In this document: positions 1 to 64,000 of the stretch, one piece after another
Layout: each line of letters opens with the position of its first letter
Numbering within the stretch: the first letter of the stretch is position 1
DNA from: Pseudarthrobacter siccitolerans
Lineage (GTDB): Bacteria; Actinomycetota; Actinomycetes; Actinomycetales; Micrococcaceae
Assembly (NCBI RefSeq): GCF_001046895.1
Contig: NZ_CAQI01000025.1
Span: forward strand, 1 to 64,000
Direction: 5' to 3'
Length of the DNA stretch: 64,000 bases
Notes under the pieces: model-generated
Database searches by the model: none
Seen by the model: the letters and a program-made list of their open reading frames with translations, nothing else
Told to the model about the DNA's origin: nothing
Position numbers and translations under genes: made by a program

Positions 1-145
1 AGACCATGTTCAGAAGGCGATTCACTCTTTCCCCTGAAAAGGCCACTGACTCCGGCATTCCCGTAACCAGGGTCAACTTCGCAACGTTCACAGCCCCCTT
101 CAGCCCTAATACTCCGTTTGGCCTCGCCCGAAAGATCGATCTGCC

Positions 146-481
146 GTGACCAAGAGCAAGCGAAACCCAACGTGGTATCCCGCGACGTCATACTCTACTG
201 GTGTCCTGGAGACTCCGAAGGAGCTTGGCGTAACGCAGGAAGAACACCCCCTGCATGTCAGGCAATGGCAACCGAACGAAGTGGAGAAGCATCCCCTGTT
301 GATATGGACAGGGCTGGCCCCCGGAGACTTCGTGGCACTGCGTGCTAATGACGCCCAGAACTACGTTGGCATGGTGGAATCCAAGACAAGCGACGGGCTG
401 ATGATTTGGATGAGGGACGAAATGAACGAAAGGAGACTCTTCCACTTTCAGGACTGCTGGTCCGTGCAGCTGCTGCATTAG
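146..481 (+). CDS. hypothetical protein, 111 aa
   Basis: Not recognised. The frame opens with GTG and gives a mixed hydrophobic/charged protein with no transmembrane segment or signal peptide. Trp, Phe and Met are well represented in its last 60 residues, and it lacks the Arg/Pro/Ala skew of a shadow frame in high-GC DNA. There is no clear ribosome binding site, so the start is uncertain. It lies just upstream of a decayed permease gene, so it may itself be an accessory remnant. Bases 1-145 show nothing. Confidence 0.4.
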   Translation: MTKSKRNPTWYPATSYSTGVLETPKELGVTQEEHPLHVRQWQPNEVEKHPLLIWTGLAPGDFVALRANDAQNYVGMVESKTSDGLMIWMRDEMNERRLFHFQDCWSVQLLH

Positions 482-659
482 CCGGCGATGAAGTGCACTG
501 CCGGGACAAACGGTTATCCTGCCGACGCAGGAGCCGGTCCCCGCTGACACGGACAAAGAACGCATCCGCCTATGCCCCAGCAGAACGAAGAACTGAACTG
601 GTATTCATTCGGTCACGGGGGACACCTGAGTACATCCCCAGTCTCACCCTCGCCGAGTG

Positions 660-1141
660 ATGTTGGTGCGGATCCTCATGCTCCCGGTCCATCTTTCCTC
701 TTCGCCGGGAGTGACGCTGTCAGCGTGATCGACGCCGGTCCGTTCCTCAAGGCGTTCCTCCTGCTGATAGTCCTGCCCTAGGCTTCGGCTGCCCTGGTGC
801 AGGCTATCGCCCGTCTGCACCTTGCAGGTCAAGCGATAGAAAAGATCATGGCCGGGGCCATGGTGCCCTTGATGAGGGGCACCCTCGCGATCGTCATCGG
901 ATCCCAGGTCGCAGCAGTGGGCTCGCGGATCATCTATCTCGCCCGCATCGTTCCCCTCTACGTCGCCTTCGTCATCATCGCCGTCCTCATAGGAAGAATG
1001 GCAGGACGGGCTGCCCATCTCGACGTTCCGAGCACCAGGGCCGCCATGTTCTCTGCGACCACCCGCAACTCGCTCGCCAGCCGATCTTGTGCAGGGCACG
1101 TTCAGTGCCGGAGCAGGAGTCACACGATCTGGCCAGCATAA
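660..1141 (+). pseudogene. broken arsenical-resistance / bile acid:sodium symporter-type permease
   Basis: Pieces of one membrane protein are spread over two frames. A segment near 660-690 reads as a permease helix (VRILMLPV). It continues in another frame as FLFAGSDAV and a helix ending LLLIVLP, where an in-frame TAG at 779-781 interrupts it. The same frame then runs on through AIEKIMAGAMVPLM and LARIVPLYVAFVIIAVLIG to a conserved-looking RAAMFSATTRNSL near 1074, after which it decays into Arg/Ser-rich sequence. The helix order and the TRNSL-type motif resemble the C-terminal half of the arsenic permease branch of the bile acid:sodium symporter superfamily (family knowledge). One frameshift, one stop and a lost C-terminus make it non-functional. 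Confidence 0.6.
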
Positions 1142-1308
1142 GTACATAGACGGGGCGAGGGTCCTGAACTCTGCTGCTGATAATTTGCAGGTATGAAAAG
1201 CAGCGCCCTGCCACTGTTGACGCCAGGACAGGTACGACAGCAGTCCCTTTCGCTGGTTTTCCTTGCCGGCAGTGTCGTCATTCCTGTTGTATCCCTGGAC
1301 GCCCAGGA

Positions 1309-1761
1309 TTAGCTTCCATCCACCGTCAGTATGAGATCGGCGAAGGCTGAGCCTGCTGGATACCTGAGAAACAGGAGTTCCGCGTCCCGCGAAAGGTAGG
1401 TGTTATACCGTCGCACCGCGCCCTCGCAGGGTTCGGCGGGTAGAGGTCGCAGGTCTACTAGGCGCAAGCGATGGGGCGATTCCTTCCCTCCGACCTCGAA
1501 CGGGTCGTCCACCCAGAGAGAGTCGTCGTGGACGGACAATCTCGCAAGCGGAACGACAAGTTCGCCGCCGTGAGCCTTGAGAACAACCGAAGCTGTCGCT
1601 CGGATTTCCTGGAAACCCTCTGACGCTACTACGGGGACTCGCGCACCTTCGCTGACGGAAAACGTTGCCCCACCGGACGTTTCGACGATGAAATCCGGTT
1701 CCCGGCTCATATAGGCAATCAGTGAATCGCGGATCATCCAAGTCAGGGTGGCCCGGATCAT
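1309..1761 (-). CDS. HtaA-domain-like protein, 150 aa
   Basis: A single-domain protein starting LTW-x(4)-SL-x-x-Y near residues 6-16, followed by a GGA motif and a central HGGEL near residue 64. It ends with a region rich in Leu, Tyr and Phe. This order resembles the HtaA domain of heme-related actinobacterial surface proteins, but there is no signal peptide, sortase motif or membrane anchor, so any role would be cytoplasmic. The start was chosen because this ATG overlaps the stop of the upstream alcohol dehydrogenase scrap in an ATGA, a typical coupled arrangement; the frame could extend to 1788. It is the last gene of the P450-reductase strand. Function unknown. Confidence 0.55.
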   Translation of the reverse strand: MIRATLTWMIRDSLIAYMSREPDFIVETSGGATFSVSEGARVPVVASEGFQEIRATASVVLKAHGGELVVPLARLSVHDDSLWVDDPFEVGGKESPHRLRLVDLRPLPAEPCEGAVRRYNTYLSRDAELLFLRYPAGSAFADLILTVDGS

Positions 1762-1880
1762 GTTGGGAGTTCGTCGGAGTTTTCGCAAGGGACGAGAACA
1801 GCGCGCCCGGGGATCCCGCCGCGCTCGAGACGTGAGAACACCCCGTTGATCGAGGTGAGGGGGAACCTCTCAGCTTTCAT
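1758..1880 (-). pseudogene. C-terminal scrap of a zinc-dependent alcohol dehydrogenase
   Basis: Forty codons read MKAERFPLTSINGVFSRLER followed by GGIPGRAVLVP. This matches the last 40 residues of medium-chain Zn alcohol dehydrogenases, which end in FPL-x-x-IN-x-x-x-x-RL-x-x-G-x-x-x-GRAVLV. An in-frame stop lies two codons upstream, so the rest of the gene is gone. A GGTGA sequence sits before the first ATG, so the scrap may still be translated. Its stop overlaps the start of the HtaA-like gene. It implies that an ADH once stood between the reductase and the HtaA-like gene. Confidence 0.6.
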
Positions 1881-1926
1881 GCTTCACCTGCTTTCGTAAT
1901 CGGTGGTGCGGCCCTCCGAGCGCGCG

Positions 1927-2889
1927 TCACAGGTCGACAACGAGCGTGTCGCTGAGCGCGCGCGAAACACAGACGAACATGCAGTTGTTCGCCTCACGGT
2001 CCCTTTCGGACAGGATGGAATCGCGGTGATCGGGAACGCCGTCGAGCACTTCTACTTCACAGGTGCCACACGTTCCCACGCCGCACGAACTGAGAATGTG
2101 AGCGCCGGCCCCTCGGAGAGCCTCAAGTACGGATTCGTCAGGACCGACGTCGATAAGGGCACCTCGGCGATCCAGCCGGACTTGGAAGCCTGTGGCTCGC
2201 GCTGGAGCCGCGAGGGGAGCAGCCTGGAAAAGCTCCGTGTGAAGCGCGTCGGGATTGCTCCACGACCGTGACTTGTCCTTGAGGTCGGCGAGCAGTTGTG
2301 CGGGTCCACACGCGTAGACTTGAGTACCGCTTCCCCGTTGTGCGAGGGTGGCGTCCAGGTCGAGACGACCGACTTCGTCCCGCGGATGAATGAGCACCCG
2401 ATCACCGTAGGAAGCCAACTCATCCGCGAAGGCGATGGACGCACGGGTACGCCCCGTATAGACCAGCCGCCAGGGCACCTCCAGCCGTTCAGCGGCCTTG
2501 ATCATGGGCAACAAGGGAGTTATGCCGATACCGCCCGCAATGAAGATGTAGTCCTCAGCGGGATAAAGCGGGAAATTGTTGCGTGGACCCCCGATGTCTA
2601 CGATGTCTCCGACATCGAGCGAATCATGGACATACAGCGATCCGCCCTTCCCCTCGGGTTCGCGAAGGACGGCGATCTGATATCTCTGTGGGTCCCAGCG
2701 ATCGCCGCACAGGGAGTACTGGCGAACGAGCCCGTTTTCGAGGTGGAGGTCGATGTGGGCACCCGGTGTCCAATCCGGCAGGCGGCTGTGATCCGGGCGC
2801 GACAGTGTTACGCGGACGACCCGGTCGGAGAGGAGCTCCTTCGCCATGACGACCGCCTGACTGACATGACCTCGCTCCGGCGCGCTCAT
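1927..2889 (-). CDS. VanB-type (PDR) oxidoreductase: flavin, NAD and C-terminal [2Fe-2S]
   Basis: A 320-residue electron-transfer protein of the phthalate dioxygenase reductase family. The flavin-binding RQYS is at 56-59, the nucleotide-binding GGIGITP at 119-125 and CGP at 194-196. The C-terminal plant-type ferredoxin domain has Cys269, Cys274, Cys277 and a distal Cys307. It would pass electrons from NAD(P)H through flavin to its iron-sulfur cluster and then to an oxygenase. It follows the P450 gene on the same strand after a 150-base gap, so the P450 is the likely partner. The ATG at 2889 follows GAGG at good spacing; a GTG two codons upstream is possible. Confidence 0.88.
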   Translation of the reverse strand: MSAPERGHVSQAVVMAKELLSDRVVRVTLSRPDHSRLPDWTPGAHIDLHLENGLVRQYSLCGDRWDPQRYQIAVLREPEGKGGSLYVHDSLDVGDIVDIGGPRNNFPLYPAEDYIFIAGGIGITPLLPMIKAAERLEVPWRLVYTGRTRASIAFADELASYGDRVLIHPRDEVGRLDLDATLAQRGSGTQVYACGPAQLLADLKDKSRSWSNPDALHTELFQAAPLAAPARATGFQVRLDRRGALIDVGPDESVLEALRGAGAHILSSCGVGTCGTCEVEVLDGVPDHRDSILSERDREANNCMFVCVSRALSDTLVVDL

Positions 2890-3039
2890 ATACACCTCGT
2901 AGCACGCGGACGGCGCACGCTTGGTGCCGCAGGGTTGGTCGTCTCGGGGCGTGATCCGAGCGGTCTCGGGGACCGTGACTTATTCATAACGTGCCTCCGT
3001 TGGCAAGAAACGTGTGGTGGGCTTTAGCCTCTGACTCAA

Positions 3040-4236
3040 TCAATCCCACTCGACTGCGAGGGGAATCGACTCGAAGATCTGCATCCTGTTGTTGGGTTGC
3101 ATGACAACGTCCCCCGCGAGCTCCAGTGACGTGACTCGACGAGCAAACGCCGTGACCATGCTCTCGGCTTCCAGCCGTGCAATGTGCTGTCCCACACACT
3201 GATGTATACCAATTCCGAAGCCCAGGTGGCCGGACGGATCTCGATCCAGGTCAAACTCGGTGGGGCGGTCCCATCTACGGGGGTCTCGATTGGCTCCCAG
3301 TATCGAGAGGAAAATCTTCTCTCCCGCAGGGATCGTGACTCCTCCCAGTTCCACGTCGGTGGTTGCCGCCCGAAACATCGCTGTTATCGGACTTTCAAGA
3401 CGAACCGCCTCATCGAAAGCGATACGGGCAAGAGCGGGATCCTCACGTAGCCGTCGATACTGATCAGGATGACGCGCGAGTGAGGCAATCACAGCCGAAA
3501 TGCCGTTTACCGTGGTGTCGACCCCCGCCGCCAACAAAGCGAACACGATGTCACTTGCTTGCTGATCGGTAATTTCCCCACGATCCCGTGCTTCCCAGAC
3601 ATCGCTGGCGATCCTGCCGGGCACGAGGGCTTCTCGTCGTGTGTTTTCCGCAATCCATTCCCAGATCGGGGGAATTCGGTCCTCCATGTGATGCGAAAGC
3701 TCATTAGGGGGGCCGGACAGGTTGAAGAGATATGCGCCAAAGAGCGCGAGATCTACCTGCTCGTGATTGCGGATTCCCAGGGCTTCGAGAAATACCCGCT
3801 GCGGGAAGACATGAGATATGTCAGAGACACCGTCGATGCGGTCACGACCGGCCAGTCCGTCGATCAGCGTGTTCGCCTCGGCCATCCAGACAGGACGCAG
3901 TGCGCGCAATTTTCGTGGTCCGATGACCGTACTCGCCGCGCGCCGGATCGAGTCATGCCGCGGCGGATCCGCTTCGAGGATCCCGAGTGGTTCCTGCGGG
4001 TCGGGTCCCCTTCGAATATTGACCAGCCCGATGCCGGAACCTACCTCGAAAGTCTGCCATTCCCGGAAAAGCCGATCGACGATGTCAAAGCGACCAGTGG
4101 CGTAGACCCCGTATTTTTCCAAGTAGACGACTTCGCCCGCTTCGCGCAACTCGTCGTGCGCCGCTACATGGTCGCTCGTGGACGCATCCGAATACGGGTC
4201 TATGGACACGACACGATCACGAGGAATGGTGAACAA
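3040..4236 (-). CDS. cytochrome P450, CYP199-like
   Basis: A complete 398-residue class I-size P450. It has the I-helix AGVDTT at 237-242, the K-helix EAVR at 276-279 and the heme loop FGIGIHQCVG with Cys347 as thiolate ligand. The C-helix region EADPPRHDSIRR, the N-terminal REAG-x-VVYL...YGVYA pattern and the HLGFGIGIHQCVGQ block resemble the CYP199 family, whose members demethylate or hydroxylate para-substituted benzoates. The substrate here is inferred from resemblance only. The TTG start follows a GGAAGG; no better start is in frame. No separate ferredoxin is nearby; a VanB-type reductase follows. Confidence 0.88.
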   Translation of the reverse strand: MFTIPRDRVVSIDPYSDASTSDHVAAHDELREAGEVVYLEKYGVYATGRFDIVDRLFREWQTFEVGSGIGLVNIRRGPDPQEPLGILEADPPRHDSIRRAASTVIGPRKLRALRPVWMAEANTLIDGLAGRDRIDGVSDISHVFPQRVFLEALGIRNHEQVDLALFGAYLFNLSGPPNELSHHMEDRIPPIWEWIAENTRREALVPGRIASDVWEARDRGEITDQQASDIVFALLAAGVDTTVNGISAVIASLARHPDQYRRLREDPALARIAFDEAVRLESPITAMFRAATTDVELGGVTIPAGEKIFLSILGANRDPRRWDRPTEFDLDRDPSGHLGFGIGIHQCVGQHIARLEAESMVTAFARRVTSLELAGDVVMQPNNRMQIFESIPLAVEWD

Positions 4237-5025
4237 GGGTCCGCCTTCCAGTAACTGGGATGGGGGATCTTCTGCGGGCTCTCGACACGCAGAAAGACTC
4301 CACGTGCGATGTGAATCGACCGGTACGAGCCTCGGCCGATAGAGATTGTGTCATCTTTGACCACCTGTGTTTTTGGACCCAGAAATCTCTGGAGTCATTA
4401 TTTTTGAATCAGTGGCGCAACAAGCTTCTGCGCTTGCAGTTCGAGCGTTCAGTGCCCAGCAAACTTCGGAGTGCTACAATTTGAGCGCTCAATATAGAAC
4501 GGTAAAGTGATCCAGATCTCTTGTCAATATTCTCTTCGCACCGGCGGTGATGAAATCAGCCTCAATCGGCCGTGCGACAAGCAGCGAAGCCCAGTCCTAG
4601 CAGGGCTAACGCTTCTAACCTTAGCCGCAGTCATCGTACTCACGCCGCGAGCCCTTGAGCCTTCATAGCTGGCAAATCGACGTAACCAGTGGTCAATATA
4701 GTTGAAGAAGTTGTACTAGAGGACAAATCCATCAATTGAAGGTGGACCTTGCCGTGAGCCGGGGACAGCAACCGACCATCCGCGGTGGTGCATACGGAAA
4801 GGACATCGAGGTGGCTGGAAACCTCTAGACGAACGGTCCCGGGGCCTCGGAAGACCGCCGGCTCATTCGTTCACCGGTGGGCGTCTGCGAAGCAAAGTCC
4901 CTCGGCCACTCGTCAGGCTAGGGAACACCCCAACCTGACGTCAGCTGATCCCCCAACACCTGTCAGGTTAGGGTCGAAATCATTTGGGCTGCCCAGGAAC
5001 GCAACAGGATCCACCGTCGCGTCGT
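4237..5025. other. gene-free stretch with P450 promoter region
   Basis: About 790 bases with no convincing gene. The first 260 bases form the P450 upstream region, with locally lower GC and two similar palindromic sites (listed separately). Farther along, 4912-4939 forms an imperfect hairpin (GTCAGG arm against CCTGAC, 10 of 12 pairs, AACA loop). It is followed by the palindrome CTGACGTCAG (4935-4944) and by a direct copy, GTCAGGTTAGGG, at 4962-4973. The stretch 4500-4900 shows nothing I can name. Confidence 0.5.
4440..4492. promoter_or_regulatory. two operator-like palindromes upstream of the P450 gene
   Basis: TTGAGCGCTCAA at 4481-4492 is a perfect 12-base palindrome, and TTCGAGCGTTCA at 4440-4451 is a related imperfect copy 41 bases away. 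They lie about 200-255 bases upstream of the P450 start in an AT-richer stretch. The spacing of four helical turns suggests a regulator binding two sites. No regulator gene for this cluster is visible in the window. Confidence 0.4.
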
Positions 5026-5511
5026 CTACGGCTCGTTTCGCGGTCGCCTTAGTGCGTGTCCGAACCGCTCCCGGGCAGTTCGAGCGGACGTGCCGAGGGC
5101 GGCACCGATAACTTCCCAGGAGTCTCCGTTCGCCCGGGCTGCGCTGACGGCCGCGGCGAGCTCGGACTCGGCCCTCACGGCAGCCGTACGGGCAGCGGTG
5201 ATGCGGCGGAAGTCCGCGGCGCCCTTGTCAACCTGCGGTGTCGGGTTAGGGCGAAGGAGTGTGCCATCCACCCGCAGCGGCGAGGCTAGGTGCTCAACAT
5301 GCAGGACGTAACCTTGTTCCGGCCCGCGCTGAATGTAGAGGGTAAGGACGCTCTTTCCCTCGCCATCATCAAAGTCCACTTTCCCGTAGCTTTCACTCGG
5401 GCCAACTGGCCATGGGCGCGGCCTCAACCGCCCTGTGGCTTCGTACTGTGTCGGCTCGTAGACGAACTCCCGGACCCGGGAGTTGGGGGCTTGTGCTTCG
5501 CGAGGGCTCAT
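5026..5511 (-). CDS. hypothetical protein with C-terminal helix-turn-helix-like segment, 161 aa
   Basis: Not recognised as a named family. The N-terminal 90 residues are beta-rich with a VLTLYIQRG segment. The C-terminal 60 residues form an Ala/Glu-rich helix followed by WEVIGAALGTSARTARERFG, which resembles the short HTH tail of many small actinobacterial proteins. The start is supported by GGAGAA about eight bases upstream. It stands alone, with gene-poor DNA on both sides. Confidence 0.6.
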   Translation of the reverse strand: MSPREAQAPNSRVREFVYEPTQYEATGRLRPRPWPVGPSESYGKVDFDDGEGKSVLTLYIQRGPEQGYVLHVEHLASPLRVDGTLLRPNPTPQVDKGAADFRRITAARTAAVRAESELAAAVSAARANGDSWEVIGAALGTSARTARERFGHALRRPRNEP

Positions 5512-6247
5512 GCCGGCCGTTCTCCTTCAGTTGTCTTGCCGCTGCGACCCGATGCATAGGGGCCGCGGCAAGGACTCTCTTACCGGTCTTGTGATGCTGC
5601 TTCATACTGGATTCCCCCATCCACTGGATCACTTTGATGTTCGCAGCGGACTGCAGGCAGCGCTCTAGTACAGATACCAGTACAAGCTACTCAGGGGTTG
5701 AAGCGCACGAGTAGCGGGTACTCGATCTTTCCCGTAAGTGGTTTCGGCAATCACTCGTGCGTTTCCATCCCGAAATGACTGCTGGAGCCTCGAAGGAAAC
5801 CTGCCCCTTTACCCGCCACCTTCTGGAACTTCGGAGTCCGGTTCAGCCCATTCCAAGGCTGCGACGAGGTGTCCCTCGTCCGGCAGCGCTTGTTGTTCGG
5901 CCACGGGAAGCTTGTCGTAGGTGCAGGCAGCGACGGCCATGGGTAAGTTGAGCGGCCGAGGCTGTACCGGACGCTGCGGTCGTTCCTGGTGCCGCAGATG
6001 AGAATTCCCGCCGACTTCGTCGGCCGGGTGCTATCCCAACACGGCGCGGTTGATTTCCGCTAACCGGTGCATCCCTATGCCAGTTACCTGTTCCGTCACC
6101 AATGGGTGGCGGATGGACGCATCGAGGTGAATCTTGAGCGCGCACACATCCGGGGTCAATTCACCGTCTTCGCGTTCTGCTGGCGCGGCCTGAAGCCAGG
6201 GGTCCGGCATTGTGGCATCCACAAAGCCGGCATGCCATACTCGGCGC
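5512..6247. other. gene-poor stretch, possibly holding decayed coding sequence
   Basis: About 735 bases without a gene I can support. Short open frames occur on both strands. One on the plus strand around 5826-5950 (reading WNFGVRFSPFQGCDEVSLV) and one on the minus strand around 6031-6250 look protein-like, but neither has a start signal or a family I recognise. They may be remnants. The first 200 bases are the promoter region of the hypothetical gene ending at 5026. Confidence 0.35.
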
Positions 6248-6550
6248 GTGACGCCGTCGTATTCCTTCAAAGCCGTGCTGTGGCTGTATCCCGGCGAGGC
6301 CGGCTGGCACTTCGTGACCCTGCCGGAAGAGGTGGCGGATGATGTCCGCGTTCAAACGGCAGGGGCCAGCAAAGCGTTCGGCTCCATCAAAGTCACGGCC
6401 GGGATCGGCGGACACTCCTGGCAGACTTCACTCTTCCGGGACAACAAAACCAGCTCGTACCTGCTGCCCGTGAAGAAGGCTGTCAGGGACAAAGCCAAGA
6501 TCGGCGAGGGTGACGAAGTAACCGTCCACCTTTCCTTCGACGCCCTCTGA
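6248..6550 (+). CDS. DUF1905 domain protein, 100 aa
   Basis: A small beta-rich protein that begins SFKAVLWLYPGEAGWHFVTLP and ends EGDEVTVHLSFDA, the pattern of DUF1905. The domain's function is not known, and it is often found alone as here. The GTG start is preferred because the domain begins four residues later; the upstream in-frame extension to 6212 has no conserved content. No clear ribosome binding site precedes the GTG. It is convergent with metZ. Confidence 0.75.
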   Translation: MTPSYSFKAVLWLYPGEAGWHFVTLPEEVADDVRVQTAGASKAFGSIKVTAGIGGHSWQTSLFRDNKTSSYLLPVKKAVRDKAKIGEGDEVTVHLSFDAL

Positions 6551-6602
6551 CCTGGATAACGAAAAACCCAGCCGCGGAGCCCGACCCAAACCCCGGCCGG
6601 CG

Positions 6603-7811
6603 CTAAATCTGCTTGAGGGCCTGTTCCAGGTCGCCAATCAGGTCGTCTACGTCCTCAAGACCCACTGAGAGCCGCACAACTCCGTCACTAAGCCCAATCG
6701 CCGCCCGGCCCTCCGGTCCCATCGCGCGGTGCGTGGTGGTGGCCGGATGCGTAATCAGGGACTTGGAATCGCCCAGGTTGTTGGAGATGTCGATGATCCG
6801 CAAGGCATCCAGCAGCGCAAAAGCGGCCTCCTTGCCGGAGCGGCCGCCGGAGGGTGCAAGTTCCAGGGTGAGCACCGTGCCGCCGGCCTTCATTTGCTTT
6901 GCGGCGAGGGCGTACTGCGGGTGGGACTTCAGCAGCGGGTACTTCACCCAGTTCACGGCAGGCTGCTGCTCCAGCCACTCGGCGATCCTCAGGGCGGAGG
7001 CGGAGGAGTGGTTGACGCGCAGGGCCATGGTCTCCAGGCCCTTGGTGAGGACCCAGGCGTTGAAGGCGGACAGCGACGGGCCGGTGTGCCGCATCAGCTG
7101 CTTGACGGGGCCCTCAATGAATTCCTTGGTGCCCAGGATGGCACCGCCCAGCACCCGGCCCTGGCCGTCGATGTGCTTGGTGCCGGAGTAGACAATGACG
7201 TCCGCACCGAACTGCCCGCAGCGCTGCAGCAGGGGAGTGGCAAAAACGTTGTCGACGACCACGGTGGCGCCCGCCGCATGGGCGAGGTCGCTCACCGCCG
7301 CGATGTCCACGATCTCCTGCATGGGATTGGACGGTGATTCGAAGAAAACGGCGGTAGTGGGCTGCGACAGAGCTGACCGCCACTGGTCCAGGTCCGGGCC
7401 GTCCACGAAGACGGTTTCCACACCCCATCGCGGCAGGATCTCGTTCAGGATCACAAAGCAGGAGCCAAAGAGTGAGCGGGCGGCCACTACCCGGTCGCCG
7501 GCAGCCAGCAACGCACCCAAAGCGGTGAAAACGGCTGACATGCCCGACGCCGTCGCAAAGCACGCCTCGGTTCCCTCGAGCAGGCGGAGCCGCTCCTGGA
7601 AGGTGGCCACGGAGGGGTTGCCGTAGCGGGAGTAGACGAAGCGCTCGTCCTCGCCGGTGAAGGCCCGCTCGGCAGCGGCGGCCGATTCGTACACGAAGCC
7701 TGAATTCAGGAAGACAGCCTCGCTGGTCTCCTGGAAGTTGGTGCGGTCCAGTCCGCCGCGGACGGCCTGTGTGTCAGGGCTCCAGCCGGCGGCGTCTTCG
7801 TTGAAGGTCAC
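6603..7811 (-). CDS. metZ: O-succinylhomoserine sulfhydrylase (PLP enzyme)
   Basis: A 402-residue Cys/Met-metabolism PLP enzyme. YSRYGNPS at 60-67 contacts the cofactor phosphate, DNVFAT is at 187-192, and Lys212 in YSGTKHIDGQGR forms the Schiff base. The GQGR after the lysine and the overall sequence fit MetZ, which makes homocysteine from an activated homoserine and sulfide in the cytoplasm; O-acetylhomoserine use cannot be excluded. It starts with GTG immediately after the rhodanese stop, so the three genes DUF1737-rhodanese-metZ form one operon under a SAM riboswitch. Confidence 0.88.
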   Translation of the reverse strand: MTFNEDAAGWSPDTQAVRGGLDRTNFQETSEAVFLNSGFVYESAAAAERAFTGEDERFVYSRYGNPSVATFQERLRLLEGTEACFATASGMSAVFTALGALLAAGDRVVAARSLFGSCFVILNEILPRWGVETVFVDGPDLDQWRSALSQPTTAVFFESPSNPMQEIVDIAAVSDLAHAAGATVVVDNVFATPLLQRCGQFGADVIVYSGTKHIDGQGRVLGGAILGTKEFIEGPVKQLMRHTGPSLSAFNAWVLTKGLETMALRVNHSSASALRIAEWLEQQPAVNWVKYPLLKSHPQYALAAKQMKAGGTVLTLELAPSGGRSGKEAAFALLDALRIIDISNNLGDSKSLITHPATTTHRAMGPEGRAAIGLSDGVVRLSVGLEDVDDLIGDLEQALKQI

Positions 7812-8222
7812 TTAGTTCTTTCCCAGGTTGGTAGGCAGGCCGCGGTTCTTCCAGCCATTAACGGTGCGTTCGCCGTAGCGGTCCGGCTCGCCTTCGAAGC
7901 CCTCCAGCACGTTGTAGGAGGTGAAGCCGGCCTGCGTGGCGGCGATGGCGGCGGAGATGGATCGCTGGCCGGAACGGCACAGGAAGACCAGCTCAGTTGC
8001 AGGGTCCTCGGGGGCCTGCAGGCTCAGGTCCTTGAGGAAATCGGGGTTGGGGATGCCGCCCGGGAAGGTCCACTGGATGAACAGCGGATCGTTTTCCGTG
8101 GCCTTCGTGTCCGGGATGCCGATATGCGCCCATTCGCCCTCGGTGCGGACGTCCACCAGGATAGCGCCCTGCTGCAGCTTGTCCCAGGCTTCCTGCGGCG
8201 TAAGGTCTCCTGCGTAGCTCAT
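7812..8222 (-). CDS. rhodanese-like sulfurtransferase, 136 aa
   Basis: A single rhodanese domain. VDVRTEGEW at 23-31 is the usual N-terminal motif and Cys82 in LCRSGQRS is the active-site cysteine in a six-residue loop, so it should carry a persulfide. It overlaps the DUF1737 gene by four bases upstream and abuts metZ downstream. Its place between them suggests it handles sulfane sulfur for homocysteine synthesis, although that role is inferred. Confidence 0.88.
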   Translation of the reverse strand: MSYAGDLTPQEAWDKLQQGAILVDVRTEGEWAHIGIPDTKATENDPLFIQWTFPGGIPNPDFLKDLSLQAPEDPATELVFLCRSGQRSISAAIAATQAGFTSYNVLEGFEGEPDRYGERTVNGWKNRGLPTNLGKN

Positions 8223-8494
8223 GCGTGGCCCTCCCCGGCGAACTCAAGGTCTTCGCCGAGTCCAAGCTCGTCCACGGCGGTGGCTACTGCGGCGTCGGCG
8301 GAAGCGACGGCTGCCGGCAGGACCACGGCCTGCGCCACGATGGCAGTGAGGCCGTTGAACGTGACGGCCGGGCTCCCGTGCAGCACGTAGCCCTCGGCCA
8401 AGGCAGCGGAAATCCGCTCACAGAAGGACCGGTCATCCGGCCCTGTGATCAGGCGGTAGGCCAGCTTTTCTTCGGGGGCAGGTGCGTCAGACAT
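8219..8494 (-). CDS. DUF1737 domain protein, 91 aa
   Basis: A small protein with YRLITGPDDRSFCERISAAL near residues 13-32 and YVLHGSPAVTFNG near 36-48, the pattern of DUF1737, a short domain of unknown function. The C-terminal part is Ala-rich. It is the first gene of the riboswitch-led operon and overlaps the rhodanese start by four bases. GAAGGAG lies just upstream of its start. Confidence 0.75.
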   Translation of the reverse strand: MSDAPAPEEKLAYRLITGPDDRSFCERISAALAEGYVLHGSPAVTFNGLTAIVAQAVVLPAAVASADAAVATAVDELGLGEDLEFAGEGHA

Positions 8495-8535
8495 GACGGA
8501 TCTCCTTCTCTCACGCTTGCAGCTCGAATCGGTCG

Positions 8536-8624
8536 ATATGCCGAGTATTCACCTGAGGCACCCCGCCGCGAAAGGAGGGTTGCCGACCGGCCAGTCAGGG
8601 CTTGGCGCCGGTACTCATTACTCC
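8536..8624 (-). promoter_or_regulatory. SAM riboswitch (SAM-I/SAM-IV clan)
   Basis: Read on the minus strand, the leader contains GAGTACCGGCGCCAAGCCC, then CCGGTCGGCAACCCTCC, GCGGGGTGCC and GGTGAATACTCGG. The GCAACCCTCC...GGGGTGCC core and the closing GAGTA/TACTC helix are the signature of the SAM-I/SAM-IV clan. It sits about 40 bases upstream of the DUF1737 start and should repress the metZ operon when S-adenosylmethionine is high. SAM-IV is the common type ahead of met genes in actinomycetes. Boundaries are estimated by eye. Confidence 0.8.
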
Positions 8625-8842
8625 CCAAAAACGTAACACTTGGCGGGCGGGCCCGCACCGCCGTCGTCGTCATGTTCCGTAACTGAAGCTCCCTGGAGCA
8701 GCTTGGGCAGCATCGCGGCCTTTTCCGGAACGGACGACGGCGGGAGTCGCCACGGGCGGCGAATGTGCCTTGCGCCCGGCCACGGCATCCCCTGCGGATA
8801 GGGTTCTTGTGGGGGCGCCGCCCCGGTCGTCGGAGCAACTTC

Positions 8843-11341
8843 ATGGGGGTCCTCATCAGCACGCCAACAGCCGCCGCGCTGCAACACCCGTTCCGGCACC
8901 TTCGTTTGCAGAATCCACTGCTCCGGGCGGGTGCCGCCCTATTTGCCGCGGTGCTCGTTACCGTCCTCGCGCTCGTGCTGCCCGCCGGAGCCGCCAGGGC
9001 CGCCGAGACCTTCCCGGATGAGGGCAAACCGATGCTCGGCGCCGTCCTGGAATGGGGCGAGGATACGGCGGCCGGTTTCACCGACAGGCTGGGGGCCTCC
9101 CCGGCGCTTTTCGGGCACGACATCGCCCTGCCCTTCCGCGCATCGGAGGAGAACGACATCCGGGGCTTCCTGGAGCAGTCCGGGGGCCAGGGCGCCCACG
9201 CGATGCTCACGGTGAAGCCAGACGTTCCGCTTGACCAGGTCACTGCTGACGCCGCCGCATCGTTTGCAGGCGAGGTGCGGAAGCTTGCTTCGAACTTCAA
9301 GGGCCAGCTGCTGATCCGCTTTGCCCCGGACATGAATGCCAGTTGGGTGGAATGGGGCCAGCAGCCGGCCGCCTACCGGTCCGCCTTCCAGGCCATCTCC
9401 GCGGCCTTCGAGGAAACTGACGGCGAGCGAACCTCCATGGTGTGGGAGCCCTACCTGGGCAAGGACTACCCCTATGACCGGCACCGGAACGCTCCCGGAC
9501 CAGGCAGCGAGGGCTTCGCCCTGCTCGACACCAACGGTGACGGCGTGTGGAACGGTTCCGACGCGGCCTACGCCCCCTACTATCCCGGGGACGACGCCGT
9601 GGACTGGGTGGGCCTGACCGCCTTCCATGACGACACCGCCGGCGGCGCTCCCGTGAATACAGTGCCCCGGCAGAACGAGCTCCAGGAGATGCTCACCACC
9701 TCCGGAGCGGAAAACTTCTACGCCACATATGCGGCAGGGAAGGACAAGCCGTTCCTGCTGCAGACCGCCGCTTTCTATAGCCCGGCCTCCGGCGGCGCTT
9801 CGGACGTGGACATCAAAGTGGGTTGGTGGGACCACGTTCTGTCTGCCGCCACCTCCCCGGACTTCGCAAAGACAGCGGCAGTGGTCTGGGATGAGCGGAC
9901 CAGCGCCAGGGACACCGGCGTGGCGAGCATCGACTGGCTGCTCACCGGAAACCCTGCGGTTGCCGCCGCCGCACGCGACCGGCTCGAGGCTTCCCCCATG
10001 GTCACCGGTCCTGTCACTGACATCGCCGCCGGCTCTGGATACGTCCGGGCCAACACCCTTACTGGGCCGGCTGCCTGGACGGTAGGTGCGGCGCTGATCA
10101 TCCTCCTGGTGGCGCTGTGGCAGATCCCCCGGCGGGTCAACGCGGCAACAGCCTGGAGCTACACGGATCCCTCAACCAGAGACTCGCGGGTGGACCTGCT
10201 GCGGGGCATGGCCATTGTGTTCGTGGTGGTGAATCACCTGGGCATGACGTCGCTGTTCCAGCTGCTCACCCAGGAAGCGGTGGGTTTCGTTTCCGGGGCT
10301 GAACTGTTTGTCATCTTCTCCGGCCTGGTGGTGGGTATGGTCTACGGGCCCCGCGTCAAAGCGGACTTCGGGACGGTGGTGGACCTGACATCACGCCGTG
10401 CGGGCAAGCTCTACGTGACGGCGATCGCGGTGCTGATCGGCGTCTTCCTGATCTCGCTGCTGCGCCTATTCCAGACGGACACGCTCACCACCTTTGTTGA
10501 CCAGGGAACCGGCGGGGCAGGCCACACTGGCGCCGGGCGAACGTACGACCTCTACGCCGGGATGGAATCGCTGTTCCAGTTCCCGGTGCCGCCGCAGGTC
10601 CTGCCGGCGATCCTGCTGCTGCAGTTCGGGCCGTGGCAGTTCAACGTGATGGGCCTGTACGTGGTGCTGCTGCTCGTCAGCCCGCTGGTCCTCGCTGCGC
10701 TCAACCGCGGCAAGGCTGCGTGGGTGCTGGCCGCCGCCCTGGCCGTGTATGCAGTGGGGGCTGTGACCAGGTTCCGGATCCTGCCCTCGCAGTTTGAGGA
10801 CTCTTTCCCGTTGCTGGTGTGGCAGGTCCTGTTCGTGACCGGCCTGGTGGCCGGGTTCCACCGGCACCGCATTGTTTCGTGGTTCAGTGATCACACGTGG
10901 GCAGTGGCTGCCTGCACTGCGGCCGCGTTCATTTTCGCCTTTTTGTCCTGGGGCAACCCGTACCTTGCCAACGGCTTTGACGTAAGGCTCTCGATTGTTC
11001 CGGACACCGCTTACCGGAGCATGTACGACCTCTTTTTCGGCCGCACCTACCTGGCCCCGGGCCGGCTCCTGAACGTGCTGGTGCTGGTAGTGGCTGCCTA
11101 CGCATTCCTGACGGCCTACTGGAAGCCGGTGGCACGCGCCCTGGGTTGGTTCCTGATTCCGCTGGGCCGGGCAACCCTGTACGTCTTTATCATCCACGTG
11201 GTCCTGATCGCCGTCATCGCCAACATTCCCGCCCTGCGCCAGGGTGATATCTGGATCAACACGGCAGCCTACGCGCTGGTCCTGGGGCTCCTGTGGGTGA
11301 TGGTCCGGACCCGCTTCCTCTTCCGGATCATTCCCACTTAG
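8843..11341 (+). CDS. membrane fusion: GH26-like extracytoplasmic domain plus OpgC-type acyltransferase
   Basis: An 832-residue protein. A membrane or signal segment at about 26-52 ends in AGAARA. A roughly 350-residue secreted domain resembling GH26 glycan hydrolases follows, with LLIRFAPDMNASWVEWG matching the usual RPxHEMNGxWxxWG block. A membrane helix follows near 420, and then about ten helices with the OpgC/acyltransferase-3 motif DSRVDLLRGMAIVFVVVNHLG. OpgC proteins add succinyl groups to periplasmic glucans. The catalytic Glu expected in HEMNG is Asp here, so the hydrolase domain may be inactive or only bind glycan. ATG 8843 has GGAG nine bases upstream; the frame extends to 8765 without support. 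Confidence 0.78.
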   Translation: MGVLISTPTAAALQHPFRHLRLQNPLLRAGAALFAAVLVTVLALVLPAGAARAAETFPDEGKPMLGAVLEWGEDTAAGFTDRLGASPALFGHDIALPFRASEENDIRGFLEQSGGQGAHAMLTVKPDVPLDQVTADAAASFAGEVRKLASNFKGQLLIRFAPDMNASWVEWGQQPAAYRSAFQAISAAFEETDGERTSMVWEPYLGKDYPYDRHRNAPGPGSEGFALLDTNGDGVWNGSDAAYAPYYPGDDAVDWVGLTAFHDDTAGGAPVNTVPRQNELQEMLTTSGAENFYATYAAGKDKPFLLQTAAFYSPASGGASDVDIKVGWWDHVLSAATSPDFAKTAAVVWDERTSARDTGVASIDWLLTGNPAVAAAARDRLEASPMVTGPVTDIAAGSGYVRANTLTGPAAWTVGAALIILLVALWQIPRRVNAATAWSYTDPSTRDSRVDLLRGMAIVFVVVNHLGMTSLFQLLTQEAVGFVSGAELFVIFSGLVVGMVYGPRVKADFGTVVDLTSRRAGKLYVTAIAVLIGVFLISLLRLFQTDTLTTFVDQGTGGAGHTGAGRTYDLYAGMESLFQFPVPPQVLPAILLLQFGPWQFNVMGLYVVLLLVSPLVLAALNRGKAAWVLAAALAVYAVGAVTRFRILPSQFEDSFPLLVWQVLFVTGLVAGFHRHRIVSWFSDHTWAVAACTAAAFIFAFLSWGNPYLANGFDVRLSIVPDTAYRSMYDLFFGRTYLAPGRLLNVLVLVVAAYAFLTAYWKPVARALGWFLIPLGRATLYVFIIHVVLIAVIANIPALRQGDIWINTAAYALVLGLLWVMVRTRFLFRIIPT

Positions 11342-11392
11342 GCGAGGCCGGCCAGGGGATCGCGGACCATCCAGCACTGCGCCTTAAACGCG

Positions 11393-11437
11393 AAAGGCGT
11401 GAACATCTGCCCGCCGGGGACAGAGGTTCACGCCTTT
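11393..11437. terminator. bidirectional hairpin terminator
   Basis: AAAGGCGTGAAC (11393-11404) is exactly complementary to GTTCACGCCTTT (11426-11437), a 12-base stem with a 21-base loop flanked by A and T runs on the two strands. It lies between the convergent OpgC-fusion gene and the 84-residue gene that follows, and can serve both. Confidence 0.75.
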
Positions 11438-11453
11438 TAGCGTATGCCGGCTC

Positions 11454-11708
11454 TTAGACGAGGCCGGGGTAACTGGTCAGGATGTAATCGGCGGCTGCCG
11501 GGCCCTTCATACGAAGGCCGTTGTGGCCTGTCGGGATGCGGTGTTTCATGGCCGCCCAGAAAACGGACTCCTTGCCGGGCTGCTGTTGGTTGATGAAGCA
11601 CCAGCTGGTGTACAGGCCGTAAAGCCGGTCAGCGTCGAGGCTGTGGTCGTAGGCCTGGTCCAATTGGGTGGCTTCCTGGAGAAAAACGTCGAACTGCGAA
11701 TGTGCCAT
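11454..11708 (-). CDS. hypothetical protein, 84 aa
   Basis: A small soluble protein with evenly mixed composition (YGLYTSWCFINQQQPGKESVF in the middle, ADYILTSYPGLV at the end). It looks like real coding sequence and ends at a hairpin terminator. No family is recognised. It is divergent from the TetR gene across a 230-base gap that contains operator-like repeats, so it may be that regulator's target. Confidence 0.6.
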   Translation of the reverse strand: MAHSQFDVFLQEATQLDQAYDHSLDADRLYGLYTSWCFINQQQPGKESVFWAAMKHRIPTGHNGLRMKGPAAADYILTSYPGLV

Positions 11709-11842
11709 GACGGCGTCCCTTCGCTACGTGCGTGGGTGCCGCCGTTCGGCTACAGCAGCGGGAACCTCAGTGCGTGCACTCGGCAAGGAGGATTTATCGA
11801 GCCTTGGTGGAATCGATGGATTCGAAGTGGCGTCAGTACCTC

Positions 11843-11873
11843 GTCTACGCTGTAGACTTTACCCGTAGACTAC
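11843..11873. promoter_or_regulatory. candidate TetR operator
   Basis: GTCTAC-GCT-GTAGAC (11843-11857) is a 15-base palindrome. A third half-site reads GTAGACTAC at 11865-11873. The cluster is 68-98 bases upstream of the TetR start, where autoregulatory operators of that family usually lie. Confidence 0.55.
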
Positions 11874-11940
11874 CAATACGGCAAGTGTCTGGAATTACCT
11901 TCGGGCAGTATTTGCTACCGGCTGCAGAACGGGAATTTTC

Positions 11941-12648
11941 ATGTTGGCGCCTAAATCCTCCACCGGCAAAGGCCGCGCCCGGAAGGAACGGCTGAGCCGC
12001 GAGCTGGTCCTCACCAAAGCGCTTGAGCTGGTGGATGCTGAAGGCCTGGATGCTCTGACCATGCGCCGCCTGGGCCAGGAGCTGGACCGGGACCCCATGA
12101 GTCTCTACCGCTACGCCGAGAACCGGGCAGCGCTGCTTGACGGAGTCTCCGAGCTGGTACTCAATGACCTGTCCATCAAGTCCGAAGATCCGGACTGGAA
12201 AGCGCAGCTGCGGCTCATCGCGCACAACTTGCGGCTGCTCGCGCTCAAGCACCCGAACGTGGTGCCGCTGCTGGTCACCAGGCCGCTCTCCACCCCGCTT
12301 GGGCTGAGGCCGCTGGGTACCCTTCGCCCACTGGAGCAGATCCTCTCCCTGTTGATCGGCGCAGGGTTTGACCCCGGCGGCGCACTGCACGTTTACCGCG
12401 CCTACTACGGCTTCCTCTACGGCCACATCCTGAACGAGCTGCAGGAATATGTGGTGGACCCGGAAGAAAACGAAGCGCTGCTGCGGCTTGGCCTGCACCG
12501 GCTGCCCGCAAAGGAGTTTCCCCGGCTGAGGGCGCTGGCGCCGGACCTTTCCGAATACGACGGCGAAGCGGAGCTGGACCAGGGACTGACCATCCTGCTT
12601 AGCGGGCTGGAAATCCAGCTCTCCAAGCCTGCCCGATCTTCCGCCTAG
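11941..12648 (+). CDS. TetR/AcrR family transcriptional regulator, 235 aa
   Basis: The N-terminal HTH covers about residues 17-63 (LSRELVLTKALELVDAEGLD, then LTMRRLGQELDRDPMSLYRY), the classical TetR pattern with the recognition helix near 46-56. The C-terminal ligand domain is helical and of the tetracycline-repressor-like type that includes RAYYGFLYGHILNE. It probably represses itself and a neighbour through the GTCTAC/GTAGAC palindrome upstream. The inducer is unknown. Confidence 0.88.
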   Translation: MLAPKSSTGKGRARKERLSRELVLTKALELVDAEGLDALTMRRLGQELDRDPMSLYRYAENRAALLDGVSELVLNDLSIKSEDPDWKAQLRLIAHNLRLLALKHPNVVPLLVTRPLSTPLGLRPLGTLRPLEQILSLLIGAGFDPGGALHVYRAYYGFLYGHILNELQEYVVDPEENEALLRLGLHRLPAKEFPRLRALAPDLSEYDGEAELDQGLTILLSGLEIQLSKPARSSA

Positions 12649-12709
12649 CGCGATCTGGCATCGCTGCAGAACGCCCGGTTTTCCGAAGGCGGATTATTCC
12701 AGGTGCGCG

Positions 12710-13174
12710 TTATTCAAAGGTAGCGCGCCGCCGGTCGCTGAGGCGGGTGTTCCAGATGTCCGGTGTGGTCACCTTGAAGCGGCGGCCGGTCAGCGCCCGC
12801 GCTGTCAGCCTGATGTAATGCGCCTTCTCGCCGGGCTGCCACGGCTCCAGCCCCAGGCCGTCCACGGCATCCTTGTCAGCCTGGTCGTCGATGACGGCAG
12901 TGTCCCCGCGCACCACCACGCTCCAAGCCTCTTCGCTATGGGGGTCGTAACCGTCGATCTCGAGGGCCGCCGGCCGTTCCTCCTTGGCATTCCACAGCTT
13001 GGTGACGCCGGAGGTCCGGAAGACAATGCTCCGGCGGTGCACCACGTAGTTGACCGGAAAAATCTCGGGGTGCCCGTCCACAACCAGGCCAAGCCGCCCG
13101 AGGGTGTCACCATCAAGCAGCTCCCAGCATTCGTCAAAGGTCAGGTTCCCGGCAGGCTCCGCGTGTGAGGTCAT
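12710..13174 (-). CDS. pyridoxamine 5'-phosphate oxidase family protein, 154 aa
   Basis: A split-barrel flavin-binding fold. LTFDECWELLDGDTLGRLGLV at about 10-30, PVNYVVHRRSIVFRT at 41-55 and WSVVVRGDTAVID near 83-95 are typical of the small PPOX-like, F420/FMN-binding proteins common in actinobacteria. The specific reaction cannot be read from sequence. The ATG at 13174 was chosen because the 18 upstream in-frame residues show no conserved content. Confidence 0.8.
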   Translation of the reverse strand: MTSHAEPAGNLTFDECWELLDGDTLGRLGLVVDGHPEIFPVNYVVHRRSIVFRTSGVTKLWNAKEERPAALEIDGYDPHSEEAWSVVVRGDTAVIDDQADKDAVDGLGLEPWQPGEKAHYIRLTARALTGRRFKVTTPDIWNTRLSDRRRATFE

Positions 13175-13313
13175 GAACCATACCCTAGGGCCAAGTTTTA
13201 TCCGCTGGCTATGCCTTACGCCGCCCAACGTGCATCCAGTGATCTGAAACGCAGGCTGGGCGAACCGGGCGCTCCGCCCTTACCGTTCCAGGAAGATGCC
13301 GTAATACCGGCAA

Positions 13314-14243
13314 CTACTGAATGCCGGCGAACAGCTCGTTTAGTTCGGCAGTCAACTCTTTCTTTACGGACGGCGTGCCAATCTCCGTGCCGTCGATCCG
13401 GTTGACCGGCGCAAGCATCCGCACGCTCGAAATCAGCCAGACGGCGTCTGCGTCCAGCAGGTCCTGCGGCTCCAGCGGCCCGTAGCCCAACTCCCAGCCC
13501 GCAGCCTTCGCGGCGGCGAACAGTGCGCCCTGGGAGGTGCCGGGGAGGATGCCGCTGTCCAGCTGGGGCGTGATGAGGCGCTTAACAGACGTGCCGCCGT
13601 CGGACGTTTCCACGTGTGCCATCAGCACTGTTGACGTGGGGCCCTCAAGGACCCGCCCGTCGGAGGAGGTGAAGATGACGTCGTCGGCGCCCTGCTTGCG
13701 GGCATAACGCAACGCAGCCATGTTGACGGCGTAGGAGAGGGTTTTCGCACCAAGCAGCAGCCACGGTGCGCGCTCGGCAACATCGCTGTCGTAGCCGCGG
13801 TCCAGCAGGATGACGTCGATGCCGGTCTCGCGCTGGCGGCGGCCCGCAGCGCCGGCAGGGGACACCTGGACCCAGGAGGTTGGTGTGGAAGCGCCCTCCA
13901 CGCCGCGGGTCACCACGAGCTTCACCACCAGTTCGTCGTCAGCGGCGGAGGCCGGCGGGTGCTGCGACCGGTGCGCGGAAACAGCTGCGGTGATGGCGCG
14001 GCGCCACTCCTCCTCGCCGGGGATGGCCAGGTCCAAGGCCTCGGCGGAGCCGGCAAGGCGGTCCAGGTGCGCCTGGATCTTCCGGACGGCGCCGCCCACG
14101 GCGAGCATGGTCTCAAAGATTCCGTCGCCCCGCGTGGCGCCCTGATCCGTCACCAGCAGCTGGGGCTGGGACGCATCGGCAGGCCGGCCGTCGGGGAAGG
14201 CTGGATCGAGGAAGACGAGAACCACGTGGGCTGGAGAGGTCAT
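13314..14243 (-). CDS. pabC: aminodeoxychorismate lyase-like class IV aminotransferase
   Basis: A 309-residue fold-type IV PLP enzyme. TRGDGIFETM is at 38-47, the Schiff-base Lys167 lies in LLLGAKTLSYAVNM, and DGRVLEGPTSTVL is at 195-207. PabC releases pyruvate from aminodeoxychorismate to give p-aminobenzoate for folate. Branched-chain or D-amino acid transaminases share the fold, but the nearby PabB-type gene supports this assignment. It is divergent from the cardiolipin synthase gene with only about 90 bases between. Confidence 0.75.
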   Translation of the reverse strand: MTSPAHVVLVFLDPAFPDGRPADASQPQLLVTDQGATRGDGIFETMLAVGGAVRKIQAHLDRLAGSAEALDLAIPGEEEWRRAITAAVSAHRSQHPPASAADDELVVKLVVTRGVEGASTPTSWVQVSPAGAAGRRQRETGIDVILLDRGYDSDVAERAPWLLLGAKTLSYAVNMAALRYARKQGADDVIFTSSDGRVLEGPTSTVLMAHVETSDGGTSVKRLITPQLDSGILPGTSQGALFAAAKAAGWELGYGPLEPQDLLDADAVWLISSVRMLAPVNRIDGTEIGTPSVKKELTAELNELFAGIQ

Positions 14244-14336
14244 GGGTCCAGCTTAGTGCGGCCCCCATGGATAAGCTGGGCGGAGTGCCCCGGCCGGAAC
14301 CCGTCCGGCGGGAGCCGTCCTCCGGGGGTTATTCAC

Positions 14337-15812
14337 GTGTTGTGGCCATTTTCGCTTGCCGGTACCGCGCCGACGTGGGTGGTGGTGCTGCTTGCTGCTG
14401 CCGACCTGGTGATCAGGGTGCTCGCCGTCGGCATCATCCCGGGCAACCGGCGGCCCACTACCGCCATGGCGTGGCTGCTGGGCATCTTCTTTGTGCCCTT
14501 TGTGGGCATCATCCTGTTCCTGTTGTTCGGCAACTTCAAGCTGTCCAGCCGCCGCCGGCAGCAGCAGCAACAGGTCAATGAAAGGGTGCGGGCCGGAATT
14601 TCCTCGCTCGCCGACGTCGAGAGCCACTATCCCGGACCTGAATGGGTGCGCTCCGCGGCGGAGCTGAACCGGCGGCTGGGCTCGCTGCCCATGGTGGACG
14701 GCAACTCGGTGGACCTGATCCCGGGGTACCCGGACTCGATCCTTGAGATGACCAAGGCCGTGCGGAAGGCGAAAAAGTTCGTCAACGCCGAGTTCTACAT
14801 CATGAGCACGGACCACATCACGGACGAACTGATGACAGCCCTCGAGGAAGCCGCCGAGCGCGGCGTGGAAGTCCGGGTGCTGTTCGACCACATCGGCACC
14901 CTTCGCGTGAAGGGGTACCGGAACCTGCTCAAGCGGCTTCGTGCCGGAAAGATCCAGTGGAAGCGGATGCTCCCGCTCCTGCCCATCCACGGGCAGTGGC
15001 GCCGGCCGGATCTGCGCAACCACCGCAAGATCATGGTGATCGACGGCGAAATCGCGTTCACCGGCTCACAGAACCTGATCGAGCCCTCCTACAACAACCC
15101 CCGCCACCGGAAGGCCGGCCGCGAATGGGTGGAGCTGATGGCCTGCCTGCGCGGTCCAATCGTCACCACCCTGAATGTTGTTTTTGCCACCGACTGGCTG
15201 AGCGAAACCGACGAGTCCCTGGAACACCAGCTGCAGCTCCCCTCCAACCCGCACCCTGGCAACGTCACGGCGCAGGTGGTGCCCAGCGGCCCCGGCTTCA
15301 TCACCGAGAACAACCTGCGGCTCTTCAACACGCTCATCTATTCCGCCCAGCACCGGATCTCCATCTGCAGCCCGTACTTCGTGCCCGACGATTCGCTCCT
15401 GTACGCCATCACCACCGCGGCCCAGCGGGGCGTGGACGTGGAACTGTTCGTCTCGGAAAAGGGCGACCAGTTCCTGGTCCACCACGCCCAGAGCTCCTAC
15501 TACGAGGCCCTGCTGGAGGCCGGCGTCCGGATCTACCTCTACAAGGCCCCGTTTGTGCTCCACGCCAAGCACTTCACTATCGACGACGAGGTGGCGGTCC
15601 TCGGCTCCAGCAACATGGACATGCGCTCGTTCTCGCTCAACCTGGAAGTGTCCGTGATGCTGCTCGGCGAAGACATCGTCACGAAAATGCGTGCCGTGGA
15701 GGACACCTACCGGGATATTTCGCATGAGCTCAAACTGGCCGACTGGCTCAAGCGGCCGCTGGCCACGCGGTACGTGGACAACGTGGCGCGGCTGACGGCG
15801 ACGGTCCAGTAG
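14337..15812 (+). CDS. cls: cardiolipin synthase (phospholipase D superfamily)
   Basis: A 491-residue membrane enzyme with two N-terminal helices (about 4-22 and 38-56) and two HKD motifs: HRKIMVIDGEIAFTGSQN in the middle and HAKHFTIDDEVAVLGSSN near the end. It joins phosphatidyl groups to make cardiolipin, the usual role of two-HKD proteins with this membrane anchor. A glutamine run follows the second helix. The GTG start at 14337 is preceded by a G-rich Shine-Dalgarno; the frame stays open far upstream without conserved content. It ends at a strong hairpin. Confidence 0.88.
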   Translation: MLWPFSLAGTAPTWVVVLLAAADLVIRVLAVGIIPGNRRPTTAMAWLLGIFFVPFVGIILFLLFGNFKLSSRRRQQQQQVNERVRAGISSLADVESHYPGPEWVRSAAELNRRLGSLPMVDGNSVDLIPGYPDSILEMTKAVRKAKKFVNAEFYIMSTDHITDELMTALEEAAERGVEVRVLFDHIGTLRVKGYRNLLKRLRAGKIQWKRMLPLLPIHGQWRRPDLRNHRKIMVIDGEIAFTGSQNLIEPSYNNPRHRKAGREWVELMACLRGPIVTTLNVVFATDWLSETDESLEHQLQLPSNPHPGNVTAQVVPSGPGFITENNLRLFNTLIYSAQHRISICSPYFVPDDSLLYAITTAAQRGVDVELFVSEKGDQFLVHHAQSSYYEALLEAGVRIYLYKAPFVLHAKHFTIDDEVAVLGSSNMDMRSFSLNLEVSVMLLGEDIVTKMRAVEDTYRDISHELKLADWLKRPLATRYVDNVARLTATVQ

Positions 15813-15876
15813 GAGTTTTTGTCCACATATGCCGACTTCGGAGGCCTCCAAGCCTGCATATCTGGACAAAAACTCC
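15812..15876. terminator. bidirectional terminator between cls and the pabB fusion
   Basis: GGAGTTTTTGTCC (15812-15824) pairs exactly with GGACAAAAACTCC (15864-15876), and inner ATATGC/GCATAT bases extend the stem. It begins at the last base of the cls stop codon and ends eight bases before the convergent pabB stop. Confidence 0.75.
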
Positions 15877-15883
15877 AAGGGTT

Positions 15884-18007
15884 TCAGGCGTCGGGGAACT
15901 CCGCGCCCAGCGTCGAGAGGACCCCGAAGGCCTTGGTGCGGATTTCCTCGTACTCCTCGTCGGGCACAGAGTCGGCCGTGATGGCGCCGCCGACGCCGAG
16001 GGTCAGTTCCGCGGTCCCGTCGCCAACGGCCCTGGTCACCAGCGTCCGGATGGCGACGGCGAGGTCCGTCGCCCCGTTCAGCGAGAAGTAGCCGATGGCA
16101 CCGGAATAGAGCCCGCGACCGTCGCCTTCAAGCCGGTCCAGGATGGCCATGGTGCTGATCTTCGGCGCACCGGTCATGGAGCCGGCAGGAAAACACGCTG
16201 CCACCGCCTCGGCCCGCGACGATCCGCGCTGCAAGTGCGCGTCGATGGTGCTCACCATCTGGTGGACGGTGGCGTAACTTTCGATGGCGCAGAGCCGGCT
16301 GACGGTCACGGAGCCTGGGACGGCGAAGTGGCTGAGGTCGTTCCGCAGCAGGTCCACAATCATGATGTTCTCGGCGCGGTCCTTCAGGGACGTCTCAAGA
16401 TCGCTGCGCAGCGCGGCGTCCTCCGCCGGATCGGAGGCACGGCGGCGGGTGCCTTTGATGGGTTCCGCGCGCATGCCGCCGTCGGAGGCTATCTTGAGGA
16501 AGCGCTCGGGCGACGTGCTGGCCACGGCCAGGCTGCCGAACCGCAGGTAGCTGGCAAAGGGCGCCGGGTTCTTGCGGCGCAAGGCCAGATAGGCCCGCCA
16601 GGGGTCCAGCGCTTCCGCCGGGATCCGGGCCGACAGCATGGTGGTCAGGCACACCTCGTAGGTGTTTCCTTCAGCGATTTCGTGCTGGGCGGCAGCGATC
16701 TTCTCACGGTATGCCGCACCCGTGTCCCGGCTTCTGAAGGCGGGCGCTTGGGGAAGTACGACGCCGGTGCTGCCGTCGGCATGGGCGTGGCGGGCCGGTT
16801 GGGCTGCCGGACCGGAAGCGTTTTCGACTGCTGCGCGGGCTTCGTTGAGCCATTCGTGGCAATCGGGGGCGTCGAGGGCCAGCAACCATGCGGCTCCTTC
16901 CGCGTGGTCCAGGACCACAGCCCTTCCGGCGAAGACCAGTGCGGCGTCAGGGGTGGGAGCGGAATGATCAGTGCCGCCGGTTTCCCGTTTGAGTTCGTAC
17001 CCCAGGCAGCCGAGCCAGCCCAGCGTGAATTCGCCCGGGTAGCCGTCCGGGGTTTTGACGGCCGCGTCGCCCCAGACGGTGTCCAGCCAGCGGAAGAAAG
17101 GGCCTTCCATTGTGGCCGAGGCGCAGCCTGCCCGGATGCTGCTGGTGCCGGAACGATGGGTCACGGACTGGCCGAGCAGGCCACCGTCATCCGCCATGAT
17201 GCTGAAGCGGCTGCGCCCGGCGGCCGCAGATGTGACCCGCTCCTCCCGGGCAGCGCCCTCCCCGGCAGTGGCCCCGCTGGAAAAGCCTGCGCCGGGAGCA
17301 CCGGCGTTTGAAGAATCCAGCCAGACGGCATTCGCCGAGGCGCCATAGAGGGAACTGAACAAGGAGGCGGCGTCCGGGCGGCCGTCCAGGCGGTGGGCGT
17401 GGAGGCTGAGGGCACGCCGGGCCGAAAGTTCGGGGGCCAGTGCGGGAGCGAGTGAGGGCAGGTAGGGGAGAAGCTGCAGCACGTCGGTCGGGGCAGACCC
17501 GTCGGCGCGGTTCAGCACGCGCACGTCTGCATGCTGAGGGACGTCGTCGGCGCCCAGCCACTCCTCTTCCTGCGCAGCCCACTGGTCCCAGTAGGGTTCG
17601 TAGGTTCCGCCGTCGCGGTCCAGGGCGCGCGACCGGCGGATGTCATCAGGTGAGTCCGCCCAGATGACGGCGCTGAGCAGGGGCCGCGCCGCGGCGGCGG
17701 CCGCGCCTACGCCCTCAACGATCACAATCTCGGCGGGCAGCGTGACCCGGGAATCGCCGTCGTAATGCCTTTCCCAGTCCCAGCTGGTCCAGGTGGCGGC
17801 GTCGCCACGGCTCAGGGGTTCCAGAACCGTGGCGACGTAGCGGTCGATGCCCGCCAGCAGCCCGTTCCAGCCCGGGTAGATGTCCTCGAGGTGGAACAGG
17901 GAAACCTTGTGGTGGGCGCGCAGCCGTGCCGCCAGTTCGACGGCGAGGGTGGTCTTCCCTGCGCCCGAGCGCCCGTCGATGGCAATGATGACGGGGGCTG
18001 GGCTCAT
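15884..18007 (-). CDS. pabB: uridine-kinase-like P-loop domain fused to aminodeoxychorismate synthase component I
   Basis: A 707-residue fusion. Residues 1-200 form a P-loop kinase-like domain with Walker A GRSGAGKTT at 12-20 and a hydrophobic strand ending in VEGVG near 99. Residues from about 210 form a chorismate-binding enzyme, with PIKGTRRRASD, SLKDRAENIMIVDLLRNDL and FPAGSMTGAPK as the active-site blocks. PabB makes aminodeoxychorismate from chorismate and ammonia for folate. The N-terminal partner would normally be the glutaminase PabA, which is absent here. Anthranilate synthase is less likely given pabC nearby. Confidence 0.8.
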   Translation of the reverse strand: MSPAPVIIAIDGRSGAGKTTLAVELAARLRAHHKVSLFHLEDIYPGWNGLLAGIDRYVATVLEPLSRGDAATWTSWDWERHYDGDSRVTLPAEIVIVEGVGAAAAAARPLLSAVIWADSPDDIRRSRALDRDGGTYEPYWDQWAAQEEEWLGADDVPQHADVRVLNRADGSAPTDVLQLLPYLPSLAPALAPELSARRALSLHAHRLDGRPDAASLFSSLYGASANAVWLDSSNAGAPGAGFSSGATAGEGAAREERVTSAAAGRSRFSIMADDGGLLGQSVTHRSGTSSIRAGCASATMEGPFFRWLDTVWGDAAVKTPDGYPGEFTLGWLGCLGYELKRETGGTDHSAPTPDAALVFAGRAVVLDHAEGAAWLLALDAPDCHEWLNEARAAVENASGPAAQPARHAHADGSTGVVLPQAPAFRSRDTGAAYREKIAAAQHEIAEGNTYEVCLTTMLSARIPAEALDPWRAYLALRRKNPAPFASYLRFGSLAVASTSPERFLKIASDGGMRAEPIKGTRRRASDPAEDAALRSDLETSLKDRAENIMIVDLLRNDLSHFAVPGSVTVSRLCAIESYATVHQMVSTIDAHLQRGSSRAEAVAACFPAGSMTGAPKISTMAILDRLEGDGRGLYSGAIGYFSLNGATDLAVAIRTLVTRAVGDGTAELTLGVGGAITADSVPDEEYEEIRTKAFGVLSTLGAEFPDA

Positions 18008-18023
18008 GGATTAGAGCGTACCG

Positions 18024-18146
18024 TTATCCCTGCCGGGCTTTCATCCGGGGGTTCTTTTTGTTGATGACGAACGTCTTTCCGCGCCGCCGGACAATCTGGG
18101 CGCCCGGGATTTTCTTCAGGGCGCGGAGTGAGTTCCTGACCTTCAT
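18024..18146 (-). CDS. rpmJ: 50S ribosomal protein L36, zinc-free paralogue
   Basis: Forty residues, [20 protein letters not shown] followed by an Arg/Lys-rich stretch and NPRMKARQG, the YkgO/L36B pattern. It contains no cysteine, unlike the zinc-binding L36. Such C-minus paralogues replace the zinc form under zinc limitation. It starts 50 bases after the MRF-like gene on the same strand and is presumably co-transcribed from the Zur-box promoter. GGAGCA lies upstream of the ATG. Confidence 0.9.
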
Positions 18147-18196
18147 GGTGTGCTCCTTTTGTTGGGGTGTTGGTGGATTGGTGTGCAGGCGTTCAG

Positions 18197-19312
18197 CTAA
18201 CCGGCGGAGCCCTCTTGCGCCGTGCTTTCTGCAAGCGGAAACAGTCCGAACGGATCGTGAAGCCCATTGCCGCCGGCAGCGAGTTCCTCGTCGGTGAGCT
18301 GGCAGGAGACGAGCAGGCCCTCGAACTCCGCCGGGTCCAGGCCCTCACCCGTCGCGGCGATGACAGTCGCGGCCGGGCCGTGGGCCGCCAGCTGCTCGCC
18401 GCTCGCGGGGGTGTCCTCAGGCCATGGACCCAGGTTTTCCAGCCACACACGGGGGCCGATGCCCTGGATGGCTATCCGGCATGCGGGTGCGGAGGCCATC
18501 CACAGCTGGCCGCGCAGGACACAGCACCCTTCTGCAAGTGTTGCCAGCACCTGCCGGAACCTCCTGGGGTGCAGGGGCCGCTCCACCCTGAGGAACACGG
18601 TGGCAAACGGCGATCCCGATCTTACGGGGGACGGGCTGGGCGCAAACGCGTTTCCGGGGGCCGTCCTGGACAACGCGTCCGTGTAGCGGTGCAGCCCCCC
18701 ATGGACAGCCGCCGCGTCAGGCGCCACCTCAGCATGCGGGGCGAGTTCACGGATCAGGTGCAGCCCGCGCTCCCGGCCCAGCGGATCCGGCGGAACGATG
18801 TCCGGCTCGGCGAGGAGCACAGTATCCGCGAAGGCGAGTTCACCCAGCAGGAATTCACCCGGGGTCCGTTCGTCTTCCGGCAGCGGGGTGAAACCTGATT
18901 CAAACAGGGTGTGCGCATCCCAGATGTGGTCCTCCAGTGCGTCGGGAGAGCAGGCGAGGACCACAGAATCCACGGCTGCCGGCCGGGACAGGGCACGCCG
19001 CAGTGCGGACACCGCCGCTGATGCAGGCACGGCAGGGGGAAGGCCGATGACGATAGGGCCCACGGCGGTTTTGCTCAGCCGCTCGATGCTGGGCACCAGG
19101 TCCAGCCGTACCGCGCAGCTCAGGCACCCGTGCTCCAGCATGGTCTCCTCGCGTTCAAGGAGAGTGCGGCCGCTGAAGACGCGCCGGATCACGAGGCCGC
19201 TCTCCAGCAGGTCGTGAAGGACCACCAGGCTGCCGGGACGGGCTGCCGCGAGGTTTTCGCACGCCTGCTGCCGGCAGAGTGCATCGAGGGAACTGACGAC
19301 AATGAGGTTCAT
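18197..19312 (-). CDS. COG0523/CobW-like protein, probable ribosome hibernation recruitment factor (MRF type)
   Basis: A 371-residue protein of the CobW/COG0523 family. It has a metal motif GCLSC at 62-66 and a C-terminal CobW-type domain ([18 protein letters not shown], later LWMASAP and WLENLGPWP). The N-terminus lacks the Walker A GxxGxGKT that most COG0523 GTPases carry, and this degenerate form is similar to the mycobacterial MRF that recruits the hibernation factor MPY to zinc-free ribosomes. The Zur box directly upstream and the C-minus L36 downstream support that role by analogy. A generic zinc chaperone is the alternative. Confidence 0.75.
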
Positions 19313-19319
19313 GCCGTCG

Positions 19320-19346
19320 ATACTAGTTGAGAATGATTCTCAACTA
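19320..19346 (-). promoter_or_regulatory. Zur box overlapping a leaderless promoter
   Basis: 19324-19346 is a 23-base palindrome, TAGTTGAGAAT-G-ATTCTCAACTA, matching the Zur consensus core GAxAATGATTxTC. On the minus strand a -10-like TAGTAT (19320-19325) ends seven bases before the ATG at 19312, so transcription would start at or next to the start codon. Zinc-loaded Zur bound here would block the polymerase. Confidence 0.85.
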
Positions 19347-19426
19347 CAAGTGAAGTCTGCTTTCGAGTAGCGCGCCGCGGTTCCTTCCCTTGGCTGCGGA
19401 TACTGTTGCGGGTGTTGCTTTTCCTG

Positions 19427-19975
19427 TCAGTGCTGCCGCTGGAGCTGAGCGTTTTTCAGTACGGCCACTTTGATGTATTCCACCAGCCCGGGCAGGGCGT
19501 TATGGACCTGGTGCCAGACGACGTCGAAGTCGGCCTGCCCGCCGTACCAGGGATCCTCAATCCCCTGGTCCAGCAGGTCCTTGTCCGCCAGCCGCGGATC
19601 AAAGCTGCGCAGCATGCGGATCTTGTTCCGCGACTCCTGGTCCGGGGCGGACTCGCTTAGCCAGGCGTGGTGGTCAATGTCCAAGGCGAGGATCAGGTCG
19701 CGTTCCCGGAACCAGGAGTGCTGCCACTCGCGGGCAATGTGTTTGTCCCACGCGAGTTGGGTGGCCCCCAGGCGCCGTGCGGCCCGGGGATCTATGGGCC
19801 TGCCGGCCTCGTAGCCAGTAGTGCCTGCCGAATCAACGGATACCAGGCCGCCCAGCCCTTCGCGTTCCAGCTCATTGGCAAGCATCAGCTCGGCCATGGG
19901 GGACCGGCAGATGTTTCCGGTGCAGACGGCGATAACACGGTATGGGCTCGACGTTGAGTTCATAGACCCAAGCAT
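19427..19975 (-). CDS. low-molecular-weight protein-tyrosine phosphatase, 182 aa
   Basis: The P-loop CTGNICRSP with catalytic Cys18 and Arg24 lies near the N-terminus, followed by DSAGT at 48-52. The general-acid DPW motif is near residue 141 (IEDPWYGG). Length and order fit cytoplasmic LMW phosphatases that act on phosphotyrosine proteins. An ATG four codons downstream (19963) is an alternative start; neither has a strong ribosome binding site. Confidence 0.9.
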   Translation of the reverse strand: MLGSMNSTSSPYRVIAVCTGNICRSPMAELMLANELEREGLGGLVSVDSAGTTGYEAGRPIDPRAARRLGATQLAWDKHIAREWQHSWFRERDLILALDIDHHAWLSESAPDQESRNKIRMLRSFDPRLADKDLLDQGIEDPWYGGQADFDVVWHQVHNALPGLVEYIKVAVLKNAQLQRQH

Positions 19976-20091
19976 GAGCGCTAACAGGCCCTTTGGCTAG
20001 CCATGGGTTCATAAAGGTTGACTGTTTTGTAAAGAAGCTGTGCTTATTCGTCATTTCCCTGCCGGGTTGCAGGGCCTGTGCGCAGTGGAGG

Positions 20092-20715
20092 TCAGTGAAG
20101 CAGGGCCAGCAGGATTCCCACTGCCACAAACAGCGCGCCGAAGGACCGGTTGAGGACCAGCTGGCCGCGGGCGCTGTGGGTGAACCTCTCAAACGATCTG
20201 GCGGCCGCTGCGAAGAAGAACCACATCACCACGATGTCGATGGCAACGATCGTCGCCGTCAGGACTGCATACTGCGCCAGGAGGGGTTGCTCGGGACGGA
20301 TGAACTGGGGCATAAACGCGAGGAAGAAGATGATCGCCTTGGGGTTCAGCAGGTTTACCCAGAATCCGCGCCGGAAGATGGACCAGGCGGGCTCGTTCCG
20401 GAGTCCCGCAATCTTCTCCTGCTCGAGGTCCGGCTTGGCGAGGAACTGCCTGACGCCCAGATAGACCAGGTATGCCGCGCCGGAATAGCGGATGACGTTG
20501 AAGGCGATGGGCGAACTTGCCACCAGGACTCCCACCCCAAGGGCCACGATCACCACATGGATTACCAGGGCTGCCTGCTGGCCGAGGATTCCCCACATGG
20601 AACGCCGGAAGCCGGCGTTCAACGAGTTGCTCATCGTGTTGATGGCTCCGGCGCCGGGTGTGAAGCTGATCAGGACGCCGGCACCCGCCAGGGCGAGCCA
20701 AAGGGAAAATTGCAC
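20092..20715 (-). CDS. LysE/RhtB family exporter, 207 aa
   Basis: A six-helix membrane protein with the family signature SFTPGAGAINTMSNSL near 17-32, GAAYLVYLGVRQFL near 75-88 and WVNLLNPKAIIFFLAFMPQFI near 116-136. Members export amino acids or related metabolites. The substrate cannot be told from sequence. It stands alone between the phosphatase and the toxin-antitoxin pair. Confidence 0.88.
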   Translation of the reverse strand: MQFSLWLALAGAGVLISFTPGAGAINTMSNSLNAGFRRSMWGILGQQAALVIHVVIVALGVGVLVASSPIAFNVIRYSGAAYLVYLGVRQFLAKPDLEQEKIAGLRNEPAWSIFRRGFWVNLLNPKAIIFFLAFMPQFIRPEQPLLAQYAVLTATIVAIDIVVMWFFFAAAARSFERFTHSARGQLVLNRSFGALFVAVGILLALLH

Positions 20716-20737
20716 CAGCCAAGCTTAGTGCCAGGAA

Positions 20738-21130
20738 TTACCAGAGGGTTGCCACAGGCTCGAAGACCTGCAGGTTTTCATCCGCGGTAACGAGGGTAAG
20801 CCCCTCCACCATGGCCTGGGCCGCAAGCATCCGGTCAAAGGGGTCCTTGTGGTCCCAGTCCAGTTGCCCTGCGGCCAAGGTGTGTGGGGAAGAGATTGCC
20901 AGCTCTGAAGCGTAAAGGTGGGCGACCTGCCGTCCAAAGCTCGTGATGATCGCCGCTCCAAAGGGCAATTTGCCTTGCCGGTGCTTGTAGGACAGCTCGT
21001 AAGCGGTGACCGGCGAGACGAAGATTTGGTTCTCCAGTTTGGTAATCGAGCTCCGGGCTTTGCTTGAGAGCCGCTTCGGTTCGGCGACCGCCCACAGGAA
21101 AACATGGGTGTCGAGGAGAAGCCTCGTCAT
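20738..21130 (-). CDS. PIN-domain toxin, VapC-like
   Basis: A 130-residue PIN domain. LLLDTHVFLWA at 4-14 carries the first acidic residue, SPVTAYELSYK contains the second (Glu), and HKDPFDRMLAAQA and LVTADENL carry the C-terminal acidic residues. It should be an Mg-dependent RNase. Its ATG overlaps the antitoxin stop in an ATGA, the classic coupled toxin-antitoxin layout, and this fixes the start in preference to the longer frame. Confidence 0.85.
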   Translation of the reverse strand: MTRLLLDTHVFLWAVAEPKRLSSKARSSITKLENQIFVSPVTAYELSYKHRQGKLPFGAAIITSFGRQVAHLYASELAISSPHTLAAGQLDWDHKDPFDRMLAAQAMVEGLTLVTADENLQVFEPVATLW

Positions 21131-21351
21131 TCCGTGGTTCCCATCTCCTCGTCGCTCCAAGGCCCGTAAAACTCATCAGGGATGTGAAGAGGCCCCAGGA
21201 AGCCAAGTTCCCGCTTGTGGGGGCGCTCGATTTTCACCAGCCTGGCAACCGGCCTGCCTGCTTTGGCAATGACCACATCCTCGCCGTTCTCCACCTGGTT
21301 CAACAGCTCGGACAAGCGCGTTTTTGCTTCCTGGACGTTGTACTGTCCCAT
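21127..21351 (-). CDS. Phd/YefM-family antitoxin, 74 aa
   Basis: YNVQEAKTRLSELLNQVENGEDVVI at 4-28 is the Phd/YefM DNA-binding fold and KAGRPVARLVKI follows. The C-terminal 30 acidic residues would wrap the PIN toxin. The start at 21351 was preferred to one 25 codons upstream because the conserved domain begins there and because the upstream bases are an operator palindrome. Confidence 0.85.
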   Translation of the reverse strand: MGQYNVQEAKTRLSELLNQVENGEDVVIAKAGRPVARLVKIERPHKRELGFLGPLHIPDEFYGPWSDEEMGTTE

Positions 21352-21352
21352 G

Positions 21353-21374
21353 TTGACCAACTCTAGTTGGTCAA
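21353..21374. promoter_or_regulatory. operator of the Phd/VapC pair
   Basis: TTGACCAAC-TCTA-GTTGGTCAA is a perfect inverted repeat with nine-base arms, immediately upstream of the antitoxin start. Phd-type antitoxins bind such palindromes, alone or with the toxin, to repress their own operon. No Shine-Dalgarno fits between it and the ATG, so the mRNA may be leaderless. Confidence 0.7.
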
Positions 21375-21507
21375 TCTCCACCTGATAAGGCTCCGCCCAG
21401 TATTCGTTGTCGCCGTAATAGTCCATGGCCCGACGATATTGGCCGGATGGCAGCCCTGGCGCCCGGGAAAGCGCCTATGTGGAAAACCTGGAGCTCCGCG
21501 GGAGTTC

Positions 21508-22326
21508 CTAACCCCGGGCGATGACCTCGCCATTGGGAATCAGGAACCAGCCGTCGTCTGTTGATCCCCAGCGGTGCCAGCCGGCCGAGATCCTGGCCAG
21601 GTCCGCGGGATTGGAGAAGCCGTATTCGAGTGCCTGTTCTGCGAAGGCGGAATGGAGCACCCGCTCGCCCCACACGCGCGCCTGCCACCGGCGCTGCTGC
21701 CCGGTGGCGTAAAGCCAGTTGCTGCTGGTGGGCGCGACGTCGGTGAAGCCCGCAGACTGCGCCCAGCTCACCAGCCGCCGCCCGGCGTCGGGCTCTGCTC
21801 CGTTCCTGCGCGCGATGCGCTGGTAAAGCTCCATCCACTCATCCAGCTCAGGGATGGCGGGGTACCAGCTCATGCCGTGGAAGTCGGCGTCACGCACGGC
21901 GACAATCCCGCCGGGCTTTGCCACCCTGCGCATCTCCCGCAGCGCCTCCACGGGATCAGTCAGGTGCTGCAGCACCTGGTGGGCGTGCACGACGTCGAAG
22001 GACTCGTCCTCGAAGGGCAGGTCATAGATGTTGCCGGCAACGAATTCCACGTTCGCTACCTCACGCTCAACGGCAAGGGCCTCGGCCTGGGCAATAATGT
22101 CCGGCGAGCGGTCCAGGCCGATGACCTTGCCGGGGCTTACCAGCCCCGCGAAATCGCAGGTGATGCTGCCCGGACCGCAGCCGACGTCGAGCAGGTCCGT
22201 TCCGGGCGTAAGGTGCGGCAGGACAAACGCGGCCGAATTCTCCGCGGTCCTGGCGGCATGGGCGCGGACCACCGACTCGTGGTGGCCGTGCGTGTAAACG
22301 TCGTCTTCAGGCTGCTGCGCACTCAT
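21508..22326 (-). CDS. class I SAM-dependent methyltransferase, 272 aa
   Basis: A UbiE/Methyltransf_11-type fold. LLDVGCGPGSI near 45-55 is motif I, VIGLDRS near 68-74 motif II, VVHAHQVLQHL near 118-128 motif IV and GGIVAVRDADFHGM near 144-157 motif V. Substrate unknown. A TTG two codons upstream of the chosen ATG is in frame. It is divergent from nothing obvious and precedes no clear partner. Confidence 0.85.
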   Translation of the reverse strand: MSAQQPEDDVYTHGHHESVVRAHAARTAENSAAFVLPHLTPGTDLLDVGCGPGSITCDFAGLVSPGKVIGLDRSPDIIAQAEALAVEREVANVEFVAGNIYDLPFEDESFDVVHAHQVLQHLTDPVEALREMRRVAKPGGIVAVRDADFHGMSWYPAIPELDEWMELYQRIARRNGAEPDAGRRLVSWAQSAGFTDVAPTSSNWLYATGQQRRWQARVWGERVLHSAFAEQALEYGFSNPADLARISAGWHRWGSTDDGWFLIPNGEVIARG

Positions 22327-22391
22327 AACCAAACGCTACTCCCAACCGGGTGGCATTTGACGTGGCAAAATGCCGGGCCGTCACATGCCAG

Positions 22392-22934
22392 TCAGCTGGG
22401 TGGGGTGTTTGGTTCTTCCCGGGCCGCCACTGTGGCTTCCACCATCGCGGTCATAAAGCGGGTCACAGTTTCCAGTTCCTCCGTGGAGAAGCCGGTCATC
22501 GCGCTGCCCATCCGGCGGGAGAGCGGAGCGAAGATGGCGCCGCCTTCCTCAAAGGCTTTTGGCGTCATGCGGAGGTGGACCTGCCGGCGGTCGGAGCTGT
22601 CCCGCTCCCGGACCACATGTCCGGAGCTGTCCAGCCGGTCAATCAGTGCGGTGGTGGCCGGGGAGCTGAGGTTCAGTTCCTTCCGCAGAAGCCCGGGCGT
22701 AACGGTGCCGCCGTTGGCCGTGTGGCGCATGATGACTGCCAGCGCGTTCAGGTCAGTCCGGTGCATGTCCTTCCGGCCGCCGGCCGCGTCCACGTAGCGG
22801 TTGGCCTCGAGCGTGAATTCCTGAAGGAGCCGGATCAGCGGGTGCGGGCCCCCGACTGGGGGCGGTCCCTGAAGCGGTGCGCCCGGCCGGCCTTGGGGAG
22901 GTTCGGGCGCGGCGGGAGTCCTGTTGCCAGCCAC
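22392..22934 (-). CDS. MarR family transcriptional regulator, 180 aa
   Basis: A winged HTH in the middle: LNALAVIMRHTANGGTVTPG, LLRKELNLSSPATTALIDRL and the wing HVVRERDSSDRRQVHLRM. The first 35 residues are Pro/Gly-rich and disordered. The GTG at 22934 is preferred because GGAGG lies five bases upstream. The gene is divergent from an MMPL transporter 200 bases away and probably represses it, a common MarR-exporter pairing. Confidence 0.88.
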   Translation of the reverse strand: MAGNRTPAAPEPPQGRPGAPLQGPPPVGGPHPLIRLLQEFTLEANRYVDAAGGRKDMHRTDLNALAVIMRHTANGGTVTPGLLRKELNLSSPATTALIDRLDSSGHVVRERDSSDRRQVHLRMTPKAFEEGGAIFAPLSRRMGSAMTGFSTEELETVTRFMTAMVEATVAAREEPNTPPS

Positions 22935-23070
22935 GTCCACCTCCAAATTCCTGCCGCATGAGTTATTACCGGGCGAAGCACCTGAAGCGTCCGGCCGTAC
23001 TGACGGATATTACTTCAGCCACCCACACCCCTCCGTATCGGCCGCGGGAAGAAAAAGCTAGCCCAGCACT

Positions 23071-23098
23071 TATCTCTATGGTGGAGATACTCTAGTAT
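23071..23098. promoter_or_regulatory. candidate MarR operator ahead of the MMPL gene
   Basis: TATCTCTA-TGG-TGGAGATA (23071-23089) is an inverted repeat with seven of eight arm positions matching. It is followed by ATAC-TCTA-GTAT (23087-23098). The pair lies 39-66 bases before the MMPL start, at the promoter, where the divergent MarR protein would act. Confidence 0.5.
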
Positions 23099-23136
23099 GG
23101 AATCAATCCTACTCCCGTCGCTGTCCGGAAGGCATC

Positions 23137-25344
23137 ATGAAATCCCATTCCCCGGCCAAGGAGCGCGTGCCATTCTGGCTGCGCTGGCTGGTCCCCGTCA
23201 TCCTCGTCCTGACGTGGCTGGCGCTCGCAGGCGTCGGTGGACCAACGTTCGGCCGCCTGGACGAGGTCTCGTCCAACGACCAGGCATCGTTCCTGCCTGC
23301 CAGTGCCGAGGCCACGGCAGCCCAGGACTGGCAATCAAAGTTCCGGGATTCGGATGAGGTGCCCGGCGTCATCGTCCTGGAAAGCGATGAAGCCCTGACG
23401 CCTGCCCAGCTCGGCGAATTTGCCAGCCTGAGGACGGAACTCGAGGGGCTGGACGCGGGCAGCGCGGTCATTGGGCCCATCCCGTCGGAGGACGGCAAGG
23501 CCGTGCAGTTCATCGTCCCAATCGACTCTTCCAAAGAGGTGAAGGAGGTTGTCCAGGAACTGCGGGACACGGTCACCGAATCAGCTCCGGAGGGCATCAA
23601 GACCTACGTCACCGGTCCCGCAGGATTGGCGGCCGACCTCACCGCAGCATTCGCCGGCATCGACGGCATCCTCCTGCTGGTGGCGCTCGGCGCCGTGTTT
23701 GTGATCCTGCTGGTGGTGTACCGCTCGCTCCTGCTGCCCATCGTGGTGCTGCTGACCTCTGTCTTCGCCCTGTGCGCGGCCATCCTGCTGGTTTTCGGTA
23801 TGGCCAAGGCCGGGTGGATCCAGCTCAACGGGCAGAGCCAGGGCATCCTGTCCATCCTGGTGATCGGTGCCGCCACGGACTACGCCCTGCTGTTTGTGGC
23901 GAGGTTCCGGGAAGCTTTGACCCACACCACCAACCGCACCGCCGCCGTGCTGACAGCCTGGAAGGCCTCGTTCGAGCCCATCCTGGCCTCCGGCGCCACC
24001 GTGATCATCGCGCTCCTGTGCCTGCTCTTCTCCGATCTGAACTCCAACAAAGCGCTGGGTCCCGTGGCCGCGGCCGGCATCCTCTGCTCGCTGTTCGCCG
24101 CCCTCACCCTGCTGCCCGCCCTGATGGCGCTGCTGGGCCGCGCCGCGTTCTGGCCGTTCCGGCCCAAGCTCGTCCCGGCGGACCAGCGTGCGCCCGAGCT
24201 TGTCACCGGGCTGGAGGGCCAGAAGGGCTTGTGGCGTGCCACCGGCTCGCTGGTGTCCCGCCGGCCCCGGACTGTCTGGGTGGCCTCGGTCCTGCTGCTG
24301 GTGGTTGCCGCGGGCGGCCTGCTCCAGCTGAAGGCCAACGGCGTCCCGCAGACGGACGTTATCCTCACGGCGTCCAACGCTGTGGACGGCCAGGACGCGC
24401 TGGCGCGCCATTTTGACGCCGGCAGCGGCAGCCCCGCCGTCGTGGTTGCGGACCAGGGGAAGGCGCAGGAGGTGCTGGACAGGGTGAAGGCGGCCGACGG
24501 CGTGGGCGAGGCCTATCTGCTGGCCCAGGGTTCGGTGCCCATCACCGGAGCCCCCGGTGCCCCCAGCGCCCCGGACGTCCGGGACGGAAAGGTGCTGATT
24601 AACGCCACGCTGAACAACGCAGCGGATTCCCTGGAGGCCGAGGAGACCGTCAAGGCGCTCCGCACCGAGGTGAAGGCGGTTGATCCGGATGCGCTCGTGG
24701 GAGGCGTGACCGCCACCGCACTGGATACCAATACCACCGCGCAACGGGACCTGGTGATCATCATCCCGGTGGTCCTGATCGTGATCCTCTTTATCCTGAT
24801 GCTGCTGCTGCGCTCCGTTGTGGCGCCGGTCCTGCTGGTGCTCTCGGTGGTGCTGTCCTACGCCGCGGCCATGGGCGTCTCCGCTTTCGTCTTCAACAAC
24901 ATCTTCGGCTTCCCGGGCGCGGATGCCACTGTCCCGCTGTTCGGCTTTGTGTTCCTGGTGGCGCTCGGAGTGGACTACAACATCTTCCTGATGAGCCGGG
25001 TCCGCGAGGAATCCCTGAAGCACGGCACCCGGCCCGGCATCCTCCGCGGGCTTGGCGTCACCGGCGGAGTCATCACGTCGGCCGGAGTTGTCCTGGCCGC
25101 AACCTTCGCCGCCCTCGGCGTCATCCCGATCATGTTCCTGGTGCAGCTCGCCTTCATCGTGGCCTTCGGGGTGCTGCTGGACACCGTTCTGGTGCGCTCG
25201 CTGCTGGTTCCTGCCCTGGCTTACGACATCGGTCCGCGGATCTGGTGGCCGGGCAAGCTGGGCCGGCCGGAACTGGACGCGGCAGTGCAGCGCGAGTCCA
25301 GCGGCAGTCCCGAGACTGACCTTGAAGGCGCCGGCCGCCTGTAG
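23137..25344 (+). CDS. MMPL/RND family transporter, 735 aa
   Basis: A two-fold repeated membrane protein. One helix (about 14-34) is followed by a large external loop, a six-helix bundle from about 165 (GILLLVALGAVFVILLVVYR) with the conserved GAATDYALLFVARFRE, then a second loop and a second bundle with GVDYNIFLMSRVREE. These paired D-Y motifs are the proton-relay segments of MMPL/YdfJ exporters. Substrate unknown; a lipid or a toxic compound is likely. GGAAGG precedes the ATG, and the adjacent MarR gene suggests inducible control. Confidence 0.88.
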   Translation: MKSHSPAKERVPFWLRWLVPVILVLTWLALAGVGGPTFGRLDEVSSNDQASFLPASAEATAAQDWQSKFRDSDEVPGVIVLESDEALTPAQLGEFASLRTELEGLDAGSAVIGPIPSEDGKAVQFIVPIDSSKEVKEVVQELRDTVTESAPEGIKTYVTGPAGLAADLTAAFAGIDGILLLVALGAVFVILLVVYRSLLLPIVVLLTSVFALCAAILLVFGMAKAGWIQLNGQSQGILSILVIGAATDYALLFVARFREALTHTTNRTAAVLTAWKASFEPILASGATVIIALLCLLFSDLNSNKALGPVAAAGILCSLFAALTLLPALMALLGRAAFWPFRPKLVPADQRAPELVTGLEGQKGLWRATGSLVSRRPRTVWVASVLLLVVAAGGLLQLKANGVPQTDVILTASNAVDGQDALARHFDAGSGSPAVVVADQGKAQEVLDRVKAADGVGEAYLLAQGSVPITGAPGAPSAPDVRDGKVLINATLNNAADSLEAEETVKALRTEVKAVDPDALVGGVTATALDTNTTAQRDLVIIIPVVLIVILFILMLLLRSVVAPVLLVLSVVLSYAAAMGVSAFVFNNIFGFPGADATVPLFGFVFLVALGVDYNIFLMSRVREESLKHGTRPGILRGLGVTGGVITSAGVVLAATFAALGVIPIMFLVQLAFIVAFGVLLDTVLVRSLLVPALAYDIGPRIWWPGKLGRPELDAAVQRESSGSPETDLEGAGRL

Positions 25345-25367
25345 TCCCTCTCCCGGCGTCACGCACA

Positions 25368-25445
25368 GCAGGCTTTTGGGCCCCGATTGCCGCCGCGGTC
25401 CCGGTTTTCCGGGCCCTCGGCGGCGCTGCCGGGCCAAAAGCCTGC
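25368..25445 (+). terminator. hairpin after the MMPL gene
   Basis: GCAGGCTTTTGG (25368-25379) is exactly complementary to CCAAAAGCCTGC (25434-25445), enclosing a GC-rich inner region that can pair further. It begins 24 bases after the MMPL stop. No T run follows, so it may be a weak or factor-assisted terminator. Confidence 0.55.
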
Positions 25446-25569
25446 CCTGAGTGACACGCCTGGCTGAGGTGTATGCGGGGGCAGCCGGCGGCCCCTGTCG
25501 GCGGAAGTTCACGCTGATTAGACTGCAAGTGCGCCCGCATGGACGCGGAACTCAAAGGAGAGATGCACC

Positions 25570-25866
25570 ATGACTGAGAACCCGGAAACTCCCGGCGAAG
25601 AGGCCCGCAGGGGAAGCACGGCCCCCGGACTTGAAGGCGAGGGCGGGCAGTACGTGGACGGCGATTACGGTGATGCCGGAACTGTGGGCGAGCCCGCCGG
25701 GAACCTCGCGGAAGCCGAATACCCGGACGGGGATTACGGCGACGCCGGTACCGCCGGTACCGCGCACGAAGCGGACGCCGTCCGCGAGCGGCTCACCGAC
25801 GGGCAGGTGAACACCACCGCCGAGGAGCGTGGTCCCCTGCACGGCCACAGCGACAACGACAGGTAG
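25570..25866 (+). CDS. small acidic hypothetical protein with internal repeat, 98 aa
   Basis: A Gly/Asp/Glu-rich, probably disordered protein. DGDYGDAGT occurs twice (about 35-43 and 54-62), each preceded by an aromatic or Pro residue. There are no transmembrane or signal sequences. AAAGGAG lies nine bases upstream of the ATG, so it is very likely translated. No family is recognised; the composition resembles small stress-related proteins of Micrococcaceae, but this is only an impression. Confidence 0.65.
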   Translation: MTENPETPGEEARRGSTAPGLEGEGGQYVDGDYGDAGTVGEPAGNLAEAEYPDGDYGDAGTAGTAHEADAVRERLTDGQVNTTAEERGPLHGHSDNDR

Positions 25867-25998
25867 CAGCGTTAGGCAACCGCAAGAACAGCAGTCCGGC
25901 GGCGCGGTTCTCCAACAGCGAACGGAGGACCGCCGTCGGCCGTTAACCCCCTGAATTTCAAGGTAAAGACAGCCTTCCTATTTCCTGCCAAGAGCAAA

Positions 25999-27993
<1,995 letters not shown>

Positions 27994-27995
27994 CC

Positions 27996-28709
27996 ATGCC
28001 GCACCACGGTAACGAGGAAGAGCACAACACGGCACCCCGTGAAGAGCACCTCCAGGAGCAGCAGGGCAACGGCCGCCAGGAACCGGTCATTCGGGACAAC
28101 CGCAAGGTTGACCCGGTGACCGGCCAGGCCCGGCACCCCGAGGGAGGTCACGCCGAGGGCGGCCAGTCCGTCCCGGGTGACCCTTCCGGGGATTCCGACG
28201 GCGACGCCCTGGCCCAGGCCGAGGAAATCCTCAACGGCGTCGAGGTGCCGGCTGAGGAATCCGTGGCCCAGGGTGTTCCCGCAGGGGCAGGCAGCGCCGA
28301 GGCAGTCGAGCTGAAGAACGACCTCCTCCGCCTCCAGGCCGAGTACGTCAACTACCGCAAGCGCGTTGAACGCGACCGGGCCGTGGCAGGGGAGATGGCC
28401 GTCATCGGCGTCCTGAACTCGCTGCTGCCGGTCCTGGACGATATTGACGCAGCCCGCCAGCACGGTGACCTCACGGACGGACCCTTCGCCGCGATCGCCA
28501 CCAAGCTGGAGAACGCGCTGAAGACCTACGGCCTGGTACGCATCGATGAGACCGGCGTGGAGTTCGATCCCACGATCCACGAGGCCCTCATCCAGCAGCC
28601 CGGCGAAGACCTGGAAGTCGACACCGTCAGCCAGGTACTCCGCTCCGGCTACAAGTCAGGCGACCGAGTCCTCCGCGCGGCGCAAGTGATTGTGGCTGTC
28701 CCTGCCTGA
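27996..28709 (+). CDS. grpE: nucleotide exchange factor GrpE
   Basis: A 237-residue protein. The first 100 residues are acidic and low-complexity, a coiled coil follows from about 103 (LKNDLLRLQAEYVNYRKRVE), and the C-terminal beta domain contains YGLVRIDETGVEFDP and HEAL. It releases ADP from DnaK. The start lies two bases after the dnaK stop, so translation is coupled. The disordered N-terminal extension is longer than in enterobacterial GrpE, as is usual in actinobacteria. Confidence 0.95.
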   Translation: MPHHGNEEEHNTAPREEHLQEQQGNGRQEPVIRDNRKVDPVTGQARHPEGGHAEGGQSVPGDPSGDSDGDALAQAEEILNGVEVPAEESVAQGVPAGAGSAEAVELKNDLLRLQAEYVNYRKRVERDRAVAGEMAVIGVLNSLLPVLDDIDAARQHGDLTDGPFAAIATKLENALKTYGLVRIDETGVEFDPTIHEALIQQPGEDLEVDTVSQVLRSGYKSGDRVLRAAQVIVAVPA

Positions 28710-28726
28710 CGGTCACCAGGCGCTAC

Positions 28727-28786
28727 GCCGGATAGGGGGCGGTGCCCGCTCCGCGGTGCCCTCCACACCGCCGCCCCCTATCCGGC
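28727..28786 (+). terminator. strong hairpin after grpE
   Basis: GCCGGATAGGGGGCGG (28727-28742) pairs perfectly with CCGCCCCCTATCCGGC (28771-28786). It lies 18 bases after the grpE stop and has no T tract, so it may attenuate, protect or process the operon mRNA and not fully end it, because dnaJ and hspR follow. Confidence 0.6.
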
Positions 28787-28837
28787 CTCCGCGCCGGCGG
28801 TCATCTCGCCTAAGGTGAGGTAACCACAAAGCTCGCA

Positions 28838-28941
28838 GCGGTACAGGGGCCCCGGGAGTGGCATCGGGCCTGCCGGAGCGTGGCGGCTGAGGTCCGCAAG
28901 GACCCAGCCGCCACGCGAAGGGGCGGGGGCCCCTGTACCGC
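28838..28941 (+). promoter_or_regulatory. nested long hairpin in the leader of dnaJ
   Basis: The outer arms GCGGTACAGGGGCCCC (28838-28853) and GGGGCCCCTGTACCGC (28926-28941) are perfectly complementary. Inside lies GCGTGGCGGCTG (28878-28889) with CAGCCGCCACGC (28905-28916), closed by GGTCC-GCAA-GGACC (28891-28904), a GNRA tetraloop. The structure ends 39 bases before the TTG start of dnaJ and could control its expression or stability. Confidence 0.65.
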
Positions 28942-28980
28942 GGAGAGCTGTTAGTTAGAAGACTTCGAAAGGAAACGCCA

Positions 28981-29952
28981 TTGGCTAGCCAGGACTGGGT
29001 GGACAAGGACTTTTATAAGATCCTTGGTGTTGCCAAGGACGCTTCCGACGCCGACATTAAGAAGGCCTACCGGAAGCTTGCGCGGCAGCATCACCCTGAT
29101 ACGAACTCGGGGAACACTGCTTCCGAGAAGAAGTTCAAGGACATCTCCGAGGCTTATTCCGTACTTTCCGATCCCGACGAGCGGCAGCAGTACGATGCTA
29201 TCCGGGCGATGGGCGGCGGAGCCCGCTTTGCTCCCGGCGGCGCCGGTGCCGCAAACGGCGGGTTCGAGGACCTGTTCGGCGGCCTCTTCACAGGCAACAC
29301 CGGCAGGCACGCGGGCGGCTTCAACCCGTCAGCCGGCGGCATTCCACCCGAGTTCGCCGACCTGTTCGGCGGCGGTTTTGGCCAGACGGGCTTCCAGCGA
29401 GCCCCGCAGAAGGGTGCGGACCGGACAGCGTCCACCAGCATCTCGTTTGCAGGATCCATCAAGGGCACCACGATCGGACTGCGCGAGCCCAGCGGTGACG
29501 TCATCGACGTCCGCGTTCCCGCCGGCATCAAGGACGGCCAGAAGGTCCGGGTGCGCGGCAAGGGCCAGCCCGGTCCGGCCGGCAATGGCGACCTGGTGGT
29601 GACCGTCTCGGTCCAGCCGCACGCTTTCTACACGCGCGACGGCGACAACCTGCGCATCCACGTTCCGGTCACCTTTCCGGAGGCTGCCCTGGGCGCCGAC
29701 ATCGAAGTGCCCACGATCGAGGGCGAAAAGGTGCGCGTCCGGGTGCCGGCCGGGACGCCGTCGGGCCGTACCCTGCGGGTCAAGGGCAAAGGCGTGAAGA
29801 CGTCCAAGGGCACCGGTGACCTGCTGGTGACCATCGACGTCGCGGTTCCCAAGAACCTGAACAAGGACGCCGAAGCCGCGGTCAAGGCGTTTGCCGAGGC
29901 CACCTCCGATGCCGACGTCCGAGAGGGCCTGGCCGCCAAGGCCCGGCTTTAG
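28981..29952 (+). CDS. dnaJ: co-chaperone DnaJ (zinc-finger-free, type B-like)
   Basis: A 323-residue J protein. The J domain spans about 11-75 with HPD at 38-40. A Gly/Phe-rich region with repeated DLFGG follows at about 80-140, then two C-terminal beta domains ([19 protein letters not shown] and [19 protein letters not shown]). No CxxCxGxG repeats are present, so it lacks the zinc finger of type A DnaJ. It starts with TTG after GAAAGGAAA. The hairpins upstream separate it from grpE. Confidence 0.9.
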
Positions 29953-29965
29953 CAGCGGGTGAGCC

Positions 29966-30406
29966 GTGGACTTCAACGCCGCGAACATCAACTCAGACCA
30001 GCCGATCTTTGTGATCTCGGTGGCGGCTGAACTGGCGGACATGCACCCCCAGACGCTCCGCCAGTACGACCGGCTGGGCATCGTTTCGCCCAGCCGCGCG
30101 CCCGGCAAGTCCCGCCGGTACTCGCAGCGGGACGTCAACATGCTGCGCGAAGTGCAGCGGCTGTCCCAGGAAGGCGTCTCGCTCGAAGGCATCAAGCGGA
30201 TCCTGGAACTCGAAAACCAGGTGGCAGCCCTGCAGCGCCGGGTCTCGGAACTTTCGGAGGAACTCAGCCGCCGTCCGCAGCCGTTCGATTCCCGGATCTT
30301 TGCGGCAGGCGCAGCGGGAGACGTGGTCAGCCTGGCCCGCGGCCAGCGCCCCCGGCCGCGGTCCCAGGCCGTGGTGCTCTGGCGGCCGCGCGCGATCGGA
30401 CAATAG
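29966..30406 (+). CDS. hspR: heat-shock repressor HspR (MerR family)
   Basis: A 146-residue MerR-type regulator. FVISVAAELADMHPQTLRQYDRLGIVSPSR near 15-44 is the HTH, and YSQRDVNMLREVQRLSQEGVSLEGIKRIL the wing and helix. A coiled coil with LEL-x-x-QVAALQRRV follows, and the tail is Arg-rich. HspR binds HAIR boxes, with DnaK as co-repressor in related bacteria, so this gene closes a feedback loop on its own operon. GTG start, 13 bases after dnaJ. Confidence 0.95.
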   Translation: MDFNAANINSDQPIFVISVAAELADMHPQTLRQYDRLGIVSPSRAPGKSRRYSQRDVNMLREVQRLSQEGVSLEGIKRILELENQVAALQRRVSELSEELSRRPQPFDSRIFAAGAAGDVVSLARGQRPRPRSQAVVLWRPRAIGQ

Positions 30407-30462
30407 GTACCGCTTCAAAAGGGCCGGCCGAAATTCGAGTACCCACTACTCGTGACGCTTTT

Positions 30463-30533
30463 ACCCCCGGAAACTTGAATGGAACCACTGCCGCTGGATC
30501 AGCAGCAGTGGTTCCAAGTTTCTGGGGGTTTTT
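30463..30533 (+). terminator. intrinsic terminator of the dnaK operon
   Basis: A long stem pairs ACCCCCGGAAACTTG and TGGAACCACTGC (30463-30491) with GCAGTGGTTCC and AAGTTTCTGGGGGT (30505-30529), and a run of five T follows. It is the strongest intrinsic terminator in the window. Confidence 0.88.
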
Positions 30534-30586
30534 ATGTTTGGTACCCATGGGCAGGTTTCCTGCCGCAAAGGCGCCGGGGTTTTCCG

Positions 30587-30985
30587 ATGAGCCCGGGCAT
30601 GGAAGCTGTGGCCTCGTTCAGCGGCTCGATGCCCGGCCAGATCCTGCTGGCCCTCGGCCAAACGGTGGTGGTGGTGTGCGTGTGCTTTGACATGATGCGT
30701 GCCCTGTCCGTGCCGCGGTCCCACCGGCGCTACGTGGCCAGCACTGTTTTCCGGACCCTTGCCGTTCCGTCCATCATTGCCAACGGGGTGACCGTCCTGA
30801 TTGCCCTGGTGCTGGCTTCCTGGATCGATGTGGTGATGGGCATGTTTGTGCTGATGGCCATCATCTTCCGGCTGCACCACGACAAGGACGAGGACAACTG
30901 GTGGAAGGGCAAGGGCAAAAAGCTCGCCCGCTGGGCCCGGCGCCAGCTCTCGGGCCGGACCGCCGCCGCCCCCGCGATGGGGTGA
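30587..30985 (+). CDS. small membrane protein, 132 aa
   Basis: Two or three hydrophobic helices: about 16-36 (QILLALGQTVVVVCVCFDM), 58-80 (AVPSIIANGVTVLIALVLASW) and 82-95 (VVMGMFVLMAIIFRL). A basic and acidic cytoplasmic tail rich in Lys/Asp/Trp follows. No family recognised. ATG 30587 or the ATG at 30599 could be the start; the frame upstream runs through the hspR terminator and is not coding. Confidence 0.6.
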   Translation: MSPGMEAVASFSGSMPGQILLALGQTVVVVCVCFDMMRALSVPRSHRRYVASTVFRTLAVPSIIANGVTVLIALVLASWIDVVMGMFVLMAIIFRLHHDKDEDNWWKGKGKKLARWARRQLSGRTAAAPAMG

Positions 30986-30987
30986 GC

Positions 30988-31112
30988 CCTATCACCGTTG
31001 ATGACCTGCGGTACGCCGAGGGCTTTTGAGGCCTTCGGTGCCGAACTCGAGGCCGTAGCCGGACTGTTTGGCCCCGCCGAAGGGGATCCGCGGGTCCGCC
31101 GCGCCGTGCTTG
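30988..31112 (-). pseudogene. C-terminal scrap of an aldehyde dehydrogenase
   Basis: Read on the minus strand, DPRIPFGGAKQSGYGLEFG is the typical C-terminal block of ALDH enzymes, followed by TEGLK. A one-base insertion (an extra A in the run at the LK codons) then shifts the frame, and the true tail, ALGVPQVING, continues in the next frame. Nothing of the other 90 percent of the gene is present. It lies directly downstream of the HupE/UreJ gene. Confidence 0.7.
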
Positions 31113-31126
31113 TTGGGCTGGCAGCC

Positions 31127-31987
31127 TTATTCGACCCTCCGGACGGCGACTGTTTCGTCCTGGTCCCGGGCGAAGGAAAAGCTGAGGAGGGCAGCGATCC
31201 ACAGCAGCACCACCAGCGCGGGGAGCGAAACCAGGCCAAACCTGTCGGCCACATCGCCCACAGTATTTGGCAGCCCTAGCCGGGCCAGGAGCCAACCCAC
31301 GGCAGCGATGGCCGACACTGACGCCGAGACCAGGCGCAGGACGGTGTAGCGGCCTGCCCTGGCGATCAGGATCAGGGGCGGGAGTACCAGGCCAACCACT
31401 GCCAGCTGCATGGCTTCAATACCCAGGTTGAACGCGAGGAGCGAGAGCCCGAGATTGAGTCCGCTGAGGTCGAATTCGCGGAGGGTGTTCGAGAAAGCCA
31501 GGCCGTGGATCAGGCCGAAGAATCCCGCAACGAAGGTCTCCCGGCCGGGGAAAATAGGCGCGATGGCGTGGGCAGCTGCGACGAGGATGCTGACCGCGAT
31601 GAGCGCTTCGACGGGCCCGCTGGGAACCGGAACGCCGAGGGTGCCTAAAGCCAGCGTGACCGAATGTCCCACCGTGAAAGCGAGGGTCATACCTGCGATA
31701 CGGTGTACGGCATCCTTCACCCGCGCAGCTCCGGCCCAACGGTGGCCGGAAGCCATCAGCGGCGCCACCAGCAAAAGGGTGAGCAGAAACAGCTGGTGGT
31801 CAGTGCCGCCCTGGATGTGCTGCATTCCGTGAACGAACATGCTTCCGAAACTGCCCAGCGCGTCCCCTTCACCTGGCGCAATGTGAAGGGCTTCCATGCG
31901 GATATGGTACTCGCGCATCCATGTGAGCCGAGGGGAGCGGCGAGGATTCCTGGCGTTGACGTCGGAGCCTGCCAATCCCGTTTTCAA
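31127..31987 (-). CDS. HupE/UreJ family membrane protein, probably N-terminally truncated
   Basis: A multi-helix membrane protein with FVHGMQHIQGGTDHQLFLLTLLL near 51-73, TVGHSVTLALGTLGV near 103-117 and GFFGLIHGLAFSNTLREFDL near 154-173. These His motifs are the metal-contact segments of HupE/UreJ nickel/cobalt-type permeases. The frame opens with TTG at 31987, but residues before the first helix (EYHIRMEALHIAPG) already look like the middle of a longer protein, and family members often carry a secreted N-terminal domain. I infer that the 5' part is lost; the ATG at 31897 may serve instead. Confidence 0.65.
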   Translation of the reverse strand: MKTGLAGSDVNARNPRRSPRLTWMREYHIRMEALHIAPGEGDALGSFGSMFVHGMQHIQGGTDHQLFLLTLLLVAPLMASGHRWAGAARVKDAVHRIAGMTLAFTVGHSVTLALGTLGVPVPSGPVEALIAVSILVAAAHAIAPIFPGRETFVAGFFGLIHGLAFSNTLREFDLSGLNLGLSLLAFNLGIEAMQLAVVGLVLPPLILIARAGRYTVLRLVSASVSAIAAVGWLLARLGLPNTVGDVADRFGLVSLPALVVLLWIAALLSFSFARDQDETVAVRRVE

Positions 31988-32032
31988 TCTGCTCGGTCAT
32001 TCCGAAGGGTGCCGCTTTCCGAAAAGGGAAAC

Positions 32033-33679
32033 TCAGATTGATGCTATGAGGTTCGACTGAAGCGGGAATAGTGATCGAGGAGTCCTGCAGTTCACGCCAA
32101 CTGTTTCGCCGTTGATCCGCCGGTTCAGGTGCCAGGGGTTGGCGTCCTGCAGGGCTTCGGGGAGGAGTTCCTGGGGGAGGTTCTGGTAGGCGACAGGGCG
32201 GAGGAAGCGGTTGATGGCGAGGGTGCCGACGGAGGTGGTGCGGGAGTCGGAGGTGGCGGGGAAGGGGCCGCCGTGGACCATGGCGTGGCCGACTTCGACG
32301 CCGGTGGGCCAGCCGTTGACGATGATGCGGCCGACTTTCTGTTCGAGGACGGGCAGGAGGCGGGCCGCTGTCGGGTAGTCCTCTTCGGTGAGCTGCAGGG
32401 AGGCGGTGAGCTGGCCTTCGATGCGGCGGGTGGCCTGGAGGAGGTCCTCGACGGAGGAATAGCGGATTACCAGGGAGGCGGCGCCGAAGATTTCCTCGTG
32501 CAGGACCGGGTTGGACGTGAATTCGGTGACGCCGGTGCCGAAGATGGCCGGCGCGGGTGCGTTCTCGGTGGGGCCGGGGGTGCCCTGGCCGATGAGCTGG
32601 ACGCCTTCAGCGCCGCCGAGGTTTTCGGTGCCGGCGTTCCAGGACTCGGCGATGCCTTCGGTGAGCATGGTCTGCCCGGAGCAGGCGGAAACGGCGCGGC
32701 CGACGGCGGCGGCGAGTTTGTCCCCTGCCTCGCCTGCCGGGGCAAACAGCAGGCCGGGGGAGGTGCAGAGCTGGCCGGAGCTGCCTGTGACGGAGGCGAC
32801 GTACTGCCGGGCGAGGGCGTCGATGTGTTCGGCGGGGCCTTTGAGGGCGCCTTCGAAGACGAAGACCGGGTTCAGGGAGGACATTTCCGCGTAGACCGGG
32901 ATGGGTTCGGGGCGTGCGGCGGCGGTGCGCATCAGGGCGGTGCCGGCGGCCTGGGAGCCGGTGAAGCCGACGGCCTTAATGGCGGCGTCGGCCACGAGGG
33001 CCTGGCCGATGCTGGAGCCGGGGCCGTAGACCAGGGAGAACACGCCGGGGTGGAGCCCGTTGTCTTTGACGGCTTTGGTGATGGCGTGGCCGACGAGTTC
33101 GCTGGTACCGGGGTGGGCGTTGTGGGCTTTGAAGACGACGGGGCAGCCGGCGGCGAGGGCGGAGGCGGTGTCTCCGCCCGCCGTCGAGAAGGCCAGGGGG
33201 AAGTTGCTGGCGCCGAACACGGCGACGGGGCCGAGCGGGATCTGGCGCTGGCGGATGTCGGCGCGGGGCAGGGGGGTGCGGTCCGGGATGGCCGGGTCGA
33301 TGCGGACGCCGCGGTAGTCGCCCTGCCGGATCACGGTGGCGAAGAGGCGCAGCTGGCCGGTGGTGCGGGCACGCTCTCCCTGGAGCCGGGCGGCGGGCAG
33401 GCCGGTTTCCTGGCCGGCGCGGGTGATGAGTTCCTCGCCGATGGCTTCGATGTTGTCTGCGATGGCTTCGAGGAAGGCGGCGTGGGTCCCGGGGTCAAGG
33501 GTGGAGAAGGAGGGGAAAGCTTCGGCTGCGGCGGCGGTGGCTGCCTTGAGCTGGTCCTCGGTGAGCAGCGTGTAGGTGGGCTCCAGGGCCTGGTTGGTGG
33601 CCGGGTTGAAGCCGAAGGTCGTCTTGCCTTCGCCAACGACCGGCTGCCCGGCAATAAGGGAATGTCCAGTGAGGGTCAC
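32033..33679 (-). CDS. alpha-ketoglutaric semialdehyde dehydrogenase-like ALDH
   Basis: A 548-residue NAD(P)-dependent aldehyde dehydrogenase. FGASNFPLAFS at 155-165, the base Glu265 in YAEMSSLNP and the nucleophile Cys305 in GSSGQLCTSPG match the KGSADH subgroup, which oxidises 2-oxoglutarate semialdehyde to 2-oxoglutarate. The usual C-terminus, NPW-x-x-x-RRI-x-G, is followed by about 20 non-conserved residues, suggesting that the original stop was lost. It lies downstream of the sugar transporter genes and is the last step of a non-phosphorylative sugar-acid route. Confidence 0.85.
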   Translation of the reverse strand: MTLTGHSLIAGQPVVGEGKTTFGFNPATNQALEPTYTLLTEDQLKAATAAAAEAFPSFSTLDPGTHAAFLEAIADNIEAIGEELITRAGQETGLPAARLQGERARTTGQLRLFATVIRQGDYRGVRIDPAIPDRTPLPRADIRQRQIPLGPVAVFGASNFPLAFSTAGGDTASALAAGCPVVFKAHNAHPGTSELVGHAITKAVKDNGLHPGVFSLVYGPGSSIGQALVADAAIKAVGFTGSQAAGTALMRTAAARPEPIPVYAEMSSLNPVFVFEGALKGPAEHIDALARQYVASVTGSSGQLCTSPGLLFAPAGEAGDKLAAAVGRAVSACSGQTMLTEGIAESWNAGTENLGGAEGVQLIGQGTPGPTENAPAPAIFGTGVTEFTSNPVLHEEIFGAASLVIRYSSVEDLLQATRRIEGQLTASLQLTEEDYPTAARLLPVLEQKVGRIIVNGWPTGVEVGHAMVHGGPFPATSDSRTTSVGTLAINRFLRPVAYQNLPQELLPEALQDANPWHLNRRINGETVGVNCRTPRSLFPLQSNLIASI

Positions 33680-33727
33680 GATGATTCTTTCGGGACGGTG
33701 GCGGGCTATGGAAGAGCGGTGCCGGAC

Positions 33728-33757
33728 AACCGGCAGCGGCGGTTGCCGCTGCCGGTT
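33728..33757 (-). terminator. hairpin between permease and aldehyde dehydrogenase genes
   Basis: AACCGGCAGCGGC (33728-33740) and GCCGCTGCCGGTT (33745-33757) form a perfect 13-base stem with a four-base loop, overlapping the permease stop codon. It may lower transcription into the dehydrogenase gene or protect the upstream mRNA. Confidence 0.6.
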
Positions 33758-34661
33758 ATCCCTTGACGGCTCCGGCGCTGAGGCCCTGGACCAGGAATTT
33801 CTGGACGTAGGCGAAGAGCAGCACCACGGGGATGATGGCTATGACGCCGCCAGCGGCGAGGGCCCCGAAGTCGGCACCGAATTCGCCGAGCAGGTAGCTG
33901 AGACCGACGGGGACGGTGAATTGGTCCTGGCTGCTGATGAACATGATGGCGAAGAGGAAGTTGTTCCAGGCGCTGATGAAGGCGAAGGAACCAACGGCCA
34001 CGATGCCGGGCTTTAGGAGGGGAAGCACGACTAACCGGAATGCCTGGATACGGGTGCAGCCATCTACCCAGGCAGCTTCTTCCAGTTCCACGGGGACATT
34101 CCTGATGAAGCCTGACATCAGGATCAGGGACAGCGGAAGGTGAAAGACGGTGTCCGAGATAATGAGGCTCCAGAGGCTGTCGGTGAGGCCGACCGCATTG
34201 AAGATCTCGAACAGTGGGATGAGCATCATGGCCCCGGGCACGAACTGTGTACAGAGCATGGCTACCAGGAATAGTGTCTTTCCGCGGAACTTGAAACGGG
34301 CAAGCGCATAGCCGCCCAGGAGCGCGATCACGGTCGAGGTCAGCAGGCTCATAACGGCTACGAAGAGACTGTTTTTGAAGTAAATACCGAATCCCGACCC
34401 GTTCCATACCGTCTCGAAATGCTCGAGCGTGATCGGCCACGGGACCAGCGACGTCGATCCTGAGGGGCGGAAAGCGAACAGCAGCATCCAATAGAACGGT
34501 ACGAGCGTGAAGACGAGGAACAGTGCCAGCGGCACGTAGGTCAGGATCCGGTCTATGCGGCGCGCCCGCTTTTTCAAGGGGCTGAGTGACCGGTTTGTGT
34601 ACTCGCCCTCGTCCCCTGCCAGTGGGCGGGTCGCCGTGGTTTGTGGAAGCAAGGAGGTCAT
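33756..34661 (-). CDS. sugar ABC transporter permease, MalG type
   Basis: A 301-residue CUT1 permease with six helices. The first is at about 41-61 (LTYVPLALFLVFTLVPFYWML) and the EAA loop is EEAAWVDGCTRIQAFRLVVLPLLKPGI near 197-223. It overlaps the first permease by four bases. An ATPase is missing from the locus, which is usual for CUT1 systems that share a MsmX/MsmK-type ATPase encoded elsewhere. Confidence 0.9.
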   Translation of the reverse strand: MTSLLPQTTATRPLAGDEGEYTNRSLSPLKKRARRIDRILTYVPLALFLVFTLVPFYWMLLFAFRPSGSTSLVPWPITLEHFETVWNGSGFGIYFKNSLFVAVMSLLTSTVIALLGGYALARFKFRGKTLFLVAMLCTQFVPGAMMLIPLFEIFNAVGLTDSLWSLIISDTVFHLPLSLILMSGFIRNVPVELEEAAWVDGCTRIQAFRLVVLPLLKPGIVAVGSFAFISAWNNFLFAIMFISSQDQFTVPVGLSYLLGEFGADFGALAAGGVIAIIPVVLLFAYVQKFLVQGLSAGAVKG

Positions 34662-35587
34662 TTGTCATCCTCTTTGGACTTGGTGATGCGCAGATAGACC
34701 AGCGAGAAGAAGGTCAGGATCATGAAGGCCACCACTGTCAGAGCGGAGCCGTAACCGAAGTCCCGGTCATGGATGGCTGTTTGTGCGACGTAGAGGGGCA
34801 GCGTGGTGGTGGCACCTGCAGGTCCGCCACCGGTCAGGGTGTAGAGGAGGTCGACGTTGTTGAACTCCCATACAGCCCGAAGCAGGGTGGCGATGATGAC
34901 AGCCTGCCGTATGTGGGGCCATGTGATGGACAGGAACTTCCGCACCGTCCCGGCTCCATCGACGTCTGCGGATTCATAGAGTTCGAGGGACACCGATTGG
35001 AGGTCGGCCAGGATAAGAATCGCAAAGAAGGGTATGCCCTTCCACATTTCCGCGAGGACCACGGCCCAGAACGTTGTTCCGCTGCCGGACAGGAGCGAGA
35101 ACCCATATTCGCCGATTCCGAGATCTGCGAGGTAGCGGCCGATTCCGGTTGACGGGTTGTAGATCAGGATCCAGATGGTGGTGGTGAGGATGCCCGAAAC
35201 TGCCCAAGGAGAGAAGACGAGCGAGCGTGCGACGGCCCGGCCGATGAACGTTTTGTTGATCAGCAGTGCCAGTGCCAGCCCGAAGATGAACTGCAGTCCC
35301 ACCTCCACCACCACCCATTGCAGCGTGAAGGTAAGGCTGCGCCAGAAGAGCGGGTCAGCGCCCATGGCGATGAAGTTGTCCAGGCCGGCGAACCCGTCGT
35401 TCCACGGCTGGGTGACGTTGGAGTGCTGAAGGCTGTAATAGAAGACGCTGCCTACCGGGTAGACCAGGAACACCAGCGTCAGCACGGCGGCAGGGCCGAT
35501 CAGGAAGTAGGGGTAGAAGCGGCGAAGCTTGGCATTCGGTTTTCGTTGTTTCGATCGCGCCGGACGCTCGGGGGTTATGACAGACAT
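34658..35587 (-). CDS. sugar ABC transporter permease, MalF/UgpA type
   Basis: A 309-residue CUT1 permease with a first helix at about 31-51 (FLIGPAAVLTLVFLVYPVGSV). The EAA loop is YESADVDGAGTVRKFLSITWPHI near 209-231. It starts four bases after the binding-protein stop and overlaps the next permease. Together with that permease it forms the membrane channel for the locus's sugar or sugar-acid substrate. Confidence 0.9.
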   Translation of the reverse strand: MSVITPERPARSKQRKPNAKLRRFYPYFLIGPAAVLTLVFLVYPVGSVFYYSLQHSNVTQPWNDGFAGLDNFIAMGADPLFWRSLTFTLQWVVVEVGLQFIFGLALALLINKTFIGRAVARSLVFSPWAVSGILTTTIWILIYNPSTGIGRYLADLGIGEYGFSLLSGSGTTFWAVVLAEMWKGIPFFAILILADLQSVSLELYESADVDGAGTVRKFLSITWPHIRQAVIIATLLRAVWEFNNVDLLYTLTGGGPAGATTTLPLYVAQTAIHDRDFGYGSALTVVAFMILTFFSLVYLRITKSKEDDK

Positions 35588-35591
35588 GGCG

Positions 35592-36941
35592 TCACTTCTT
35601 CATGTACTTTTGTTGGGCCTTCGTGAGCTTCTCGGCCGATTGGGTCAGGAAATCTTTGACTGAAAGCTGCTTCTGAAGGACGCGCTGCCATTCAGGAAGC
35701 ATCTCTGTAGTCGTGATGGAATTGAACTCCGGCAGGTAAAACGGCTGTTCAAGTACTACTGCGTCTTTATTTTCAAGTGCCTTGATGGACGTCTGCATAG
35801 CGGGGTTCTCGGTAACCCAGGCCTCCTTGGCGACTTCGAGATTGCCTGGGAGGTAACCGGATTTCTGCGCCCAGAAGCTGTTGCCCACAACACTCATGGT
35901 GTATTCAAGGAACTTCCAGGCAGCTTCCTTGTGTTTGCTGGCCTCGAACATGGCAAAGCCGGTGGTCATGCGACCGGAGAGCACTGACTTGCCCGACTTT
36001 GAGGGAAATGGTGCCACCGCTGCGACTTTGTCGGCGCCGAGGGCGGCGACGTGGGTGGGGTAGGAACCGATGCTGTGGCTGAGCATGGCCGCTCCGCCGG
36101 AGCCGAACTGGGCCACCATCGTTTTGAAGTCAGCAGTCAGGTCACTCTCAGCGGTGTCCTTGCCGTAGAGATCGACGTAATCTTCGGCCGCGGCTACGAC
36201 TGCGGGATCGTTCAGGGTTGACGTGCCGTCTTCGCGGAAGAATGTATCAACGCCGGCTTGCGGGTAAACCATCTGGACAAACTGCGAGAAGAAGCCGTTT
36301 CCACCGCGCAGGGTGTAGCCGAACTTCCCCGTTGATTTGTCGGTGAGCTTGTCCGCTGCCGCGTAAAAGTCGTCCCAGGAAGTAGGAGCGGACAACCCGG
36401 CGTCTTTGAAGAAGTCTGACCGGTAATAGATGACATCCGCCAAACTCGTGGCGGGCGTCAGGTACAGCTTCCCGTCCGGAGATGCAGCCTTGGAGGACTT
36501 GGTCATGGCGGATGAAATCTTGTCGTCCCAGCCGCCGCCTTCAAATTTCTCATCCAGCGGGGCAAGAGCCTTCTGCGCCACAAGCGCCGAGATGTCGGAT
36601 GCCTTCGGCGTAATGATGTCTGGTGTCGCCTTGGTAGCTATCGCCGTGCTGATCTTCTGCATGTACGAGTCCGTCGGCAGGCCAAGGTAATTGACCTTGA
36701 TGGACGGATTCTTCTCCTCGAACATGCTGATCAGTTTCTTCAGGTTTTCAGTGCGCTCAGGCCGGGTGTCTGTGTCCCAGAGTTCCAGTGTGACAGGGCC
36801 GCCGTCAGCTGAGTTCTCCGCGGCACCGCCGGAACCGCAGGCAGTCAAGCCCAGCATGCCGGTGAGCAGGAATGCCACTGCCAGGGCGGGCGCCGAACCA
36901 CGTGCCTTAGGGAGTGAAGGTCCCTTGTTCTTACGCATCAT
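35592..36941 (-). CDS. sugar ABC transporter substrate-binding lipoprotein
   Basis: A 449-residue family 1 binding protein. The signal peptide ends in the lipobox LTAC-GSG near residues 34-37, so it is anchored outside the membrane. VTLELWDTDTRPERTENLKKLI opens the mature fold, and AAMLSHSIGSYP and LSGRMTTGFAMFEASKHKEAAWKF are typical CUT1 segments. The tandem ATG at 36941 follows GAGAGGA; an upstream extension has no signal sequence. The ligand is unknown but should feed the dehydratase and dehydrogenase encoded around it. Confidence 0.9.
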   Translation of the reverse strand: MMRKNKGPSLPKARGSAPALAVAFLLTGMLGLTACGSGGAAENSADGGPVTLELWDTDTRPERTENLKKLISMFEEKNPSIKVNYLGLPTDSYMQKISTAIATKATPDIITPKASDISALVAQKALAPLDEKFEGGGWDDKISSAMTKSSKAASPDGKLYLTPATSLADVIYYRSDFFKDAGLSAPTSWDDFYAAADKLTDKSTGKFGYTLRGGNGFFSQFVQMVYPQAGVDTFFREDGTSTLNDPAVVAAAEDYVDLYGKDTAESDLTADFKTMVAQFGSGGAAMLSHSIGSYPTHVAALGADKVAAVAPFPSKSGKSVLSGRMTTGFAMFEASKHKEAAWKFLEYTMSVVGNSFWAQKSGYLPGNLEVAKEAWVTENPAMQTSIKALENKDAVVLEQPFYLPEFNSITTTEMLPEWQRVLQKQLSVKDFLTQSAEKLTKAQQKYMKK

Positions 36942-37001
36942 TGCGTTCCTCTCGATGGAAGGTTGTCGGGGAGAGCCGGCCTCAACGTGCCGCCGCTCAT
37001 A

Positions 37002-37022
37002 CATCGTATACTACATACGATG
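37002..37022. promoter_or_regulatory. GntR operator between the sugar-acid divergons
   Basis: CATCGTAT-ACTAC-ATACGATG is a perfect inverted repeat with eight-base arms. It lies 60 bases upstream of the binding-protein start and 38 bases before the GntR start, so one FadR-type dimer could control both directions. Confidence 0.75.
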
Positions 37023-37059
37023 TTCCTGATATGATCGGTTTTGTCGAAAGGAATTTATT

Positions 37060-37725
37060 GTGGGTACCGAAGTCATGTCTGGCGCTCTATTGCCGGCAGC
37101 GTCCAGGACAAACCTCGTCGTAGAGGCACTCCGCCGCTCCATCCTGACCGGAGAGCTTCCCGCCGGGCAGGCTCTGGTTGAGACTGAACTGGCGCGCCGG
37201 TTTGGAATATCGAAGACACCGGTCAGGGAGGCCTTGAAGACACTCGCTGGAGCCGGACTAGTGACGATGAGCGAATATAAGGGCGCCACTGTCCGGGTTG
37301 TCGACGAGGAGATGGCCAGAAGCGTCTTCGACGTTCGGTCCCTCCTTGAGCCCGTCGCCGTGGCACGAACGGTCGAGAGGGGCTTCGATATGGACCGGGC
37401 GCAGGCAGCGCTCGACCGTGCGGCCGGAGCGGCAGACGAAGCCGAGCGGAGCCTGGCCAATCGGGATTTCCACCAGCTTCTCTACTCCAACTGCGGCAAT
37501 ACCGTTTTGACTCAGATGCTCGACGGACTCCGGGAGCAGACGGCCCTCATTTCGGCGAACGCCTGGATTAAGCAGCACTCCTGGGAGGAAGAAGCGGACG
37601 AGCACGCCGAAATCCTGTCAGCGGCACGAAGCGGGGACGCCGGCAGGGCAGCAGAACTCGTTCTCAACCACATCAACAGCTTCGCCGCCCGCGCCGTGGG
37701 ACAAATTGCCAAGGGGCAATCATGA
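37060..37725 (+). CDS. GntR/FadR-family regulator of the sugar-acid locus, 221 aa
   Basis: Winged HTH at about 16-76 (VVEALRRSILTGELPAGQAL, ELARRFGISKTPVREALKTL). The C-terminal FCD domain has the metal and ligand residues D-x-RSLLEPVAVA near 92-102, the NRDFHQLLYSN segment near 136-146 and EHAEIL near 182. It starts with GTG, and its stop overlaps the start of the DHDPS-family gene. It likely senses a pathway sugar acid and releases the palindrome upstream. Confidence 0.88.
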   Translation: MGTEVMSGALLPAASRTNLVVEALRRSILTGELPAGQALVETELARRFGISKTPVREALKTLAGAGLVTMSEYKGATVRVVDEEMARSVFDVRSLLEPVAVARTVERGFDMDRAQAALDRAAGAADEAERSLANRDFHQLLYSNCGNTVLTQMLDGLREQTALISANAWIKQHSWEEEADEHAEILSAARSGDAGRAAELVLNHINSFAARAVGQIAKGQS

Positions 37726-38675
37726 CTTTTACAGCACTCCGTGCAGCGCTGGCCGACGTCGTTGCCATACCTGTGACGCCTTACAGGGATGGCGCCCCGG
37801 ACGTCCCTACGTTCAAGACGCTTCTTCGCCGGCTGATTACCAGCGGCGTTACAACCATCACCCCGAACGGGAATACGAGTGAGTTCTATGCTCTGACAAC
37901 CGAAGAGCGCCATGTTCTTATCGAGGCTTCGGCCGAAGCCGCCGGTGATGACGCTTTCCTGCTCCTGGGCATCGGGCATGACATCCAAACAGCCATTACC
38001 GATGCACGCCTCGGCAGGGGGGTGGGCATCCCGATGGCCATGATCCACCAGCCCACCCACCCGCATATCTCCGCTCCAGGCTGGGTGGAATATCATGCCC
38101 AAATTGCCTCCGCTGTCCCGGAAATGGGCTTCGTCCTTTACATCCGTAATGAATGGGTGACCGCGGCAATGCTGGTCGAGTTGTCCGATCGATGCCCGAA
38201 CGTCATCGGCATCAAATATGCCCTACCGGATCCGACGCAGTTTGCGCGGATCCGGGATCTGGCCGGCGCTGACCGATTCGTCTGGGTGGCCGGTCTGGCT
38301 GAACCCTATGCTCTGTCCTACGCCGCACACGGGGCAGCAGGCTTCACCTCGGGACTCGTCAACGTCAATCCGGAACTGTCCCTTGCCCTCCGTGACGCGC
38401 TGCGCGACGGAAACTACCCATTGGCCGGGGCGCTGCTCGCACGGATATCCAGGTTCGAAGAAATGCGCGCCGAACACCGGTCCGCCAACAACGTCAGCGT
38501 GGTCAAAGAAGCCCTCGCACAACTGGGCCTTTGTGACCGAGCCATCCGGCCGCCCAGCCGCGAAGTGAACGACTCGGACCGAACCGAAATTGCCGACATC
38601 CTCGCAGACTGGGCAACTACGCACAATCTGCTCCCCACTCAACGTCGGCCCTCCAAAGCTGCGGTGGTTGTATGA
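37722..38675 (+). CDS. DHDPS-family enzyme, probable 2-keto-3-deoxy sugar-acid dehydratase or aldolase
   Basis: A 317-residue class I lyase. PNGNTSEFYALTTEER at 48-63 is the family's GxxGE-type loop in variant form, Tyr140 in VLYIRN assists, and Lys165 in GIKYALPD forms the Schiff base. The GNTSEF variant resembles 5-dehydro-4-deoxyglucarate dehydratases, which yield 2-oxoglutarate semialdehyde, and the KGSADH in this locus supports that reading. A retro-aldol role cannot be excluded. It overlaps GntR upstream and the racemase-type dehydratase downstream by four bases each. Confidence 0.78.
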   Translation: MTFTALRAALADVVAIPVTPYRDGAPDVPTFKTLLRRLITSGVTTITPNGNTSEFYALTTEERHVLIEASAEAAGDDAFLLLGIGHDIQTAITDARLGRGVGIPMAMIHQPTHPHISAPGWVEYHAQIASAVPEMGFVLYIRNEWVTAAMLVELSDRCPNVIGIKYALPDPTQFARIRDLAGADRFVWVAGLAEPYALSYAAHGAAGFTSGLVNVNPELSLALRDALRDGNYPLAGALLARISRFEEMRAEHRSANNVSVVKEALAQLGLCDRAIRPPSREVNDSDRTEIADILADWATTHNLLPTQRRPSKAAVVV

Positions 38676-39808
38676 AAATCACCGGGTTCAAGACCTTCAT
38701 GCAGCGGGTTGGAAACCGACCACGGCTGCTCCTGCGGATAGACACCGACGAAGGAATTTCCGGATGGGGCGAAGCCTACAACCATGGCCCCGACTGGTCC
38801 CTGGTGCCAGTCCTGGACTATCTCTTTGAGCAGGTCAAGGGGGATGATCCCCGACGTGTGGAGTACGTAACGCAAAAACTCATCCGCAAAGCCCGGTTTC
38901 CACAAGGAGCCATCGGACTGGCAGCAATCTCCGCGATTGACCACGCGCTCTGGGACATTGCGGCAAAAGCCCTCGACGTTCCCGTCTACAGCCTCCTCGG
39001 CGGATCAGTACGCGACCGGGTCTCCGTATACGCAGGCGTCTACTCAGCTCCGGATCCCGCCCTATGCCGGGACATCACCCAAGACCTCAACGAACAATAC
39101 GGGTTTACCGCCTTCAAGCTAAGCCCGTTCAGGGGTGACCTGCACAACCGCCGCTGGGGGCTGGTAGTGAAGGAAACGGCTGACTACTTCGCGGCAGTAA
39201 GGGAAGCATCTGACGACGCCTGGGACTTTGCTTTTGATGCACACGCCAAGATTTTCGAGCCGTACCAAGCACTCCAACTCGGCAACGCCCTCGCGCCATA
39301 CCAACCACTGTTCTTCGAAGAACCTATCCGTCCCGAATACTTCCCGGCATGGCACAGGCTCCGCGCCGAACTTCAGGTCCCGCTGGCGACCGGGGAGAGC
39401 CTCTACTCAGCAAACGAGTTCCTGAGCCTCCTCACGGGCGCGGGAGCAGACATCATCCAGCCCGATATCTGCGTCATGGGAGGAATATCCCAAATGCGGA
39501 GAATCGCCACCATCGCCGAAGCACACTTCACCACCGTGGCACCCCACAACCCCATGGGCCCGCTCGCAGTCGCCCATAACCTGCATTTTGCTGCAGCCTG
39601 CAGTAACTTCTCCATCCTCGAATACAAACTCGAAGAAACCACATGGTGCCCCGATCCCTATCTCCCAACCGACGGCCACCTGGAACTCCGCCCGGACCGC
39701 CCCGGCTGGGGAATCGACATCGACGAAGCTGCCCTGGCCACAGATGACTATGTCCACTGGGAGCGTCAGCTTCCAGTACGGCCAGATGGATCCCTGGCTT
39801 ATTGCTAA
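38672..39808 (+). CDS. enolase-superfamily sugar-acid dehydratase (mandelate racemase group)
   Basis: A 378-residue barrel enzyme. Metal ligands are read as Asp189 in FDAHAKI, Glu216 in FFEEPIRPEY and Glu242 in ATGES, and His292 in APHNPMGP is the likely base. The D-x-H plus H-x-NPxGP pattern is that of the acid-sugar dehydratases (galactonate, gluconate, mannonate type) and not of muconate cycloisomerases. It would dehydrate the imported sugar acid to a 2-keto-3-deoxy acid for the preceding gene's enzyme. The exact sugar cannot be told. Confidence 0.82.
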   Translation: MKITGFKTFMQRVGNRPRLLLRIDTDEGISGWGEAYNHGPDWSLVPVLDYLFEQVKGDDPRRVEYVTQKLIRKARFPQGAIGLAAISAIDHALWDIAAKALDVPVYSLLGGSVRDRVSVYAGVYSAPDPALCRDITQDLNEQYGFTAFKLSPFRGDLHNRRWGLVVKETADYFAAVREASDDAWDFAFDAHAKIFEPYQALQLGNALAPYQPLFFEEPIRPEYFPAWHRLRAELQVPLATGESLYSANEFLSLLTGAGADIIQPDICVMGGISQMRRIATIAEAHFTTVAPHNPMGPLAVAHNLHFAAACSNFSILEYKLEETTWCPDPYLPTDGHLELRPDRPGWGIDIDEAALATDDYVHWERQLPVRPDGSLAYC

Positions 39809-39875
39809 GCCGGCCTGCCGAGCCGCACGGAAGATATAGCTCCGAGTGTTAGTGCCGCGAAAGCCGATCTGCTGG

Positions 39876-40703
39876 TCAGTAGCTCCGCCGGGTTGCCTCA
39901 GGTTTAACCACCGGGGTTTCGCCGTCAGCGGGATGGATGTACTGGTTGGCGAGGGCCTCGGAGCCTCTGGCGAGGAGGGCGACGTCGGCGCCGACGAGGA
40001 TGAAGTTGGCGCCTTTGTTGAGGTAGTGGTGGGCGGTGTCGGGGTTGAAGGCGTTGACGCCGGCCGGTTTTCCGGCTGCCGTGGCGGCTGCGAGGCAGTG
40101 TTCGACGGCGGTGCGCACCTCTGGGTGTTCCTGCTGTCCGAGCAGGCCCATGGAGGCGGCGAGGTCGGACGGGCCGATGAAGATGGCGTCTACGCCGTCG
40201 ACTTTCAGGATGTCCGCCACGGAGTCCACGGCCGCCGTCGACTCAATCTGGACGGTGACGCTGATCGTTTCGTTGGCGCGGGCGAGGTAGTCCGGGACCC
40301 GGTTCCAGCCGGCAGCGCGGGCAAGCGCCGAACCGACACCGCGGACGCCTTGGGGCGGGTAGCGGGTGGCCGCCACCGCTGCCTCCGCTTCGGCGACGGA
40401 GTTGACCATGGGGATGAGCAGGTTCTGCACGCCCAGGTCCAGGTATTGCTTGATGAGCACGGTGTCGTTGACCGGCGGCCTGACCATCACCTGGACGGGG
40501 TAGCCGTGGGTGGCCTGGAGTTGGGCGAGGATGGATTCGAGGCCGTTGGGGCTGTGCTCAGCGTCGATCAGGAGCCAGTCCAGGCCGGATCCGGCGCAGA
40601 GCTCGGCGATCAGCGGGCTGCCGGAGCAGACCCACATCCCAGCCAGCGGCTGGTTCGCCGAAGCGAGGGCGGACCGGAAGGTGTTTTCTAGTGGAATCGG
40701 CAT
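39876..40703 (-). CDS. hpaI: 4-hydroxy-2-oxoheptanedioate aldolase (HpaI/HpcH)
   Basis: A 275-residue class II pyruvate aldolase. It has GMWVCSGSPLIAELCAGSGLD near 22-42, DAEHSPN near 47-53, the metal ligand Glu in QIESTAAVDSV and Asp in IGPSDLAASMG. It splits the last ring-cleavage intermediate to pyruvate and succinate semialdehyde. It is the last gene of the minus-strand operon and overlaps the hydratase gene by 16 bases. Confidence 0.88.
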   Translation of the reverse strand: MPIPLENTFRSALASANQPLAGMWVCSGSPLIAELCAGSGLDWLLIDAEHSPNGLESILAQLQATHGYPVQVMVRPPVNDTVLIKQYLDLGVQNLLIPMVNSVAEAEAAVAATRYPPQGVRGVGSALARAAGWNRVPDYLARANETISVTVQIESTAAVDSVADILKVDGVDAIFIGPSDLAASMGLLGQQEHPEVRTAVEHCLAAATAAGKPAGVNAFNPDTAHHYLNKGANFILVGADVALLARGSEALANQYIHPADGETPVVKPEATRRSY

Positions 40704-41473
40704 GTGACACTCCCCAGGGGTCCGTAGTCGGCGTGGACGGTATCGCCCTTGTGCACCCAGAGCGGGCGGGTGAAGGATCCGGCGAGGATGATGTCCCCGG
40801 CCTTGAGCGAGTCGCCGTGGGCGGCGATCTTGTTGGCCAGCCAGTGCACCCCGTTGGCGGGGTGGTCCAGGACGCCGGCGGCCACACCGGTTTCTTCCAC
40901 GGTCTGGTTCTTGTAGAGGATCGCGGAGACCCAGCGGAGGTCCACGGCGTCCGGCTTCACGGGGCGGCCGCCGATCACCATGGCGCCCATCGCGGCGTTG
41001 TCGGAGATGGTGTCCACGATGGTCCGGCCCTCCATCTCGATCCTTGAGTCCAGGATTTCGAGGGCCGGGACCACGTAGTCGGTGGCTTTGAGGACGTCGA
41101 AGATGGTGACGCCGGGTCCCTTGAGGCCGTCCTTCAGCACGAACGCCAGCTCCACCTCCACCCGGGGGTGGGTGTACTGGTCCCACTCGACCGAGCAGCC
41201 GGTTTCGAGGACCATGTCGTCAAAGATGGCGCCGTAGTCCGGTTCGGTGATGCCGGTGGCGTCCTGCATGGCCTTGGACGTGAGGCCGATCTTGCGCCCC
41301 ACCAGGGTCCGGCCGGCTTCCTCATTCCGGCGCCGCCACAACTGCTGCACCGCGTAGGAGTCCTCCACGGTCATGTGCGGGTAGCGGGCAGTCAGCCGCG
41401 GCACCGGGGTGCGGGAGCGGCCGGCTTCCAGCAGCTCGTCAGCGATGGCCTCAATCGTCGTTGCATCCAGCAT
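40688..41473 (-). CDS. hpaH: 2-oxo-hept-4-ene-1,7-dioate hydratase (HpaH/HpcG)
   Basis: A 261-residue member of the hydratase/decarboxylase family: YAVQQLWRRRNEEAGRTLVGRKIGLTSKAMQ near 35-65, EVELAFVLK near 105-113 with the metal-binding acidic residues, and MGAMVIGG. It hydrates the dienoate before aldol cleavage. Its position between HpaD and HpaI matches the order of the homoprotocatechuate pathway. Confidence 0.88.
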   Translation of the reverse strand: MLDATTIEAIADELLEAGRSRTPVPRLTARYPHMTVEDSYAVQQLWRRRNEEAGRTLVGRKIGLTSKAMQDATGITEPDYGAIFDDMVLETGCSVEWDQYTHPRVEVELAFVLKDGLKGPGVTIFDVLKATDYVVPALEILDSRIEMEGRTIVDTISDNAAMGAMVIGGRPVKPDAVDLRWVSAILYKNQTVEETGVAAGVLDHPANGVHWLANKIAAHGDSLKAGDIILAGSFTRPLWVHKGDTVHADYGPLGSVTCRFH

Positions 41474-41475
41474 GG

Positions 41476-42555
41476 CTACAGCTGCGCTCCCAGCTTGAAC
41501 CCCTCAGCCCCCGCTGCTTCGCTGGGCCGGGTGTAGGAGAAGCCGTCGGCGCCGACGGTGACGGCCATTTCGGACTTTTCCTCGCGTTCGATGACGGGTT
41601 GGGGGTTGCCGTCGAGGTCCAGGACGAGGGAGGCTTCGGTGTACCAGGAGGGGACGACGGGGTTGCCCCACCAGTCGCGGCGCTGGTTGTCGTGGACGTC
41701 CCAGGTGATGGTGGGGTTGTCGGGGTCGCCGGTGTAGTAGTCCTGGGTGTAGATCTCGATGCGGTGGCCGTCCGGGTCCAGGATGTAGAGGTAGAACGCG
41801 TTGGACACGCCGTGCCGGCCGGGGCCGCGTTCGATCCGGTCGCTGATGCGCAGGGCGCCCATTTTGTCGCAGATCTGGATGATGTTGTGCTTTTCGTGGG
41901 TGGCGAACGCGACGTGGTGCATGCGCGGTCCGTTGCCGCCGGTCAGGGCGGTGTCGTGGACGGTCTGTTTGCGGTGCATCCAGGCGGCGTAGGTGACGCC
42001 GTCGGAGTCCTTGATGTCTTCGGAGACGCGGAAGCCGAGGTCTTCGAGGTAGGCGCGGCCGCGGGGGACGTCGGGGGTGACCTGGTTGAAGTGGTCCAGG
42101 CGGACCAGTTCGCCGGCGGAGTAGAGGTCGTAGCGCTGGGTGAGGCGTTCCACGTGCTCTACGTCGTAGAAGAATTCGTAGGGGAAGCCCAGCGGGTCCT
42201 CGACGCGGACGGAGTCGCCGACGCCCTTGGTGAAGCCGTCCTTGCGCCGCTCGACCCGGCAGCCGAGCTCGCGGTAGTAGGCCTCGGCGGCGTCCACTTC
42301 GGCGGGGGACTTGACCCGGTAGGCGAAGGCGGCGACGGCGGCGATGGGTCCCTTGCGGAGCACCAGGTTGTGGTGGATGAACTCCTCCAGCGAACGCAGG
42401 TAGATGGCGTTTTCGTCTTCTTCGGTGACGTGCAGGCCCAGGACGTCCACGTAGAACTCGCGGGATTTGGCGAAGTCGGTGACCACGATGTCCATGTAGG
42501 CGCAGCGGACAATGTCCGGTGCCGGGACGGTGGGGGTGGGGACGAAGTTGGTCAT
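41476..42555 (-). CDS. hpaD: 3,4-dihydroxyphenylacetate 2,3-dioxygenase (type I extradiol)
   Basis: A 359-residue two-domain vicinal-oxygen-chelate protein. RCAYMDIVVTDFAKSREFYVDVLG near 17-40 opens domain one, and the catalytic half has LDHFNQVTPDV, MHHVAFATHEKH and HRIEIYTQDYY, supplying the two His and one Glu iron ligands. Such enzymes cleave homoprotocatechuate to 5-carboxymethyl-2-hydroxymuconate semialdehyde. The C-terminal 60 residues wrap the active site, as in the Brevibacterium/Arthrobacter enzymes. Confidence 0.9.
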   Translation of the reverse strand: MTNFVPTPTVPAPDIVRCAYMDIVVTDFAKSREFYVDVLGLHVTEEDENAIYLRSLEEFIHHNLVLRKGPIAAVAAFAYRVKSPAEVDAAEAYYRELGCRVERRKDGFTKGVGDSVRVEDPLGFPYEFFYDVEHVERLTQRYDLYSAGELVRLDHFNQVTPDVPRGRAYLEDLGFRVSEDIKDSDGVTYAAWMHRKQTVHDTALTGGNGPRMHHVAFATHEKHNIIQICDKMGALRISDRIERGPGRHGVSNAFYLYILDPDGHRIEIYTQDYYTGDPDNPTITWDVHDNQRRDWWGNPVVPSWYTEASLVLDLDGNPQPVIEREEKSEMAVTVGADGFSYTRPSEAAGAEGFKLGAQL

Positions 42556-42623
42556 GATGGTCTCTCTTCTTTGAAAGGGATCGGATAAGTACGACGGCGG
42601 CAGGCCGGGCCGGGTGCCCGGGC

Positions 42624-44162
42624 CTAGCCTTCGTTGGCGGCGGAGGCTTCGATGCTGCCGAACTTGGGGGTGTGGACAGAGCCGAGGGTGATGTGGACGG
42701 CCTGCTGGTCGGTGTAGAAGTCGATGGAGCGGTAGCCGCCTTCGTGGCCGAGGCCGGAGGCCTTGACACCGCCGAACGGGGTGCGGAGGTCGCGGACGTT
42801 ATGGCTGTTCAGCCACACCATCCCGGCTTCGACGTTCTGCGAGAAGTTGTGCGCCCGGGTCAGGTTCTGGGTCCAGATGTAGGCGGCGAGACCGTATTTG
42901 GTGTTGTTGGCCAGGGCGAGGGCTTCGTCGTCGTTCTCGAACGGGGTGATCGCCACGACGGGGCCGAAGATTTCCTCCTGGAAGATCCGGGCGTCGGGGG
43001 CGACGTCGGCGAACACCGTGGGTGCGATGTAGTTGCCTTCGGGCAGGTGGTCGGGGCGGCCGCCGCCGGCCAGGAGCCGGCCTTCGGACTTGCCGATCTC
43101 CACGTAGGAAGCCACTTTCTCGTAGTGCTCCGGGTGGACCAGAGCGCCCACCTGGGTTTTGGGGTCGTGCGGGTCCCCGACCACGATGTTCTTGGCCCGG
43201 GCGGCGTACTTTTCACAGAACTCGTCGTAAATGGCCCGCTCGATGAGGATGCGGGAGCCGGCGGTGCAGCGTTCGCCGTTGAGGGAGAAGACCCCGAACA
43301 GGGCCGAATCGATCGCGGCGTCCAGGTCGGCGTCGGCGAACACCACGCACGGGGACTTGCCGCCGAGCTCCATGGAGAGTCCCTTGAGGTTTGCGGCGGC
43401 GTTGCGGAAGATCGTCTGGCCCGTGGTGGTCTCGCCGGTGAAGGAGATCAGCGGGACGTCCGGGTGCTTGACCAGGGCGTCGCCGGCTTCCTCACCCAGG
43501 CCGTTGACCAGGTTGAACACGCCGTCCGGGAGGCCGGCTTCCTTGAAAATGGTGGCCCACAGTGAGGCCGAGAGCGGGGTGAACTCGGCGGGCTTGAGGA
43601 CCACGGTGTTGCCGGTGGCCAGGGCCGGGGCGAGCTTCCAGGACTCCAGCATGAACGGGGTGTTCCACGGCGTGATCAGGCCTGCGACGCCGATCGGCTT
43701 GCGGTTCACGTAGTTGATCTGGGAGCCGGGGACCTTCATGGCGTCATCGAACTGGGCCACGATCAGGTCAGCGAAGAACCGGAAGTTCTCCGCCGCGCGG
43801 AGGGCCTGGCCCTTGGCCTGGGTGATCGGAAGGCCGGTGTCGAAGGTTTCGAGTTCGGCGAGCCGGGCTTCCTGCGCCTCGACGGCGTCTGCGATCTTAT
43901 TAAGAATGCGGGCGCGTTCGCGGGGCTTCATCTTCGGCCACGGACCCTTAGTGAACGCTTCGCGGGCGGCGGCCACGGCGAGGTCGATGTCCTCTTTCTG
44001 GCCGGCCGCAGCCGTGGCGTAGTTCCGGTTGGATACCGGGTCCAGGACGTCAAAGGTCTTGCCGCCCACCGAGTCAACGAACTGGCCATTGATGTAGTGC
44101 TGGATGTGGGTGGGAAGGTCCTGCGGCACGTAGTGCTTGGCGGTTTCTGCAGAGGTCGTCAT
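42624..44162 (-). CDS. hpaE: 5-carboxymethyl-2-hydroxymuconate semialdehyde dehydrogenase
   Basis: A 512-residue ALDH. ITPWNTPFMLESWKLAPALATGN contains the cofactor Asn, SMELGGKSPCVV the base Glu, and LNGERCTAGSRI the nucleophilic Cys. The overall sequence and position after HpaD's substrate step fit HpaE/HpcC, which oxidises the ring-cleavage aldehyde with NAD. It is transcribed between the GntR gene and hpaD. Confidence 0.9.
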   Translation of the reverse strand: MTTSAETAKHYVPQDLPTHIQHYINGQFVDSVGGKTFDVLDPVSNRNYATAAAGQKEDIDLAVAAAREAFTKGPWPKMKPRERARILNKIADAVEAQEARLAELETFDTGLPITQAKGQALRAAENFRFFADLIVAQFDDAMKVPGSQINYVNRKPIGVAGLITPWNTPFMLESWKLAPALATGNTVVLKPAEFTPLSASLWATIFKEAGLPDGVFNLVNGLGEEAGDALVKHPDVPLISFTGETTTGQTIFRNAAANLKGLSMELGGKSPCVVFADADLDAAIDSALFGVFSLNGERCTAGSRILIERAIYDEFCEKYAARAKNIVVGDPHDPKTQVGALVHPEHYEKVASYVEIGKSEGRLLAGGGRPDHLPEGNYIAPTVFADVAPDARIFQEEIFGPVVAITPFENDDEALALANNTKYGLAAYIWTQNLTRAHNFSQNVEAGMVWLNSHNVRDLRTPFGGVKASGLGHEGGYRSIDFYTDQQAVHITLGSVHTPKFGSIEASAANEG

Positions 44163-44176
44163 CGTTGAAGTCCTTA

Positions 44177-44854
44177 CTAGTGCTTGGCTTGGGCGAGGTA
44201 GGCGTCCAGGGTGGCGGAACGGTGCAGGCGGGCTGCTTTTTCGATCGAGTCGGCGTCTGCTCCCGTTTCGATGAGCTGGAGCAGTGCTTCGTGTTCGTCC
44301 ACGGAATCGTGGGCGCGGCCGGGGACGAAGCGGAAGGTGGAGGACCGCAGTGCTGCCAGCCGGTTCCAGCCGCGGTGCACGAGGTCCAGGATGTGCGGGT
44401 TGGGGCAGTGCTCGAAGAGGACGCTGTGGAAGTCCTGGTTGAGCTGCGTGAACCGGACCGGGTCAAAGTGCTCCAGGCATTCGCGCATCTCCTCGTTCAC
44501 GGCGCGGGCCCGGGCAATCGCCACCGCATCGATCAGCGGAGCGGACAGCGCGGTGGCGGCGCCTTCGACGATGCTTAGGGTCTGCATGGTGTAGAGGTAT
44601 TCGGTGGGGTCGATTCCGGCCACGGTGGCGCCGACGTTGCGTTCGAACGTCACCAGGCCTTCGGCCTCAAGCCTGCGGATGGCTTCCCGGACCGGGACCA
44701 CGCTGAAGCCGAGGTCCTTGGCGATGCTGCCTAGGACCAGCCGGTACCCGGGAGTGTAGATGCCCTCCACAATGCGCGCCTTGACGGCCTGGTAGGCCTG
44801 CTCGGATTTGCTGCCGGTCGGGACCGCGGCGGGGTCAACTGCAGTCTCAGTCAT
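44177..44854 (-). CDS. GntR/FadR-family regulator of the homoprotocatechuate operon, 225 aa
   Basis: HTH at about 18-80 (AYQAVKARIVEGIYTPGYRL, LGFSVVPVREAIRRLEAEGL). The FCD domain follows with the usual RFTQLNQDFHSVLFEH segment, which carries a metal-contact His. It is embedded in the operon: its start overlaps the end of the FAH-RraA gene by eight bases, and hpaE begins 15 bases after its stop. It probably binds the CGTATACG palindrome upstream of the operon. Confidence 0.88.
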   Translation of the reverse strand: MTETAVDPAAVPTGSKSEQAYQAVKARIVEGIYTPGYRLVLGSIAKDLGFSVVPVREAIRRLEAEGLVTFERNVGATVAGIDPTEYLYTMQTLSIVEGAATALSAPLIDAVAIARARAVNEEMRECLEHFDPVRFTQLNQDFHSVLFEHCPNPHILDLVHRGWNRLAALRSSTFRFVPGRAHDSVDEHEALLQLIETGADADSIEKAARLHRSATLDAYLAQAKH

Positions 44855-46337
44855 TGGCCTGGCTACCGGCTTCCCATGCCTCGTACCGGGCCTGCCACTC
44901 GGTGTTCATCGGGTAGAGGCCGTCCACGCTGTTGCCCTGCTTGACCATTTCGAAGATGAAGGTTTCTTCCTGCTCCTGGGTGATGCAGTCCTCCACGAGT
45001 TCTTCGGCGATGGCCGGCGGGATCACCAGGATGCCGTCGGAGTCGGCCACGATGATGTCGCCGGGCTGGACGGTGGCGCCGCCGCAGGCGATGGTGATGT
45101 CCGTGTCCCAGGGGATGTGGCGGCGGCCCAGCACGGCCGGGTGCGGGTTGGCGAAGTAGGTGGGCATGTCCAGGCCGGCCACGGCGGTGTAGTCGCGGAC
45201 GCCGCCGTCGGTGATGATGGCCGCGGCGCCGCGGACCTGGGCGCGCAGGGCCAGGATGTCGCCCACGGTGCCGGTGCCCTTTTCGCCGCGGGCTTCCATG
45301 ACCAGGATTTCGCCCTCGTTCACGGAGTCGATGGCGCGTTTTTGGGCGTTGAATCCGCCGCCGTGGGTCTTGAACAGGTCCTCACGGTTGGGGACGTAGC
45401 GCAGGGTCCGGGCCAGGCCCACCACGCGGCGGTCCGGGCGGGTGGACTGCAGCCCGTCGATGCTGACGTTATTCAGGCCGCGCTTGCGCAGCTGCGAGGA
45501 CAGGGTTGCCGTGGCGACGCTTTCCAGCTTCGCCTTCAGCTCAGGAGATAGGGAAGGCGCGACCGCGGCGCCTGACTCGGCCGCTTCGGCGGTGGGGAGT
45601 CCGGCGGCTTCGCGGGATCCGTACGCCTCTTCGCGCTGCAGGTCATCAACCTTCGGTCCGGCACCAAAGTCCGCGAACGGCGTTGTGCCTTCCTCCACCC
45701 GGGTGACCAGCCGGCCGGTGGTGAGCTCCCCGGCGGAGACCTCCACCTCGAGGACGTCGCCGGGTTTGGCGACGGAAGCACCGGCGGGGGTGCCGGTGAG
45801 GATGATGTCCCCCTCCTCGAGCGTCAGCAGCTGGGACAGATCGGCGACCAGGCGGGCGAACGGGAAGAGCAGGTCCTCGGTGGTGTCGTCCTGGACCAGT
45901 TGGCCGTTGTGCCAGGTGCGGATCCGCAGGCCGGCGGGGTTCACGGCGTCTGCCGGGATCAGTGCCGGCCCCACCGGGGTGAAGCCGTCACCGCCCTTGG
46001 ACCGGAGGTTGGATCCCTTGTCCGCCCAGCGCAGGTCGTACACGCCCAGGTCATTGCTGGCCGTGACCGCGGCGACATGGCTCCACGCGTCATCGATCCC
46101 GACCCGGCGGGCCGCCTTGCCAATAACCAGGGCAATCTCGCCCTCGTAGCCCAGCAGTTCACAGCCCGCGGGACGCTCCACCGCGTTCCCGGACAGGGAA
46201 AGCGACGACGACGGCTTGAGGAAGTAGGAAGGCTGGGCCGGAGTCCGGCCGCGCTGGGCAGCACGGCTGGGGTAGTTGATGTGCACCGCGACCACCTTGC
46301 GCGCCGCGGCGAGGGTGTCCCCGTTGACCTGTTCCAA
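44847..46337 (-). CDS. fusion of fumarylacetoacetate-hydrolase-like and RraA-like domains
   Basis: A 496-residue two-domain enzyme. Residues about 15-230 form an FAH domain with NYPSRAAQRGRTPAQPSYFLKP, the metal-binding YEGEIALVIGKAARR and GDIILTGTPAG. It resembles HpaG-type isomerase/decarboxylases. After an Ala/Glu-rich linker, residues about 270-475 form an RraA-like domain with ITDGGVRDY and VQPGDIIVADSDGILVIP, the fold of pyruvate aldolases and oxaloacetate decarboxylases. Standard HpaG is two FAH domains, so RraA replaces one half. TTG start after AGGAG. It is first in the operon, divergent from the flavoprotein hydroxylase. Confidence 0.82.
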   Translation of the reverse strand: MEQVNGDTLAAARKVVAVHINYPSRAAQRGRTPAQPSYFLKPSSSLSLSGNAVERPAGCELLGYEGEIALVIGKAARRVGIDDAWSHVAAVTASNDLGVYDLRWADKGSNLRSKGGDGFTPVGPALIPADAVNPAGLRIRTWHNGQLVQDDTTEDLLFPFARLVADLSQLLTLEEGDIILTGTPAGASVAKPGDVLEVEVSAGELTTGRLVTRVEEGTTPFADFGAGPKVDDLQREEAYGSREAAGLPTAEAAESGAAVAPSLSPELKAKLESVATATLSSQLRKRGLNNVSIDGLQSTRPDRRVVGLARTLRYVPNREDLFKTHGGGFNAQKRAIDSVNEGEILVMEARGEKGTGTVGDILALRAQVRGAAAIITDGGVRDYTAVAGLDMPTYFANPHPAVLGRRHIPWDTDITIACGGATVQPGDIIVADSDGILVIPPAIAEELVEDCITQEQEETFIFEMVKQGNSVDGLYPMNTEWQARYEAWEAGSQAND

Positions 46338-46360
46338 AGCATCTCCTACTGGAAGTACGA

Positions 46361-46374
46361 AATCGTATACGATT
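46361..46374. promoter_or_regulatory. GntR operator upstream of the homoprotocatechuate operon
   Basis: AATCGTATACGATT is a perfect 14-base palindrome, 23 bases upstream of the FAH-RraA start and within the 223-base gap shared with the divergent hydroxylase. Its CGTATACG core matches FadR-type GntR operators. Confidence 0.7.
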
Positions 46375-46560
46375 ACTCTCCTGCTGTGACCATGCGTTTG
46401 TCAACCCCTCGGTTGGTGCCAATTCTCATCCTCTTGTCGTCCGCATCACACCTGGCGTACAGTGGTGCTCCACAGCATGGTTTTCTCATATGGAAACCCA
46501 AATTCTATTATCGAACAAATATCTTGGCTCTCCCAGCCACACAACGAAGTGAGGAATCCC

Positions 46561-48471
46561 GTGCAGTTTCACCACCACGGTTACGTATCCGGAGACCCGA
46601 GGGTAAAGCCTGCTGCCGGCGTCGGCCTGAACCGGCCCGATGAACTTCCGGACGAGGTTGACGTCCTGATCGTCGGCACCGGTCCGGCGGGAATGCTCGC
46701 CGCAGCGCAGCTTTCGATGTTCCCCAACTTCACCACCCGGATTATTGAACGCCGCCCCGGACGGCTCGCGATCGGCCAGGCCGACGGTATCCAGGCGCGC
46801 AGCGTGGAGACTTTCCAGGCCTTCGGATTCGCGGAGCGGATCATCGCGGAGGCCTACCGCATCACCGAGATGGCTTTCTGGAAGCCCGATCCTGCTAACC
46901 ACGTCAACATCATCCGCAGTGCCCGTGCTGTGGATGACGAGATGGGCATCAGCGAGTTCCCGCACCTCATCGTCAACCAGGCCCGCGTGCTGGACTACTT
47001 CGCCGAATTCGCCGCCAATTCGCCCACCCGCCTGAAGCCCGACTACGGGTACGAGTTCCAGTCCCTGAGCGTCGCGAGCGAAGGCGAATATCCCGTCACC
47101 GTCACGCTGCTCCACACTGCGGGTCCCAACGAGGGGCAGGAACGCGTGGTCCGGGCGAAGTATGTGGTGGGTGCCGACGGCGCGCGCAGCAAAGTACGCG
47201 CAGCAATTGGCTGCACCCTCGCCGGGGACCAGGCCAACCACGCCTGGGGTGTTATGGACACCCTCGCCGTCACCGACTTCCCAGACATCCGCACCAAGTG
47301 CGCCATCCAGGGCGAAAAGGGCAGCATTCTGCTGATCCCGCGCGAAGGCGGCCACCTGTTCCGCATGTACGTGGACCTTGGCGAGGTGGACCCGGCCACC
47401 CACCACGCGGTGCGGAACACCAGCATCGAGCAGATCATTGAGAAGGCCAACGAGATTCTCCACCCCTACACCTTGGACGTGCGGAATGTGGCGTGGCACA
47501 GCGTTTACGAGGTGGGGCACCGGCTCACGGACCGGTTCGACGACGTCCTGCCGGAGGAGCGCGGCACGCGCACTCCGCGGGTGTTCATCACCGGCGACGC
47601 CTGCCACACGCACAGCGCCAAAGCCGGCCAGGGCATGAACGTTTCGATGCAGGACGGGTTTAACATCGCCTGGAAGCTCGGGCATGTGCTTGAGGGCCGC
47701 AGCCCGGAGAGCCTGCTGTCCACCTACTCCGCCGAGCGGCAGGTGGTGGCGAAGAACCTCATCGACTTCGACAAGGAATGGTCCACCATGATGGCCAAGA
47801 AGCCCGAGGAGTTCGAAAACCCCTCGGACCTTGAGGATTTCTACGTGCGCACCGCCGAGTTCCCGGCCGGATTCATGACCGAATACGCACCGTCCATGCT
47901 GGTGGCCCCCGCCAAGCACCAGGCTCTGGCCACGGGCTTCCCGGTGGGCAAGCGCTTCAAATCGGCACCCGTGGTGCGTGTGGGCGACACCAACCCGGTC
48001 CACCTCGGCCACCATGCCACGGCCGACGGGCGGTGGCGCATCTACGTCTTCGCCGACGCCGCGCCCGCAGGAGCGCACTCAGGGGTGGCCGACTTCGCCG
48101 AGTGGATCGCGAACTCGCCGGACTCGCCGCTGGCCGCCACGCCGTCGGGCGCTGATCCGGACGCCTGGTTCGACCTGAAGGTGATCTACCAGCAGCCGCA
48201 CACGGCCGTGGACATCGGACAGGTTCCCGCCGTCTTCAAGCCGCAGGTGGGCCCGTTCAAGCTGACCGACTACGAGAAGGTCTACGCCACCGATCCCACC
48301 GCGGACATTTTTGACCAGCGCGGCCTGGACCGCGGCGGCGTGGTGGTGGTGGTCCGCCCGGACCAATACGTGGCAAACGTCCTGCCGCTCACCGCGACGG
48401 CCGAGCTGGGCGGGTTCTTCTCCGCACTGCTGAAGCCGCACCAGGCCTCGGGTCAGCCGCTGACGGTCTGA
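46561..48471 (+). CDS. FAD-dependent aromatic hydroxylase, phenol 2-monooxygenase / 3-hydroxybenzoate 4-monooxygenase type
   Basis: A 636-residue class A flavoprotein. VDVLIVGTGPAGMLAA near 37-52 binds FAD, GADGARSKVRAAIG is the DG motif, and ITGDACHTHSAKAGQGMNVSMQDG the second FAD motif. The C-terminal 200 residues form the thioredoxin-like dimer domain of phenol hydroxylases. It inserts one oxygen next to a phenol hydroxyl with NAD(P)H. Its place opposite the homoprotocatechuate operon suggests it makes the catechol substrate, for example from a hydroxyphenylacetate. GTG 46561 follows GAGGAA; the longer frame to 46462 lacks conserved content. Confidence 0.85.
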   Translation: MQFHHHGYVSGDPRVKPAAGVGLNRPDELPDEVDVLIVGTGPAGMLAAAQLSMFPNFTTRIIERRPGRLAIGQADGIQARSVETFQAFGFAERIIAEAYRITEMAFWKPDPANHVNIIRSARAVDDEMGISEFPHLIVNQARVLDYFAEFAANSPTRLKPDYGYEFQSLSVASEGEYPVTVTLLHTAGPNEGQERVVRAKYVVGADGARSKVRAAIGCTLAGDQANHAWGVMDTLAVTDFPDIRTKCAIQGEKGSILLIPREGGHLFRMYVDLGEVDPATHHAVRNTSIEQIIEKANEILHPYTLDVRNVAWHSVYEVGHRLTDRFDDVLPEERGTRTPRVFITGDACHTHSAKAGQGMNVSMQDGFNIAWKLGHVLEGRSPESLLSTYSAERQVVAKNLIDFDKEWSTMMAKKPEEFENPSDLEDFYVRTAEFPAGFMTEYAPSMLVAPAKHQALATGFPVGKRFKSAPVVRVGDTNPVHLGHHATADGRWRIYVFADAAPAGAHSGVADFAEWIANSPDSPLAATPSGADPDAWFDLKVIYQQPHTAVDIGQVPAVFKPQVGPFKLTDYEKVYATDPTADIFDQRGLDRGGVVVVVRPDQYVANVLPLTATAELGGFFSALLKPHQASGQPLTV

Positions 48472-49310
48472 GCTGTCCTGTACTGCGCGGCGGCATAGAC
48501 GCCAAGGATCCGCACCTCGGTGGTGAAGAAGTCCAGTTCCTCGAGGGCCAGCTTCAGCGGCAGGTCCTCGGGGTGGCCTTCGACGTCGGCCATAAACATG
48601 GTGGCCGCGAACTCGTTGCCCACCATGTAGCTTTCCAGGCGGGTCATGTTCACGCCGTTGGTGGCGAACCCGCCCAGCGCCTTGTACAGCGCGGACGGGA
48701 CGTTGCGGACGCGGAACACAAAGCTGGTGACCGCCGGTCCGGGCAGTTCGTCCCGGGCCGGCAGCGCCGTTTCCCTGGCCAGGACCACAAAGCGGGTGGT
48801 GTTGGAGGGATCGTCCTCAACCCGGGAGGCCAGCACCTCCAGGCCGTAAATCTGTGCGGCGAGCGGGGGAGCGAGGGAGAGTTTGCGCGGATCGTTCCAC
48901 TCGGCCACTTCCCGCGCAGAACCCGCGGTGTCGCCCGCGATGACCGGCTTCAGGCCGTGCTCGCGGATGAGCTTCCGGCACTGGCCCAGGGCGTGGATGT
49001 GGCTGTGGACCTCGGTGGCGTCCCCGATGGTGCTGCCCGGGATGCCCAGCAGGTCGAAGTGGATGGGCAGGAAGTATTCGCCCACAATCTGCAGGTTGGA
49101 CTGGGGCAGCAGGATATGGATGTCCGCCACCCGCCCGGCGATCGAGTTCTCGATGGGGATCATGGCCAGGTCCGCTTCGCCGCTGGACACCAGCTCGAAC
49201 GCGTCCTCGAAGCTCGCGCAGGGCACGCTTTCCATGTCCGGGAACATCTGTTTGCACGCAATATTGGAGTTGGCGCCGGGCTCACCCTGGTACGCAATCT
49301 TGGAGGCCAT
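48453..49310 (-). CDS. pheA: prephenate dehydratase
   Basis: A 285-residue enzyme that turns prephenate to phenylpyruvate for phenylalanine. YQGEPGANSNIA near 6-17, IPIENSIAGRV near 51-61, and the catalytic NTTRFVVLA (Thr-Arg-Phe) near 177-185 are present. The C-terminal ACT domain has LGGFATNGVNMTRLESYMVGNE, whose ESY replaces the usual ESRP binding motif. Its last 19 bases overlap the convergent hydroxylase gene. No chorismate mutase domain is fused. Confidence 0.9.
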   Translation of the reverse strand: MASKIAYQGEPGANSNIACKQMFPDMESVPCASFEDAFELVSSGEADLAMIPIENSIAGRVADIHILLPQSNLQIVGEYFLPIHFDLLGIPGSTIGDATEVHSHIHALGQCRKLIREHGLKPVIAGDTAGSAREVAEWNDPRKLSLAPPLAAQIYGLEVLASRVEDDPSNTTRFVVLARETALPARDELPGPAVTSFVFRVRNVPSALYKALGGFATNGVNMTRLESYMVGNEFAATMFMADVEGHPEDLPLKLALEELDFFTTEVRILGVYAAAQYRTAQTVSG

Positions 49311-49362
49311 GATCCGTATGGTTTCACGCGCGCGGGCCCGTTGGGAAAACAGGCCCGCGATG

Positions 49363-51258
49363 CTACGCGGGGGTGACGCGCAGCCAGAGGTACTGGCGGG
49401 GCAGGAGCGTGACGCCCTCGTCCAGCTGCAGGCCGGCTTCGGAGAGAAGGTCGACGGCGGCGCTTGCGTATCCGGAGAATGTTTCGGCGGGCAGGGACTG
49501 GGGCTGGTCGCTGAAGTTGGCCAGTGCCAGGATCCAGGATTGCCAACCGGGGCGCTGGTAGGCCAGGACGCTGCGGTTGTGGGTGGCAAAGTCGATGAGC
49601 CGGGTGCCAGCAAGTTCAGGCGTGGCCGCCCGGACCTCGATCATCCGCTTCAAGCCGGCGAAGACCGCGCCTTCGTGGGTGGCAGGGTCCTGGTGGCGGG
49701 CGTACTGCTCCGCCGGGTAATGCGGCCGGTGGACCCAGCGGCTGTCCGCTTCGTGCCCCGGCTCATCGGCGTAGCCGTAGTCGTTCACCTGGCCCACCTC
49801 GTCGCCGAGGTACAGCAGCGGAATGCCTCCGGTGCTGAAGGCGACCGAGTGGGCCAGGAGGATCCGCTCCACCGCCTTAGCCGGGTCGGCTTCCATGCCG
49901 CACAGGGACGCCGTCGTGCCTGAAATCCTGCAGTCCCCGGTCTTGGGGTTGTCCTGGAAGGGCACACCGCGGGCGAAGCTGCCCGGGAAGCGGTTGACAT
50001 AGAAGGAGTTCAGGAACCTCCGGTGGTCGAAGCCGTTGATGCCCAGTTCCGCGGCGTCCTCGTCCGCGAAGGTCCAGCCAATGTCGTCGTGGCTGCGGAC
50101 ATAGTTCACCCACGAGGTGCCGTCCGGGATGTTGTGCCGGCGCTCCAGTGCCTGGGCCAGGAGCGAGGCGTCACGGGTGGCCAGGGCCTCCCAGATCAGG
50201 GCCATCTGCAGCGGGTTGTAGGAGATCTGGCATTCGGCGGGGTCGATGTAGAGGGCCACCTCGTCCGGGTGCACGATGGCCTCGGACTTGAACAGCAGGG
50301 ACGGCGCCGCGAGCCTGCAGACGGCGTTGAAGGCCTGCAGCAGGGTGTGGGCTTCGGGAAGGTTTTCGCAGGGGGTGCCCAGCTGTTTCCAGATGAACGC
50401 CACCGCGTCCATGCGCAGGATGTCCACGCCCTGGTTGGCCAGGAACAGCATTTCGCCAGCCATGGCGCGGAACACGTCGGGGTTGGAGTAGTTCAGGTCC
50501 CATTGGTAGGTGTGGAAGGTGGCCCACACCCAGCGGCCGTCCTCCATGCGGATAAAAGAACCGGGGTGGTTCTCGGGGAAGATCTCCCGCACGTTCTGTT
50601 CGAAGGCGTCCGGCATGGTGCGGTCCGGGAAGATCCAGTAGTAGTCGCTGAATTCGGGATCACCGGCGGCAGCACGCCTGGCCCACTCATGTTCGTCCGA
50701 GGTGTGGTTGAAGATGAAGTCCACCACCAGGCTGATCCCGTTGGCCTTCAGTTCCGCGGCCAGATCCCGGAGCTGCTCCATGCTGCCGTGTTTCGGGTTG
50801 ACCTGGCGGTAGCTGGAGACCGCGTAGCCGCCGTCGGAGTGCGGCTCGGGTGCCAGGAACAGCGGCATCAGGTGCAGGTAGGTGAGGCCCAGTTCCTTGA
50901 AGTACGGGATGCGGCTCCGGACTCCCTCCAGGCTTTCGGCATACCGGTCAACGTAGCAAACGCCGCCCAGCATGCTGTTGGCCAGGAACCAGCCGGGGTT
51001 CGCCTCCCGCTCGGCGTCGATCGCCTTCAACCCGGCCGGGCGTTCCTGCCACGAGCGCGCACACTGCAGGACCAACGAGGTGAGCTGGTCCAGCCAGTCG
51101 TCGCGGGAAGCGTACAGCGCATGGAAGAGCCGGAGGAGGTCCGGGAAGTGCCGGTCGAACCGGCCCTCAAAGTCACTTCCGGCGCTGACGTCCGCCCGGG
51201 CCATGGCCTCCACGACATGCTGCCGCGCTGTCTCGTCCACACTGGCGAGTTCCTGCAT
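49363..51258 (-). CDS. amylosucrase-like GH13 enzyme
   Basis: A 631-residue GH13_4 protein. An N-terminal helical domain (1-90) typical of amylosucrases precedes the barrel. VVDFIFNHTSDEHEWARRA, the nucleophile Asp in GVDILRMDAVAFIWK, the acid Glu in LFKSEAIVHPDE and YVRSHDDIGW form the active site. The C-terminal beta domain follows. It builds alpha-1,4-glucan from sucrose or hydrolyses sucrose; the balance cannot be told. GGAAGGGG precedes the ATG, and the pheA gene follows 52 bases later. Confidence 0.88.
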   Translation of the reverse strand: MQELASVDETARQHVVEAMARADVSAGSDFEGRFDRHFPDLLRLFHALYASRDDWLDQLTSLVLQCARSWQERPAGLKAIDAEREANPGWFLANSMLGGVCYVDRYAESLEGVRSRIPYFKELGLTYLHLMPLFLAPEPHSDGGYAVSSYRQVNPKHGSMEQLRDLAAELKANGISLVVDFIFNHTSDEHEWARRAAAGDPEFSDYYWIFPDRTMPDAFEQNVREIFPENHPGSFIRMEDGRWVWATFHTYQWDLNYSNPDVFRAMAGEMLFLANQGVDILRMDAVAFIWKQLGTPCENLPEAHTLLQAFNAVCRLAAPSLLFKSEAIVHPDEVALYIDPAECQISYNPLQMALIWEALATRDASLLAQALERRHNIPDGTSWVNYVRSHDDIGWTFADEDAAELGINGFDHRRFLNSFYVNRFPGSFARGVPFQDNPKTGDCRISGTTASLCGMEADPAKAVERILLAHSVAFSTGGIPLLYLGDEVGQVNDYGYADEPGHEADSRWVHRPHYPAEQYARHQDPATHEGAVFAGLKRMIEVRAATPELAGTRLIDFATHNRSVLAYQRPGWQSWILALANFSDQPQSLPAETFSGYASAAVDLLSEAGLQLDEGVTLLPRQYLWLRVTPA

Positions 51259-51300
51259 AAAACGGGCCCCTTCCGGCCGGCGGGTCCGGCAATCCCTGAT

Positions 51301-51993
51301 CTAGGGCAGTATGCCATGGAGGTGCGGTTCAGGTGGCGGAACCGGTCCGGAACAGCAGGACTTGGTGCACTTCTTCGAGGGAAGCTGCGATTTCCTCGCG
51401 ATCCACCCCCGCCAGGTACTGGAGAACGCCAGTATGCCGGCGGCGGCGAACAGTCCGGCAAGCAAGGCGGCTGCAGCGGCAGCAACAACCGGGCTGCGCG
51501 GCCACAGCCCGGCGAGCCCCAGGAAGGCCGGGACGGTGGCGCTCACCTGGCTGGTCAGTACCAGCGCCCAGCCCGTGAACCGGTCCACCCTGGACAGGCC
51601 CAGGGCCATCGAGACAAAAAACAAACCCCACAGCAGGGACCAGCCCAGCCAGAGAACGGCCAGCAGGGGATCCTCGGCAAGCCAGGCCGCCGCGAGGAGC
51701 AGCCCAACGCAAGCCACCATGCCGCAAAACCAGCCCAGGCCCTTTGCGCCCAGGTCCAGCAGAAAGTCCAGGCCCACATAGAGATATGTCAGGCCGAACA
51801 GGAACATGCCGGCAGCTGTCAGCGCTCCGCCCGCAGACGGGCCCGGCGACAGGACGACGACGCCGAGCACCAGCTGTACGAACCCCACCGCCAGGCTCAA
51901 CACGGCTGCGTCGCGGCGGGGAACGTGCCCGAGGGCGGCCAGGCCGTTGATAAGCAGTGCAGCGCCGGACAGGAGGAGGCAGATGTGCGGCAT
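51301..51993 (-). CDS. AmiS/UreI-family membrane channel, 230 aa
   Basis: Six hydrophobic helices, with LLLSGAALLINGLAALG first, then LFGLTYLYVGLDFLLDLGAKGLGWFCGMVA near 86-115 and LAVLWLGWSLLWGLFFVSMALGL near 131-153. The FTYLYVG and LAWxxLWxxFF motifs are those of AmiS/UreI urea and short-chain amide channels. The C-terminal tail carries a CTKSCC stretch, unusual for the family. No urease or amidase gene is adjacent; gdhA is divergent next to it, hinting at nitrogen metabolism. Confidence 0.75.
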   Translation of the reverse strand: MPHICLLLSGAALLINGLAALGHVPRRDAAVLSLAVGFVQLVLGVVVLSPGPSAGGALTAAGMFLFGLTYLYVGLDFLLDLGAKGLGWFCGMVACVGLLLAAAWLAEDPLLAVLWLGWSLLWGLFFVSMALGLSRVDRFTGWALVLTSQVSATVPAFLGLAGLWPRSPVVAAAAAALLAGLFAAAGILAFSSTWRGWIARKSQLPSKKCTKSCCSGPVPPPEPHLHGILP

Positions 51994-52124
51994 CAGGACG
52001 CCCCGCTCTTGGGAGACCCGCGTGGTAAGTATTTCATAAGGTGGAAAATTTCTGTCACAATACGGAGATTAGCGGAATCTGTAATACCCGCCTAACAGTC
52101 CGCAGTCTTAATCGGATAACTTGA

Positions 52125-53531
<1,407 letters not shown>

Positions 53532-53575
53532 GCTCCAAGCCGGCGCCAGCCCGCCGTCGTACGCCCCGCGTTGGA

Positions 53576-53653
53576 TCAGGCCTGGCGGCGCCAGCTGGTG
53601 GGGGACAGGCCGGAGGCGTCGCGGAGCGTGCGGCTGAAGCGGGCCGCGTCCAG
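53576..53653 (-). pseudogene. last 25 codons of an AraC-family regulator
   Basis: Minus-strand reading LDAARFSRTLRDASGLSPTS followed by WRRQA and a TGA matches the end of AraC/XylS HTH domains (FSRxFRxxxGxSPxxWRR). The rest of the gene is missing: sequence identity with such genes stops at about 53655, eight bases before the stop codon of the LacI gene. This looks like the edge of an insertion. Confidence 0.75.
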
Positions 53654-53661
53654 GCTTCGTC

Positions 53662-54696
53662 TCAACTCGACTCGTGGGGCGCGTGGGCGGTGGAGCCTCG
53701 AACGATGAGCTTCCCCTCGAGCCGTCGCCGCTGTGGCGAGGGCCCTTGTTTTCCCTCAATCCGCTGCAGGAGCAGCTCTACGCTTACCCGCGCCATGTCT
53801 GCAATCGGCTGATACACCGTGGTTAGGTCGTACGCAGCCCAGCCCGAGATCGGAATGTTGTTGTACCCGATCACCCAGAGGTCCTCCGGTACACGGATGT
53901 TGGACTTGCGGGCGGCGTCAAGTACGCCGTATGCGACGAGATCGTTCGCGCAGAAGATCGTGTCGGGTTTGCTCTTGCTATTCCATAGCTGCTCGACTGC
54001 CGCCTCGCCGGAAGCGTAGAAAAGGTCTCCGTAGACGACGCGACTTTCGTCTATTGGGGCCCCGAGGCTCGCGAGCCGATTCCGGAAACCTTGCTCGATT
54101 TCACGCCCTGGGCTGAACGCGCGGCCTCCCACCCATGCGATGTCACGACGGCCATGCTGGATCAGGTAGTCAGCTACCCGGCGGCCGCCTTGGGCGTTCG
54201 CTCCGGCCACTGTGTCCGTAGCCACGCCGCGGACCGTTCGCCCCATGAGCACGATCGGTGCGCCGGCATTTATGTCGGCCTCAAGCTCCGGCATATGATC
54301 CACCGCTGCGGTGTAGATCAAGCCGTCGACGGACCGCTCGCGCAGCGCCTGCAAGGCATCCGGGGCGTTACCATCAACATCGGCAAGCCACACACTCAAA
54401 CGGAGGCCGTGACGGGCCACGTGTTCGTGCACCTGTCCCATCACTTCCAGCCCATACAAGTTAACAGGCGTAGACACGACCACACCGATCGACCTTGAGC
54501 GTTGAGTACGCATTGCTCGAGCGGAGGCGTTAGGCACAAACCCGGTCTGATTGAGGATCTCCGTGACCGCGGCGCGGGTCTTCGCCGAGACATTGGGGTG
54601 TCCGCTCAGGACGCGCGACACTGTACTTTGAGACACGCCGCTCATCCGCGCGATGTCTCTGCTCGTCAAGATGTCTTTTTCACTTGTAATGGTCAC
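53662..54696 (-). CDS. LacI-family transcriptional regulator, 344 aa
   Basis: HTH and hinge at about 8-66 (ILTSRDIARMSGVSQSTVSR, VLSGHPNVSAKTRAAVTEIL, FVPNASARAMRTQRSRSIGV). A periplasmic-binding-protein-like sensor follows, with VDGLIYTAAVDHMPELE, APIVLMGRTV, FCANDLVAYGVLDAARKSNIRVPEDLWVIGYNNIPIS. GTG start at 54696 was chosen because the HTH begins there; the frame extends 82 codons upstream without conserved content. Its N-terminus is nearly the same as that of the LacI gene at the window's right end, so both probably bind the same operator. It faces the SDR across a 700-base gap. Confidence 0.9.
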   Translation of the reverse strand: MTITSEKDILTSRDIARMSGVSQSTVSRVLSGHPNVSAKTRAAVTEILNQTGFVPNASARAMRTQRSRSIGVVVSTPVNLYGLEVMGQVHEHVARHGLRLSVWLADVDGNAPDALQALRERSVDGLIYTAAVDHMPELEADINAGAPIVLMGRTVRGVATDTVAGANAQGGRRVADYLIQHGRRDIAWVGGRAFSPGREIEQGFRNRLASLGAPIDESRVVYGDLFYASGEAAVEQLWNSKSKPDTIFCANDLVAYGVLDAARKSNIRVPEDLWVIGYNNIPISGWAAYDLTTVYQPIADMARVSVELLLQRIEGKQGPSPQRRRLEGKLIVRGSTAHAPHESS

Positions 54697-55397
54697 ACCA
54701 CAGATACTAGCGTCCAACCCGGCGACCTTGGCTGTCGAACGACGAACGTATTCAATCGGGACTGCCCGGGCGCATAACCCCGCAGCAGTGCGGGGACGGC
54801 ACAGTCCTAGCCGAAGCGCCCAGGCCAATATAATCCCGGTTCTTCCCCGATGCCAAGGCCAGGCGCACCCGCGCCGGCGGCTGTGGTCTTTGCCGAACCA
54901 GTGGTGGTTGCCGGGGCCGATGTCCTGAGGCAGAACCGTCACCGATCTGCCGAGACCTCACATTCCGTAGTTAAAAGCTCCTGCGCCGAGCCAAGCAGCA
55001 CACATCATATTCCGCCAATCTCCGTCGGATTTCAGCTGGGCCCCGACCTGATTGACATCGTATTCAATGGCCGGTAACCTCTCAAGCATGCCCAGGCTGG
55101 TCACTCGTTTGCATAGCACTAGTGACCAGCCCGGGATCAAACTACTGGGTTCCTGGTGCGTGTATTTCTCACGAATCCACTTCCAGAGGTTGGGAAACGG
55201 CGCTCATCGACGGCAGTGCGGCTCAGCGTGGTCTGGGCGTGATACCGCAGACCGATTTCCATGCCGGCGCGGCCGAGATGATTGTGCCATTCCGCGAACA
55301 GGAATCGGACACCTCCCGTAGCTTGACGTGAATTGAATACGGAGTCTGCCGCGGATGCCGAGCATATGTCATTGATGATTTTGGACGAAGGAGAATC
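54697..55397. other. long intergenic region between LacI and SDR genes
   Basis: About 700 bases without a supported gene. A minus-strand frame at 54958-55140 ends GDWRNMMCAAWLGAGAFNYGM and looks protein-like, but it has no family I recognise and no start signal; it may be a scrap. An 11-base inverted repeat is listed separately. The last 60 bases before the SDR are AT-richer and end in GAAGGAG. Confidence 0.4.
55095..55131. repeat. 11-base inverted repeat upstream of the SDR gene
   Basis: GGCTGGTCACT (55095-55105) and AGTGACCAGCC (55121-55131) are exactly complementary, with a 15-base AT-richer centre. It could be a transcription hairpin, an operator with widely spaced halves, or a remnant mobile-element end. 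No T run follows. Confidence 0.45.
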
Positions 55398-56150
55398 GTG
55401 GAACTGAAAGACACAACCGCCCTCGTGACGGGAGCCGCATCCGGGCTGGGTGCGGCAACCGTGGATGCCCTCCTCGCGAGAGGCGCCGCCGTGGTGGGCA
55501 TTGATCTGCCTTCCTCTATTGAACAGGCCCCCAGTAAGGATCGACTGACCTACGTAGCCGCGGATGTTACGAAAGAGGATGAGGTGAGGGCGGCGCTCGA
55601 TGCAGTCGGAGATGGCGTTCTTCGCCTGGCTGTCAACTGCGCGGGGATTGGGCCGGCTCGTCGGATCCTGTCATCTAAAGGCACCCACGATCTCGCGACA
55701 TTTCAGCGAACCATCGATATCAACCTCGTTGGCACGTTCAACGTGATGCGCCTCGCGGCCGAGAAAATGTGCGAAAAATCCGGGGATGAAAACGGCCAGC
55801 GTGGCCTCATCATCAACACCGCCTCCGTTGCGGCGTTCGAAGGTCAAATCGGACAGATCGCATACTCAGCATCGAAAGGCGGAGTCGCCGCGATGACGAT
55901 TGTGGCCGCTCGAGACCTTGCACGGTCCGGAATCCGGGTGAACACGATCGCCCCCGGAATAGTAGACACCCCGATGCTGGCTACCGTGGCTGACGACTAC
56001 AGGGCGCGACTCGCTGCGGGTGTTCCCTTCCCCGGACGGCTTGCGCGGCCCGACGAGTTTGCACAACTCGTGATGATGCTCGCCGAACACGACTACATCA
56101 ACGGCGAAACGGTGCGCATGGACGGGGCGCTCCGCATGGCGCCTCAGTAG
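55398..56150 (+). CDS. short-chain dehydrogenase, HSD10 / 3-hydroxyacyl-CoA dehydrogenase type 2-like
   Basis: A 250-residue classical SDR. TGAASGLG at 11-18 binds NAD, NCAGIG is at 80-85, and the catalytic triad is Ser143, Tyr156 and Lys160 (AYSASKGG). The FEGQIGQIAYSASKGG segment, VPFPGRLARPDEFAQLV and the end NGETVRMDGALRMAPQ closely resemble type II 3-hydroxyacyl-CoA dehydrogenases. It may therefore act on a hydroxyacyl-CoA or a secondary alcohol of the pathway. GTG start after GAAGGAG. It is the first plus-strand gene after the LacI regulator. Confidence 0.85.
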   Translation: MELKDTTALVTGAASGLGAATVDALLARGAAVVGIDLPSSIEQAPSKDRLTYVAADVTKEDEVRAALDAVGDGVLRLAVNCAGIGPARRILSSKGTHDLATFQRTIDINLVGTFNVMRLAAEKMCEKSGDENGQRGLIINTASVAAFEGQIGQIAYSASKGGVAAMTIVAARDLARSGIRVNTIAPGIVDTPMLATVADDYRARLAAGVPFPGRLARPDEFAQLVMMLAEHDYINGETVRMDGALRMAPQ

Positions 56151-56752
56151 GCTCAGCCGGGGGTTGTCCCTATGCTTTTTAGCGGCTTGGGAAAGTTCGC
56201 CTTAGCAGAGGGTTCCGCTTCGGGCATTGTGTGGATGACGTCGCAGCGACGGCGGGCCAGAGAGACCAAAGTCCTCCGGTCCGTCGTCGAAACCTGATTG
56301 CAGCGTCAAAGCTGGTCTCGCCAAGGGCGCTTTACTTCAAATCACCCGTTCCCTGCCTGGCTCTGAGCAGCAAAATAGGCAGGAGCCTTGGTGGCTTGCG
56401 CAGGTACTGGTAGACGGTTCCCTGCTGATCTCGTAATCCCGGGCAGGCGTTGTGCGGAGACACCGTCTGCGGCACGGCAGGCCAGTTCGGAGGCCTGCTC
56501 GGGGGAGGCTTTTCTTGCTTCCACGATCGACGCCGCGTTACTACCCGACGAAGGAAGATGGGATCGTCGGGCTGCATGAGGGCCTGCAGACCGACGATGA
56601 GCTTTACGAGTTCCGCTCCGGAGAGTCGAACGATCTCATCGGAGACATGCTTTCGCTGATGGTCGGTGTATTCACGCCTAGCGACGAGAAGCTACTCGAG
56701 CAGCGCAAGATGCTGCCATACATACACTTCGAGAGGTACTGCGTACGCTGCC
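56151..56752. other. gene-poor stretch with an unidentified coding remnant
   Basis: About 600 bases. From about 56529 to 56760 the plus strand reads YYPTKEDGIVGLHEGLQTDD, then ELYEFRSGESNDLIGDMLSL and an acidic tail with PYIHFERYC. The composition is that of a real soluble protein, but there is no start codon with a ribosome site and the frame runs on into the MFS gene. I do not recognise it; it is probably the 3' part of a lost gene. The first 370 bases show nothing I can name. Confidence 0.4.
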
Positions 56753-58330
56753 ATGACCGATTCCCGGACTGTTCCACACCCCCGCTCGCACGAATCGAGG
56801 CGCGGGATCGTCCTGCTTATTATCGGACTGGTGCTCGCGATGCTCCTCGCTGCGTTGAGCCAGACGGTACTCAGCGCCGCGATGCCAACAATGGTGGGAG
56901 AGCTCGGCGGTGTCGACCAGATGCTGTGGGTGATGACCGCATTCATGCTGGCCTCGACCATCACGATGCCGATCTACGGCAAGATGAGCGACCTGATCGG
57001 ACGCAAAGGGCCCATGATCTTCGCGATCATCGCATTCATTTTCGGTTCTGTGATCGGCGCGCTCGCTCCCGACATGGGTGTGCTCATCGCAGGGCGCATT
57101 GTGCAGGGGCTCGGTGGTGGGGGCCTGATCATCCTGTCGCATGCGATCATCGCCGACGTCGTGCCGGTGCGTGAACGCGGCAAGTACATGGGCATCATGG
57201 GTGCGGTCTTCGCAGTGGCGTCGGTCGCCGGTCCGTTGCTGGGTGGCTGGCTTACAGAAGAAGTTGGCTGGCGTTGGACCTTCTGGCTTAACGTCCCGCT
57301 TGGCGCGCTGGCGCTTCTCGCGGCGATCACATTACTGCACTTACCGAAGGGTATTAGCTCGAGGCCGAAGATCGACGTATACGGCATTATGACGCTTGCC
57401 GGGGCGATGGCGTGTTTGATCCTGGTGGCGTCGTGGGCGGGTAACGATTACGAGTGGACCTCGCCTGTAATCCTGTCGTTGATCGCGGCTACCGCGGTCC
57501 TGGCCATGCTGTTCGTTCTCATCGAGGGCCGGGCGACCGAGCCGATCATTCCGCCCGCCTTGTTTCGGGACCGCAACTTCAATCTCACGACCGCGGCGAG
57601 CCTGCTGGTCGGCGTCACCATGTTCGGTGCGATGGGATACTTGCCGACGTACCTGCAGATGACCTTTGGGGCGGATGCCACATCGACAGGCCTTCTTATG
57701 GTGCCGATGATGGCCATGATGATTGTCGCATCCCTGTTGAGCGGTTGGCTTGTCAGCAAGTACGGGCGATATAAGTGGATGCCAATCACCGGCGCGGCAT
57801 TCATTGCTATCGCTCTCGTCCTGCTGGGCACGATGACACCCGAGACACCGCTTTGGTGGTTCTGCGTCGAGATCGGACTGCTGGGTTGGGGGCTGGGCGT
57901 GAACCTCCAGATCCTGCTGCTGATCGTGCAGAACTCATTCCCGGACCGAGTCGTGGGTACGGCGACTGCGGCGAACACGTTCTTTCGTCAGATCGGTGCG
58001 TCGCTGGGAAGTGCCGTCATTGGCAGCCTGTTCGCCCTGCGGCTGATCGACATCATGCGCGAGCGATTGCCATCGGACGCCGAACCGCGGGTCGGTGACA
58101 TCTCGTCGCTCACGCCGCAGGTTGTGCTTGAGCTGCCGGCGCCGGTGCGCGACATCGTTGTGCACGGTTACAACGACGCGCTCACCCCTCTCATGCTGTG
58201 GATGGCGCCGCTTGCCCTCATCGCGTTGGTGCTGCTGTGCTTTGTGAAGGAAGTGCCGCTGAAGACAACCATCGAACGTGACCTCGTGCCCGACGCCCTT
58301 AGCGCGGGGGCAGCTGATGACCGAAAGTGA
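56753..58330 (+). CDS. MFS transporter, 14-helix DHA2 family
   Basis: A 525-residue membrane protein. LSAAMPTMVGELGGVDQMLWVMTAFMLASTITMPIYGKMSDLIGRK near 30-75 contains motif A (G-x-x-x-D-x-x-GRK), and RIVQGLGGGGLIILSHAIIADVVPVRERG motif B. FAVASVAGPLLGGWLTEEVGWRWTFWLNVP is motif C plus D1. Fourteen helices are predicted by eye, as in EmrB/QacA exporters. In this setting it may export or import the pathway's compound. The start lacks a clear ribosome site. The final codons overlap the ASCH gene. Confidence 0.88.
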   Translation: MTDSRTVPHPRSHESRRGIVLLIIGLVLAMLLAALSQTVLSAAMPTMVGELGGVDQMLWVMTAFMLASTITMPIYGKMSDLIGRKGPMIFAIIAFIFGSVIGALAPDMGVLIAGRIVQGLGGGGLIILSHAIIADVVPVRERGKYMGIMGAVFAVASVAGPLLGGWLTEEVGWRWTFWLNVPLGALALLAAITLLHLPKGISSRPKIDVYGIMTLAGAMACLILVASWAGNDYEWTSPVILSLIAATAVLAMLFVLIEGRATEPIIPPALFRDRNFNLTTAASLLVGVTMFGAMGYLPTYLQMTFGADATSTGLLMVPMMAMMIVASLLSGWLVSKYGRYKWMPITGAAFIAIALVLLGTMTPETPLWWFCVEIGLLGWGLGVNLQILLLIVQNSFPDRVVGTATAANTFFRQIGASLGSAVIGSLFALRLIDIMRERLPSDAEPRVGDISSLTPQVVLELPAPVRDIVVHGYNDALTPLMLWMAPLALIALVLLCFVKEVPLKTTIERDLVPDALSAGAADDRK

Positions 58331-58808
58331 GGGCGACGAGCCAGATGTGATCGAACCCGTTACCCGGGCGAACCTGTCTGGCGACGTCTGGCGAAGAAAG
58401 AAAATGCAACGCATCGAATTCGTACAGCCAGGCGAACTGCGGGATCGGATAATCGCGTCTGTCTTGAGTGGTAAGAAGACCGCAACAAGCAGACTCGCCG
58501 CGATCTTCGACCTTGAACAGAAGGAAATCTCGAAACCTGGCGATCGATACGAGGTTGTCGACTCCAACGGCAGCGTCGCCGGCATCATCGAGATCGACGA
58601 AGTGAGGATCATGCCACTCGCGGACGTCGGAGAGGACGTTTCGAGCGCGGAGGGCGGATTCTTTGAGGGCATCGAAGACTGGCGCCGTGTGCACGTCCAG
58701 GGCTGGCAATCGTATGCTGCCGCTATCCAGGGTGCGACGTCTGATCCCAACTGGAGCATTACTGACGACACACCTGTTGTCGTCAGGTTCTTCCATCTGG
58801 TCGAGTAA
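58317..58808 (+). CDS. ASCH-domain protein, 163 aa
   Basis: Residues from about 30 show FVQPGELRDRIIASVLSGKKTATSRLAAIFDLEQ and GDRYEVVDSNGSVAGIIEIDEVRIMPLADV, the ASCH beta-barrel with its GKKT loop. Some ASCH proteins are ribonucleases or modified-nucleoside amidohydrolases; the role here is unknown. The ATG at 58317 overlaps the MFS stop. A second ATG at 58404, just before the domain and after AGAAAGAAA, may be the true start. Confidence 0.8.
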   Translation: MTESEGDEPDVIEPVTRANLSGDVWRRKKMQRIEFVQPGELRDRIIASVLSGKKTATSRLAAIFDLEQKEISKPGDRYEVVDSNGSVAGIIEIDEVRIMPLADVGEDVSSAEGGFFEGIEDWRRVHVQGWQSYAAAIQGATSDPNWSITDDTPVVVRFFHLVE

Positions 58809-59246
58809 GTACGTTCCATGGCTGACGTGAGTGCCGCCGGACATGTCTGAGCATTGCCCGACGAAGAACAATCTATCCCTTCGCCCAACGAAGGACATCT
58901 ACTCACGTCGCGAGCTTGGAGGCCTCCAGGAGCTCGTGGACTCGCGTTTACGCTGATCAGTCTGGCCTCCGCCGTGCTCACTGGTCAGGTGTTGACTGTT
59001 GGCGGTGGTGTGACAGCAGGGGTATCGCACTGGCGGTCCATCAGCGGATACGTATGCAGTTTTGCTCTGCCAGTGACAATCACTTCCATGGTGGTACTCG
59101 ATTTCCAAATCTGGATACGATACCATCGGAAGGGTTAATTGGATTCCATGGGATGTAGCGGCGTGCGGACATTGAGGGTCATGTCCGATTTCGTGTGGGT
59201 GTCGCATGCGATCCACGGTGAGGCAACGGATAAGCGGAGGCTCTGT
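58809..59246. other. intergenic region with an SDR scrap
   Basis: Between the ASCH and Baeyer-Villiger genes. Around 58945-59020 the plus strand reads ISLASAVLTGQVLTVGGGVT, the usual last turn of an SDR (A-x-x-x-TGQVLTVxGG), with no upstream remainder. The rest is the BVMO leader, in which TTCCATGG occurs twice (near 59085 and 59145). No other gene is seen. Confidence 0.45.
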
Positions 59247-61115
59247 ATGAATTCGGAGAATAAGGGCTTTGTGCCGGAGGAAGAGCGTGATTCGCTTCGC
59301 GAGAAGTATCGGGAAGAGCGGGACAAGCGGCTTCGTGCGGAAGGCACTGCGCAGTATGTGAAGCTTGACACTGCTTCGGAGTATTTGCGTGATCCGTTCA
59401 CTCCTCGTGTGGAGCGGGAAGCGGTTCGGCGTGAGGTGGATGTGTTGATCTTGGGTGGCGGCTTTGGTGGTTTGACCACGGGTGCGTTGCTGCGCAAGTC
59501 GGGTGATATGGAACTTGCGATCATTGAGGACGCGGGTGACTTTGGTGGTGTGTGGTACTGGAACCGTTATCCAGGTGCCCGGTGTGACATTGAGTCCTCG
59601 ATCTACTTTCCGCTTCTTGAAGATCTTGGTTATATGCCTACGGAGCGGTACGCGCGTACTGACGAGATTTTCGGGTATGCCCGCAAGATGGGGCACCACT
59701 TTGACTTGTATAAGGATGCGTTGTTCCAGACCCGGATGACGGAGATGCGCTGGGATGAGGACAGTGCGCTGTGGCAGGTGGCCACTGATCGTGGGGATCA
59801 GATCAGTGCACGGTTTGTGGTGTTGGCTTCCGGGGTGATGTTCAGCCGTCCTAAGCTGCCGGGTATTCCGGGGATTGAGACTTTCAAGGGGCATTCGTTC
59901 CATACCAGTCGTTGGGATTATGAGTACACGGGCGGCAGTAATCTCGGGGGTATGACGGGGCTGGCTGATAAGCGGGTTGCGGTGATTGGCACCGGGGCTA
60001 CTGCGATTCAGGTGGTGCCCCGGGTTGCGGCAGATGCTAAGGAAATGGTGTTGGTCCAGCGGACCCCCTCGATTCTTGATGCGCGGGGGAATCGTCCGAC
60101 GGATCCGCAGTGGTGGTCGAGTTTGCCCAAGGGGTGGCAGGAGGACCGCCAGATGAACTTTGACCTGGTGTTGGAGGGCAAGAGTCCGGACCGTAACCTG
60201 ATTGATGACCAGTGGAAAGAGGTCTGGGGGCGCCCGGATGCTTCGTCCATGTCCCCGGACGAGGTTGTCGAGGCGATGGAAGCATTGGACTTCCAGCAGA
60301 TGGAACGCATTCGCCATCGCATCGCGGAGATCGTGGAGGATCCCGAGACCGCTGCTGGTCTCATGCCGTATTACGGGCGGTTCTGTAAGCGGCCTTGTTT
60401 CAGTGATGAGTATCTGCAGGCGTTCAACCAGCCCAATGTCACCCTGGTCGATACTGATGGCCGCGGGCCTGACCGGATCTCTGAGAATGCCATTCATTTT
60501 GATGGTGTCGCGTATGAGGTGGATTGCATCGTCTATGCGACAGGGTTTGAGTCGTTCGCGACGTCGCCGTCGCAGTCGGGTCGCTACAACGTGATCGGGC
60601 GGGGCGGGATCACGCTGGATGAGAAATTGGGTCGTAACGAGTACTACTCGCTCCATGGTTTGTATACCCATGGCTTCCCGAACATGTTCATGGTCGGTAA
60701 CAGCCGCCAGTCAGCGCCGACGTTCAACATTCCGTTCCGGATGCATATTCAGGCCAGCCATGTGGTGGAGCTGATCACGACGTTGGTTGATTCGGGTGTC
60801 ACGTCGATGGAAGTCAAGCGCGAGGCGGAACTGGCGTGGGATGCCCACATGGCGGAGTTGCGTCTGAGTGGTGCGCCGATCGCGAAATCCGTGCAGGAGT
60901 GCACGCCCAGCTATTACAACAACGAGGGCAATACCAGCGGCAATATTGTTCCGGCGATCGCGGCCGGATACCCGGGCGGCACGCTTGGGTTCCGCAAGCA
61001 GATCGATGCGTGGCGCGCCGGGGAGAGGTTCCGTGAGGACATGCTCTTGACCACGTCTTCGTCTGATTCGCGCGGCAGCGTCCTCGCGTCCGTTCAACCA
61101 CAGAGAGGCATCTAA
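59247..61115 (+). CDS. Baeyer-Villiger monooxygenase (class B flavoprotein)
   Basis: A 622-residue FAD/NADPH enzyme. An N-terminal helical extension (about 8-60, LREKYREERDKRLRAEGTAQ) precedes the first Rossmann motif GGGFGG at 70-75. The BVMO fingerprint F-x-G-x3-H-x3-W is FKGHSFHTSRW at 213-223, and the NADP motif VIGTGATA is at 246-253. GVWYWNRYPGARCD is also typical. It would insert oxygen beside a ketone to give an ester or lactone. The extension is shared with BVMOs for large or cyclic ketones. The gene uses more T/G-ending codons and has lower GC than its neighbours. ATG 59247 follows GCGGAGG. Confidence 0.92.
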   Translation: MNSENKGFVPEEERDSLREKYREERDKRLRAEGTAQYVKLDTASEYLRDPFTPRVEREAVRREVDVLILGGGFGGLTTGALLRKSGDMELAIIEDAGDFGGVWYWNRYPGARCDIESSIYFPLLEDLGYMPTERYARTDEIFGYARKMGHHFDLYKDALFQTRMTEMRWDEDSALWQVATDRGDQISARFVVLASGVMFSRPKLPGIPGIETFKGHSFHTSRWDYEYTGGSNLGGMTGLADKRVAVIGTGATAIQVVPRVAADAKEMVLVQRTPSILDARGNRPTDPQWWSSLPKGWQEDRQMNFDLVLEGKSPDRNLIDDQWKEVWGRPDASSMSPDEVVEAMEALDFQQMERIRHRIAEIVEDPETAAGLMPYYGRFCKRPCFSDEYLQAFNQPNVTLVDTDGRGPDRISENAIHFDGVAYEVDCIVYATGFESFATSPSQSGRYNVIGRGGITLDEKLGRNEYYSLHGLYTHGFPNMFMVGNSRQSAPTFNIPFRMHIQASHVVELITTLVDSGVTSMEVKREAELAWDAHMAELRLSGAPIAKSVQECTPSYYNNEGNTSGNIVPAIAAGYPGGTLGFRKQIDAWRAGERFREDMLLTTSSSDSRGSVLASVQPQRGI

Positions 61116-62296
61116 TGCGGTATTACCCTGACAGTGCAGATCCGGCTAACCGCTCCGATCTTGAACATTGTTTCGAGCGGGCATTACCGGCCGATGAGGG
61201 TTCGGTGATGCTGGGGATCTTCCTGCCGAATCAGTCCTTTAGCGAGTGGCCCACGTTGGCGCCGAATGCGACGGAGTGGACGTACCAGCAGAATCTGGCG
61301 ACCGTGTTGGCGGCCGAGGAGATGGGCATGAGCTTCGCGTTGCCTCCGTCGCGTTGGGCGGGACTGCCTGGTGATGAGATTGTGTGGCGCGGTGCCAGCC
61401 TGGACGCGATCACCTTGTCAGCTGCACTGTTGGCGGCAACAACGAAGATCACGCTTCTGACCACGATGCACACCAACCTGCTCAATCCGGTGGTGGCTGC
61501 CAAGTTCGGTGTGGGGCTGGACCATATCGGACGCGGCCGTTGGGGTGTCAACGTGGTCAGTGGCTGGGGTGTGCAGGAGTTCGCTTCGATGGGCGTTGAG
61601 CTGCTGGACCGCAAGCATCGTTACGCCTACACGCGGGAATGGCTGGACGTTGTCGAAGCGCTGTGGCGTGACGGTGAGGCAACGCTGGATGGCGAGTACT
61701 TCAAGATCAATAAGGCCTCCGGCCGTCCGCGACCGATGCAGGTCTCGCCTTTGATTGTGAACGCAGGCCAGTCCTATACCGGGATGCGGTTCTCCGCCGA
61801 GCGTGCAAACTATATCTTCAGCTACGGGGATAACGCCGAGAAGTTCCGCAAAATCCGGGCGGAGGTCGGCAGTGACTGCGGCTTCATCGGGGCCAAGGCC
61901 GTGATTGTCGGTAAGACGACGGCCGAGGCCCAGGAGCGCGCACAGCAGATCATCGACCAGGCAGACCGTGGGACGCTGCGAAACATGCTCGTGTCCAGCG
62001 GCGCCGCGTCTGCCGAGGACGCCGAGCAGCGCATGGCGACCCGTGAAGACGTCTATGAGTTCCTCCTCGGTGACGCGATCATCGCCAGCGCTGAGGACGC
62101 CGGAACACAGTTGGCGGACTGGGCGGCGACGAACAAGATCGATGGGGTCTGCCTGAACCTGTTCGATTACGTTACCGACCTGGAGCTTTTCCGCACTGAC
62201 ACCATCCCCGCCTTCGAGGCAGAGCTTGCCAAGCACGGCAAAACATACCGCCGGCCCTCCGTTCCCGAAATCATCTCCGAGTCAACCGCAGTCTGA
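61115..62296 (+). CDS. LLM-class (luciferase-like) flavin-dependent oxidoreductase
   Basis: A 393-residue barrel protein of the bacterial luciferase superfamily. LGIFLPNQSFSEWP near 33-46, LTTMHTNLLNPVVAAKFGVGLDHIGRGRWGVNVVSGW near 109-145, REWLDVVEALWRDGEATLDGEYF and VNAGQSYTGMRFSAE near 215-229 are typical of FMNH2-using monooxygenases such as the sulfone and pyrimidine enzymes. It needs a flavin reductase, which is not in the window. Its ATG shares one base with the BVMO stop (TAATG), so the two are translationally coupled and likely act in one pathway. Confidence 0.88.
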   Translation: MRYYPDSADPANRSDLEHCFERALPADEGSVMLGIFLPNQSFSEWPTLAPNATEWTYQQNLATVLAAEEMGMSFALPPSRWAGLPGDEIVWRGASLDAITLSAALLAATTKITLLTTMHTNLLNPVVAAKFGVGLDHIGRGRWGVNVVSGWGVQEFASMGVELLDRKHRYAYTREWLDVVEALWRDGEATLDGEYFKINKASGRPRPMQVSPLIVNAGQSYTGMRFSAERANYIFSYGDNAEKFRKIRAEVGSDCGFIGAKAVIVGKTTAEAQERAQQIIDQADRGTLRNMLVSSGAASAEDAEQRMATREDVYEFLLGDAIIASAEDAGTQLADWAATNKIDGVCLNLFDYVTDLELFRTDTIPAFEAELAKHGKTYRRPSVPEIISESTAV

Positions 62297-62563
62297 ACCG
62301 CGATTTCCATAATGGTAGGCGCCGACCGAGGGGTATGGGGGTCCACGTCCACACCAAGACGTCGACCCCCGGCCCCTCTGCTGTTGAGTATCGCAAAAGA
62401 ACAGGGTGTCCAAGGGGACCAGTGCCTTCTGGCGGAGCCGATCGAGACTCGGAAGCTGCTGTAGGGCGACAGATCGCTGTATAGACAGCTCGACGTTTGG
62501 TATCACAGCACGACAAGATCGTAATGCCGCGGAGAACGCGCAGAACGCCAAAGGAGGCGCACT

Positions 62564-63163
62564 ATGACTCTGGAAGTCAACAATGTTAACGCGAGCCCCG
62601 ACATCGAGGCCGGGTCGGAACGACTGAACCTGCAGCGATTGGCTGACCTGCACGCCATCCAGCAGCTCGCAGCGATCTACCCTATCCTTGTCGACAGCCA
62701 AGATCTGGATGGGCTGGTAGGTCTGTTCGCAGAGGATGGCATATTCTTGCGTGCCGGGGCTGTGCATTCAGGTCGCGACGAGCTTCGTCAGTTCTACGGC
62801 CAGATCATGAACGCGTACTCCCTGACCGTCCACACGGCGCATCAGCACGTGGTTGACCTGGCGTTGGGTGCAAACACAGCGGTCGGAGTGCAGATGGGTC
62901 ATGGTGAGGTTGCGGTCGACGGGCAGCGGATGCTCGCCTCATTCCGTTACGACGACGAGTACTGCCGAGTTGATGGCAGGTGGTTGTTCGCGCGTCGGCA
63001 GATGCGATACCAGTACTTCACCTCCCACGAAGATCTGGGGCTGAGCATGGCTGGTCGCCAGCGGGTTCGTGTTCCGGGTGCTGCTCCGCGTGAGGCAGAG
63101 ATTCCAGAAGAGCTGCCGTCTTACCGAGCCGCACAGGCTGCTCGCGACAAGGAAATTCGATAA
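62564..63163 (+). CDS. NTF2-like / SnoaL-type protein, 199 aa
   Basis: An alpha+beta cone fold: LADLHAIQQLAAIYPILVDSQDLDGLVGLFAEDGIFLRAG near 26-65, GRDELRQFYGQIM near 70-82 and YDDEYCRVDGRWLFARRQMRYQY near 128-150. It resembles the SnoaL_4 group, which includes cyclases, dehydratases and isomerases of small cyclic compounds. A role in isomerising or dehydrating the pathway intermediate is inferred. AAAGGAGG lies at ideal spacing from the ATG. The 267 bases before it hold no gene. Confidence 0.85.
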   Translation: MTLEVNNVNASPDIEAGSERLNLQRLADLHAIQQLAAIYPILVDSQDLDGLVGLFAEDGIFLRAGAVHSGRDELRQFYGQIMNAYSLTVHTAHQHVVDLALGANTAVGVQMGHGEVAVDGQRMLASFRYDDEYCRVDGRWLFARRQMRYQYFTSHEDLGLSMAGRQRVRVPGAAPREAEIPEELPSYRAAQAARDKEIR

Positions 63164-63745
63164 TGCCAGAGCCGGCGACGACAGCTCAGACGCCGTTCGA
63201 CCGCGCCAAAGCGATACTGCAGGACCAACGCAGGAGTCTTCGTGCCGAAGTAGCGCCTCGCTCCTGAGCACCCGTTTCCCGCGGCAGTGAACGATGCGTG
63301 CACCGCCTTCGACGCTGCATGCTTCGTGCTGGCTCCCCGCTGGTGGACTTCAGCGGTATGAACCCCAGTATGAGGAGCGTGCACGCCTCGACCCGGATCG
63401 TGTTCCGAAATGGCATCGAACGTGCCGCGAGCCTGTAACTGGATGTGCGAGGACCGAAAGACGCATCCGGCGCGTTTCCGATGGTGGCCGACCCTGGTTG
63501 GCTCCCGCCTTGTCTGTTGCTGGTGGTGGAGCGCTGAGGTGCTGTTTGACGACTCTCGCAACCTGGCTGACAAGCTCCGGGCATGTCGGAGCAAACGTTG
63601 ATTATCCGGCATACGACAAGATGGTGCATGAGAATGGTTACGAGTCCAGCGGCGAGGAGTATCGCCCCGGTCAAGCCATGCTTGGCGGACAATCCTCCAA
63701 CTCACCCCGTCCGGCTAGTTTGGATAGCTATTTGCCACTAGCATC
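63164..63745 (+). pseudogene. decayed coding region between NTF2-like and LacI genes
   Basis: An ATG overlapping the NTF2 stop (TAATG) opens a 34-codon frame, MPEPATTAQTPFDRAKAILQ, that ends at 63267. Further protein-like pieces then follow in shifting frames: SPLVDFSGMNPSMRSVHAST near 63335-63440, DVRGPKDASGAFPMVADPGW near 63440-63500 and DYPAYDKMVHENGYESSGEE near 63600-63660. They look like one gene broken by several frameshifts, or two fragments. I do not recognise the family. It was probably the fourth gene of the BVMO operon. Confidence 0.45.
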
Positions 63746-64000
63746 ATGAGTGTGCTGGGAACCAATTCAAAGACGATTCTGACAAGCCGCGATATCGCAA
63801 ACTTGAGCGGCGTATCGCAAAGCACGGTGTCGCGTGTGCTGAGCGGGCATCCCAACGTGTCGGAGAAGACCCGCAAGAGGGTTACCGAGGTCCTTCGTGA
63901 AACAGGTTTCGTACCTAACGCGAGTGCCCGAGCCATGCGTACCCAGCGCTCACGGTCGATTGGACTCGTCGTCAGCACCCCAGTAAACCTCTATGCGATG
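63746..64000 (+). CDS. LacI-family regulator, 5' part (runs off the window)
   Basis: Eighty-five codons are visible. ILTSRDIANLSGVSQSTVSR and VLSGHPNVSEKTRKRVTEVL form the HTH, and RAMRTQRSRSIGLVVSTPVN the hinge and start of the sensor domain. Over the 73 residues from ILTSRD to VNLY it matches the LacI protein of the gene at 53662-54696 at 64 positions. The remaining 260 or so codons lie beyond position 64000. Confidence 0.9.
   Translation, partial: MSVLGTNSKTILTSRDIANLSGVSQSTVSRVLSGHPNVSEKTRKRVTEVLRETGFVPNASARAMRTQRSRSIGLVVSTPVNLYAM

Follow-up and report, generated by a model that had tools for sequence, protein, structure and literature searches.

Osmoregulated periplasmic glucans have been described for Gram-negative bacteria, mostly Proteobacteria, in the relevant parts of the literature (PMC10514313; PMC4726272), and the OpgC proteins treated in the corresponding section of the AT3 review are stand-alone and come from Gram-negative bacteria (PMC9558356). 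Their family, PF10129, is counted within the TmAT superfamily in the pertinent section of PMC12423673. TmAT proteins are recognized by DxxR and FxxxxG motifs, an arginine on TMH3, a tyrosine on TMH9 and a DxxRx10H motif, and the serine of SxxxY is not required in them (PMC12423673). In the AT3-SGNH proteins OafA, OafB and OatA, a membrane acyltransferase is combined with an extracytoplasmic, carbohydrate-facing SGNH domain, which is thought to carry out the final transfer (PMC12423673; PMC9558356, in the sections concerned). The same section of the AT3 review asks how AT3-only proteins function when no SGNH domain is fused to them, whether a partner is needed and whether the way in which the acceptor is presented makes the difference (PMC9558356).

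Two further systems are close in gene content. The ccsZABHI operon of O-acetylated cellulose in Clostridia, as far as the available text goes, unites at one locus a cellulose-synthase-like GT2 with PilZ, its cognate glycanase CcsZ, a GH5 enzyme, and O-acetylation by MBOAT and DHHW proteins (PMC7710045). The Vibrio syp polysaccharide locus is controlled by a STAS protein through the SypA/SypE switch, with kinase/phosphatase control, according to the part of PMC8256260 that treats it. Among exopolysaccharide clusters of Actinoplanes, one holds a GH26 gene and another an acyltransferase 3 gene, and a GH26-OpgC fusion was not found in the available portion of that description (PMC13390465), nor did the open-licence PMC literature searched yield one among the matches listed. 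The fusion gene reported here consists of parts from known families, and their combination is a new variant.

The window, a stretch of 64,000 nucleotides from Pseudarthrobacter siccitolerans that was analysed as a whole, carries on its plus strand at 8843..11341 one open reading frame, from an ATG at 8843 to a stop codon ending at 11341, which encodes 832 amino acids; an in-frame GTG upstream, at 8765, is an alternative start that would give a protein of 858 residues. The features of the gene are as follows.

8843..11341, plus strand: whole fusion gene, 832 amino acids, with full-length homologues in relatives
8921..9004, plus strand: N-terminal hydrophobic segment with an A-x-A-like end (residues 27-54), seen in the sequence and as a helix at 25-45 in the model; probably a signal peptide or anchor
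9011..10012, plus strand: GH26-fold domain (residues 57-390), from profile and structure comparison
9317..9337, plus strand: RFAPDMN, the acid/base block, in which the HE of GH26 is replaced by PD (P162, D163)
9527..9562, plus strand: DTNGDGVWNGSD, a calcium-loop-like insert and putative calcium site (residues 229-240), with D229 and D240 in 64/64 fusions
9761..9763, plus strand: Q307, at the position of the GH26 nucleophile, which is Glu in catalytic relatives, from alignments
10067..10135, plus strand: linking helix of the AlphaFold2 model (residues 409-431), probably transmembrane
10178..11317, plus strand: OpgC_C / TmAT-fold acyltransferase domain (residues 446-825), from Pfam and a structure match
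10193..10237, plus strand: DxxRx10H motif (D451, R454, H465) in 64/64 fusions, the motif as in PMC12423673

In the AlphaFold2 model the helical bundle of the transferase starts at residue 448. Such bundles begin in the cytoplasm in related acyltransferases, and if this holds here, the soluble domain would lie outside the cell; the hydrophobic helices that flank the GH26-like domain likewise suggest that it is probably extracytoplasmic. A sub-threshold NCBIfam sortase-signal match on the protein was rejected as a chance hit.

An earlier note on this DNA had read the gene as a fusion of a GH26-like domain with an OpgC-type membrane acyltransferase and had proposed structure prediction with an overlay on GH26 enzymes. 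The open reading frame and its OpgC_C match bear out the fusion, and the overlay returned a GH26 fold. Pfam gave no match to the first 440 residues (E≤1), and its GH26 model did not match the protein at the same threshold, and a profile and a structure comparison were therefore used to test the fold; a phmmer search of the whole protein against PDB likewise had no match. When a profile was made from the domain and its relatives, it matched the GH26 lichenase CtLic26A (E 2e-7) and, more weakly, mannanases and xylanases. The Pfam GH26 model matches the solo relatives L019 (1.6e-10) and L002 (1.8e-6), and its value for a deep-branching fusion, L017, is 0.0034, below the cut-off. With an AlphaFold2 model of the full protein (pLDDT 79.8), the 17 best Foldseek rows were GH26 entries, led by 6zpl_C (titled Endoglucanase H), and VIA-align ranked GH26 structures first (Z up to 26.0; 261-281 residues superposed at rmsd 2.8-3.0), ahead of GH1-type beta-glucosidases as the first non-GH26 rows (Z 19.5); for some of the rows in both comparisons, the family is our assignment. 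Profile and model together argue that the N-terminal domain is a GH26-like (beta/alpha)8 barrel of clan GH-A. No SGNH family was found in the protein with Pfam at E≤1, and the extra domain matches GH26 instead. The protein thus resembles the AT3-SGNH enzymes in pairing a membrane acyltransferase with a probably extracytoplasmic, carbohydrate-facing domain, but here that domain is N-terminal, has a GH26 fold and carries changed catalytic residues. With CtLic26A and the GH26 mannanases it shares the fold, the YPGD loop and two tryptophans after the acid/base block; unlike them, it has Pro-Asp in place of His-Glu and Gln in place of the nucleophile Glu.

The C-terminal part is matched by Pfam OpgC_C (PF10129) over residues 446-825 (E 5.5e-66) and also by the wider family Acyl_transf_3 (6e-12). 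For a model of residues 429-832 (pLDDT 78.6, pTM 0.82), human HGSNAT was the best match (Z 21.8, 307 residues aligned at rmsd 4.4), followed by GWT1 at Z 12.9, all other listed rows being at 4.0 or lower. Foldseek had no match for this model at E≤0.001, which leaves the second aligner as the source of the HGSNAT match, and the sequence profile A4, made from the OpgC part, matched no PDB chain at E≤0.01. The model nevertheless points to a TmAT fold. D451, R454, H465, F489, G494, R519 and Y780, placed on the TmAT helices by motif, are invariant in the 64 fusions of our alignment (A3), and the serine of SxxxY is not kept in them (R/Q776). The protein thus has the OpgC_C domain, the predicted TmAT fold and the DxxRx10H motif in common with known OpgC, and differs from it in the GH26-fold domain in front and in its likely partner, a cellulose-synthase-like gene set. 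Of 246 genomes sampled from the class, 23 have OpgC_C at E≤0.001, and in 20 of these the match is above the curated cut-off. Fused forms outside the genus, in a survey that covered part of the weak OpgC_C matches, were found in five genomes (G083, G133, G210, G219 and G255), all of one family. The P. siccitolerans genome also encodes a second, stand-alone OpgC_C protein (L023, G000:C31:20226-21239, a 388-aa frame, E 6.6e-34).

Besides the window protein, alignment A3 contains 63 fusion loci from a genome scan that used two OpgC peptide patterns and so found at least 70 loci; L028, L036, L056, L078 and L082 (to limit the number of rows), L075 (a stop) and L085 (partial) were left out. The earlier note had pointed to PDMN in the block that normally reads HEMN. 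It is present at residues 162-165 (window 9326-9337), and its conservation (P162 in 64/64, D163 in 51/64) makes a sequencing accident untenable. Since P162 is invariant, the His before the acid/base residue is gone throughout A3; at position 163 itself, D (51) is accompanied by Q (6), E (5), A (1) and N (1). The claim that the catalytic Glu is replaced holds for the acid/base residue, where HE has become PD, and had missed a second change, that of the nucleophile Glu on beta7 to Q307. Position 307 is Q in 35 of the 64 fusions, E in 25, H in 2 and R in 2. MAFFT aligns it with CtLic26A residue 222, which we take to be the nucleophile, and HMMER aligns position 163 with residue 109, presumably the acid/base; the HMMER alignment is gapped at the nucleophile, and the column of position 307 rests on MAFFT and on a KP...E motif. 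The CtLic26A structure titled as its Michaelis complex (2cip) has Gln at 222 and 2v3g has Glu, so the window protein naturally carries the Gln seen in 2cip at this position.

A quick tree was built on the OpgC columns only from 69 fusions, of which 64 belong to A3 and five to another family. It requires at least six changes at position 163 and at least eight at position 307 when all residues are counted, and at least three and at least six, respectively, for Glu against not-Glu; the direction of change is resolved in part. Glu163 occurs in five A3 rows that are nested among rows lacking it, so a regain is possible. Both Glu are kept in nine of the 69, namely five of the 64 in A3 (L061, L068, L069, L072 and L073) and four of the five in the other family, where PEMN accompanies the nucleophile Glu (L094, L095, L096 and L098); part of the family may therefore still be catalytic. 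The fifth member of that family (L116, genome G219) has PEMN, Arg at 307 and a stop codon in its GH26 stretch, and may therefore be a decaying copy. W168, W171, W201, W328 and W349 are invariant in all 64 A3 fusions. The residue after H262 is Trp in the solo relatives (YHWG) and Asp in 63 of the 64 A3 rows, so that the pocket has changed as well. In four pairs compared by NG86, dN/dS was 0.11-0.17 in the GH26-like domain, which indicates purifying selection there, and 0.07-0.11 in OpgC.

One explanation of this pattern is that the GH26-like domain is still an enzyme of altered mechanism, with Asp as its acid or as a transglycosylase, and trims or transfers the glycan before acylation. Purifying selection and the fusions that keep both Glu are in keeping with such activity. 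We hold it to be unlikely, given that the nucleophile position is occupied by Gln in 35 A3 rows, the window protein among them, and by His or Arg in four more, and that the repeated changes between Glu and not-Glu argue against required catalysis in those lineages. For the same reasons we do not follow the earlier statement that the general acid is Asp: the nucleophile is replaced too, positions 163 and 307 have changed repeatedly among the fusions, and a non-catalytic role fits Q307 and these changes better. The likeliest role of the domain would be to hold a glycan.

Some observations on GH26 relatives and on damaged copies may be added here. The P. siccitolerans genome has one canonical GH26 gene (C32:74212, HEMN with IAET). 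Its solo relative L002 (G000:C32:93708-94676) reads PDMN and keeps the nucleophile Glu (PETAA), and, to judge from these residues, represents an intermediate state among proteins that are not fusions. Fusion copies that are broken or interrupted occur in G017, G003, G401, G219 and at L075, which suggests occasional loss or sequencing error.

To describe the gene neighbourhood, 75 fusion loci were used, the 70 from the genome scan and five of another family; the flank query proteins were taken from loci inside this set, and the query loci therefore match themselves. In 22 of the 75 loci the fetched flank contains a cellulose-synthase-like GT2; in the other 53 it shows no synthase, some flanks ending at contig ends. 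By group, the GT2 was found in 9/9 loci of Microbacteriaceae, 5/5 of the other family, 2/6 of Kocuria and 6/55 of the remaining Arthrobacter-type loci. The 75 flanks also hold STAS (20), HATPase (21) and separate GH26 genes (18), as well as a SpoIIE domain in 21 (GAF and receiver matches left out). Among the 22 loci with GT2, STAS and HATPase are both present in 20 (all except L071 and L090) and a SpoIIE domain in 17. The separate GH26 genes, read mainly at the HEMN block and at the nucleophile in part, have HEMN in 16 of the 18; of the other two, L040 is a fragment only and the one at L148 reads PEMN.

In the other family the fusion, SpoIIE, GT2, STAS and HATPase genes are all on one strand, in the order SpoIIE-GT2-STAS-HATPase-fusion at four of the five loci (L149-L152); at L148 the fusion precedes SpoIIE, and the PEMN GH26-like protein, which lacks OpgC, follows HATPase. 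This protein (L148 3814-5598, G219) has a hydrophobic C-terminal stretch. At L084 of A. globiformis the reading frame of a histidine kinase continues into the fusion, beside which GH26, HATPase, STAS, GT2 and SpoIIE genes lie on the opposite strand. Cellulose synthases of solved structure are matched by the L086 GT2, the best match being 7lby (E 1.2e-62), presumably E. coli BcsA. Of the marks of a bcs-type operon, the GT2 is thus found (22/75 loci), and PilZ on the synthase is not, since Pfam gave no PilZ match in the three GT2 scanned (L086, L152 and that of P. siccitolerans). The loci resemble ccsZABHI in bringing together a cellulose-synthase-like GT2, a glycanase and a putative O-acylation function, but they have a PilZ-less synthase, GH26 and a TmAT protein with a built-in GH26 fold, as well as SpoIIE/STAS/HATPase genes. 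The latter recall the Vibrio syp switch in that STAS and kinase/phosphatase control would be linked to a polysaccharide locus, although for the fusion loci gene order is what suggests such control.

In the window the fusion is accompanied by genes for a Cys/Met PLP enzyme, a rhodanese, a TetR regulator, a PNPOx-like protein and a class IV aminotransferase, which are unrelated to glycans. At 15884-18007 on the minus strand lies a chorismate-binding, PabB-like enzyme (a 707-aa frame) with a weak N-terminal AAA_18 kinase-like stretch that is below the cut-off for AAA_18. The GT2 of the same genome (G000:C25:190337-192262) is 88% identical to that of A. globiformis and is surrounded by STAS, HATPase, SpoIIE-response regulator and histidine kinase genes; as the window is the start of the same contig, the fusion lies about 179 kb from the synthase set.

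We surveyed 150 genomes of the same genus, calling the fusion at E≤1e-60, and found the fusion in 60 and the synthase in 98: both were present in 59, the fusion only in one (G343), the synthase only in 39 and neither in 51. The synthase thus occurs in 59/60 genomes with the fusion against 39/90 without it (Fisher p 4e-14, kinship ignored). A synthase paralogue of 52% identity served as a control and is unassociated with the fusion in this small sample, the fusion being present in 6/13 genomes with the paralogue versus 54/137 without it (p 0.77, n=13). Three of the 60 fusions are broken (a stop in G017, a fragment in G003, a split in G401) and some synthase genes are split or interrupted (e.g., G026, G356 and G386), which may be real or due to assembly error. 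In three genomes (G008:C12, G023:C1 and G034:C31) the paralogue lies within about 0.65-0.75 kb of an OpgC-less GH26 relative, which in G034 is a stretch with two stops; this is a second case in which a synthase and GH26 are paired.

The fusion had also been proposed to be a self-contained machine for decorating surface glycans. The term is unsupported, given that the gene sits within a synthase cluster in other genera and co-occurs with the synthase in 59 of the 60 same-genus fusion genomes. It could be argued that the substrate of the fusion is some unrelated glycan of the envelope, such as lipomannan, which is succinylated in Micrococcus, and that the synthase link is ancestral only; the low share of Arthrobacter-type loci with a flanking synthase (6/55) agrees with this. 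That share must, however, be set against the continued presence of the synthase in all but one of the fusion genomes, and GH26 enzymes work on beta-linked chains, whereas lipomannan is alpha-linked, so that we give this explanation little credence. A third possibility, that the protein is an ordinary OpgC which succinylates osmoregulated periplasmic glucans, would follow from the Pfam OpgC_C match at face value. The 2015 Arthrobacter genome paper, in the section concerned, indeed places opgC of strain M2012083 under osmotic stress (PMC4342571), and L068, being a fusion from that strain, is probably this very gene. With such glucans described for Gram-negative bacteria, and with the OpgC proteins of the AT3 review standing alone, we consider it very improbable.

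We therefore favor, as a reasonably probable reading, that the fusion is an exopolysaccharide acyltransferase whose pseudo-GH26 domain holds the beta-glycan of a dedicated GT2 for O-acylation. The acceptor is probably a cellulose-like surface polymer and the acyl group most likely succinyl; since a range of beta-glycans are substrates of GH26 enzymes, the acceptor may be any of several. In such a scheme the cellulose-synthase-like GT2 would extrude a beta-linked chain, which the pseudo-GH26 domain would bind in its old substrate groove without cutting and hold next to the exit of the acyltransferase, while the OpgC bundle would carry the acyl group from CoA across the membrane to hydroxyls of the chain on the outer side. 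Trimming of the chain, the role that BcsZ or CcsZ has in cellulose operons, would fall to the separate HEMN GH26. SpoIIE, STAS and HATPase proteins form partner switches elsewhere, and from the order of the genes they may gate the synthase. More tentatively, and with somewhat less than even confidence, we suggest that the whole constitutes a hitherto undescribed actinobacterial exopolysaccharide system, with a PilZ-less synthase, a SpoIIE/STAS/HATPase switch that replaces c-di-GMP, and a transferase equipped with its own pseudo-glycanase clamp.

The combination is of interest for its conservation, for the repeated change of catalytic residues and for the synthase gene set that goes with it. 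If our reading is true, the question of how AT3-only proteins work would receive a direct and testable answer from a transferase to which a catalytically degraded glycanase is covalently joined. The finding also directs attention to common soil actinobacteria as carriers of an exopolysaccharide gene set whose candidate control system is unusual, and it suggests that reading opgC of Arthrobacter as a gene of osmoregulated periplasmic glucan synthesis may mislead.
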